Positions 1 to 37,186 of a DNA stretch of 37,186 nt are shown here, piece by piece. Below the pieces are notes generated by a model, which saw only the letters and a program-made list of their open reading frames with translations, was not told the origin of the DNA and did not search any database. This DNA comes from Methylocystis sp. (GTDB taxonomy: Bacteria; Pseudomonadota; Alphaproteobacteria; Rhizobiales; Beijerinckiaceae), in contig JACOWC010000008.1 of the NCBI GenBank assembly GCA_016177005.1, positions 1 to 37,186 of the forward strand, written 5' to 3'. Every line of letters begins with the position of its first letter. Within the stretch, counting starts at the first letter, position 1. A program made the position numbers and the translations under genes.

Positions 1-1
1 T

Positions 2-391
2 CTCCAAAGCGCGCTGCAGTCGGTCGGCGCGCGGATACGCGCGCGCGAACTTCGCCCGGCCGATCTCGCCGAGGCGCGAATCGAAACCTATGCGACGCTT
101 GTCGCGCTCGCCTTGAAAAAGCTCGCGAATGCGCCTGGTCCGGCGTCGCGACACCCGCCGATCGTTCACGGGCTTGCCGGGCTTGGATTTGATGAGCGCG
201 CCGTGCTGCTGCTCGTCTCGCTCGAGGGCTTCGGCTATGACGCCGCGGCGCGAATCGTCGGCGTGACGCGCGAAACGGCGCTGGCGCGGCTGATGCGCGC
301 CCGCGCCGCGCTCGGCGCGGAAGGGTTTCGGCCGGTCGCGCCGCTCGAAGGCGCCCGCCGCGCCGCCTCGCATCTGCGAGTCGTGAAGTAG
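2..391 (+). CDS. RNA polymerase sigma factor, ECF/sigma-70 family (C-terminal part)
   Basis: The reading frame is open from the window's left edge, so the true start lies upstream and only about 130 C-terminal residues are seen. The end of the protein resembles sigma region 4, the helix-turn-helix that reads the -35 element: a stretch with AVLLLVSLEGFGYDAAARI is followed by VTRETALARLMRARAAL. A TTG at 113 could act as a start but would leave out the helices before region 4. The stop lies 4 bases before the next ATG, which encodes a membrane-anchored anti-sigma factor, so the two form a typical sigma/anti-sigma pair in one operon. What signal they answer cannot be read from the sequence. Confidence 0.72.
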   Translation, partial: LQSALQSVGARIRARELRPADLAEARIETYATLVALALKKLANAPGPASRHPPIVHGLAGLGFDERAVLLLVSLEGFGYDAAARIVGVTRETALARLMRARAALGAEGFRPVAPLEGARRAASHLRVVK

Positions 392-395
392 CGGC

Positions 396-1292
396 ATGAC
401 TCCCTCGGCGCTTATCGAAGAAGCCGACCTGCACGCCCTTGTGGACGGCGAGCTCGACCCCGAGCGGCGGCGCAAGGTCGAGGACCATCTGTTGCAGCAT
501 CCCGACGACGCCGCGCTGGTCGAAGGCTGGCGGCGCCAGAACGCCGCGCTGCGCGCCGCCTTTGAGCCGGTGGCGCTGGAGACGCCGCCGCTGTCGCTTA
601 GAGAGGCGGCGGCGCGTCCGCCTGCGCCGCCGGCCGGTCAGGGGCCGATCGAAACCGGCGCAATCCATTGGGGGCGTCCGGGCGCGGCGCCGCGTCCCGC
701 GCGCAAGCTCGACGACATCCGCGCCAGCCGCCGGCGCCAGACCCTCGTCTCGACGCTGCTCACCCTCGTCGCCGGCGCGGCCGTCGCAATTGCGGCGCTG
801 CTCTTTTTGGCGAGCCGGCCGCCGGCGCAGGGCCCGACGACGCGCGCCGCGCCCGCCACGAGCTATGCCGCGCGGGCCGGCTTGACCTACGCCACCTATA
901 TGCTCGACGCGCGGCCTGTCGAAATCGACGCCGGGCGGCGCGGCGCGCTTCTCGCGTGGCTTCAGGAGCGCGTCGGCTTTTCGCGCGCGCCGGATTTGAG
1001 CGGCCTCGGGTTGAGGCTGCTTGGCGGACGCGTCGCGCCGGGCGTTGCGGGGCCGGCGGCGTTTCTCGTCTACGAGCGTGACGACGGCGCGCGCGTTGGC
1101 CTTTATTTCGAACGCGCCGAAACTGTCGCGGCGCCTTCCGGTCAGCGCGCGCAGGGAGGAGTCTCGGCCATCGAATGGCGCGCCGGCGGTTTCGCCTTCG
1201 TGCTCGTCGGCGCGTTGCCGCCGGACGCCATGCAGGCGGCGGCGGAAGCGGCGGCCGCCGCGGTCGTCGCGGCGCCCGCCGAGGCGAGATAG
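396..1292 (+). CDS. Membrane-anchored anti-sigma factor
   Basis: The protein has 298 residues. The N-terminus (about residues 8-50) has the ADLHALVDGELD pattern of cytoplasmic anti-sigma domains, but it lacks the HxxxCxxC zinc motif, having no cysteine there. A Pro-rich linker follows, then one transmembrane helix at about residues 117-139, then an extracytoplasmic domain of about 150 residues. The family holds its partner sigma factor inactive at the membrane until an envelope signal releases it. The gene starts 4 bases after the sigma factor stop, which supports the pairing. It ends 10 bases before the convergent dnaJ-type gene. The family call is good; the stimulus is unknown. Confidence 0.75.
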   Translation: MTPSALIEEADLHALVDGELDPERRRKVEDHLLQHPDDAALVEGWRRQNAALRAAFEPVALETPPLSLREAAARPPAPPAGQGPIETGAIHWGRPGAAPRPARKLDDIRASRRRQTLVSTLLTLVAGAAVAIAALLFLASRPPAQGPTTRAAPATSYAARAGLTYATYMLDARPVEIDAGRRGALLAWLQERVGFSRAPDLSGLGLRLLGGRVAPGVAGPAAFLVYERDDGARVGLYFERAETVAAPSGQRAQGGVSAIEWRAGGFAFVLVGALPPDAMQAAAEAAAAAVVAAPAEAR

Positions 1293-1302
1293 CAGCCGGC
1301 GG

Positions 1303-2280
1303 TCACGCCATTTTGGCGCGTGGATCGTAAGGGTGGGCGTCCCGCCATTCGCGCATCCGCGCGTCGAGGTCGCCGGATGATGTCTCCGGCAGCATGATCT
1401 TCAAGGAAACGTAAAGGTCGCCGGCGATCTTGCCTTCCGACGCCGGCAGACCTTTGCCGCGCAGCCGCAGCACCCGTCCGCTGTTCGAATGCGGCGGGAT
1501 CGACAGCTCCACCTTGCCGTCGAGCGTCGGCGTCTCGACTCGTGCGCCAAGCGCGGCCTCATAAACGGTCACCGGCAATTCAAGCCGCAAATCGCGGCCG
1601 TCCAGCTTGAAATAGGGATGCGGCGCGACCTTCACGGTGACGATGGCGTCGCCGGGTTCGCCGCCCATCGAGCCGGGCTGGCCCTGGCCCCGCAGGCGGA
1701 TCTGCTGGCCGTCTTCGATCCCGGCCGGAATCTTGACTTCAAGCGTACGTCCGCTCGGCAGGATGACGCGCGCCGATCCGCCATGGGCGACCGTTGCGAG
1801 CGGCGCCGTGGCGGTGGCGACGACGTCGTCGCCACGCGTCGGCTGCGGTCCGCCGCGCCGTCGCCCGCTGGCGCCGAAGAGATCGGCGAAGAGGTCGGAA
1901 GGGTCGAAGCCGCCGCGCCCGCCGGGCGCCTCACTGCCGAAATGATATTCGAAATGCTGTTCGCCCCCGCCTGGCGCGCCGCCGCCCGTGCGCCAGCCGC
2001 GGGTGAAGCCGCCGGGACCTGCGCCTGCGCCGAAGCCTTCGAAGCCGGCGTAGCGGGGCTTGCCGTCAGCGCCGATCTCGCCCCGGTCAAACTGCGCCTT
2101 CTTCGTTTCATCCCCGACGATTTCATATGCCGAATTGATTTCGGCGAAGCGTTCCTTGGCCTTCGCGTCGTCCTTGTTGCGATCGGGATGTAATTTTTTG
2201 GCGAGCTGGCGATAGGCCTTCTTGATTTCGGCGGCGCTCGCCGTTTTTGGCACGCCGAGAACGTCGTAAGGATCGCGCAT
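1303..2280 (-). CDS. DnaJ-family co-chaperone (class B, CbpA-like)
   Basis: The protein has 325 residues. The J domain occupies about residues 3-67, with HPD at 31-33, the tripeptide that stimulates Hsp70 ATPase. It is followed by a Gly/Phe-rich linker (about 75-145) and the two beta-barrel substrate-binding domains (about 150-310). The Cys-rich zinc finger of true DnaJ (CxxCxGxG repeats) is absent, which makes it class B, like CbpA. It should deliver unfolded substrates to DnaK in the cytoplasm. It is convergent with the anti-sigma gene and has no dnaK or grpE beside it, so it is not the main dnaKJ operon. Confidence 0.9.
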
Positions 2281-2390
2281 AATTTTCCAACCAGCCCATG
2301 TAAGCGCCCGCCCAGTGCGGCGCAGACGCGTATGTCCAACACATTATTTGGGAGAAGCCCGTCCGCAACGCAAGCGGCGAAGGTCGTGAT

Positions 2391-3140
2391 CTAAGGCGAC
2401 CGCGAAGCGAAAAAAGCGGCGAAACGCTCCCGCGCTTCCGGCGACGTCAGCGCTTGGGCGAATAGGGCCGCTTCTGCGTCAATTCGCGCCAGTATATCCC
2501 TCGGGTCGCCGCGCATCAGCCGCCGCGCCGCGCGAAGCGCCTCAGCCGGCTTCGCCGCCAGGCGACGCGCGGCGTCCATGGCGAGATCGAGGACCGCTTC
2601 CTTTGGCTCAACGCGGTTGACCAGCCCGAGCCGCAACGCCTCCTCGCCGTCGAAGCCGTCGCCGAGCAGCAGATATTGGGAGGCCTTGGCCATGCCGAAT
2701 CGCATCGGCACCAGCAGGCTCGCGGCGCCCTCCGGCGGCAGAGCGAGATCGATAAAAGGCATTCTGAATCGCGCGTCGGGGCTCGCGTAGACGAGGTCGC
2801 AATGAAAGAGAAGCGTGGTCCCGATGCCGATCGCGTCGCCGGTCACGGCGGCGACGAGCGGCTTCTCGAAGGCCGCCGCGGCGCGAATGAAAGTCAGCGC
2901 CGGAAAAGTTTCGGCGTCCGCGGCGAAGTCGCGAAAGTCGGCAAGATCGTTGCCCGAGGTGAAATTTCCGCCCGCGCCGGCGAAAACGACGGCGCCTACG
3001 GCGTCGTCGCCGGCCGCCGCTTCGAGAGTTGCGATCAATGCGCGATACATTGCGCGGTCGAGGGCGTTCTTTTTTTCGGGACGGTTGATCAGCAGGCGGA
3101 GCGCCCCGTGATCTTTCGAAACGACGATGTTTTCGGACAT
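2391..3140 (-). CDS. Enoyl-CoA hydratase/isomerase family protein (crotonase)
   Basis: The protein has 249 residues from an ATG at 3140, preceded by GGAG at good spacing; the frame stays open further upstream but without crotonase similarity. Crotonase signatures are visible: an oxyanion-hole segment GAGGNFTSGNDL (about 55-66), GDAIGIGTTLLFHCDL (about 101-116), and a Glu in LPPEGAAS (residue 137) matching the second catalytic acid. The usual first Glu (in a GGGCEL-type segment) is replaced by Thr, so isomerase-like or side-branch acyl-CoA chemistry fits better than classic hydratase. It would act on CoA thioesters in the cytoplasm. The exact substrate is not predictable. Confidence 0.85.
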   Translation of the reverse strand: MSENIVVSKDHGALRLLINRPEKKNALDRAMYRALIATLEAAAGDDAVGAVVFAGAGGNFTSGNDLADFRDFAADAETFPALTFIRAAAAFEKPLVAAVTGDAIGIGTTLLFHCDLVYASPDARFRMPFIDLALPPEGAASLLVPMRFGMAKASQYLLLGDGFDGEEALRLGLVNRVEPKEAVLDLAMDAARRLAAKPAEALRAARRLMRGDPRDILARIDAEAALFAQALTSPEARERFAAFFASRSP

Positions 3141-3480
3141 GGAAATCTCCGCATCGGACTGGCGCGCGCAGCCAAAAAGGGCGCCGGTTTTTTTGGCGCA
3201 AAGCGCCCTGGAAGCATTCCGAATCGATCGCGTCTCCGCATTTTGGCGATTACGCCCGAATGCAGCGCGATGTCGCGCAGGGACCAAAGGGCGGGCGGCC
3301 CGCCTCCGCCCGCGAATCGCCAAACTTTCGAATTATTCGGATCGGATGGCTCTATCCCTGCGCGTGGGTCCTGCGATAATCGATGACTTGGAGAAGCGCT
3401 ACAAGCGGAAGATTTCGCCGCGATGAGTTTGCGGCGGGCCGGGGCGCGCCGCTCCCGTCCGGTATCCGAGCAGCAGAGGC
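3141..3480. other. Intergenic region between divergent genes
   Basis: These 340 bases separate the crotonase gene (minus strand) from the phosphatidyltransferase-like gene (plus strand), so both promoters should lie here. I see a short GC palindrome (GCGGGCGGCCCGC near 3290) but no recognisable operator, RNA gene or convincing additional coding region. Confidence 0.5.
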
Positions 3481-4194
3481 ATGTCCGTCATGAAGGTCGA
3501 CGAAGTGGCCAAGCGATTTTTTGACGGTTCGCGCGCCCACGGCCAAAGCTTCGTCTACGCTGCGGAGCAGCGTCTCGCGCGGAGCATGGCGTGCGCCGCG
3601 CCTCCATGGGTCGCGCCGTCGCACCTCTCGCTTCTTGGCGCGGGCGGGGCCGCTCTCGCGGCGGCCGCGCTGGTCGGCTGCCATTCATGGCCGGAGTTGG
3701 TCTGGCTGGCGCCGCCGGCGATGGCGGTCAATTGGTACGGCCTGACGACGGATCTGCCGCTTGCGCGGCTGCGCGGCGACGAACTTCCCGGCTCCGGCAT
3801 GGCGCATCACGTCGCCGAGCTCTTCTCGCAAATCGTCCTCATCGTCGCCTATGGCTTCTCGCCGTTCCTGACGCTGCGCGCTGCCGGGGCGGTGCTCGTC
3901 TGCTACCTCCTGTTCTCCTCCTATGGCTATATCCGCGCCGCCACCCGCCAGGCTCAGCAGATGGCTTACATCGGTCTGGGCGTGACCGAATTTCGCATTC
4001 TCCTGGCGCTTTGGCCGTTCGCCGCAATGGCGCTCGACGTACCTCAAAGTCTGAATGACCGGTTGCCGGCGATCGACGTCGCCGTTTTCGGGTTGGCGCT
4101 GGCGGCGGTTCTCGGCCTTCTCGGCAAGCTGTTGAAGGACGGACGCAAGATTGCGGCGGCTTCGGCGGCCGCGACGCCGAACCAGGACAAATAG
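3481..4194 (+). CDS. Degenerate CDP-alcohol phosphatidyltransferase-like membrane protein
   Basis: The protein has 237 residues, several hydrophobic helices, and clear similarity over its length to the intact enzyme at 6323-7072 (shared features such as TEFR, SPF and YLL.SSY.Y.R). The CDP-alcohol phosphatidyltransferase active site D-x2-DG-x2-AR-x8-9-G-x3-D-x3-D is broken. Aligned to the paralogue, the first Asp is Leu88, the second is kept (Asp91), the Gly is Leu92, AR is kept (95-96), the third Asp is His (109/110) and the fourth is Glu113. These Asp residues bind the metals and activate the acceptor alcohol, so normal catalysis is unlikely. The open reading frame is intact and has normal codon use, so it may be a pseudoenzyme rather than a dead gene. 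A second ATG at 3490 has the better Shine-Dalgarno spacing (AGAGG). Confidence 0.75.
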   Translation: MSVMKVDEVAKRFFDGSRAHGQSFVYAAEQRLARSMACAAPPWVAPSHLSLLGAGGAALAAAALVGCHSWPELVWLAPPAMAVNWYGLTTDLPLARLRGDELPGSGMAHHVAELFSQIVLIVAYGFSPFLTLRAAGAVLVCYLLFSSYGYIRAATRQAQQMAYIGLGVTEFRILLALWPFAAMALDVPQSLNDRLPAIDVAVFGLALAAVLGLLGKLLKDGRKIAAASAAATPNQDK

Positions 4195-4219
4195 TCTTTA
4201 GTCTAGCGAACGCTCCAAT

Positions 4220-4250
4220 GCGCCCGCGGGCAAGAGCGGGCTGCGGGCGC
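4220..4250 (+). terminator. GC-rich hairpin after the phosphatidyltransferase-like gene
   Basis: GCGCCCGC (4220-4227) and GCGGGCGC (4243-4250) are perfect inverted arms with a 15-base loop, 26 bases after the upstream stop codon. There is no T tract after the stem, so intrinsic termination is uncertain; it may only be a transcript-stabilising hairpin. Confidence 0.3.
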
Positions 4251-4291
4251 GACCGCACGGAACTTTACTCAGGCGAGCGCATTTTCCTTCC

Positions 4292-4747
4292 ATGCGCCCA
4301 GCCGCAACCACAGCGCTTATCGGGATTTTGCTTGGAGCCCTTGGAGCCCTTGGAGCCCTTGGAGCCCTTGGGGCGAGCGCCAGCGCGCGCGCCGGCTCGT
4401 CCGCCTTTTCGCGCAGTGAAGCGAGCGCCGCAGAATCGGATGCTCGCTCGGCCTGGGCCCTTAGAGTCGAAGCGGCGAGACAGCGCTATGAGGCCTTCGC
4501 CGCGCGCGCCGAATCCCAGTTTCGCGCCGGCCGGCCGGCGCTTGCCGGCGCCGCGGCCTCATTGGAGCCGTTCTCGCCCGTCCTGGACGACCCGACGCTC
4601 CGCTACAATGATCTGATCGTGACCGCCGACGGCGTTTTCGTGTTCCGCGGCGCGGAGACCCTCCGCCATAGCGCGGCGGATTTCGAGCGCCTGCCGGAGG
4701 CGCGCATTCGCGCGCTCTCGCTGCGGACTTACGGCCAAACTAATTGA
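4292..4747 (+). CDS. Hypothetical secreted protein with repeat-expanded signal peptide
   Basis: The protein has 151 residues and I do not recognise its family. The N-terminus MRPAATTALIGILLGALGAL starts a signal peptide whose hydrophobic core is built from repeated Leu-Gly-Ala, encoded by a perfect 9-bp tandem repeat. Cleavage near ASASARAG (about 28-35) is likely. The mature part is about 115 residues, Ala/Arg-rich at first, then a small folded region with YNDLIVTADGVFVFRGAE. It lies between the degenerate phosphatidyltransferase and the polysaccharide export lipoprotein, which suggests an envelope role by context only. Confidence 0.6.
   Translation: MRPAATTALIGILLGALGALGALGALGASASARAGSSAFSRSEASAAESDARSAWALRVEAARQRYEAFAARAESQFRAGRPALAGAAASLEPFSPVLDDPTLRYNDLIVTADGVFVFRGAETLRHSAADFERLPEARIRALSLRTYGQTN
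4331..4370 (+). repeat. 9-bp tandem repeat inside a signal peptide
   Basis: CTTGGAGCC occurs four times perfectly in a row (4331-4366), followed by a partial fifth unit CTTGGGGCG. Each unit adds Leu-Gly-Ala to the signal-peptide core of the secreted protein, so copy-number change would alter core length without shifting the frame. Confidence 0.9.
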
Positions 4748-4934
4748 AAAAGGACCGATTCTTCCAGCCGGATTAACCATCCGGACGCTTTAGTAAATTT
4801 TTTAGCATCCTTCGGAAATCGGTGGTATTTCCGCCATATCGCCGGCATATTGCCTTTGCCTGTACAATTACAATAGTGTGTCTCCCGGCGCGGGGTTCGA
4901 GACTTCGCGCCAGAGGGCGCATATTGGAGCAACT

Positions 4935-6119
4935 TTGACAATCGCCATTCCCCGCCTGCTACGGCTCTCCCTTGCGCTCGCTCTCGGACTACCGACGGCG
5001 GGCTGCGCGATCTTTCCCGGCGCCGGTCCGAGCGGGAAGGACATTGTGGAGGATGTGAGGCCGAGCCTGACCGGTGAGGAGCCGAGCTACGCGCTTGTCG
5101 AGATCGACCAAAACTCCCTCTCCATTCTCGCCCGCCGCGCGCCCCCAACATTGCGCGGCTTTTTCGGCGATTACCGGCCGGCCGGCGGCCAAACCATCGG
5201 CGTCGGCGACTCGATCCAAATAACGGTTTGGGAAGCTGCTTCGGGCGGGTTGTTTTCGGGGCCTGCCGGAGATCGGATGAGCCCCGGTTCTCGGTCGGCC
5301 GTAATTCCGGATCAGGTCGTCGGACGGGACGGTTCGGTCACCGTTCCCTACGCCGGCCGCATCCAGGTCGCCAGCCGCAGCCAGCAGGAGGTCGAAAACG
5401 CGATCGTCGAGCGGCTTCGCGGCAAGGCGATCGAGCCGCAGGCCGTCGTCAACATCACTCGCAATATCACCAACACCGTTACGGTGACCGGCGAAGTCGC
5501 CAATGGCGCCCGCGTCCCTCTCAGCCTGCACGGCGACCGCGTCATGGACGTGATCGCGGCGGCGGGAGGCTATCGTTCCCCCGTTCACGAAACCTTCGTC
5601 ACCCTGACCCGCGGCGACCGCACCGCTCGAGCGCCCATTCAGGCGCTGCTCGCCAATCCTCGCGAAGACATCTATCTCCGGGCGGGGGACATTTTGACCA
5701 TCGAGCGCACGCCGCCGACCTTCACGGTCATGGGCGCGACCGGCTCGAACGCCGTCATGCCCTTTGACGCGCGCGGCCTCACACTCGAGGAAGCAATCGG
5801 CAAGGCGGGCGGCCTGACGGACTCTCAGGCCGACCCCGACGGCGTTTTCGTCTTGCGCTATGAGCCGGCGAGCCTCGCCCGCGAATTTCCCAATGTCGCG
5901 CCGAGCCTGCTCGAGCGCAGCCCGGTGCCCGTCGCCTATCATCTCAATCTGCGCGAGCCTGCGGCCCTGTTCGCGGCGCGGCGCTTCTCTATTCGTGACA
6001 AGGACATCCTATACGTCAGCAACGCGCCGCTCGTCGACATCACCAGGGTTGTGCAGCTGTTTCAGACGGTCAGTCAGCCGGCGATTCAGGGCGCCTTGAT
6101 CAGTCGCTATCTTAAGTGA
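4935..6119 (+). CDS. Polysaccharide export outer-membrane lipoprotein (Wza/KpsD-type)
   Basis: I place the start at the TTG at 4935: GGAG lies 5 bases upstream, and the protein then begins with a compact signal peptide ending in the lipobox TAGC, with the lipidated Cys at residue 24 of 394. An upstream GTG at 4878 would add 19 unlikely residues. The mature protein has the polysaccharide export (Poly_export) domain with IGVGDSIQITVWEA and DGSVTVPYAGRI, followed by SLBB-type beta-grasp repeats (VTVTGEV, FTVMGATGSN). The family forms the outer-membrane channel for capsule or exopolysaccharide. No Wzc-type kinase or polymerase is adjacent, so the polymer is unknown. Confidence 0.88.
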   Translation: MTIAIPRLLRLSLALALGLPTAGCAIFPGAGPSGKDIVEDVRPSLTGEEPSYALVEIDQNSLSILARRAPPTLRGFFGDYRPAGGQTIGVGDSIQITVWEAASGGLFSGPAGDRMSPGSRSAVIPDQVVGRDGSVTVPYAGRIQVASRSQQEVENAIVERLRGKAIEPQAVVNITRNITNTVTVTGEVANGARVPLSLHGDRVMDVIAAAGGYRSPVHETFVTLTRGDRTARAPIQALLANPREDIYLRAGDILTIERTPPTFTVMGATGSNAVMPFDARGLTLEEAIGKAGGLTDSQADPDGVFVLRYEPASLAREFPNVAPSLLERSPVPVAYHLNLREPAALFAARRFSIRDKDILYVSNAPLVDITRVVQLFQTVSQPAIQGALISRYLK

Positions 6120-6322
6120 GGCATAAACGTTGCTTTGTGACGGATGCCGGAAAAACGGCCGCAAGCGACAGATTTACGGTCCGGGTCAGTGGCGGTTAAG
6201 CTGTGGATATGTCATCGTTCCGCCTGCTTCCTGTGTAAGGGGATGAAATCTGCGCGTCGTTCGGTTGGGCGTCATCGAATTGCGCAGACGCTGACGTGTT
6301 GAACGTCTTTTGAGGGGTTGCT

Positions 6323-7072
6323 GTGGCTAATCAGCGGATTAACGAAAGCTTTTTGGCGCTCAAGGAGCGCGCTGCGCTGATGGCTTTGGTGAGGCGTTTG
6401 CCCCACTGGGCGACCCCGGACCACCTAACCGCCATAGGATTATGCGGCGCGGTTCTGACTCTGCTCAGCTTCGTCGCCTGTCGCTGGTCCAACGGCTTTC
6501 TCGCCGGCGTCGTTCTTGGCCTCTTTCTCAATTGGTTTGGCGATTCTCTCGACGGCACGCTGGCGCGGTACCGTTCGATCGAGCGGCCGTATTATGGTTA
6601 CTTCATTGACCATTCGTCGGACCTCATTGCTCAAACTTTGATCATCATCGGACTGGGCGTGTCGCCTTTTTTCACGGTCGCCTCGTCGCTGCTCGTGCTC
6701 TCGCTCTACCTGCTGATGAGCTCCTACACCTATCTGAGAGTCGTGACTGAGAGCGTGCATCGGCTTTCCTACGGCGGCATGGGCGCGACGGAATTTCGCC
6801 TTCTTGTCGCGGGCTGGGCGCTTTTCGCCGCTTGGTTCGGTCCCAACATCGCGACGGCGCAGGCTTACGGCTTCGCGATACTCGACATCGTCATCGGCGG
6901 CCTGTCCGCGTTAACCTTTCTAGGCTTCGTCGTCGTCATACAGAAGGACCTCGTGCGGCTGCAGCGCGAGGAACGCGAAATCAACGAATCGCTCGAGCCG
7001 GCGACGCCGGCGCACGAGCCTCCGGCATTGGAAGTTGACGAACAGAGTCTGGCGGAGTCCGCGGCCCGCTGA
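6323..7072 (+). CDS. CDP-alcohol phosphatidyltransferase family membrane enzyme
   Basis: The protein has 249 residues from a GTG start with GAGGGG just upstream. It carries the complete family motif: Asp74, Asp77-Gly78, Ala81-Arg82, Gly92, Asp96 and Asp100 in the segment beginning WFGDSLDGTLARY. The family transfers a phospho-alcohol from a CDP-activated lipid or alcohol to an acceptor inside the membrane, as in phospholipid head-group synthesis. About five to six hydrophobic helices are visible, and the tail of about 40 residues is charged and cytoplasmic. It is the intact paralogue of the gene at 3481-4194; the two flank the export lipoprotein. The exact head group cannot be assigned from sequence alone. 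Confidence 0.87.
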   Translation: MANQRINESFLALKERAALMALVRRLPHWATPDHLTAIGLCGAVLTLLSFVACRWSNGFLAGVVLGLFLNWFGDSLDGTLARYRSIERPYYGYFIDHSSDLIAQTLIIIGLGVSPFFTVASSLLVLSLYLLMSSYTYLRVVTESVHRLSYGGMGATEFRLLVAGWALFAAWFGPNIATAQAYGFAILDIVIGGLSALTFLGFVVVIQKDLVRLQREEREINESLEPATPAHEPPALEVDEQSLAESAAR

Positions 7073-7222
7073 AGCGGCCGCGGACGAGCATACGATCCGA
7101 CTCGACCTCAAGCGTCGCCCCATCTTTCTTGATATGGCCGCGCGCTCTGTCGATTTCGCAGCGATGACGGCGACTGAGCTCCGGCTCTCGTTGAGAGCGC
7201 CGGCGCTGAGGCAGGAAGTGCC

Positions 7223-8209
7223 ATGATTTCTAGCGGAACGGTTCTGGTCACCGGCGCGAGCGGATTCATCGGCGGCGCAGTCGTGAAGCGATTGCGCGCG
7301 GAAGGAGTCGCTGTGCGCGCGCTCGTGCGTCGTTCGAGTCCGCGCGACAATATCCCTGCGGATTGCGAGATCCTCGAGGGCGACGTGACTGACAGCGAAA
7401 GCGTCAGGCGCGCGATGGTCGGCGTCTCCGCGCTGTTTCATCTTGCGGCCGATTATCGCCTCTGGGTTCCAAATCCTGAACCGGTGATGCGGGTCAATGT
7501 CGCCGGCACCGAAATCGTCATGCGCGAAGCTTTACGCGCGGGCGTCGCGCGCGTGGTGCATACGAGCAGCGTTGCGACGTTGGATTCCGACTCGGCGCCT
7601 TGCACCGAAGCCAACCGGCTCGCGCCCGAGCGCGCCGTCGGCGCCTATAAGCTCAGCAAAATCCTTTCGGAGCGGCTGGTCGAACGAATGGTCAGAGACG
7701 AAGGCCTGCCTGCCGTCATCGTGTGCCCGTCGGCGCCGCTCGGCTCCGGCGACGTCCGGCCCACGCCCACCGGCAGGATCGTCTGCGAGGCGATGCGCGG
7801 CGGCATGCCGGCTTACGTCGACACCGGACTCAACATCGTTCATGTGGAGGATGTCGCCGCCGGCCACGTCGCTGCGATGAATGTCGGCATAATCGGCGAG
7901 CGCTATATTCTCGGCGGCGACAATCTGACGTTGCAGGATTTGCTCATCGAGATATCGCGCGTCACCGGGCGTCCGCCGCCGCGGACGAAATTGCCGCGCT
8001 GGCCGCTCGTGCCTCTCGCCTGCGCCAATGAATTTGTCGCGCGCATCGCCGGCTCGGAGCCGTTCCTCAATCGCGAAAGCTTGCGACTTTCCGCGAAGCG
8101 GATGTTCTTCGACGATTCCAAAGCGCGCCATGCCCTCGGCTACAAGACGCGCCCGACGGCCGATGCCGTCGCCGACGCCGTGCGCTGGTTCGCCGTACGG
8201 CGCGGCTAG
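7223..8209 (+). CDS. hpnA: Hopanoid-associated sugar epimerase HpnA
   Basis: The protein has 328 residues and is an extended short-chain dehydrogenase. The NAD-binding motif GASGFIG is at 11-17, and the catalytic Tyr and Lys are Tyr142 and Lys146 (YKLSK). HpnA-type features include HLAADYRLWVPNP, PTPTGRIV, PAYVDTGLNIVHVEDVAAGH and GERYILGGDNLTL. HpnA proteins are linked to making the composite head group of bacteriohopanepolyols. The neighbouring phosphatidyltransferase and glycosyltransferase genes fit lipid or glycan work, but no other hpn gene is visible. The TAG stop codon is formed by the left edge of the dispersed repeat that follows. Confidence 0.85.
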   Translation: MISSGTVLVTGASGFIGGAVVKRLRAEGVAVRALVRRSSPRDNIPADCEILEGDVTDSESVRRAMVGVSALFHLAADYRLWVPNPEPVMRVNVAGTEIVMREALRAGVARVVHTSSVATLDSDSAPCTEANRLAPERAVGAYKLSKILSERLVERMVRDEGLPAVIVCPSAPLGSGDVRPTPTGRIVCEAMRGGMPAYVDTGLNIVHVEDVAAGHVAAMNVGIIGERYILGGDNLTLQDLLIEISRVTGRPPPRTKLPRWPLVPLACANEFVARIAGSEPFLNRESLRLSAKRMFFDDSKARHALGYKTRPTADAVADAVRWFAVRRG

Positions 8210-8320
8210 ATCGCGCCGCATATGGGCGGAATCGCCCAAATGCTGGTAACGTGATTGATCTCAAAAGTTCAGAGCGCGCGCCAAGCGAAATGCCGGGGTC
8301 CACTTTTTCGCAGCGCGCTT
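8209..8320 (+). repeat. Dispersed two-module repeat, copy 1
   Basis: This is a unit of about 112 bases. Module A begins GATCGCGCC, contains GGGCGGAATCGCCC as a small hairpin and ends GTGATTGATC. Module B begins AGAGCGCGC, contains CCACTTTTTCG and ends GCGCGCTTT. It directly follows and partly supplies the hpnA stop codon, and joins copy 2 in tandem. Confidence 0.8.
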
Positions 8321-8434
8321 TAGATCACGCCGCCTTTGGGCGAATCACCCAAAGGCGGATGACGTGATCGACCTCAAAAGTTAAGAGCGCGCTCCATGCG
8401 AAAAACCGGGTCCCACTTTTTCGCAGCGCGCTCT
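8321..8434 (+). repeat. Dispersed two-module repeat, copy 2 (tandem)
   Basis: This is the best-preserved copy. Module A (TAGATCACGCC, CTTTGGGCG, CACCCAAAGG, GACGTGATCG) is a strong imperfect palindrome. Module B (AGAGCGCGCTCC, GCGAAAAACC, CCACTTTTTCGC, GCGCGCTCT) is a second one. The repeat name or class is not known to me; it resembles bacterial REP-like intergenic units. Confidence 0.85.
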
Positions 8435-8452
8435 GGAGTTGGAGCAGGTTCG

Positions 8453-8767
8453 ATGCGGCGTTCCGCGAAGACCTTACGAGGCGCGACGCTTGTGGCCGCA
8501 GCGACCCTCTCGCATCAGCCGCTCCTGGCTGCGCAAGACGTTCGCGGCTTTAGCTATTGCGCGCCGCCGGCGCGTCCGCCCTGCATCGAGACGTCCGTCG
8601 CCGCATTGGCGATGGCCGCCTGCGACGAGGACGTGCAGCTCTTCACGCGAACGGTGTTTCGCTATCGGGAGTGTCTCGAACGAGAAATGGAACGCGCCGT
8701 GCGCGAAGCCAATGACGCGATCGAAGCCTGGCGATGTCGTCGAGACAAGACGAAGTGCCGAAATTGA
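8453..8767 (+). CDS. Small Cys-rich secreted protein, unknown
   Basis: I start this 104-residue protein at the ATG at 8453, because the longer open frame to the left runs into the dispersed repeat. The N-terminus (MRRSAKTLRGATLVAAATL) is a signal peptide, with likely cleavage after LLAAQ. The mature part is about 75 residues and has six cysteines (in YCAPP, PPCIE, AACDE, ECLER, WRCRR, KCRN), suggesting disulfides in the periplasm. No family is recognised. The last 34 bases overlap the glycosyltransferase start, suggesting translational coupling. Confidence 0.6.
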   Translation: MRRSAKTLRGATLVAAATLSHQPLLAAQDVRGFSYCAPPARPPCIETSVAALAMAACDEDVQLFTRTVFRYRECLEREMERAVREANDAIEAWRCRRDKTKCRN

Positions 8768-10068
8768 CGCCGCCTTCTGAAATCGCGCGCCGACCCGTCG
8801 TTTACGACGTTACGCGGATCGTGACTCGCGCGCTGAACGCGGCGCCTAATGGGATTGATCGCGTCGACTTCGCTCTCGCCCGACATTTTCTCGCGCGCCG
8901 TGAGCGCGCGCGCAGGGCGCTGATTTGCACCGCGATCGGCCCCCGACTCGCTGATCCTGATCTTGCGCTTGAGACGATCGAGGGCGTCGAATCGCTTTGG
9001 CGAGAAGACGGCGACGCGGAGGAGGACGACGTCTATCACAGGGTTGTCGCGGCGCTCCGATCGCAGGATTCTGCGCGCGCCTCGCTGAGGCGAGCGAGAA
9101 AAGCGCCCAGTCTCTTGTTCCTTCGCCAAAACTGGCGCGCGCTGCGCCGTTGGGCGCCGCATCTTGGCCGGCCGTTGCGCGAGGCGCCCGCGGGAGCGAT
9201 CTATTTCAACGTCACGCAATTTCTCATCGATCGAAGCTGGTATGTGCGCTGGCTCGCCGCCCGACCGGACATAAAGCCTGTCTTCTTCGTCCACGACCTC
9301 CTGCCGATCGAGGCGCCGGAGTTTTTTCGCGCCAGAGAAGCGATGCTGCATCCAAGGCGATTGAGCAACATATGCCGCTATGGCGCAGGCGTCGTCGTCG
9401 GATCGCATGCGGTCGCTGGTCGCCTTCGCCAATACGCCGCCGAAAACGGACGGCCGGAGCTGCCCGTTTGCGTCGCGCGCCTGCCGGTTTCGCCAGTCTT
9501 TTTGTCGCCTGCCGAGCCGCCTGCGGGGCTTGACGGCGTCAATTATTTCGTCGTCTGCGGCACGATCGAACCGCGCAAAAATCATCTGACGCTGCTCAAC
9601 GCCTGGCGCGCGCTGGCGCTCGATCCCGCTCCGCCAAAGCTCGTCATCGTCGGCAAGCGCGGCTGGCTCAACGGCGCCGTCGTCGAAACGCTGGAGCGGA
9701 GCGCCAGTTTGCGTCCGCACGTCATAGAGGCGGGCGGACTTTCGACGCCGGGACTGCGCAGACTGCTTGCGGGGGCGCGCGCTCTGCTGATGCCCTCATT
9801 CGCCGAAGGCTTTGGCCTGCCCGTCGCCGAAGCGCTTGCCGCGGGAACGCCGGTCGTCGCCTCGGACATCGAGGCTTTCCGCGAAGTCGGCGGCGACGCC
9901 ATCGACTATGTCGATCCGCTCGATGGGCTCGGATGGCTGCAGGCGGCGCGCGACTACTCGACGCCGCACTCTCCTCGTCGACGCGCCGCGCTTGAGCGCA
10001 GCACAGCAGACGTTGCCGGATCGGACGCGTTCTTTGCAAAGATTGACGACTTCATCGCGCGACTATAA
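8734..10068 (+). CDS. Glycosyltransferase, GT4-type (group 1)
   Basis: The protein has 444 residues. The C-terminal half is a clear GT-B nucleotide-sugar domain: VCGTIEPRKNHLTLLNAW (about 270-288), KLVIVGKRGW, and the E-x7-E signature in FAEGFGLPVAEALAAGTPVV (about 350-369). The N-terminal half carries the acceptor-side domain with FFVHDLLPIEAPEFF. The family transfers a sugar from UDP/GDP-sugars onto a lipid-linked or polysaccharide acceptor on the inner face of the membrane. It overlaps the small secreted protein gene upstream and follows hpnA and the export lipoprotein, so envelope glycan assembly is the likely role. The acceptor and sugar are unknown. Confidence 0.88.
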   Translation: MSSRQDEVPKLTPPSEIARRPVVYDVTRIVTRALNAAPNGIDRVDFALARHFLARRERARRALICTAIGPRLADPDLALETIEGVESLWREDGDAEEDDVYHRVVAALRSQDSARASLRRARKAPSLLFLRQNWRALRRWAPHLGRPLREAPAGAIYFNVTQFLIDRSWYVRWLAARPDIKPVFFVHDLLPIEAPEFFRAREAMLHPRRLSNICRYGAGVVVGSHAVAGRLRQYAAENGRPELPVCVARLPVSPVFLSPAEPPAGLDGVNYFVVCGTIEPRKNHLTLLNAWRALALDPAPPKLVIVGKRGWLNGAVVETLERSASLRPHVIEAGGLSTPGLRRLLAGARALLMPSFAEGFGLPVAEALAAGTPVVASDIEAFREVGGDAIDYVDPLDGLGWLQAARDYSTPHSPRRRAALERSTADVAGSDAFFAKIDDFIARL

Positions 10069-10208
10069 AGCGGCGCTTGCAGATCACGTTGCATTTTCGC
10101 GCGCCGCGCTCCGGCACAACCGAATTGATCTTTCGGCATGGCGCACGCGTCGCTTCAATACTCAAAACGAGCCGTCGATACAGGACGGCTTGCACGCAGG
10201 ATTTTCGC

Positions 10209-10652
10209 TTGAATCATTTCGACCAGCCACTGGAGCCCCCGCACAAGGCGCCAAGCGAAGACGACCTGGCGGCGCTCGCGCATTTTCGCCAGGCCTTGCG
10301 CAGATTCCTGGCGTTCAGCGAACAGGTCTGCGCGGAGCATGGCGTCACCATGCAATGGTATCAGGCGCTGCTGGTCGTGCGCACCTATCGAGGCGCAAAG
10401 CACATTAGCGTCGGCGAACTCGCCGAGCAGCTGATGATCCGCGACCACAGCGCCGCGGAACTCGTGTCGCGCCTGTCGCAGGCGAAGCTCGTCAGGCGAA
10501 AGACCGATCCGAGAGATCGTCGCCGATCGCTCGTCGTCATCACGCGCGTGGGCGAACGGCGGCTGTTGGAGCTGGCGGCGCTGCATTTGAACAAGCTGCG
10601 GGAATCGAGAGGCGCTCTTGCGAACCTGTTTCGCACGCCAGTAGAGTCATAG
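10209..10652 (+). CDS. MarR-family transcriptional regulator
   Basis: The start I prefer is TTG 10209, behind GCAGG, giving 147 residues, the usual MarR size. A farther TTG at 10077 falls within a worn fragment of the dispersed repeat and would add residues unlike the family. The winged-helix DNA-binding domain is visible: ISVGELAEQLMIRDHSAAEL as helix-turn-helix, then LVRRKTDPRDRRRSLVVIT as the wing, with the DxRDRR motif typical of MarR. Such proteins bind palindromic operators as dimers and let go on binding a small molecule or on oxidation. The stop codon abuts repeat copy 3. The target genes are unknown. Confidence 0.85.
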   Translation: MNHFDQPLEPPHKAPSEDDLAALAHFRQALRRFLAFSEQVCAEHGVTMQWYQALLVVRTYRGAKHISVGELAEQLMIRDHSAAELVSRLSQAKLVRRKTDPRDRRRSLVVITRVGERRLLELAALHLNKLRESRGALANLFRTPVES

Positions 10653-10722
10653 ATCACGCTGCATTTGGGCGGCATCGCCTACATGCAGATGACGTGATCG
10701 ATTCCAAGCTCGCAGCGCTCTA
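10651..10722 (+). repeat. Dispersed repeat, copy 3 (module A plus fragment of B)
   Basis: AGATCACGCTGCATTTGGGC and GCAGATGACGTGATCG form module A, followed by a short piece ending CGCAGCGCTCTAA. As at hpnA, the repeat begins within the TAG stop codon of the preceding gene (marR). Confidence 0.75.
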
Positions 10723-10794
10723 ATTCTACTGCGTCACTAAAAGTCAACCGCGCTTAAAAACAGTAACTTGGCGCGAGTTCAGGAATCTTGGGAT

Positions 10795-10876
10795 CGTCAT
10801 TGCGAGCGAAGCGAAGCAATCCAAGGCCGCCGTGAGGCTGCTGGATTGCTTCGTCGCTTCGCTCCTCGCAATGACG
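10795..10876 (+). repeat. Dispersed inverted repeat of the CATTGCGAGCGAAGCGAAGC type
   Basis: The left arm CGTCATTGCGAGCGAAGCGA... (10795-10822) and right arm ...TCGCTCCTCGCAATGACG (10843-10876) are inverted copies around about 20 bases. The same arm sequence is a familiar intergenic repeat in many Alphaproteobacteria. It lies between marR and the convergent AttH-like gene. Confidence 0.85.
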
Positions 10877-10914
10877 CGATCCACACATTCCCGTTCTCTT
10901 GTGACGCAGTAGAA

Positions 10915-12021
10915 CTAATAGCCGGTCATTTCGAGATAGCCTTCCCCCTCATGCGAACCGCTGAACCGGATCGGTCCTTCCCAATAGGCCGGTTCGGTTC
11001 CCATCCAGCTTCGCGGATTGAGCGGCCGCGTTTCGATGTCGACGCCGCGACTCTCGAACTGAACGCGCCAGCGGGTCGGCACGGCGCGATCGGCGATCCG
11101 CGTCGTCTCCAAAGGCGCGATGGCGATGTCTTCGCGCGCGACCGGCGAGGTTGCGCCGTTCGCGTCGATCCAGTTTCCGAAGAGATAGGGCGCCGCCTTT
11201 ACGCTGCGCATGCGATACAGCATCAGCTTGGCGCCGCCGTCGAAATGCAGCGCAAACCAGTCCCAGCCTTTTTGATCGGGCCCGAGCGGCTGGCTCGACC
11301 ATTCGCGATCCATCCAGGCGCGGCCGGAAGCCTGCGTTTTGCGGCCATGGATCGAAACAGAGCCATCCGCCGTGAAGAACGGCTGACTGTAGTAATAGGA
11401 GGCCTGTCCAGCCTCGGATTTGCGGCTGTAGCCGCCCTCGCCTTGCAAGACGATCGGTCCCGTGGCGGTCAGGTCGAGCGCATAGGCGAAATTTTTGTCG
11501 CCTGCCGAAACGCGCAGCCGCTCAATCCCGGCGCCCGCGGAATCGTCGCGCGTTTCGAGAAGCCAATCGTCGACATAAGCGCGAAACGGCGTCGCCTCGA
11601 CGCCCGCCTGGCCAATTCCGCCGCGCGCGAATTTTTGCGCGAAGAGATGTTCGCCGGCGTTCGTCGCCGCCGCATGGGCCATCCATACATTGCGGTCGTC
11701 CCAGCCGGCGCGCGTCGAATTCGGCGCCAGCGCGAAGCGAAAGAGCGTCCATTGGACGCCGTATGAGGCGCCGTCCGCGCCAGTCAAATTTGCGGTGAGG
11801 TACCACCATTCGGCGCCAAAATCCGGATGCGCGCCATGGTCTTTGGGAAAGACGAGCGGCGTTCCCGGTTGGGGAATCGCGAATCCCGGCCTGTTTGCGC
11901 CAAGTTCGCCAAAGCCTTGCGCCAGAGCGCCGCTCGACGACAGCGCGAGAAGAAGCGCCGACCGCCTCGAAATCGCGGAGCCAATGCATTCGCGCGAACC
12001 ATTCGGGCGATCAGCGCTCAT
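10915..12021 (-). CDS. AttH/CrtC-like lipocalin-fold secreted protein
   Basis: The protein has 368 residues from an ATG at 12021 that overlaps the permease stop by 11 bases; the frame open upstream of this lies inside the permease gene. An export signal with SRRSALLLALSSSGALAQ ends near residue 35. It may be Tat-like, though only the SRR part is present. The mature domain matches the AttH/carotenoid 1,2-hydratase (COG5621, predicted secreted hydrolase) group: HPDFGAEWWYLTANL, WMDREWSSQPLG, GWDWFALHFDGG. Proteins of this group commonly accompany an FtsX-like permease and ATPase, as here. It probably works in the periplasm with that transporter; the ligand is unknown. Confidence 0.82.
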   Translation of the reverse strand: MSADRPNGSRECIGSAISRRSALLLALSSSGALAQGFGELGANRPGFAIPQPGTPLVFPKDHGAHPDFGAEWWYLTANLTGADGASYGVQWTLFRFALAPNSTRAGWDDRNVWMAHAAATNAGEHLFAQKFARGGIGQAGVEATPFRAYVDDWLLETRDDSAGAGIERLRVSAGDKNFAYALDLTATGPIVLQGEGGYSRKSEAGQASYYYSQPFFTADGSVSIHGRKTQASGRAWMDREWSSQPLGPDQKGWDWFALHFDGGAKLMLYRMRSVKAAPYLFGNWIDANGATSPVAREDIAIAPLETTRIADRAVPTRWRVQFESRGVDIETRPLNPRSWMGTEPAYWEGPIRFSGSHEGEGYLEMTGY

Positions 12022-14479
12022 TGGAGAAGACTTTGAGCAGTTCGGTCGGCGCGGCGCGGGCGAGCCTTGCGACAGGAACGAGCGCGGCAAAAAATGCGGC
12101 GCATAGCGCGATAAGGAAGACCACGAGCCATTGCGTCGGAAACATCTGGAACGGAAGCCGCCAGCCAAAGGCGGCGACATTGACGATGGCGACGAGCGAC
12201 CATGTCATGAACAGGCCGAGCGGCGTCGCCAGAACCGCGGCGCCGGCGGCGAAGGCGATGACCCGGATCATCTCCAGTCCCGCGAGTTCTCGGCGCGTCG
12301 CGCCCAGAGCCCAGACCGGCGCGATGCGCGCCTGCTGCATGTCGCTGAGCGTGAGCAGACTCGCAAAAAGCGCGACGCCGGAGACGATCAGCGTCAGCGT
12401 GTTCAACGCCGTCGTCACGGCGAATGTGCGCTCGAATATTTCTGTCGACAGCGCTTTGATCTCGGACTGATCGACGAGGCGCGCGACTTTCCCGCCAAAG
12501 CGCCGCTGCATATTCTCGACGACGCGCGTCGTCGCTTTGGAAGCGACGCGCAGGCTGTAATGCACGCCGGAGGCGTCGTCAAAATAGCGTTTCAGCTTCT
12601 CGTGATCGATGCGCAGCTGACCCTTCGGATTACCGTAATCGGGAAAGACGCCGACGATGCGCGCGCGCCAATCTTGCGTTGAGGTTGGAATGTCGAGCGT
12701 AGCGCCGAGCCCGACGCCGAGCCGCCGCGCCAGTTGCTCGCTGACGAGGACGCCGTCCTGCGCAAAGAGGGCGATCCACACGTCGGGCGCCGCCTCGATC
12801 AAGGGAAAATGCGCCGTATAGGTTTCGTGAGGCGTCATGCCGACAACATCGACCGGCCATTCGCCGATGCGCGTCCTGGCGCGCCAGACAGGCAGGATCG
12901 CCACTATGTCCGGTTGCGCGCGCGCCCATGACTCAATATCGCGCGCATCGGCCGGCGTCGCCGCTTCGAAATAGATTTCCGCGACAAGACGCGCGTCGAG
13001 CCAGCGCAGGAACGTCTGGCGAAAACCCTCGACCATGCCGCCGACGCCGATGTTGGCCGCAAGCGCAATGAGCAGCGCCATCAGCGCAAGCGACAGGCCG
13101 GAGATTTCCTGACGCCCGTCGGCGAAGAACCAGCGCGCGAGCGGTCGACGCGCCAGGCGTTCGCCGAGCGCCAAGACGCCGGCGAGCGCCACCGGCAAGA
13201 ACAGGGCGGCGGCCAGAAGCGAAAAGCCGATGACGGCGAATCCGGATGCGACGCCCTCGCCAAAGCGGTAGGCGCAAGCCGCGGCGACAAGGGCGAGGAC
13301 CGCGAGCGCCGCCTGCCGCCGCAGATAGCGGTGATGCGCGGCGCGCCAGGCGATTGGCCGCGCGACCGACAGCGGCGGCAGCCGCAAAGCTTTTATGAGG
13401 CCGCTCGCCGCGGCAAGGACCGCGCCTGCGCCGGCCATGACAAGCCCGGACAGGCCCCAGCGCGCATCGGGCGCCAGGCTTTCCGAAATCTGCGCGCCAT
13501 AAAGGCTTTCGAGGCTTTTTGCGACGTCGGGCAGAAGCGTCTGCGCGATCGCATAGCCGCCGATGACGCCCGCCCCGCCGGCCACGCATGTGAGAACCGC
13601 GATTTCCAACGTCATTGCCGCGACGAGGTTTGGCCCCGCGACGCCGAGCGCGCGCAAAGTGCGCAGGGTCGGCAACCGCTGCTCGAAGGCGAGGCCGTAG
13701 GCGGCGTGGACGATGAACAGTCCGACGAGGAAAGCAAGGAAGCCGAAAGCGGTGAGATTGAGATGGAAACTGTCGGTCAGGCGAGAAAGCTCGCTTTCAT
13801 CGTTGGACGCGACGAGCCGGAGCGCATCGCCGGCGACGCGCTTAAGCCGATCCTCGTCGAGCGCCTCGTCGTCGACGATGACGAGACGCGAAAGCTTGCC
13901 GGGTCGATCGAGCAGGCGCTGCGCGACGCCGATGTCGACGACGACGGCGCCGGGCGGCGCTTCGGCGAGCGCCGCAAGCGGCGGCAGTTGCCGACCGCGC
14001 GCCGTTCGAGGCTGCGCGCCCTCGGCGAGATCAAGTCGCCGCAGAGTTTGCGGCGCGGCGAAGGCGCGGCCCCGATCTGAAAAAAAGTCCTCAAGAACCT
14101 CCGCGCGCCTTCGGCTGTGCGCGATCGGCGAATGGCGCGGCAGAGACACCGGCTCGACGCCGATGATGTGAATATGCTGTTCTCCGATCTGGGCCGCGCC
14201 TTCCAGGACCGGCGAAACCTCGACGCCGGCGCGACGCAGCTTCACGAACAGGTCCTGGTCGAAAAGCCCGCCGCGAGAAGCGAGCAGCGTTCGTCCGCCG
14301 CCGCCCGAAATCGCGGCCGTTGCGGCGTCGTAGCTCTTGCGCGCCTGAGCGTTCAGCGCCTGCACGCCGCTCCACAAAGCCGTGGCGATGGCGAGGCCGA
14401 GCACAAGCGTCGCGAGATTTCCCGGGCGTCGCCGCCAGTGGCTGATCAGCGCGGCAAGCGTCCAGAACGTCTCTCTCAT
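12011..14479 (-). CDS. ABC transporter permease, FtsX-like (LolE/MacB type), double domain
   Basis: The protein has 822 residues. A first transmembrane helix near residue 20 is followed by a large periplasmic domain (about 50-230). Then come three helices (FLAFLVGLFIVHAAY..., the CVAGGAGVIGGYAIA region and GLVMAGAGAVLAAASGLI). A second half repeats the plan: a helix around 440, a periplasmic domain about 480-690, and final helices with LTLIVSGVALFASLLTL and RVIAFAAGAAVL. This matches the duplicated FtsX-like permeases that move hydrophobic substrates, often lipids or lipoproteins, across the envelope. Its start overlaps the ATPase stop by 4 bases and its end overlaps the AttH-like gene, so the three are one operon. 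Confidence 0.88.
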   Translation of the reverse strand: MRETFWTLAALISHWRRRPGNLATLVLGLAIATALWSGVQALNAQARKSYDAATAAISGGGGRTLLASRGGLFDQDLFVKLRRAGVEVSPVLEGAAQIGEQHIHIIGVEPVSLPRHSPIAHSRRRAEVLEDFFSDRGRAFAAPQTLRRLDLAEGAQPRTARGRQLPPLAALAEAPPGAVVVDIGVAQRLLDRPGKLSRLVIVDDEALDEDRLKRVAGDALRLVASNDESELSRLTDSFHLNLTAFGFLAFLVGLFIVHAAYGLAFEQRLPTLRTLRALGVAGPNLVAAMTLEIAVLTCVAGGAGVIGGYAIAQTLLPDVAKSLESLYGAQISESLAPDARWGLSGLVMAGAGAVLAAASGLIKALRLPPLSVARPIAWRAAHHRYLRRQAALAVLALVAAACAYRFGEGVASGFAVIGFSLLAAALFLPVALAGVLALGERLARRPLARWFFADGRQEISGLSLALMALLIALAANIGVGGMVEGFRQTFLRWLDARLVAEIYFEAATPADARDIESWARAQPDIVAILPVWRARTRIGEWPVDVVGMTPHETYTAHFPLIEAAPDVWIALFAQDGVLVSEQLARRLGVGLGATLDIPTSTQDWRARIVGVFPDYGNPKGQLRIDHEKLKRYFDDASGVHYSLRVASKATTRVVENMQRRFGGKVARLVDQSEIKALSTEIFERTFAVTTALNTLTLIVSGVALFASLLTLSDMQQARIAPVWALGATRRELAGLEMIRVIAFAAGAAVLATPLGLFMTWSLVAIVNVAAFGWRLPFQMFPTQWLVVFLIALCAAFFAALVPVARLARAAPTELLKVFSNER

Positions 14480-15189
14480 TGCGCCGCCAGAACGCCGGAG
14501 TCGAGCCGCACGCGGCGCTGGAGCCGGGCGGCGAGCCGTTCGCTGTGCGTCGCCATCAGAAAGGCGCAGCCGGTTGCGGCGACGAGGTCGAGGGCGAGCG
14601 ACATGACCTTATCGCCGGTCGCTTCGTCGAGATTGCCGGTGGGCTCGTCGGCGAGCAAAAGTTTCGGGCGCACCGCGAGCGCGCGGCCAATCGCGACGCG
14701 CTGCTGCTGTCCGCCCGAAAGTTCTTCCGGATAGCGCGCAGAGAGTTCCGCCAAGCCAAGACGATGGGTCAGCTCCTTCTGCCACGCAGCATCGTAGCGC
14801 CCCCCAAGATGCGCTTGAAAGCTCAAGTTCTCGGCGACGGTCAGGCTCGGGATCAAATTGAATTGCTGGAAGACGACGCCGATCTTTTCGCGTCGTATGG
14901 CGGCCCGCGCATGTTCCGACAAAAGCGTCAGCGCGACGCCGTCGAGAATGACCTCGCCGGAATCCGCGTCATCAAGCGCGCCGACAAGATGAAGGAGCGT
15001 GCTCTTGCCGCTGCCGGATTCGCCGGTCAGCGCCAGGCTGGCGCCGGCGTCGAGCGTGAAGTCCACGCCGCGCAGCACGGGAATGCGCCCCTGCGGCGTC
15101 GGATAGGATTTGCGAAGCCCCTCGACGCGCAGCATCGGCGCGCTTTCGCGCGTAGCTTCGAGATTTTCCGGCATCGCGTGAATCGACAA
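14476..15189 (-). CDS. ABC transporter ATP-binding protein (LolD/MacB type)
   Basis: The protein has 237 residues. Walker A is GESGSGKST (56-64), the signature is LSGGQQQR (157-164), Walker B is LLLADEP (177-183), and the H-loop is in MATHSE. The FNLIPSLTVAENL segment is typical of the LolD/MacB/FtsE branch. It powers the FtsX-like permease encoded by the overlapping downstream gene. The annotated TTG start could be replaced by the ATG at 15174, five codons in; neither has a strong ribosome-binding site. Confidence 0.92.
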   Translation of the reverse strand: MSIHAMPENLEATRESAPMLRVEGLRKSYPTPQGRIPVLRGVDFTLDAGASLALTGESGSGKSTLLHLVGALDDADSGEVILDGVALTLLSEHARAAIRREKIGVVFQQFNLIPSLTVAENLSFQAHLGGRYDAAWQKELTHRLGLAELSARYPEELSGGQQQRVAIGRALAVRPKLLLADEPTGNLDEATGDKVMSLALDLVAATGCAFLMATHSERLAARLQRRVRLDSGVLAAQ

Positions 15190-15574
15190 GCGCTGCGCCC
15201 TGATCGGGCCGGCGAAGGCGGCCGGCGCGCCAGCCCTATATATGGCCCGCGCCGCCGATCGCCCAAATGCGTCGCCGCGCCCAGATCACGCTGCATTTGG
15301 GCGGATCGCCCGATTGCAGATAACGTGATCGCTCTCAAAAGTTTGGAGCGCGCTTTACGCGAAAAGTCGGCGTCCACTTTTTCGCGAGCCGCGCTCTGGG
15401 CGCCTAACGATCGTTACGAATGTTGGCGCGTTCGACGTCGCGAGCTCGATATTCGGGCGGACGAGCCGCCTTCAGGTGTTGAACGGTCCTAACGTGTCGC
15501 CAGTGAGTTCGAGGGCTTGGAAAAAAATCCATTCCTGGCGCCCTCTAACCCAAAGTTGAGTCTCGGCCATTGCC
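15190..15574. other. Intergenic region carrying repeat copy 4
   Basis: These 385 bases lie upstream of the minus-strand ABC operon and downstream of the minus-strand J-domain gene. They hold the complete dispersed repeat at 15283-15398, with a partial extra arm (CGATCGCCCAAATGCG) just before it. No gene is seen. Confidence 0.6.
15283..15398 (+). repeat. Dispersed two-module repeat, copy 4
   Basis: Module A runs from AGATCACGCTGCATTTGGGC to GCAGATAACGTGATCG. Module B runs from GGAGCGCGCTTTACGCG through TCCACTTTTTCGCG to GCGCTCTGG. Same orientation as copies 1-3. Confidence 0.85.
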
Positions 15575-16060
15575 TCAACCCGTCATCGCGAGTTTCTTGA
15601 GCAGCGCGTCGCGCGCCTCGACGATGCGACGGTAATGGGCGTCGGCGCCGCCCGCGTCGGGATGCGCGGTCTTGGCCAGCTGCCGGAAGGCGGCATTGAT
15701 GTCCGACTTTTTGAGAAGGCCCTCGACTGGCAGGTCCAGGATTTCGCGATCTTCATGGTCGTCGACATCCGTCTGAAACAGGAAGGTCCGGCGCTTCTGT
15801 CGCGCCTCTAGACGCAGATTGACCTGATCTTCCCGCCATCTCTCGTGCGACATGACGAGGCATTCGCCAAAGGCGATCCGGCCCCGCGTTTCAAGTTCGT
15901 CGAGACTGAACGGCCCTACGACGCCATAGGGCGGCGCCAGACAGGCCATCCTGCCGGCCTCGCCATGCCGGATATCGCCGATCGTCGCCATATCCAGTAT
16001 TCCCATCGAGCCGTTCCAGACGACCCATTCCTCTTTGTCCGTCATACGGAGCGCTTTCAT
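15575..16060 (-). CDS. J-domain-containing protein
   Basis: The protein has 161 residues. The C-terminal 55 residues form a J domain, from LPVEGLLKKSDINAAFRQLA with HPD at 133-135 to the end; its first helix is shorter than usual. The N-terminal 100 residues have no known fold and contain FLFQTDVDDHEDRE before the J domain. It should recruit an Hsp70 to a specific client. A second ATG five codons in (16045) is an alternative start. It is unrelated in design to the class B DnaJ at 1303-2280. Confidence 0.72.
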   Translation of the reverse strand: MKALRMTDKEEWVVWNGSMGILDMATIGDIRHGEAGRMACLAPPYGVVGPFSLDELETRGRIAFGECLVMSHERWREDQVNLRLEARQKRRTFLFQTDVDDHEDREILDLPVEGLLKKSDINAAFRQLAKTAHPDAGGADAHYRRIVEARDALLKKLAMTG

Positions 16061-16212
16061 TCATCAGCCGACTCCGCGCCTCGGCTTGTTTGTGCAAAAG
16101 GGCTCACGAAGCGGGTCCGGCCACGCGCCCATGCATGTTCGAAGCCAGGGACTCGCGCCGCGCCGCCGACAGAGCTACCGACATTCGCAGCGGCTGCGCC
16201 CTTCGCCTCCAA

Positions 16213-16551
16213 ATGGCTCAATCCTTGCGAACTATCCCGCAACCGGAGCGGCGCGCCGTGCTCGACGCTACACAAACACGCAGCCTCACGACGGAAAAAG
16301 ACCTCGAACATCCGATCGAGGCCGTTTGGCGCGCCGTGACCGATTCCGAATGGCTCGACGTTTGGTTCTTTCCAAACGACATCGAGCCCGTGGTGGGCCA
16401 CAAGTTCACGATCTGGAGTCGTCCGATTGAGCGTTGGGACGGCGAATTCAAATGCCAGATTCTCGCTGTCGAGCCCGGGGTCATGTTGCGTTTCAGCTGG
16501 TCTGGCGGTTACGACGAGCTCAAGGGTTTTGGCCTCTCAGACCGCGTGTAA
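16213..16551 (+). pseudogene. Truncated SRPBCC/AHSA1-type domain gene
   Basis: The reading frame from ATG 16213 (or GTG 16258, which fits the family's usual N-terminus) encodes the first half of an AHSA1-like START-fold domain: LEHPIEAVWRAVTDSEWL, then WSRPIERWDGEFKCQILAVE, then LRFSWSGG. Full proteins continue for another 60-80 residues with beta strands and a long C-terminal helix. Here the frame stops soon after the FSWSGG strand. The stop lies inside the 3' end of the convergent osmC-like gene, so the missing half is probably deleted. The function is likely lost. Confidence 0.6.
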
Positions 16552-16989
16552 AACCCTAACTTCGGTCATCACTGAATTGGCGATGAAGCATTCTCGATGC
16601 GCCTTGTCGTGCAGCCACTCGAGATCGGCCTGCGTCGGCCGCTTGTCTCCGCCGTAAACAACTCTCGGACTTAATTCAACGCGTGTTACGGCCAGTTTGC
16701 CGCTGGCGTTCTTCTCGAGGCGCCCGATGGCGTTGTCCTCGTAGCTGTCGACGACAAAACCCTTGTTCGAAGCCAGCGCGAGAAAGGTCAGCATATGGCA
16801 ACTCGACAGCGCCGCGACAAAAGCGGACTCGGGATCGACGCGCTGCGGATTGCCCAAATAAGCCGGCGCGGCCGAAGCGAGCGTCTCGACGCCATTTTCG
16901 AATCGCCAAATATGATCGCGGCTGTAATTCTTGTAGCCGAAATCGACGCCGTTGCGCGCCCATTTGATTGTGGCTTTGTGCTCGGACAT
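16537..16989 (-). CDS. OsmC family peroxiredoxin
   Basis: The protein has 150 residues. The two family cysteines are Cys64 (AALSSCHML) and Cys134 (HRECFIANSV), the pair that reduces organic hydroperoxides in OsmC/Ohr proteins. The Arg-Val-Asp-Pro-Glu (RVDPE) segment before the first Cys is also typical. It acts in the cytoplasm in peroxide defence. It is convergent with the truncated SRPBCC gene, and a Shine-Dalgarno-like GGAGG lies just before the ATG. Confidence 0.9.
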   Translation of the reverse strand: MSEHKATIKWARNGVDFGYKNYSRDHIWRFENGVETLASAAPAYLGNPQRVDPESAFVAALSSCHMLTFLALASNKGFVVDSYEDNAIGRLEKNASGKLAVTRVELSPRVVYGGDKRPTQADLEWLHDKAHRECFIANSVMTEVRVLHAV

Positions 16990-17192
16990 TTAGACCTCCG
17001 ATATGCAGATTTGCAGTCTGATGCGCTCCTGTTGCTACACTGAGGCGATGTCGAGCGTAGCGCTAAATCACCGTATGATCTCTGAACGCTCGTAGACTGA
17101 TGGTCCGGTGCAGTGACGCTGTTTGATGGGCTACGTTTGAAGTCAGTCCGTTGCAGCGCCACCCCTCATCAACCGCTTGGAAAATTCCTGGT

Positions 17193-17660
17193 TCACGCGG
17201 GAGGTCCCGGCCGCGTGAGATACTCCTCTGTTAGGGAGGCGAGGTAGTTCTTAAGCCACTCGGCCATCGCCTCCTCTCGCCGCAGAATCGCATTGCAAAC
17301 TGCGCGGGTCTCGCTGTCTCCAGCTGCTTCGGCCGCCGCAATCAACATGTTGTAACTGGAAATCTCTGTCATCGACTTTTTGGCGGACTCGGTGCCTACG
17401 AAGGCGCCGCTGAGGGCCCTCTCCGTCGCGCCTGGCTGACCCTCGTTCAAAATCGACGGGTCTCCTCCGCGCTGCTCTATAGCATCTTGCACTACAGCCG
17501 CCTGTTCGCTTGTTTCTTTTAGGAGGCGTTTGGCTTCGGCTTTGACATCCGGATAGTTCTCAATGTGCCGAGCTAGCGCCTTTAGCATGTCCCCGGTTTG
17601 CTGTTCGATAGCCTGCGAGTCATGAAGCCACTGCAGCAGTCGTTCATTTGTAGTCGCCAT
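17193..17660 (-). CDS. DUF892/YciE-type ferritin-like protein
   Basis: The protein has 155 residues and is almost entirely helical. It has repeated helices such as WLHDSQAIEQQTGDML, EAKRLLKETSEQAAVVQDAI, SYNMLIAAAEAAGDSET and ILRREEAMAEWLKNYL, matching the four-helix YciE/DUF892 family. Glu and His/Gln side chains in these helices may bind two metal ions, as in ferritin-like proteins. The family is tied to general stress responses, with an unknown reaction. GGAG precedes the ATG. Confidence 0.82.
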   Translation of the reverse strand: MATTNERLLQWLHDSQAIEQQTGDMLKALARHIENYPDVKAEAKRLLKETSEQAAVVQDAIEQRGGDPSILNEGQPGATERALSGAFVGTESAKKSMTEISSYNMLIAAAEAAGDSETRAVCNAILRREEAMAEWLKNYLASLTEEYLTRPGPPA

Positions 17661-17823
17661 GCGCTCTCCTAGTCTGCGCCCCTCCTCGTTACGCCGTGTC
17701 CTCGGTTAATTGGCGGTGACCAGCCCAAAATCAACGCGTTTGGCGTCACGCTCGCGCGCCGTCGACGAGATAGACGCGCCGCTTCATTCCGCCGCGCGGT
17801 CGGGCCTCTGTTGTCGCCCTGGC

Positions 17824-17901
17824 CATTGCAGGCGATCCTCTTCTATGAGCGGCGACAGCTCTCATTGCAGGCGATCCTCTTCTATGAGCGGCGACAGCTC
17901 T
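17824..17901. repeat. 39-bp perfect tandem duplication at the fadE 3' end
   Basis: Two identical 39-base units (17824-17862 and 17863-17901) begin CATTGCAGGCGATCCTC. On the minus strand the junction creates the TGA stop that now ends the reading frame. In a single-copy ancestor the protein would have run about 14 codons further. Confidence 0.9.
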
Positions 17902-20041
17902 CTCGGCTCGAAGTCGTCGACAGAGATAATATCGAAGACGGCGGACTCCGCCGTCCGCAAGCGCTCGGCCTCATTTTCGTCGATGACGCCTTGTTGCAGA
18001 CCATCTTCGATCGAGTCGAGCCTTGCTTCGCGTAGCTTTCGGCGCAGTCGCTCCGTTTCGATCGCCAGCTCAAACGTCCGCTCCAGTTGCGCAACGGCAT
18101 CGCCGCCGCAGCCTCTGAAAACATCGGCGGTGAGCCGCTCGCGCGCCTCGCTCGGTCGCGTCAGGATCGCCGCGCAGCGTTGCGCCAGATCGTCCGATGG
18201 TCCAAGTCGCCTCGCGCCGAACGGGAGAATGATGAGTTTCGCCATCCGCGCGATGAATCGGTTTGGCAAATTGGCGAGCGCCCGCCGTTACGCTATAGTC
18301 AACGAGAGGCTCGTCGGACTGGCGCCCACCTTCGTCATGAAACCGTTTGAGCACAGCCGACAGGAAATAGAGCTCGGCCAGAACGTCGCCGAGTCTTGCC
18401 GAGATCATTTCCCTTCGTTTGAGCCGGCCGCCTAGCGTCAGCAAGGCGAGATCGGCGACCAAAGCGAACGACGCGGCATATCGGGACAGCTGCCTATAAT
18501 GATGTGTCATTGCGCCCGCGTTTGGAACCGGGCCGACAAGACCTCCACTCCAGCTTTGCAACCACGCGCGGCCGAGATTGGAAAAGAAATGGCCGACATG
18601 GCGCCAGAGCGCCCGGTCGAACCGTTCGAGCCCTTCATCAGGATCAGCCAGCGCGAGCATTTCCTCGAGAAGATACGGGTGGCTGCGGATCGCCCCCTGT
18701 CCGAAAATGATGAGGCTACGCGTCAACAGATTTGCGCCCTCGACGGTAATGGCGATCGGCGTCACCCGGTGGAGATTGCCGAGATAATTTTTCGGCCCAT
18801 CCATGATGGCCTTGCCGGCGTGAATATCCATCGCGGCGTCTACCGCCTTGCGCATGCGCTCGGTAGCGTGAGCCTTCATGATCGCCGATATGACGGCGGG
18901 CTTGCAGCCATGGTCCAAGGCGGCGCAGGTCAGCCGACGCGCCGCGTCGATTTCATAGGCCGTGGCGGCAAGGTAGCCGAGGCGATCTTGCACGGCTTCC
19001 AACTCGCCGATGGGGACCCCGAACTGTTCCCGAATTCGCGTATAGGCGCCGGTCGAACGGGCGGTGAAAGCCTGAGGGCAACGAGATTCCACGCCCGGCG
19101 GCCAGCGCGCTCATCAGCATCTTCCAGCCGTCGCCGATCCGATCCTTGCCGCCGATGATCCAGTCGAGCGGCGCGAATACGTCGCGCCCGCGATTGGGGC
19201 CGTTCTGGAAGGCCTGAAAAGCCGGGAGGTGCCGTGCGCCGATCTCGACCCCCAGCGTATCGGCCGGCACGAGCGCTACGGTGATGCCGAGATCTTCGTC
19301 GCCGCCGAGCAAACGATCCGGATCATAGACCTTGAACGCGAGACCAAGCACGGTCGCGACAGGACCCAGAGTGATGTAACGTTTATCCCAGTTCAGCTTC
19401 AGACCGAGCACGCGCTCCCCATGCTGCTCGCCGTAACAGACGATCCCTGTGTCGGTCATGGAGGCGGCGTCCGAGCCGGCCTGCGGACTGGTCAGGCAGA
19501 AACATGGGATCTCGCGCCCGTCGGCCAGGCGCGGGAGCCAGCGCGATTTCTGGTCCTCGGTTCCGAACTCGAGCAGCAGTTCGCCCGGTCCGAGCGAGTT
19601 CGGCACCATCACCGTGACAGCGGCTGTGGGACTGCGGCTGGCGATCTTGCGAACCACTTGTGAATGCGCATAGGCGGAAAAGCCCAAGCCGCCATATCTT
19701 TGCGGAATAATCATTCCGAAGAATTTGTTCTGTTTCAGAAAGGCCCAAACTTCGCCTGGCAAGTCGCGCCGTTCCCACTGGACGCTCCATTCGTCCAACA
19801 TCTCGCACAGTTCCTTTACGGGACCGTTCAGGAACGCCTGCTCCGACTCGCTCAAACTTGCCGGCGGCATGGCGAGAAGTTTGCTCCAGTCCGGCGCGCC
19901 GGTGAACAGCTCGGCGTCCCACCAGACATCCCCCGCTTCGATTGCGTCGCGTTCAGTGGCCGACATTTCCGGAAGAGAGCGGCGCGCCCAGCTGAAGATA
20001 GGCGCCGAGACCAGTTTGCTCCTGATCGATACAAGGCTCAA
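17862..20041 (-). pseudogene. fadE: Acyl-CoA dehydrogenase FadE-type, frameshifted
   Basis: Three successive reading frames together encode a FadE-like acyl-CoA dehydrogenase. Frame 1 (from 20041 to about 19090) holds the N-terminal and FAD domains: FGMIIPQRYGGLGFSAYAHS, TVMVPNSLGPGELLL, NWDKRYITLGPVATVLGLAF and GRDVFAPLDWIIGG. Frame 2 (about 19085 to 18275) holds TGAYTRIREQFGVPIGELEA, IHAGKAIMDGPKNYLG and ITVEGANLLTRSLIIFGQGA. Frame 3 (to 17862) holds the C-terminal FadE domain with LPNRFIARMAKLIILPFG and VDDFEPRELS. Short family-conserved stretches are missing at both junctions, so the breaks look like small deletions rather than single sequencing errors. The intact enzyme would start fatty-acid beta-oxidation. 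Confidence 0.85.
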
Positions 20042-20266
20042 TTTTTCATGCCCACTATCACCGCGCCAGCAATCCGCTCAGTTTCAAGACCGCATTGTTG
20101 TGGATGCGGCAGTTGATTTCCCAAAGTTGGCGATCCTTACATGGCGCACGCGCAAAGCCTGACCAGCCCGCAATTCCGCCAATCTTGCTGGACTATAACA
20201 GCGTCTATGCTGAAATCATTTCGACGTGCGGTTTCATTCTTGTTCAAGTCCGTTTTCCCGGCTCGC

Positions 20267-20824
20267 CTATTGGAGATGGTGATCCTGTTCGAGATGGTGA
20301 TCTTGCTCATTTTCCGAGGATTTTTTGATCTCGCTCTCCATCGCCTTGAATTGCTCGGCGGAGAGTCGAGGCAGGCGGCGAACGAAGCCGACAATATTCC
20401 ATATTTGCTCGTCCTGATGCGTGGGTCCGAATGCGGGCATTGCAGTCATCTTGACGCCATTCTTGATGATCCAAAACAGTTCCGCGCTGCTCCATCGCTC
20501 GGAAGTTTCGGCAAGATTCGGAGGCTCCGGTCGCAGGCCTTTGTTAATGTAACTGCGCTCTTTCCCCGGCGCGCTGTGGCAAATGACGCACATGGCGTCA
20601 TAGTCTCTAAATCCCTTTCTCACCTGATCATCGCTCCATGTTTCCGGCGACTCGTTCCCCGCATGGGCCCGCACCGAATTACGCATGGTCCAATTCAAAA
20701 CGACGCGCATCAAACCCGTGTGAGGCGCGGTTGCGGCGACGTTGTAAACGCCGCTAACGATGACAAGAAAAGCGCCGAGCGCGCTGACGACGAACGCTGT
20801 CACGAAACCGGCAAGAAACTTCAT
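20267..20824 (-). CDS. Membrane-anchored c-type cytochrome
   Basis: The protein has 185 residues. An N-terminal membrane anchor or uncleaved signal (about residues 2-26) is followed by one mono-haem domain: CVICH at 79-83 binds haem, and Met129 in TAMPAFGPTH is the likely sixth ligand. It sits on the periplasmic side and carries electrons; the partner is not clear. The C-terminus ends in a small duplication (EQDHHLEQDHHLQ), His-rich and possibly metal-binding. It stands alone between the fadE pseudogene and the FixL-like kinase. Confidence 0.85.
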   Translation of the reverse strand: MKFLAGFVTAFVVSALGAFLVIVSGVYNVAATAPHTGLMRVVLNWTMRNSVRAHAGNESPETWSDDQVRKGFRDYDAMCVICHSAPGKERSYINKGLRPEPPNLAETSERWSSAELFWIIKNGVKMTAMPAFGPTHQDEQIWNIVGFVRRLPRLSAEQFKAMESEIKKSSENEQDHHLEQDHHLQ

Positions 20825-20881
20825 GGCGCGCCTCCCCGACAGTCATTCTTGAAAGGCATATCCTACAAATCTAGCGCACTA

Positions 20882-20929
20882 GAGCAAGTTCCGAAAAAGT
20901 TGACAGACTTTTTCGATCAGAACTTGCTC
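20882..20929. repeat. 48-bp imperfect palindrome
   Basis: GAGCAAGTTC-CGAAAAAGT is mirrored by ACTTTTTCG-ATCA-GAACTTGCTC. It lies between the cytochrome gene and the 3' end of the FixL-like gene. The CGAAAAAGT/ACTTTTTCG core is shared with module B of the dispersed repeat, so it may be a relative. There is no T tract typical of an intrinsic terminator. Confidence 0.7.
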
Positions 20930-21066
20930 CAGTTCATTCATTTGGCGCGATTTCTTATCGATCGGACGATTCCGTGCGAATCTCGGTTCCTTGAGCTATG
21001 CGCCGCGACGAACCTCTTGAACTGAGCCGCTGCGCGGGGTTGTCCATCGGGCGCCCTCGCGGCGTC

Positions 21067-22161
21067 TTAGGGGTTTGCCAATGGCAGCACGAAGCTGAAG
21101 ATTGCGCCACCGCCGGGATTGGGCTCCGCAGTCAATTGTCCGTGGTGCGCTTCAATAATGGACCGGGAAATCAAAAGCCCGACGCCCAAACCATGCGGTT
21201 TTGAGCTGGCGAACGGTTCGAACAGGTTCATGCTGAAGGATTCCGGCAGCCCTGTTCCAGTGTCTGCGACGTCGGTCCTTATTTTGTCGCCGTCAACCAG
21301 TCGGGTCGAAACAGTTAGCTCTCGTCTCTCGCTACCTTGCATCGCCTCGATCGCATTGCGCTTCAAATTAACAATTACTTGCTGAATCTGAATCTCATTT
21401 ATCATTACCAGATCATTTTCTACATCCAGACGCACTGTGGTGTTCACGCCAAACTCCTTCGCCATGGCGTCAGTGAACTCGCACGCTGTTCTGACGACGT
21501 CGTTCAAATGCTGGATAGTTTTTACCGTCTCGCCGCGCGCAATAAATTGCCGCAGATTGTCCATTATTTCTGAGGCGCGAAAAATTTGAGCGGCCGCGTT
21601 GTCCAGCGCCTGGGCGATTTCTTTCTTGGCCTTGAAATCCTCTTTGTCGAGAATTCGGCGCGCAATGTTTTGATAAGCGATAGCGGCGGCCAGCGGCTGT
21701 TTGAGTTCGTGCGCCAAGCCAACCGTCATATTCTCGATCAAACCCAGCCGATTAGCCTGAAGTTCCTGCATGCGGGCTTCAAAGATGCGGCGCTCGCTCA
21801 AATCGTGGATAAAGCCCACAAAAGCGCGTTTCCCGTCGTTTTCGATGGCGGTGACGCCGAGCTCCATCGGAAAAATCGTTCCGTCCTTGCGTTGCCCTTC
21901 AACCTGGCGCCCGATGCCGATTATTTTCGCGATTCCGGTCTGCAGATAGTTGCGAATGTACTTGTCATGCTCGCTTCTGTATGGCTCCGGCATCAGCATG
22001 CGGACATTTTTGCCGATGACTTCTTCCGGCGTGTAGCCAAAAAGCGTGGCGGCGGCCGGATTAAATGAAAGCACGCAGCCGGTCTCGTCAACGGACACAA
22101 TGCCGTCCAGTGCGCCACTAACGACCGCGGCAAGAAACGCGGCGTCGCGACTTATCCCCAT
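21067..22161 (-). CDS. FixL-like haem-PAS oxygen-sensing histidine kinase
   Basis: The protein has 364 residues from the ATG at 22161, placed 8 bases after AAAGG; an in-frame GTG three codons upstream is the alternative. One PAS domain (about 10-125) carries the FixL haem signature: proximal His65 in YRSEHDKYI and Arg85 in IIGIGR, 20 residues apart as in Bradyrhizobium FixL (His200, Arg220). The kinase part has the phospho-acceptor His151 in AHELKQPLAAA, an N box in NLKRNAIEA, and G boxes DTGTGL and GLGVGL. When oxygen leaves the haem the kinase should phosphorylate a FixJ-type regulator. No response regulator lies in the window. It is cytoplasmic, with no membrane helices. Confidence 0.85.
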   Translation of the reverse strand: MGISRDAAFLAAVVSGALDGIVSVDETGCVLSFNPAAATLFGYTPEEVIGKNVRMLMPEPYRSEHDKYIRNYLQTGIAKIIGIGRQVEGQRKDGTIFPMELGVTAIENDGKRAFVGFIHDLSERRIFEARMQELQANRLGLIENMTVGLAHELKQPLAAAIAYQNIARRILDKEDFKAKKEIAQALDNAAAQIFRASEIMDNLRQFIARGETVKTIQHLNDVVRTACEFTDAMAKEFGVNTTVRLDVENDLVMINEIQIQQVIVNLKRNAIEAMQGSERRELTVSTRLVDGDKIRTDVADTGTGLPESFSMNLFEPFASSKPHGLGVGLLISRSIIEAHHGQLTAEPNPGGGAIFSFVLPLANP

Positions 22162-22697
22162 AGTCGTCACCTTTCACGGTAAGCGATGGCGGCTGCTTGC
22201 GGCTGCGCAAGCGCGCGGCAAGACCGGAAGGCTATCCTAGCCTTTATCAATTTCAGATGACTCGCAAGATTAAAATCAGCGCTTCGTCCCGCCGGGCGCT
22301 TCTCGCTTAAGATCGCCGTATCAATCAGAGCGCCGCCGTGTCTGGAAAACGCGCCGTTTCAGGAATGACACGCCGTTCTTGCGCGCGCCGCGCCAAGGCG
22401 CAGGGCCCTGGCGGCTTATCGATGGCGCTCAATTGTCCATCGCGCCGATCGGCGTCACGTTCCCCATGATCAAAATCGGGTGAAGGGGCAGGAGCGCGCG
22501 CCGCGTTCGAATGTGCTCTGCGCCGCCGATCAATTGCGGAACGGAGCGGCGAAGCGTCAATGGCGTCGGCAAGACCGGACGAAGTCGCCAAGCGGATTGG
22601 CCTCGGAATGAGCGAATTACAGTCTGGGATATGCAAACGGGCTGCTCGGCGAATATAACGATGCGCATTGTCACCTATGGAACGCGCGGAGCGCCTG
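22162..22697. other. Intergenic region upstream of the FixL-like gene and phnA-like gene
   Basis: These 536 bases separate two divergent genes, so both promoters should be here. I see no FixK/FNR box (TTGAT-N4-ATCAA), sigma-54 promoter, NifA site or RNA gene, and no convincing protein. The base composition is slightly less GC-rich near 22230-22280. Confidence 0.45.
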
Positions 22698-22916
22698 ATG
22701 ACGGTAGTTACGAAAGACAGCAATGGCGCGGAACTCAAGGACGGCGATTCCGTGACCTTGATAAAGGACCTGAAGGTTAAGGGCTCGTCCGTCGTCCTAA
22801 AACGCGGGACCTTGATCAAAAATATCCGACTCACGGATGATCCGGCCGAAATCGATTGCCGCGCCGAGAAAGTAAAAGGGCTCGTGCTGCGTACTGAGTT
22901 CGTCAGGAAAGCCTAG
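22698..22916 (+). CDS. PhnA/YjdM-type C-terminal domain protein
   Basis: The protein has 72 residues from the ATG at 22698, with GGAG 6 bases upstream. It matches the C-terminal PhnA domain: VTKDSNGAELKDGDSVTLIK, LKVKGSSVVLKRGT, IKNIRL, and LRTEFVRKA at the end. The N-terminal zinc ribbon of full-length YjdM is absent, as in many short alphaproteobacterial versions. Despite the name, no phosphonate role is established for the family; its function is unclear. Confidence 0.85.
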   Translation: MTVVTKDSNGAELKDGDSVTLIKDLKVKGSSVVLKRGTLIKNIRLTDDPAEIDCRAEKVKGLVLRTEFVRKA

Positions 22917-23052
22917 CGCTACTTTGGCGGATTCATTCGATGGGACGCCGCCTTCGTCGGCGCCGCATGTTGGCGGCGGCAGGGAAGAGGGGCTTCCGGA
23001 GAAAAATAGAAGCGCGCGGCGCCTGGTCCGGCCGTGATCGGGTCACTAGACT

Positions 23053-23165
23053 GCGGCTCACGAAAAAGTGGGAACCGGTTTTTCGCGTAAAGCGCGCTCT
23101 AAACCTCGAGAAAAGACCACGTTATCTGCGTTCAGGCGAGTCCGCCTGAACGCAGCGTGATCTAG
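23053..23165 (-). repeat. Dispersed two-module repeat, copy 5 (inverted)
   Basis: Read on the minus strand it starts CTAGATCACGCTGCGTTCAG and continues to AGATAACGTGG, then AGAGCGCGCTTTACGCG and TTCCCACTTTTTCGTG. It ends 14 bases from the 3' end of the next minus-strand gene, again near a stop codon. Confidence 0.8.
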
Positions 23166-23178
23166 CGCCGCGCGTTGG

Positions 23179-23481
23179 TCAATGCGCGGCGGCTTCGTTG
23201 CTCGGGAGCACGTCGCGGATGCGATTGCCTTCCACCCAGTAGAAAGCCCCGGCGGGGTCGGCGCAGGCGATATCCTGTTCGACGATCAGCTTGTCGCAAA
23301 GCATGACGCAAATGGCGTCGATCGGCGCGGCTCTGTCGTTTTCCTCGGTCATGCGGTCGATCGAGATTTCGCCCATCTCCTCGTCGTCGACCAAATGGAT
23401 GATAAACACTTCTTCATGGCCGGGAGCGCCATGGGCGTTCACCCGGAACGTTTCTCCCTTGTAGCGGAATTCACGTATCAT
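23179..23481 (-). CDS. Conserved-looking hypothetical protein near the nif island
   Basis: The protein has 100 residues and no family I recognise. It has a strong ribosome-binding site (GGGACAGGA before ATG), which supports it as a real gene. The sequence is acidic and compact, with mixed beta and helix: FRYKGETFRVNAHGAPGHEE, FIIHLVDDEEMGEISIDRM, and three cysteines (ICVMLCDK and IACADP). No signal peptide or membrane segment. It stands at the left edge of the nif-related block, next to the bolA/grx fossil. A nif link is only inferred. Confidence 0.6.
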   Translation of the reverse strand: MIREFRYKGETFRVNAHGAPGHEEVFIIHLVDDEEMGEISIDRMTEENDRAAPIDAICVMLCDKLIVEQDIACADPAGAFYWVEGNRIRDVLPSNEAAAH

Positions 23482-23620
23482 TCCTGTCCCTTTTTTCGTT
23501 AGCTTTGTTGTCTTTGCGATTTGGCGCCTGAGCGTCCAAAGTGTTCAGGCGACGACCATCGCATGCCCGGCGCGCAAGCAAACTGCGTGCCGTTTGTGCG
23601 TCGGGGATCGGAAAAGCGCC

Positions 23621-23878
23621 ATGCCAATGCCCGCGAGGGAATCCGACGTCTGATAACTGACGCCGCTCGCCGACGACAAATATCACTGGGCCGCGACGGT
23701 GACGTCGCCGGCGTTTCAAGGTTTGAGTCGGGTGCGCCAGCATCAGCTGGTCAACGCCGCCTTCGGCGGGCCGCAGCTCTACGTGAACGGCGAGTTCATC
23801 GGTGGTTGCGACATCACGCGCGAAATGCATCAGTCGGGGGAGTTGATGGCGCTCTTCGACAAGGAAGGCATCGCCTAA
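23621..23878 (+). pseudogene. Fossil fusion of bolA and monothiol glutaredoxin (grxD-type) genes
   Basis: The frame from ATG 23621 begins MPMPARESDV like an alphaproteobacterial BolA N-terminus, then meets TGA TAA (23651-23656). In the same frame it resumes with [18 protein letters not shown] and [14 protein letters not shown], the BolA core with its His. It then passes without a break into [20 protein letters not shown], the C-terminal half of a Grx4-type monothiol glutaredoxin, ending at TAA 23876. The BolA tail and the glutaredoxin N-terminal half with the CGFS site are missing. BolA and Grx4 proteins form [2Fe-2S] complexes and are often neighbours, so a deletion has merged a bolA-grx pair. 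Confidence 0.75.
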
Positions 23879-23994
23879 AAGCAAGGTCTGAAGGCGTAGC
23901 GCGCGTTCATCGGATGCAGCGAACTTGAATGCGAGCTGGAGACTCGCGGTTCAAGGCGAGCAGTGGACTGCAAACCCCCACTCCCGCATCTTAC

Positions 23995-24303
23995 TCAAAG
24001 GCTGCGCGCCGCGCCGACGCCGTTCTCATCGAACAAAATTTCCGTCTCTTCGCCCGACATGTCGATGTGCGCGCGGGCGAGGCGGCCATCGGGGCGGTAG
24101 TGGTAGGCGTGGCGCAACTCGACTTCGCCATAGACGATCTTCTCGCAAGTGATCATGCGACCGTCGGCGTCGAAGCCGGCGCGAAAATAGGTGTTGCGAT
24201 TTTCCAGCGCGTCTGGTTCGATCGGCGAAACCATGTTGAGCGGCAGTTTGACGCCGCTGTAACTTAAAAAATATTTGAACGTCGGCGCCGCTACGGTTTC
24301 CAT
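23995..24303 (-). CDS. DUF6156-like protein
   Basis: The protein has 102 residues with GGGGAG well placed before the ATG. It resembles the family I know as DUF6156: YFLSYSGVKLPLNMVSPIE, ENRNTYFRAGFDADGRMI, CEKIVYGEVELRHAYHY, and a final acidic ILFDENG. The pattern of paired aromatic beta strands suggests a small all-beta fold. I recall such genes near nif clusters in other diazotrophs, but that is memory, not shown here. It is divergent from the TPR gene with 59 bases between. Confidence 0.6.
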   Translation of the reverse strand: METVAAPTFKYFLSYSGVKLPLNMVSPIEPDALENRNTYFRAGFDADGRMITCEKIVYGEVELRHAYHYRPDGRLARAHIDMSGEETEILFDENGVGAARSL

Positions 24304-24362
24304 GACGTCTCCCCGCCCAAGTGGCTCAGTGCAAGTGGCTCAGTGATTGCTTCAGGCTGGCC

Positions 24363-24845
24363 ATGAACGCTCCGCGCGCCGACGCCGATGCCGTGAACTT
24401 CGGCGAACTCGATCCAAGGACCAACGAACTCCTGCAGCGGGGCGTCGTCGCCTATCGGACCGACCCCGAGAAGGCCGACAGCTTTTTCAAGCAAGCGCTG
24501 GCGCTGACGCCGCAGGAACTCGCGCCCTATTACTGCCTATACAAAATTCACACCTACATGGGCAGTCTTGACTACGCCGCTGACGTCGCCGCGGAAGGCA
24601 TGAAGGAGGCCACGCGGCAGGCGGGTTGGCCGAGCGATCCCGCGGCTTGGCCGGCTGAGGTCGAGGCGGCTGACGGGCCGGCGCGCTTCGCGCTCTATAC
24701 GCTGAAGGCGCTGAGCTTCATCGAATTGAAGCGCGGCCGCCCAGAAACCGCCAAGGACTATCTCGACATCCTCTCCCGCGCCGATCCGCAGGGCAGCGTC
24801 GGCTGGAAGGTGATCGAGGAGCTGGCGCGGGGCAGTGTGCAATAA
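24363..24845 (+). CDS. nif-associated TPR protein, copy 1
   Basis: The protein has 160 residues from ATG 24363. Two or three tetratricopeptide-like helical pairs are visible (RGVVAYRTDPEKADSFFKQA, LAPYYCLYKIHTYMGSLDYA, RFALYTLKALSFIELKRGR), with the typical Pro-rich loop between. It is a paralogue of the TPR gene at 34423-34956: both share the order x-Y-K/R-x2-x-Y-x-G-x-L...A...G-M/C-E...ATR and a closing segment GxKV. TPRs usually hold protein partners, so an adaptor for nitrogenase maturation is a fair inference. It is followed after 18 bases by the first NifA-type site of nifA. Confidence 0.75.
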   Translation: MNAPRADADAVNFGELDPRTNELLQRGVVAYRTDPEKADSFFKQALALTPQELAPYYCLYKIHTYMGSLDYAADVAAEGMKEATRQAGWPSDPAAWPAEVEAADGPARFALYTLKALSFIELKRGRPETAKDYLDILSRADPQGSVGWKVIEELARGSVQ

Positions 24846-24863
24846 ATGCGCATGACGCGACCG

Positions 24864-24879
24864 TGTCATAAACCAAACA
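24864..24879 (+). promoter_or_regulatory. NifA-type upstream activator site 1 of nifA
   Basis: TGTCATAAACCAAACA fits TGT-N10-ACA exactly. It lies just after the TPR stop and 210 bases before the nifA ATG. Confidence 0.6.
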
Positions 24880-24924
24880 AAGCGTCGCGCAAGTGTCACG
24901 CTTCGGCCGTGCCGCCATGGCGCA

Positions 24925-24940
24925 TGTCGAAAAACCAACA
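24925..24940 (+). promoter_or_regulatory. NifA-type upstream activator site 2 of nifA
   Basis: TGTCGAAAAACCAACA fits TGT-N10-ACA exactly and is very similar to site 1, 61 bases upstream (both TGTC, A-rich, CCAA, ACA). Two such close matches in one gap suggest NifA, or a relative, acts here. Confidence 0.6.
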
Positions 24941-24968
24941 TTGTGCGTTGCGTTTAAGCGGCACAATG
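24939..24968. repeat. 8-bp perfect inverted repeat before nifA
   Basis: CATTGTGC (24939-24946) and GCACAATG (24961-24968) are perfect mirrors with 14 bases between. The left arm touches the end of NifA-type site 2. It could be an operator or an RNA hairpin in the nifA leader. Confidence 0.55.
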
Positions 24969-25088
24969 CGGTTTTGCGTGTTTTTTGCATAAAGCCAATG
25001 ATGATTTGCGGGAGACAATCAAAATGATCTCGCAGGTGCGAACGAACGCCGGGCTCGGACCTGATGGCTGTTCGCAAGGAAGGCGGCC

Positions 25089-26867
25089 ATGGACGATGTA
25101 GCGACGTCACGCTCTATGCCCACCGGGGGCTTGGCCGTGAAACCGCCACGGGCGAGAACCCCGTCCGCCGACACGGCGCTGCTCGGCGTCTATGAAATCT
25201 CCAAAATCCTGACTGCGCCGGCCCGCCTCGAGCAGACGCTGGCCAATGTCGTCAGCGTGCTCAGCTCCTTTCTCGACATGAAATTGGGGATGATTACCAT
25301 CCTCGACCAGCACGGCAATCCGGAGATCGTCGCGACCTCGGGGTGGATCAGCCACGATCACAGCAAGCCGATCGACACGCTGCCGACCAAGGTGATCGAC
25401 CGGCTCGTCGCCACCGCCATGCCGGTCATCGTCGAGGATGTGACCCGCGACGCCCTGTTCGCGACGGCGGCCGAGACGATCACCCAGGCGGTCGGCGCGA
25501 GGGTCTCCTTCCTCGCCGTTGCGATCAAGAGCGACAGCCGCGTCGTCGGGACGTTGTCGATCTACCGCACATCGGAAGAGTTCATCGCCTACACCTTCGA
25601 CGCCGATCTGCGCCTCTTGACGATGATCGCCAATCTGATCGGCCAGACGGTGAAGCTGCACCGAATGTTTTCGGCCGACCGGCAGCGCCTGCTGAACGAA
25701 TGCAGCACGTTGGAGAAAGCGCTGGTCTCGTGCATGCCCAAGGAAATCCGTGGCGAGCGGCCCGACGTCGCCGGCATCGTCGGCGAGAGCCCGGCGATCA
25801 TGGAGGTGCTCGACACCATCGCCGTCGTCGCCAAGTCCAATTCGACCGTGCTGCTGCGCGGCGAGAGCGGCACAGGCAAGGAGCTTTTCGCGCGCGCGGT
25901 GCACGACCTGTCGCGCCGCAGCGCCAAGCCCTTCGTTAAGGTGAACTGCGCCGCTCTGCCGGAAAGCGTGCTCGAATCGGAGCTGTTCGGTCATGAGCGC
26001 GGCGCCTTCACCGGCGCCGTCGCGCAGCGCGCGGGCCGCTTCGAACTCGCCAATGGCGGCACGTTGCTGCTCGACGAAATCGGCGAAATATCTCCCGCCT
26101 TCCAGGCGAAGCTGCTGCGCGTGCTGCAGGAAGGCGAATTCGAGCGGGTTGGCGGCGCCAAGACCTTGAAGGTCAACATCCGATTCGTTTTCGCGACCAA
26201 CAAAAACCTCGAAGCGGCCGTCGACAAGGGCGAGTTCCGCGCCGACCTCTATTACCGCATCAGCGTCGTGCCCGTGTTCCTGCCGCCGCTGCGCGAGCGG
26301 CCCGGCGACGTTTCGCTGCTGGCGCGCAATTTCATCGAGCGTTTCAACAGTGAAAACGATCAAAAGCACGAGCTCTCGGCGAGCGCCATAGAGACGCTGC
26401 AACGCTGCTACTTCCCCGGCAACGTGCGCGAACTGGAAAATTGCGTGCGCCGCACGGCGACGTTGGCGCGCGCCGAAACCATCGTCGATCACGATTTCGC
26501 CTGCGCCTCCGGCAAATGCCTCTCAGCCTTGCTGTGGACCGGAAGCGCCAGCGGCGCCTTTTCGCGAGCCTATCCCGAACCGGCCAAAATGCGCGCCGCG
26601 CCGCCCGAGGATATCGCGCCGGGGCGGCGCGCCGAAACCGCGCCGGTTGCGACCTTCTTCGATGAGCCGCCGCCGCTTGCCGCCGCCGGCGAAGGGGACG
26701 GTCTCGGCTTGGCGTCGTCCCGCAAGATGATCGATCGGGAGAGCCTCATCGAAGGCATGGAGAAAGCCGCCTGGGTGCAGGCGAAAGCGGCGCGGCTTCT
26801 TGGCCTGTCGCTCCGCCAGGTCAATTACGCGCTGAAAAAATATAACATTGAAATAAAGCGCATCTGA
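25089..26867 (+). CDS. nifA: Nitrogen-fixation transcriptional activator NifA
   Basis: The protein has 592 residues; AAGGAAGG lies before the ATG. Domain order: GAF (about 40-190), AAA+ sigma-54 activator (about 228-465) with Walker A GESGTGKE at 258-265, GAFTGA at 305-310 (sigma-54 contact) and LLLDE at 326-330, then a linker and a Fis-type helix-turn-helix (about 549-592). Four cysteines at 440, 452, 472 and 477 have the exact C-x11-C-x19-C-x4-C spacing of the oxygen-sensitive NifA of rhizobia and relatives, thought to hold a metal or cluster. It activates sigma-54 promoters from TGT-N10-ACA sites, which occur before nifA itself, nifB and nifH here. Confidence 0.96.
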   Translation: MDDVATSRSMPTGGLAVKPPRARTPSADTALLGVYEISKILTAPARLEQTLANVVSVLSSFLDMKLGMITILDQHGNPEIVATSGWISHDHSKPIDTLPTKVIDRLVATAMPVIVEDVTRDALFATAAETITQAVGARVSFLAVAIKSDSRVVGTLSIYRTSEEFIAYTFDADLRLLTMIANLIGQTVKLHRMFSADRQRLLNECSTLEKALVSCMPKEIRGERPDVAGIVGESPAIMEVLDTIAVVAKSNSTVLLRGESGTGKELFARAVHDLSRRSAKPFVKVNCAALPESVLESELFGHERGAFTGAVAQRAGRFELANGGTLLLDEIGEISPAFQAKLLRVLQEGEFERVGGAKTLKVNIRFVFATNKNLEAAVDKGEFRADLYYRISVVPVFLPPLRERPGDVSLLARNFIERFNSENDQKHELSASAIETLQRCYFPGNVRELENCVRRTATLARAETIVDHDFACASGKCLSALLWTGSASGAFSRAYPEPAKMRAAPPEDIAPGRRAETAPVATFFDEPPPLAAAGEGDGLGLASSRKMIDRESLIEGMEKAAWVQAKAARLLGLSLRQVNYALKKYNIEIKRI

Positions 26868-27078
26868 GCCCATCCGGCGATTGTCGCATTTAGGATATTT
26901 GTCCAAATTCGCGGGGGCCGAGCGGACTGCATCGGTTCACACAAGCGGGTTGAACAGGCGTTCCTGAAGGCGCGCGGACCAAAACGGTCCTTGGACCGCG
27001 AGCCTCAGGGAACGCATCCGATTCCTGCTTTCAATTCCGCCAGTTGCAATTGGCGTTGGACATCGCCGGGTTTGCGAC

Positions 27079-27093
27079 TGGCATGGGATTTGA
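27079..27093 (+). promoter_or_regulatory. Candidate sigma-54 promoter of the fdxN-LRV-suf operon
   Basis: TGGCATGGGATTTGA has the -24 element exactly as in the nifB and nifH promoters (TGGCATGG) and a -12 element at the right spacing, but the -12 reads TTGA instead of TTGC. No full TGT-N10-ACA site is visible upstream (only TGT...ATA at about 26882). Transcription would start about 30 bases before fdxN. Confidence 0.4.
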
Positions 27094-27134
27094 AAGGAGC
27101 AGAAACCCACAATTGAATGGATGGAAATCGCGAC

Positions 27135-27329
27135 ATGGCCTACAAAATTATAGCCTCCCAATGTACGGTTTGCGGCGCGTGCGAATTCGAATGTCCGAAT
27201 GCGGCGATCCGCCTCAAGAACGACATGTACATCATCGACCCGAAGAAATGCACCGAGTGCGAAGGGCATTTCGACAAGCCGCAATGTGCGGTCGTCTGCC
27301 CCGTCGAAAACACTTGCGTGCCGGCGTAG
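27135..27329 (+). CDS. fdxN: 2[4Fe-4S] ferredoxin, FdxN type, copy 1
   Basis: The protein has 64 residues, starting at ATG 27135 to give the usual MAYKI N-terminus. Cluster motifs: Cys10, 13, 16 and 20 ([12 protein letters not shown]) and Cys39, 42, 51 and 55 (C-x2-C-x8-C-x3-CP), with an extra Cys61. The widened second motif is typical of nif-linked FdxN ferredoxins, which in Azotobacter supply NifB with electrons for NifB-co. It heads the operon that continues with the LRV protein and sufBCD. It is closely related to copy 2 at 33837-34061. Confidence 0.9.
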
Positions 27330-27364
27330 CGCTGAAAGCGTGGCCTGGCGGGACGACGCATCGC

Positions 27365-28102
27365 ATGGACGCCGTCGACTGGCTCGGAAACTTCCTGTCC
27401 TGCCGCGATTGTCCGCATGTGGAGATTCGCGAGAAAGGCCTTTGCGATCTCGGACAGATTTGCGTGCGCGATCGAAGGGCCCGCCGCATAGACAGGTTCT
27501 TCGCCGCGTGTCCGCAAGAATCCGCAAAATATCTCGATCATCCCTATTTCGAGCTGCGCGTCGGCGCGGTGAAATATGCGAGCGTGTTTCAACTGCGCGC
27601 GCTGATCGATGATGAGGAGCCGGACGTCAGAGCCATGGTGGCGCAGCGTCTGCCGTTGCGTCTGGCTGAAAGGTTGATCGACGACCGCGACCGCAAAGTG
27701 CGCATGGCGATGGCCCAGCGTGTCGAGGGCGCGGGCCTCGTGAAGCTGCTCTTCGATGAAGACAGCGGCGTGCGCCTGATTGCAGCGCGTCGCGCGCCGC
27801 CCGAGATTCTCGCAGGCGCGACCAAGGATGACGACCCGCAGGTGCGATGCGAAGCGGCGCGGCGGATCGCCCTCGACAAGCTCCCGGCCATGGCGCGCGA
27901 TCCCGAAGCGCGCGTGCGCATGATTATTGCAGAGCGGTTGGAGCCGGCGCAATTGGGGCTGCTCATCGCCGACGAAGATTTGCGGGTCCGCTTCCTGGTG
28001 GCGGAGCGATGTGGAGCGGAATTGCTGGCGCGTCTGCGCGACGATCCTGATCCGGAAGTGAGGCGCCTCGCCCAGGCGCGACTGGACGAAGCGCAACAGT
28101 AA
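27365..28102 (+). CDS. 4Fe4S-binding leucine-rich-variant (LRV) repeat protein, copy 1
   Basis: The protein has 245 residues from ATG 27365, 35 bases after fdxN. The N-terminal four cysteines (13, 16, 27, 33; C-x2-C-x10-C-x5-C) match the 4Fe-4S domain of the Azotobacter vinelandii LRV protein. The rest is about eight helical repeats of about 24 residues, with DxxxxVRxxxAxR cores (DDEEPDVRAMVAQRLP, DDRDRKVRMAMAQR, DEDSGVRLIAARRA). Such proteins occur by nifB in diazotrophs; their job is unproven, probably docking or sensing. The stop is 12 bases before sufB. It is a paralogue of the gene at 34946-35704. Confidence 0.88.
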   Translation: MDAVDWLGNFLSCRDCPHVEIREKGLCDLGQICVRDRRARRIDRFFAACPQESAKYLDHPYFELRVGAVKYASVFQLRALIDDEEPDVRAMVAQRLPLRLAERLIDDRDRKVRMAMAQRVEGAGLVKLLFDEDSGVRLIAARRAPPEILAGATKDDDPQVRCEAARRIALDKLPAMARDPEARVRMIIAERLEPAQLGLLIADEDLRVRFLVAERCGAELLARLRDDPDPEVRRLAQARLDEAQQ

Positions 28103-28114
28103 ACGGAGAGCGAA

Positions 28115-29602
<1,488 letters not shown>

Positions 29603-29628
29603 CGCCTCAATGAATTGGGAGTGATGGA

Positions 29629-30387
29629 ATGACGGCGCTACTGGAAATTCGCAACCTTAAGGCCGAGATCGCCGGCAAGCAGATTCTCAACGGCTATGAT
29701 CTCACCGTGAAGGCGGGCGAGGTCCATGCGATCATGGGGCCGAACGGCTCGGGCAAATCGACGCTCTCCTATGTGCTCTCTGGCCGGCCCGGCTATACAA
29801 TTACTGAAGGGCAGGCGCTGCTCGCCGGCGCCGATCTGTCGCAGATGAGCGTCGACGAACGCGCCGCGGCGGGGCTGTTCCTCGCCTTTCAATATCCGCT
29901 GGAGGTGCCGGGCGTCGCCACGATGACCTTTCTGCGCGCCGCGGTGAACGCGCAGCGCAAGAAGCGCGGCGAGGAGGAAATGTCGTCGCCCGATCTGATC
30001 AAGAGCGTCAAGGAGATCGCCAAAATCCTCGACATGGACATGGAGATGCTGCGGCGTCCGGTGAACGTCGGCTTCTCCGGCGGCGAGAAGAAGCGCGCCG
30101 AGACGCTGCAGATGATGCTGCTCCAACCCAAGCTGTGCATCCTGGACGAGACCGACTCGGGGCTCGACATCGACGCGCTGAAGGTCGTCTCCAATGGCGT
30201 CAATCAATTGCGCTCGAAGGACCGGGGCATCGTCGTCATCACCCATTATCAGCGCCTGCTCGATTACATCACGCCGGACGTCGTCCATGTGCAGTCGGCC
30301 GGCCGCATCGTGCGGACCGGCGGGAAGGAGCTTGCCCTGGAGCTTGAAGAAACCGGGTACGCCAGCTACCAGAGCGAAGCGGCTTAA
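29629..30387 (+). CDS. sufC: Fe-S cluster assembly ATPase SufC
   Basis: The protein has 252 residues. Walker A is GPNGSGKST (37-45), the signature is FSGGEKKR (149-156), Walker B is LCILDETDSG (169-178), and the H-loop His is 206. The ETDSGLD segment is characteristic of SufC. It is the ATPase of the SufBC2D complex, driving shape change for iron entry and cluster assembly. It starts 26 bases after sufB and ends 3 bases before sufD. Confidence 0.96.
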   Translation: MTALLEIRNLKAEIAGKQILNGYDLTVKAGEVHAIMGPNGSGKSTLSYVLSGRPGYTITEGQALLAGADLSQMSVDERAAAGLFLAFQYPLEVPGVATMTFLRAAVNAQRKKRGEEEMSSPDLIKSVKEIAKILDMDMEMLRRPVNVGFSGGEKKRAETLQMMLLQPKLCILDETDSGLDIDALKVVSNGVNQLRSKDRGIVVITHYQRLLDYITPDVVHVQSAGRIVRTGGKELALELEETGYASYQSEAA

Positions 30388-30390
30388 GTC

Positions 30391-31719
30391 ATGAGCAACG
30401 CACCCGCCACACCCTCGCGCAAACTCACCGACGCCGAGACTCGGCTGGCGGAGATCTTCGCCACGCAACAGAGCGCCGGCGCGCCGCAACTTGCGACGTT
30501 GCGCACCGCCGCCTTTGACGCCTTTTCCAAGACGGGCCTGCCCAACCGACATGACGAAGCATGGAAATACACGGATTTGCGCGCGCTGCTGCGCGACGTG
30601 AAGCCCCTGGCCGCGCCGCCGGAAGAAAGCGCGGCGCAAAGCATGCGCGATGCGGCGGTTCTTACGGGCGTCGCTGCGCGGCGCATCGTCTTCGTCGGCG
30701 GCTATTTCGTTCCGACGCTGTCCGATCTCGGCGATCTGGAAAAAGGGCTGAGCGTGATGTCGCTGTCCGAGGCCTTGGCCAAGGGCGACGCCGCGACGAC
30801 CGCCCTACTTGGGAAAGTGGGCAAGGTCGACGATCCGGCCTTCGCGCTCAATACGGCCTTTATGGGCGAAGGCGTCGTCATCCGCATCGGCGCCGGCCGA
30901 TGCGTTGAACGACCGATACAATTGGTTTTCGTCGCGGGCGAACAGCCGGCGACCTATTTTCTGCGCTCGCTCATCGTCGTCGAAAAAGGCGCGCGAGCGA
31001 CCCTGATCGAGAGCTTCGAGGGCGCCACGACGCAGGAATATCACGTAAACGCCGCAACAGAGGTCGTGCTGGAAGAAGGCGCGACGCTTGAGCGGCTCAA
31101 AATCAGCCGCGAAGGCGGCGCCGCGATGCACGTCTCGACCTTCGTCGCCTCGCTCGCCGCCAACGCCCGGCTGAGCGACTTCGGGCTCAATCTCGGCGGC
31201 GCCTTGTTGCGCAACCAATCCTTCGTCAGTCTGAACGGGCAGGGCGCCCATGCCGGCGTGCGCGGCGCCAACATATTGAAGAACAAGGAACACGCCGACG
31301 CGACCTTGTTCCTCGATCATGCGGCGGAACGTTCGGAAAGCAAGGCGCTGTTCAAATCCGTTCTGGAGGATTCGTCGCAGGCGGTGTTTCAGGGGAAGAT
31401 CCTGGTGCGGCCCGGCGCGCAAAAGACCGATGCGCGCATGATGGCCCGCGCGCTGTTGCTGTCCGAGGGCGCGCAGGCCAATTGCAAACCGGAGCTGGAA
31501 ATCTTCGCCGACGACGTGCAGTGCGCCCATGGTTCGACCGTCGGCGCGCTCGACGAGAACTTGGTGTTCTATCTGATGGCGCGCGGAATTGGCCGGATCG
31601 AAGCCGAAGCGCTGCTGACGGAAGCTTTCATTGGTGAAGCGATCGACGCCGTCGAGAATCGCAGCGTTCGAGAGGCTCTCGCCGCGCTCGTTGCCGAGCG
31701 ACTGAGAGCGCGAAAATGA
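30391..31719 (+). CDS. sufD: Fe-S cluster assembly scaffold subunit SufD
   Basis: The protein has 442 residues, a normal length. The N-terminal helices carry GLPNRHDEAWKYTDLRAL, the SufD hallmark. The beta-helix core ends with QANCKPELEIFADDVQCAHG, where the His corresponds to the E. coli SufD residue at the cluster-building interface, followed by STVGALDENLVFYLMARGI. All features of a working subunit are present. It is 3 bases from sufC and is followed by a sufS remnant instead of an intact sufS. Confidence 0.95.
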   Translation: MSNAPATPSRKLTDAETRLAEIFATQQSAGAPQLATLRTAAFDAFSKTGLPNRHDEAWKYTDLRALLRDVKPLAAPPEESAAQSMRDAAVLTGVAARRIVFVGGYFVPTLSDLGDLEKGLSVMSLSEALAKGDAATTALLGKVGKVDDPAFALNTAFMGEGVVIRIGAGRCVERPIQLVFVAGEQPATYFLRSLIVVEKGARATLIESFEGATTQEYHVNAATEVVLEEGATLERLKISREGGAAMHVSTFVASLAANARLSDFGLNLGGALLRNQSFVSLNGQGAHAGVRGANILKNKEHADATLFLDHAAERSESKALFKSVLEDSSQAVFQGKILVRPGAQKTDARMMARALLLSEGAQANCKPELEIFADDVQCAHGSTVGALDENLVFYLMARGIGRIEAEALLTEAFIGEAIDAVENRSVREALAALVAERLRARK

Positions 31720-31746
31720 TCTGACAGCCGGTGAGCGACAGGTCAT

Positions 31747-32064
31747 ATGACGTTGCGCGGCGGCGTCGTGACGTCACAATTCTGGACGTTAGGATTCATG
31801 CTCTGCCGCTCGTCTATCTCGACAATGCGGCGTCAGCGCAAAAGCCTCAGGCGGTTCTCTATCGCATTTAGCGCGCTATGCCGGCGAATATGCGAAGGCG
31901 ATCGTTCGGGAATCGCCATCGGCGTGGGGACTCGCTGCGCCAGCCCATTGCTGAATCGCTTTGGCGCCGCCGCCTGCCGGGCGTCGTTCCCACCGCACAA
32001 CACGAGCGAAGAAGCGGACCTGTTCATTCAGTCGACAGGGAAAGCGCGTCAGATGCTGGTCTGA
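31747..32064 (+). pseudogene. sufS: Remnant of cysteine desulfurase SufS (large internal deletion)
   Basis: Two pieces of SufS remain. The first (in the frame of 31785) reads LPLVYLDNAASAQKPQAVL, the SufS N-terminal hallmark, and hits TAG at 31869. Traces such as ARYAGEYAKA follow in another frame. The second (frame of 31747, ending TGA 32062) reads GIAIGVGTRCASPLLNRFG, ACRASFPPHNTSEEAD and so on, the C-terminal end with the active-site Cys. The PLP-Lys region and more than 300 residues between are gone. SufS supplies sulfur to SufBCD, so this operon has lost its own donor. It begins 27 bases after sufD, the usual place for sufS. Confidence 0.8.
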
Positions 32065-32104
32065 GTTCGTGACGATTCCGGCGCCGGGCTGCAAGCGATG
32101 ACGA

Positions 32105-32120
32105 TGTTAAATTTGTTACA
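32105..32120 (+). promoter_or_regulatory. NifA upstream activator site 1 of nifB
   Basis: TGTTAAATTTGTTACA is an exact TGT-N10-ACA match, 98 bases before the -24 element. Confidence 0.72.
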
Positions 32121-32146
32121 GGGAACCCGCGCGCGATGTAAGGACG

Positions 32147-32162
32147 TGTTTGCATATTGACA
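32147..32162 (+). promoter_or_regulatory. NifA upstream activator site 2 of nifB
   Basis: TGTTTGCATATTGACA is an exact TGT-N10-ACA match, 42 bases (four helical turns) after site 1 and 56 bases before the -24 element. Confidence 0.75.
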
Positions 32163-32217
32163 TTATTTAGCCTCGCTAAGACTTTGAGTTTTAAGCATAT
32201 TTGCGCCGCTGAAGCAC

Positions 32218-32232
32218 TGGCATGGTTGTTGC
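32218..32232 (+). promoter_or_regulatory. Sigma-54 promoter of nifB
   Basis: TGGCATGGTTGTTGC has GG and GC at the correct -24/-12 spacing and the full TTGC. The transcript should start near 32244, leaving a leader of about 70 bases before nifB. Confidence 0.85.
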
Positions 32233-32316
32233 GACCCTTCCGCCAAATTCACGCAACGCTCCGTCTTAGCCGAGAGTCGGCATTGACGACTTTGCAGCGA
32301 CAAAAGGATGCATGCC

Positions 32317-33801
32317 ATGACGTCTCTGGATGTTGGAACGGCGAATGCAGTTGAAGGGGTGAACGCAGCAGTCGCGATGGACGACGTGATGCAGAAGCTC
32401 GCCGAGCACAAGGGCTGCGGCACGTCGGGCGGCAGCGGCAAGGCGAGCTGCGGTTCGGGCGCCGGGCAGGGCGACCTGCCGACTGAGATTTGGGAGAAAG
32501 TCAAGAACCACCCCTGCTACAGCGAAGAGGCGCATCATCATTATGCGCGCATGCACGTCGCCGTCGCGCCGGCTTGCAACATCCAGTGCAACTATTGCAA
32601 CCGCAAATATGATTGCGCCAACGAGTCGCGTCCCGGCGTCGTCAGCGAGAAGCTGACTCCCGAGCAGGCCGCCAAGAAGGTCTTGGCCGTCGCCTCCACC
32701 ATTCCGCAAATGACGGTTCTGGGCATCGCCGGCCCGGGCGATCCGCTCGCCAATCCGGAAAAAACCTTCAAGACATTCGATCTGATCTCGCGCACCGTTA
32801 CGATCACCATCAACATGGTCGATCCGGAAATCGGCGCGAAGATCTATCCTTGGGTGTTCTGGAAGCATAAGCGCTACACCGGCGTCGAAGCGGCGAAGCT
32901 GCTCACCGACCGGCAGCTGCAGGGCCTGGAAATGCTCACCGAGCGCGGCATTCTGTGCAAGGTGAATTCGGTGATGATCCCCGGCATTAACGACAAGCAT
33001 CTCGTCGACGTGAACAAGGCCGTCAAATCCCGCGGCGCGTTCCTGCACAATATCATGCCGCTGATCTCGGCGCCGGAGCACGGCACGGTGTTCGGCCTCA
33101 ACGGCCAGCGCGGTCCGTCGGCGCAAGAGCTGAAGGCGCTGCAGGACAGCTGCGAAGGCGAGATGAACATGATGCGCCATTGCCGCCAGTGCCGCGCCGA
33201 CGCGGTCGGCCTGCTCGGCGAGGATCGCAGCGCTGAGTTTACCACCGAAAAAATCATGGCGATGGAGGTCGACTACGACCTCGAGTCCCGCAAGGCCTAT
33301 CAAGAGAAGGTCGAAGAAGAGCGCGTCGCGAAGGTTGCCGCGAAGCAGGAAGAGCTGGCGACGCTGGCCGGCGCGGCGAGCGACATCAAGTTGCTGATCG
33401 CGGTGGCGACCAAGGGTTCGGGCCTCATCAACGAACATTTCGGTCACGCCAAAGAGTTCCAGGTCTACGAGCTCTCCACCTCGGGCGCGAAATTCGTCGG
33501 ACATCGCCGCGTCGATCTCTACTGCCAGGGCGGTTATGGCGACGAAGACAGTCTGGAGACGGTTATTCGCGCCATCAACGACTGCCATGCGGTGTTCGTC
33601 GCTAAGATTGGCGGTTGCCCGAAGAACGACCTCATCAAGGCCGGGATCGAGCCCGTCGATCAATTCGCGCATGAGTTCATCGAGAAGTCGGCGATCGCTT
33701 GGTTCAAGGCCTATCTCGACAAGGTGAACAGCGGCGAGATCGAACATCAGGAGCGCGGCGACGCCGAAATCCGTCAGGGCGCGCTCATCAACGCAGCCTG
33801 A
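32317..33801 (+). CDS. nifB: Nitrogenase cofactor biosynthesis radical SAM protein NifB
   Basis: The protein has 494 residues from the ATG at 32317, which lies 9 bases after AAAAGG; an in-frame ATG at 32308 has no room for a ribosome site. The radical SAM cluster motif is Cys87-x3-Cys91-x2-Cys94 ([14 protein letters not shown]). The C-terminal part from about residue 365 is a NifX/NafY-type domain with [20 protein letters not shown], giving the two-domain form of NifB. NifB fuses two [4Fe-4S] units and inserts carbide to make NifB-co, the core of FeMo-co. It is expressed from a NifA/sigma-54 promoter and leads the operon fdxN2-iscA-like-TPR2-LRV2. Confidence 0.97.
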
Positions 33802-33836
33802 GAGATGCGTCAAGGAACCAAGCCAGGGAGCATGAT

Positions 33837-34061
33837 ATGACGCTTAAGATCATCGCCTCGCAGTGCACGAGCTGTTCGGCCTGCGAGCCGGAATGCCCGA
33901 ATGTGGCGATCACCGAGAAAAACGGCACATTCGTCATTGACCCGAAGAAATGCACGGAGTGCATCGGCCATTTCGATGCGCCGCAATGCGCCGCCGTCTG
34001 TCCGGTCGACAACACCTGCGTGATCGACAATGCCTATCCACGCTACCAAGCGCCGGCTTGA
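33837..34061 (+). CDS. fdxN: 2[4Fe-4S] ferredoxin, FdxN type, copy 2
   Basis: The protein has 74 residues from ATG 33837, with GGGAG upstream. Cys10, 13, 16 and 20 ([12 protein letters not shown]) and Cys39, 42, 51 and 55 (C-x2-C-x8-C-x3-CP) would bind two clusters, and Cys61 is conserved with copy 1. It starts 35 bases after nifB, the place where FdxN, the electron donor for NifB, is normally found. It differs from copy 1 by a longer tail ([12 protein letters not shown]). Confidence 0.92.
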
Positions 34062-34072
34062 GGAGGCCTGCA

Positions 34073-34411
34073 ATGAAATTTACGCTTACGCCGGCTGCAC
34101 AAAAATTCGTCCGGCGAATGATTCAGTTCAGCGCTAATCCGGGCGGAGGCTTTCGCTTATTGGTGTCGCCGGGAGGGTGCTCGGGGCTCAGCGCGGTGTT
34201 CGACGTCGAAGCCGCGCCGCGCGCCGGCGATCAGGAATTCGTCGTCGAAGGCGTCAAGTTCTTCCTTCCGGCCGAAAGCCGCCTGCTGCTTGATGGCGTA
34301 ACGATCGATTTCGCCGATTCCTCTTCAAGCGGGGGGCTCGTCTTTCACGATCCGAAGAACACTGGATCGTGCAAGAGCGCCAGCGCGCCTATCGTGGAGC
34401 ATACGCATTAA
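34073..34411 (+). CDS. IscA/HesB-like A-type carrier protein, nif-linked
   Basis: The protein has 112 residues from ATG 34073, behind AGGAGG. The A-type fold is recognisable: FRLLVSPGGCSGLSA with Cys36, and LLLDGVTIDFADSSSSGGLV before the C-terminal Cys. Classic IscA has Cys35, Cys99 and Cys101; here Cys36 and Cys100 keep the 63-residue spacing, but the CGC pair reads CKS, so the third ligand is missing. A-type proteins carry [2Fe-2S] or [4Fe-4S] clusters or iron to targets. Its place between fdxN and the TPR gene in the nifB operon points to a nitrogenase-specific role. Confidence 0.83.
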   Translation: MKFTLTPAAQKFVRRMIQFSANPGGGFRLLVSPGGCSGLSAVFDVEAAPRAGDQEFVVEGVKFFLPAESRLLLDGVTIDFADSSSSGGLVFHDPKNTGSCKSASAPIVEHTH

Positions 34412-34422
34412 AGGCGCGGGTA

Positions 34423-34956
34423 ATGGCGAATGGCGAGCAAGCCGCTCTGAGCCCCGACGAGAAAGAACTTCTCGCCGGGGCGCTTCTTGGCGAGGGCCTG
34501 CCGCCGGAGGCGGAAGAATTTCTCCATCTGGCCAGCGAAGCCTACGCCGACTCTGAAACGGCGGAGCGCTATTTGCGCCAGGCACAGCAATGGGCCCCAG
34601 ATCACGCCGCCGTGCTGATCGGCTTTTATCGCTTTTACTTTTACAAGGGCAGATTGCGAGAGGCGTTGGAGATCGCCAATCGCTGTCTCGAAAAAGCCAC
34701 GCGCGAAAACAACCTGCCGCGGGATTGGCGACGCGCCTCGGCGCAGGACGCGGTTTTCGATCGCTACGACGAAATGCTGCCGCGCTTCTTCCTCTTTACT
34801 TTGAAGGGCTACGCCTATTTGCAGATGCGCCTCGGCGCGCTCGAGGAAAGCCGGGTCGCAATCGCCAAGCTTCTTGAACTCGATCCGACCGACAAGATTG
34901 GCGCTAAGGTTCTTCTCGGCGTTCTCGACAGAATCGGCTTGGAAGATGACGCGTGA
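34423..34956 (+). CDS. nif-associated TPR protein, copy 2
   Basis: The protein has 177 residues from ATG 34423, 11 bases after the IscA-like stop. Helical pairs are visible: AERYLRQAQQWAPDHAAVLI, FYKGRLREALEIANRCLEKA, and FFLFTLKGYAYLQMRLGALE, ending KIGAKVLLGVLDRIG. It aligns with the TPR protein before nifA across these parts. The N-terminal 45 residues (PDEKELLAGALLGEGLPPEA) are extra. It overlaps the LRV gene by 11 bases, so the two proteins are translated together and may interact. Confidence 0.8.
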   Translation: MANGEQAALSPDEKELLAGALLGEGLPPEAEEFLHLASEAYADSETAERYLRQAQQWAPDHAAVLIGFYRFYFYKGRLREALEIANRCLEKATRENNLPRDWRRASAQDAVFDRYDEMLPRFFLFTLKGYAYLQMRLGALEESRVAIAKLLELDPTDKIGAKVLLGVLDRIGLEDDA

Positions 34957-35704
34957 GATCGACGAAGCGCGCGACTGGCGCGGGTTGGAAATCGATTGTG
35001 CGAACTGCGCGCATCGAGAGCTGCTGGTCGCGGGACGATGCGAATTGCGCAAAGCCTGCGTGCACGACCGTTATGCGCGGCGTATCGATCGTTTCTTCAA
35101 TTGGAATCCCGAACTCGCCGACGGCTATCTTGCGCATCCACATTTCGAAGTGCGCGCGATAGCGGCGAAATTCGCCAATCCTTTTCTCCTGCCGCGCTTA
35201 TTGTCGGATCCCGACGAAACCGTGCGCTGGGAGGCCGTGCGGCGGCTGCCTGCGCGATATCAATGCGAATTGCGCAATGACCCGCATCGCGAAGTGCGCA
35301 TTCGCGTCGCCACGCTGCTCGACGATCCGGATCTTCTGCCGATGATGCAGGACGAGGATTATTACGTGCGGATCGTGATCGCGCGTAAGGTCGCTCCGGC
35401 GTTGCTGGTGATGATGATCGACGATGCGGAAGTCGAGGTGCGACGCATTGTCGCGCAACGCATCGACGCGCAGTGGCTGGGACGGATGTGTCGAGATTCG
35501 AACGCCGAGGTGCGTCTTGACGCTGCGCGAAGGATGACTCCGGAACAATTGTTGGATTTGAAAGAAGATGACGATTGGCGCGTGCGCCATTACGTCGCCA
35601 CGAGATTGAATGTGGAAGAAATCGGACATTTGATCAACGACAGCGATCCGCTCGTCGCGGAGGCGGCCCGCGAGCGGCTCGCGGACGAGGCGTCGAAGCG
35701 CTGA
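34946..35704 (+). CDS. 4Fe4S-binding leucine-rich-variant (LRV) repeat protein, copy 2
   Basis: The protein has 252 residues from ATG 34946, overlapping the TPR stop by 11 bases. Cys18, 21, 32 and 38 repeat the C-x2-C-x10-C-x5-C pattern of copy 1 exactly. About eight LRV helical repeats follow (LSDPDETVRWEAVRRLP, DDPDLLPMMQDEDYYVRIVI, DDAEVEVRRIVAQR, KEDDDWRVRHYVATRL). It matches the LRV protein known from the Azotobacter nif region. As the last gene of the nifB operon it should be made under nitrogen-fixing conditions. Confidence 0.88.
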   Translation: MTREIDEARDWRGLEIDCANCAHRELLVAGRCELRKACVHDRYARRIDRFFNWNPELADGYLAHPHFEVRAIAAKFANPFLLPRLLSDPDETVRWEAVRRLPARYQCELRNDPHREVRIRVATLLDDPDLLPMMQDEDYYVRIVIARKVAPALLVMMIDDAEVEVRRIVAQRIDAQWLGRMCRDSNAEVRLDAARRMTPEQLLDLKEDDDWRVRHYVATRLNVEEIGHLINDSDPLVAEAARERLADEASKR

Positions 35705-35709
35705 GATGC

Positions 35710-35739
35710 CTGGCGCCCGCGCTCCGCCAGCGCAGTTTT
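35710..35739 (+). terminator. Possible terminator of the nifB operon
   Basis: CTGGCG (35710-35715) and CGCCAG (35725-35730) form a short stem, followed after five bases by TTTT. It is weak but well placed, 6 bases after the LRV stop and before the convergent ygfZ-like gene. Confidence 0.35.
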
Positions 35740-35747
35740 AGTTCACC

Positions 35748-36584
35748 TCAACCCGCGGCTCGATCCACGACGAACTCCAGGGACGCGTCGCCAGCAGTCA
35801 GGGTCGTCCCGGCGGCCAGGGCGTCGGCGAGCCTGTCCAGCCGGATCAAGGCGAGGCCCCTGTCGCCGCTGTGTGATCCCGCCACGCCGATTTCGATCTC
35901 GCCCGCCATTACTTTTGTTCCGGGCGCCGGCGCCTCGCCGTCCACGTGGTAAGGCGTTATGCGCTTGCGCGCGAGGTTGCGATGCTTGGTGCGCGAGACG
36001 ACTTCCTGGCCGACATAGCATCCCTTGGTGAAATCGACGCCGGCGAGCAGGTCCATGTTCGCTTCGTGCGGGAATGCGGCGCCATAGGCGAAATCGACCC
36101 CGCCTTGCGGAACCCCGGCGGCGATGCGCGCCGCTTCATAGTCTTCGCGAGCGTCTTCCGCCTTTGTGCCGCGCGGCGCGATCAGTCGCCAGCCCAGCGT
36201 CTCGGCGCGCGGATCGCGCGCCATCGCCAGCGCGGGAATGTCCGGTTTCGACTCGCCGAGAACGCAGAAGACGGCGAGTTCGTCGCTTTTCGACGTGAGC
36301 GTCACCGCGGCGCGCAATTTGTACTTGCCGAGGCGGCCAAGGAGGTCCGGCTCCAATTCGCGCGGGCAATCGAGCAAATAGCGGCGCTTCTCGCCCTCGC
36401 CGTCCGCGAAGACGAGGAAATCGGCCAATATCTTCCCTTGCGGGGCCAGCAGCGCGCAATAGCGTGCTTCGCCCGGGACGAGTTTGGCGATGTCGTTGGT
36501 GACCAGATTATGCAGGAAACTGGTTGCGTCTGCCCCGGCGATTTCGATAACGCCGCGATCCCCCAGGCTGATGACTGCTGACAT
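35748..36584 (-). CDS. ygfZ: YgfZ/GcvT-like folate-binding protein
   Basis: The protein has 278 residues. The family hallmark KGCYVGQE is present in DFTKGCYVGQEVVSRTKHR, and the N-terminus has the GcvT-like IEIAGADATSFLHNLVTNDI. YgfZ (IBA57 in mitochondria) uses tetrahydrofolate and helps some 4Fe-4S enzymes, such as the tRNA methylthiolase MiaB, keep their clusters. It lies between two nif operons on the opposite strand. It could be an ordinary house-keeping gene that marks an island boundary, or it could serve Fe-S work there. Confidence 0.9.
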   Translation of the reverse strand: MSAVISLGDRGVIEIAGADATSFLHNLVTNDIAKLVPGEARYCALLAPQGKILADFLVFADGEGEKRRYLLDCPRELEPDLLGRLGKYKLRAAVTLTSKSDELAVFCVLGESKPDIPALAMARDPRAETLGWRLIAPRGTKAEDAREDYEAARIAAGVPQGGVDFAYGAAFPHEANMDLLAGVDFTKGCYVGQEVVSRTKHRNLARKRITPYHVDGEAPAPGTKVMAGEIEIGVAGSHSGDRGLALIRLDRLADALAAGTTLTAGDASLEFVVDRAAG

Positions 36585-36864
36585 TGTTATCGCGCCCCAA
36601 CCGCGCCCGTATTCTGGCGCTGTTTGTTGTAAACCGGGCTAGCGCCGGATGCCCGATCAGGAAGCAACCATCTTGCCATTGCCGCCGAGGCTAAATCTCC
36701 ATCGCGGCATGCAATCGAGCGTCAGCGGGCGGCGCGCCGGTTTCGATGCAGGATGAGACGAGGGATGCGATCCGGTCGTTCGTCATCAAGACGCAAATCC
36801 TCCCGCGCGCCGCCTCGAATCCCTATCGCACGAACGCCCTACATTAGCGCCCACGCCAAGTCGA

Positions 36865-36880
36865 TGTTAGCTTTTCGACA
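36865..36880 (+). promoter_or_regulatory. NifA upstream activator site of nifH
   Basis: TGTTAGCTTTTCGACA fits TGT-N10-ACA exactly and ends 79 bases before the -24 element, a usual distance. It sits in the loop between GCGCCCACGC (36848-36857) and GCGTGGGCGT, which are near-perfect mirrors. Confidence 0.8.
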
Positions 36881-36902
36881 TTGACGCAGCGTGCGTGGGC
36901 GT

Positions 36903-36935
36903 CAAACAAATAATTGAATATATTATACTATTTCT
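36903..36935 (+). promoter_or_regulatory. AT-rich segment, probable IHF bend site of nifH
   Basis: About 30 bases of A/T-rich DNA (CAAACAAATAATTGAATATA and on) lie between the NifA site and the sigma-54 promoter. They contain TCAA-type matches to the IHF pattern. IHF commonly bends DNA here so that NifA can reach the polymerase. Confidence 0.45.
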
Positions 36936-36958
36936 CGCACAAACTCTCCCCGCGCCGC

Positions 36959-36973
36959 TGGCATGGACATTGC
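36959..36973 (+). promoter_or_regulatory. Sigma-54 promoter of nifH
   Basis: TGGCATGGACATTGC has GG and GC at correct -24/-12 spacing and the same TGGCATGG start as nifB. The start of transcription should be near 36985. Confidence 0.88.
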
Positions 36974-37109
36974 GAGCCAAGGGACGCGACAGCATCGAGA
37001 GCCGTCGAAGAGAGCCTCTTGTCGGAGAGTCCTTCTCTAACTCGGCAGCGAACACAATGCGCAGCAAGAGAGCTGCGACAGAGGGTTAAGGGCTCAACAG
37101 GAGAGAAAC

Positions 37110-37186
37110 ATGTCGTCACTACGGCAAATCGCATTTTACGGCAAAGGGGGCATCGGCAAGTCGACGACGTCCCAGAACACTCTGGC
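37110..37186 (+). CDS. nifH: Nitrogenase iron protein NifH (start only)
   Basis: The first 25 residues are seen before the window ends. AGGAGAG precedes the ATG at 37110. The sequence [19 protein letters not shown] includes the P-loop GKGGIGKST that binds MgATP in the Fe protein. NifH is the electron donor to the MoFe protein and also helps build both its metal clusters. nifD and nifK presumably follow outside the window. Confidence 0.97.

What the first reader, a model, noticed from the sequence alone, without database searches (positions are those of the whole stretch)
27079..32064. sufBCD embedded in a nif operon behind a ferredoxin and an LRV protein
sufB, sufC and sufD follow fdxN and an LRV gene with gaps of 35, 12, 26 and 3 bases, between nifA and nifB. 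House-keeping suf operons of Alphaproteobacteria normally carry sufS, a regulator and sufT/sufA-type genes, none of which is intact here. This looks like a dedicated SUF scaffold for nitrogenase, used where NifU/NifS usually work. The LRV protein with its own 4Fe-4S site may be a client or docking factor of that scaffold.
Basis: partly seen in the sequence, partly recalled or inferred. Interest (0 to 1): 0.75.

Follow-up and report, generated by a model that had tools for sequence, protein, structure and literature searches.

The report
Nitrogenase-dedicated SufBCD scaffold replacing NifU
In a group of methane-eating bacteria the nitrogen-fixation gene cluster carries its own extra iron-sulfur cluster builder (SufBCD), found where the usual builder NifU has lost its scaffold part, so it probably makes the clusters that nitrogenase needs.

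Summary
The block occurs in 14 of 37 same-genus genomes and in 3 Methyloceanibacter-type genomes. In Methylocystis, NifU scaffold and second SUF exclude each other: 11 genomes NifU and one SUF, 19 no NifU scaffold and two SUFs, 7 neither. That is only about three independent switches, and Methyloceanibacter has both. In 10 NifU-less nif clusters read at the iscA-nifU-nifS site, NifU is cut down to its Nfu domain while NifS stays. sufB and sufC stay constrained although sufS was lost at least twice. A sigma-54-like element at 27079 is one of three in the window; the others precede nifB and nifH. Best reading: NifS feeds a NifA-controlled SufBCD scaffold, which passes clusters to Nfu/HesB-type carriers. 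Precedents: Paenibacillus (functional), Bradyrhizobium (nif-linked). Across the order most NifU-less diazotrophs have one SUF only. No bench test exists for this locus.

The parts
25089..26867 (+). nifA
   Evidence: TIGR01817, 717.6 bits, cut-off 528.85
26882..26897 (+). degenerate NifA upstream site (TGT-N10-ATA; TGT-N10-ACA at the aligned place in 12 of 14 relatives incl. window count)
   Evidence: sequence
27079..27094 (+). sigma-54-type -24/-12-like element TGGCAT-N5-TTGAA (the -12 half lacks the usual GC)
   Evidence: TGGCAT-N5-TTGA in 14 of 14; one of 3 TGGCAY-N5-TTG sites in the window, 0.34 expected
27135..27329 (+). 2[4Fe-4S] ferredoxin (fdxN-like)
   Evidence: Fer4 families; start conserved in 14 of 14
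27365..28102 (+). LRV_FeS protein
   Evidence: PF05484 and PF01816; nearest solved structure 1lrv, E 1.9e-33; four Cys conserved in 7 of 7 aligned
28115..29602 (+). sufB (C253, C405, E434 correspond to E. coli C254, C405, E434)
   Evidence: TIGR01980; alignment to 5awf; residues named in the abstract of PMC5571166
29629..30387 (+). sufC ATPase
   Evidence: TIGR01978; 2zu0
30391..31719 (+). sufD (H380 corresponds to E. coli H360)
   Evidence: TIGR01981; alignment to the SufD chains
31743..32064 (+). sufS remnant (N- and C-terminal pieces, middle deleted, frame broken)
32105..32162 (+). two TGT-N10-ACA sites before nifB (32105-32120, 32147-32162)
   Evidence: conserved in 14 of 14
32218..32233 (+). 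nifB -24/-12 element TGGCATGGTTGTTGCG: nifB has its own promoter
32308..33801 (+). nifB
   Evidence: TIGR01290
33837..35704 (+). ferredoxin, HesB/IscA-like A-type carrier (34073-34411), TPR protein, second LRV_FeS protein; candidate carriers downstream
   Evidence: conserved order

Best explanation
The block is a NifA/sigma-54-controlled unit that supplies nitrogenase with Fe-S clusters on a SufBCD scaffold instead of on NifU. Shown by sequence: intact SufB, SufC and SufD with the residues needed for sulfur acceptance and cluster formation; a separate second suf set in the genome; loss of the sufS of this block; and, in relatives, loss of the NifU scaffold domain with its Nfu domain and NifS kept in the nif cluster. 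Inferred: NifS (in the relatives; its region is missing from this incomplete MAG) gives sulfur to SufB, SufBC2D builds the cluster with ATP, and Nfu plus the HesB/IscA-type carriers pass it to NifH, NifDK and NifB. The block's own SufS then became dispensable and decayed.
For: Second suf set on C72/C96 with SufS, SufT-like and SufA; the same order is contiguous in relatives. No NifU_N match in the own genome. Genus: 11 of 37 genomes have full NifU and one SufD, 19 have no NifU scaffold and two SufDs, 7 neither. The 7 have no nifH over the cut-off and no NifS over the cut-off. At the iscA-nifU-nifS site, 10 of 11 loci fetched from NifU-less Methylocystis have IscA-Nfu-NifS with NifU cut to residues about 256-330 (the 11th, G035 C75, was not the nif site), against full NifU in 6 of 6 NifU+ loci; the Nfu frames are open in 10 of 10. 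dN/dS of the nif-linked copies: sufB 0.017-0.032, sufC 0.013-0.052, sufD 0.11-0.24 in 6 pairs. sufS lost at least twice: G000 groups with G035, whose sufS is intact (100/99), and 10 others form a separate clade (100/100). Promoter. Precedents: PMC8038749 (abstract and discussion) and PMC3404531 Table 4.
Against: The genus pattern is about 3 independent switches (3 of 3 pairs go the same way, sign test p 0.25). Across the order, 41 of 63 further diazotrophs lack NifU_N but only 2 of these (G280, G399) have a nif-linked second SUF, so a dedicated SUF is not needed for N2 fixation without NifU. Methyloceanibacter-type genomes have the cassette and a full NifU. The -12 half of the 27079 element lacks GC and the window's own upstream site is one base off. 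The window's own MAG shows neither NifS nor the nifS region. No expression or mutant data exist for this locus.
Confidence: 0.7

Rival explanations
1. The nif-linked SUF serves only some nif-cluster clients (for example NifB, the ferredoxins or the LRV proteins), while the housekeeping SUF and Nfu serve nitrogenase itself.
For: Most NifU-less diazotrophs in the order have one SUF only (38 of 41 by hit number; G225 has an extra weak hit), and some of these also have IscA-Nfu-NifS (G233, G064, G120), so housekeeping SUF can evidently support nitrogenase. The block sits next to nifB.
Against: Does not explain why NifU scaffold and second SUF exclude each other within Methylocystis.
Confidence: 0.14
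2. It is a general second SUF for oxygen or iron stress that happens to lie among nif genes.
For: SUF is the stress system in E. coli (established knowledge). The conserved -24/-12-like element is imperfect.
Against: No suf regulator and no sufA/sufT in the block; it lies in a conserved nif context in 14 of 14 genomes and is missing from NifU+ relatives, which have one SufD.
Confidence: 0.1
3. After losing sufS the block is a decaying relic.
For: sufS is broken or gone in 11 of 14 Methylocystis cassettes, and disturbed in 2 of 3 Methyloceanibacter-type ones.
Against: sufB and sufC dN/dS 0.013-0.052 including pairs of sufS-less genomes; full-length frames; catalytic residues kept.
Confidence: 0.03
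4. It is the only SUF of the organism (house-keeping set).
For: None.
Against: Two further SufB/SufD-bearing contigs with SufS in the same genome.
Confidence: 0.02

Closest known systems
Paenibacillus polymyxa WLY78 nitrogenase Fe-S assembly (NifS-like + SufCDB + Nfu-type YutI), PMC8038749
   Same: SufBCD as scaffold, a NifS-type desulfurase as sulfur donor and a stand-alone Nfu as carrier; no NifU scaffold. There sufC, sufD and sufB mutants lose nitrogenase activity (abstract and discussion).
   Different: There it is the housekeeping sufCDSUB operon, outside the nif cluster; its partial second set (sufB2C2D2) was not needed. Here a second SufBCD sits inside the nif cluster.
nif-cluster sufBCDX of photosynthetic Bradyrhizobium, PMC11973431
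   Same: suf genes co-located with nif, called potentially involved in nitrogen fixation (one passage seen).
   Different: No function tested there; whether NifU/Nfu status was examined was not seen. The only long-branched nif-linked SUF in our set (G280, unnamed) is outside the Methylocystis clade.
NIF system (NifU/NifS) of Azotobacter and Klebsiella
   Same: nif-encoded, nitrogenase-dedicated, NifS kept in relatives.
   Different: The NifU scaffold and [2Fe-2S] domains are gone; only the Nfu domain remains.
Methylacidiphilum fumariolicum SolV transcriptome, PMC3404531
   Same: In N2-fixing cells sufB (1099 to 2409 RPKM), sufD (663 to 2169), nifS1 (93 to 801), the nif-region sufA1 (40 to 2301) and the LRV FeS4 gene (88 to 1884) rise while nifU falls (54 to 16) (section read).
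   Different: A verrucomicrobium; by locus tag its sufBD are not in the nif region.

Membership tests
SUF scaffold SufBC2D | SufB, SufC and SufD all present and above curated cut-offs | tested here: met
SUF scaffold SufBC2D | SufB Cys254 (sulfur acceptor), Cys405, Glu434 and SufD His360 (cluster site) | tested here: met
   alignments; residues from the abstract of PMC5571166
SUF scaffold SufBC2D | assembles and transfers a cluster with ATP | not testable with these tools
   no assay
complete SUF operon | own cysteine desulfurase SufS | tested here: not met
   remnant only; intact in G018, G026, G035 and G110
NIF system (NifU/NifS) | NifU with NifU_N scaffold domain | tested here: not met
   no match in the own genome (65% complete) and none of nif type in the 13 other cassette genomes
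NIF system (NifU/NifS) | nif-linked NifS | tested here: inconclusive
   absent from the own incomplete MAG; above cut-off in 11 of 14 cassette genomes, split in one more; next to Nfu in the nif loci read
Paenibacillus-type SufCDB/NifS/Nfu route | SufBCD required for nitrogenase activity | not testable with these tools
   needs a mutant
Paenibacillus-type SufCDB/NifS/Nfu route | stand-alone Nfu carrier | tested here: met
   in relatives only: open frame with CxxC in 10 of 10, PF01106 for the one scanned; the region is missing in the own MAG
NifA/sigma-54 regulon | TGT-N10-ACA and -24/-12 element upstream | tested here: inconclusive
   element at 27079 in 14 of 14 but without GC at -12; upstream site exact in 12 of 14, not in the window

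The most novel reading that the evidence does not exclude
A modular hybrid Nif-Suf machine: the scaffold half of NifU has been swapped for a nif-recruited SufBCD, while NifS (input) and Nfu/HesB (output) of the NIF pathway are kept and the SUF input module SufS is discarded. It has been assembled more than once: the nif clade shared by Methylocystis, Methyloceanibacter and G399, a second recruitment in G012/G027/G032/G036, an identical copy of the housekeeping set about 18 kb from nifH in G007, and G280. Living genomes show the stages: SUF plus NifU, SUF with SufS and no NifU scaffold, SUF without SufS.
Probability: 0.5. Interest if true: 0.75.

Novelty: new variant of a known kind. Interest (0 to 1): 0.6.

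Why it matters
How alphaproteobacterial diazotrophs without NifU build nitrogenase clusters is not settled in the papers seen here. This genus holds close relatives that use NifU and others that carry a nif-linked SufBCD, and a series of sufS losses, so it gives natural replacements to test whether SufBCD fed by NifS is a sufficient scaffold for nitrogenase. That matters for engineering nitrogenase into hosts that already have SUF, such as plastids (the last point is general knowledge, not from a call).

Tried and rejected
LRV as a SUF partner: rejected as specific, since 39 of 50 named LRV loci show no sufB/sufD in the stretch fetched. NifE with a C-terminal BFD-type [2Fe-2S] domain as a displaced piece of NifU: rejected, because the tail is also present in the 10 of 10 NifU+ Methylocystis NifE proteins read. 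A general rule 'no NifU, therefore a second SUF': rejected for the order; only 2 of 41 NifU-less diazotrophs outside the genus have a nif-linked second SUF. Strict exclusion of NifU and nif-linked SUF: rejected outside Methylocystis, because G110, G227 and G319 have both (full NifU read in G110 only). Nfu-only at nifS as a mark of a dedicated SUF: not specific; in 9 single-SUF NifU-less genomes read around nifH, nifS was seen in 4, and 3 of these have IscA-Nfu-NifS. The ~150-aa NifU_N-like protein (weak hits near 1e-7 in both groups) is not nif-type and was left aside. Statistical strength of the genus pattern: 3 independent pairs, p 0.25.

Paper searches that gave nothing on a nif-linked suf in Methylocystis or Methyloceanibacter: (open-licence PMC only). 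Two Bradyrhizobium papers were searched for suf and nifU without a hit; passages of two Methylocystis papers held nothing on suf or nifU (the 'suf' hits in the latter are the name suflitae).
Full report
Observation. Between nifA (25089-26867) and nifB (32308-33801) the window carries a ferredoxin gene, an LRV_FeS gene, sufB, sufC and sufD with gaps of 35, 12, 26 and 3 bases, as described. Behind sufD lies a sufS remnant: pieces matching residues 10-64 and 360-412 of an intact SufS in different frames, the middle gone.

Who it is. Named relatives of the LRV gene at 92-96% identity are mostly Methylocystis (M. rosea, M. silviterrae, M. suflitae and unnamed strains) or MAGs of Methylocystaceae and higher ranks, and the cassette genomes are in the window's own genus code. 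The window's assembly is a MAG of 2.06 Mb, 65% complete. Its nif contig ends just inside nifH.

Second suf set. The genome has another SufB on contig C72 (with an IscS-like desulfurase) and the end of a SufB with SufC, SufD, SufS (414 aa), a SufT-like protein and SufA on C96. That C72 and C96 adjoin is inferred; in relatives the order IscS-SufB-SufC-SufD-SufS-SufT-SufA is contiguous.

Conservation. The whole order from nifA to LRV2 is found in 14 Methylocystis genomes, the window included (in G029 the contig ends within LRV2), and in three genomes of another genus (G110, G227, G319). A SufC+SufD tree puts these 17 and G399 (another family, also with a nif-linked set) in one clade, 100/99, apart from the Methylocystis housekeeping sets, which form a 20-row group with the later recruitments (100/99). 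So the cassette is not a recent copy of the host's own suf operon. G026 has this cassette but its housekeeping SUF groups with a NifU+ species (100/97), which points to transfer of nif clusters within the genus (inference).

NifU and SUF in the genus. In 37 same-genus genomes, SufD is found twice in 19 and NifU_N of nif type (E below 1e-40) in 11; no genome has both. The 7 with neither have no nifH and no NifS above the cut-offs. The 11 NifU+ genomes all have nifH above the cut-off; of the 19, 9 do and others show fragments at contig ends, while G029 and G035 show no nifH but carry the nifA-nifB cassette. Of the 19, 14 carry the window's type. G012, G027, G032 and G036 carry a different second set, near the genus's own SUF (98/93); it lies on a contig with a nifB fragment in G012, with fixC-, fixB-, fixA-like genes, cysE and nifV in G036, with the like by eye in G027; in G032 the contig is too short to show nif genes. 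G007 has a copy whose SufC and SufD are identical to its housekeeping ones, about 18 kb from nifH. On a tree of housekeeping suf proteins this makes 3 independent switches, all 3 in the expected direction, sign test p 0.25: suggestive, not significant.

What is left of NifU. At the iscA-nifU-nifS site, full NifU is present in 6 of 6 NifU+ loci read (5 Methylocystis, 1 Methyloceanibacter-type), whereas in 10 of 11 loci fetched from NifU-less Methylocystis only the Nfu part remains between IscA and NifS (the 11th, from G035, was not the nif site). It is an open frame with CxxC in 10 of 10, and PF01106 for the one scanned. G399 and G280 show the same. Thus the scaffold and [2Fe-2S] domains of NifU are what is missing, while the carrier domain and NifS are kept.

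Loss of sufS. sufS of the cassette is an open frame of 412 aa in G018, G026 and G035; in 10 genomes only 402-415 bp lie between sufD and nifB and little or no sufS is recognisable (best E 5.8e-4 in G014, E 0.003-3.6 in the other 9); the window keeps both ends. Because the window groups with G035 (100/99) and the 10 form another clade (100/100), at least two losses are needed. In Methyloceanibacter-type genomes it is intact in G110, in two frames in G227 and altered at its end in G319. The rest of the cassette is not decaying: dN/dS is 0.017-0.032 for sufB and 0.013-0.052 for sufC, 0.11-0.24 for sufD (6 pairs). The sulfur-accepting and cluster-site residues of SufB and SufD are present.

Control. 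TGGCAY-N5-TTG occurs three times in the window, 0.34 expected, 0 of 100 shuffles as many: at 27079 (before fdx), 32218 (before nifB) and 36959 (before nifH). The pattern was written after seeing the first two, so the count is partly post hoc. TGT-N10-ACA occurs six times, 1.67 expected, 0 of 100 shuffles as many; two lie before nifB and one before nifH. Upstream of fdx the -24/-12-like element is in 14 of 14 genomes and the upstream site in 12 of 14, the window being one of the two exceptions, with one base off. The -12 half lacks the canonical GC, a point against.

Wider view. Of 397 genomes drawn from the order, 64 have nifH at E <= 1e-100. Of the 63 outside the genus, 22 have NifU_N. Of the 41 without, 38 show one SUF by hit number, G225 one plus a weak extra hit, and only G280 and G399 a nif-linked second one. 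Of the 22 with NifU, 19 show one SUF and 3 two. So NifU-less diazotrophs as a rule seem to manage with one SUF, and a dedicated one is an elaboration.

Function. The most economical reading is that SufBCD took over as nitrogenase scaffold and that this lineage gave it its own nif-controlled copy. NifS, still there, makes SufS redundant; Nfu and the HesB/IscA-type proteins deliver. Paenibacillus gives a genetic precedent for exactly this set of parts (PMC8038749, abstract and discussion read). In the methanotroph SolV, N2-fixing cells raise sufB, sufD, nifS1, the nif-region sufA1 and the LRV gene but lower nifU (PMC3404531, section read). A nif-linked sufBCDX is mentioned for photosynthetic Bradyrhizobium (PMC11973431, one passage). 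The claim that this block serves nitrogenase remains untested at the bench.

The LRV protein. It is a relative of 1lrv (E 1.9e-33) and keeps four cysteines in the 7 sequences aligned. In 39 of 50 named loci it occurs without sufB or sufD in the fetched stretch, mostly beside fdx and nif genes. It is a general nif gene, and nothing here ties it to SUF beyond position.

Noticed in passing
L093:4065-5729 (G024) and relatives: NifE of these methanotrophs carries a C-terminal BFD-type [2Fe-2S] domain (PF04324), in NifU+ and NifU-less Methylocystis alike, not in G046 or G280.
   Followed up: partly
window 35751-36584 (-): A CAF17/YgfZ-like gene, a family linked to Fe-S enzymes (recalled), stands next to the second LRV gene.
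   Followed up: no
window 34967-35704 and 34073-34956: A second LRV_FeS gene behind nifB, with a HesB-like and a TPR gene; this second block is common in other nif clusters.
   Followed up: partly
L150 and L083 (G007): G007 has two suf sets with identical SufC and SufD proteins, one about 18 kb from nifH.
   Followed up: partly
window 18070-20041 (-): An acyl-CoA dehydrogenase-like reading frame appears split in two overlapping ORFs (by eye), perhaps a frameshift.
   Followed up: no
window 24864-24940: Two TGT-N10-ACA sites upstream of nifA, as if nifA were under NifA control too.
   Followed up: no
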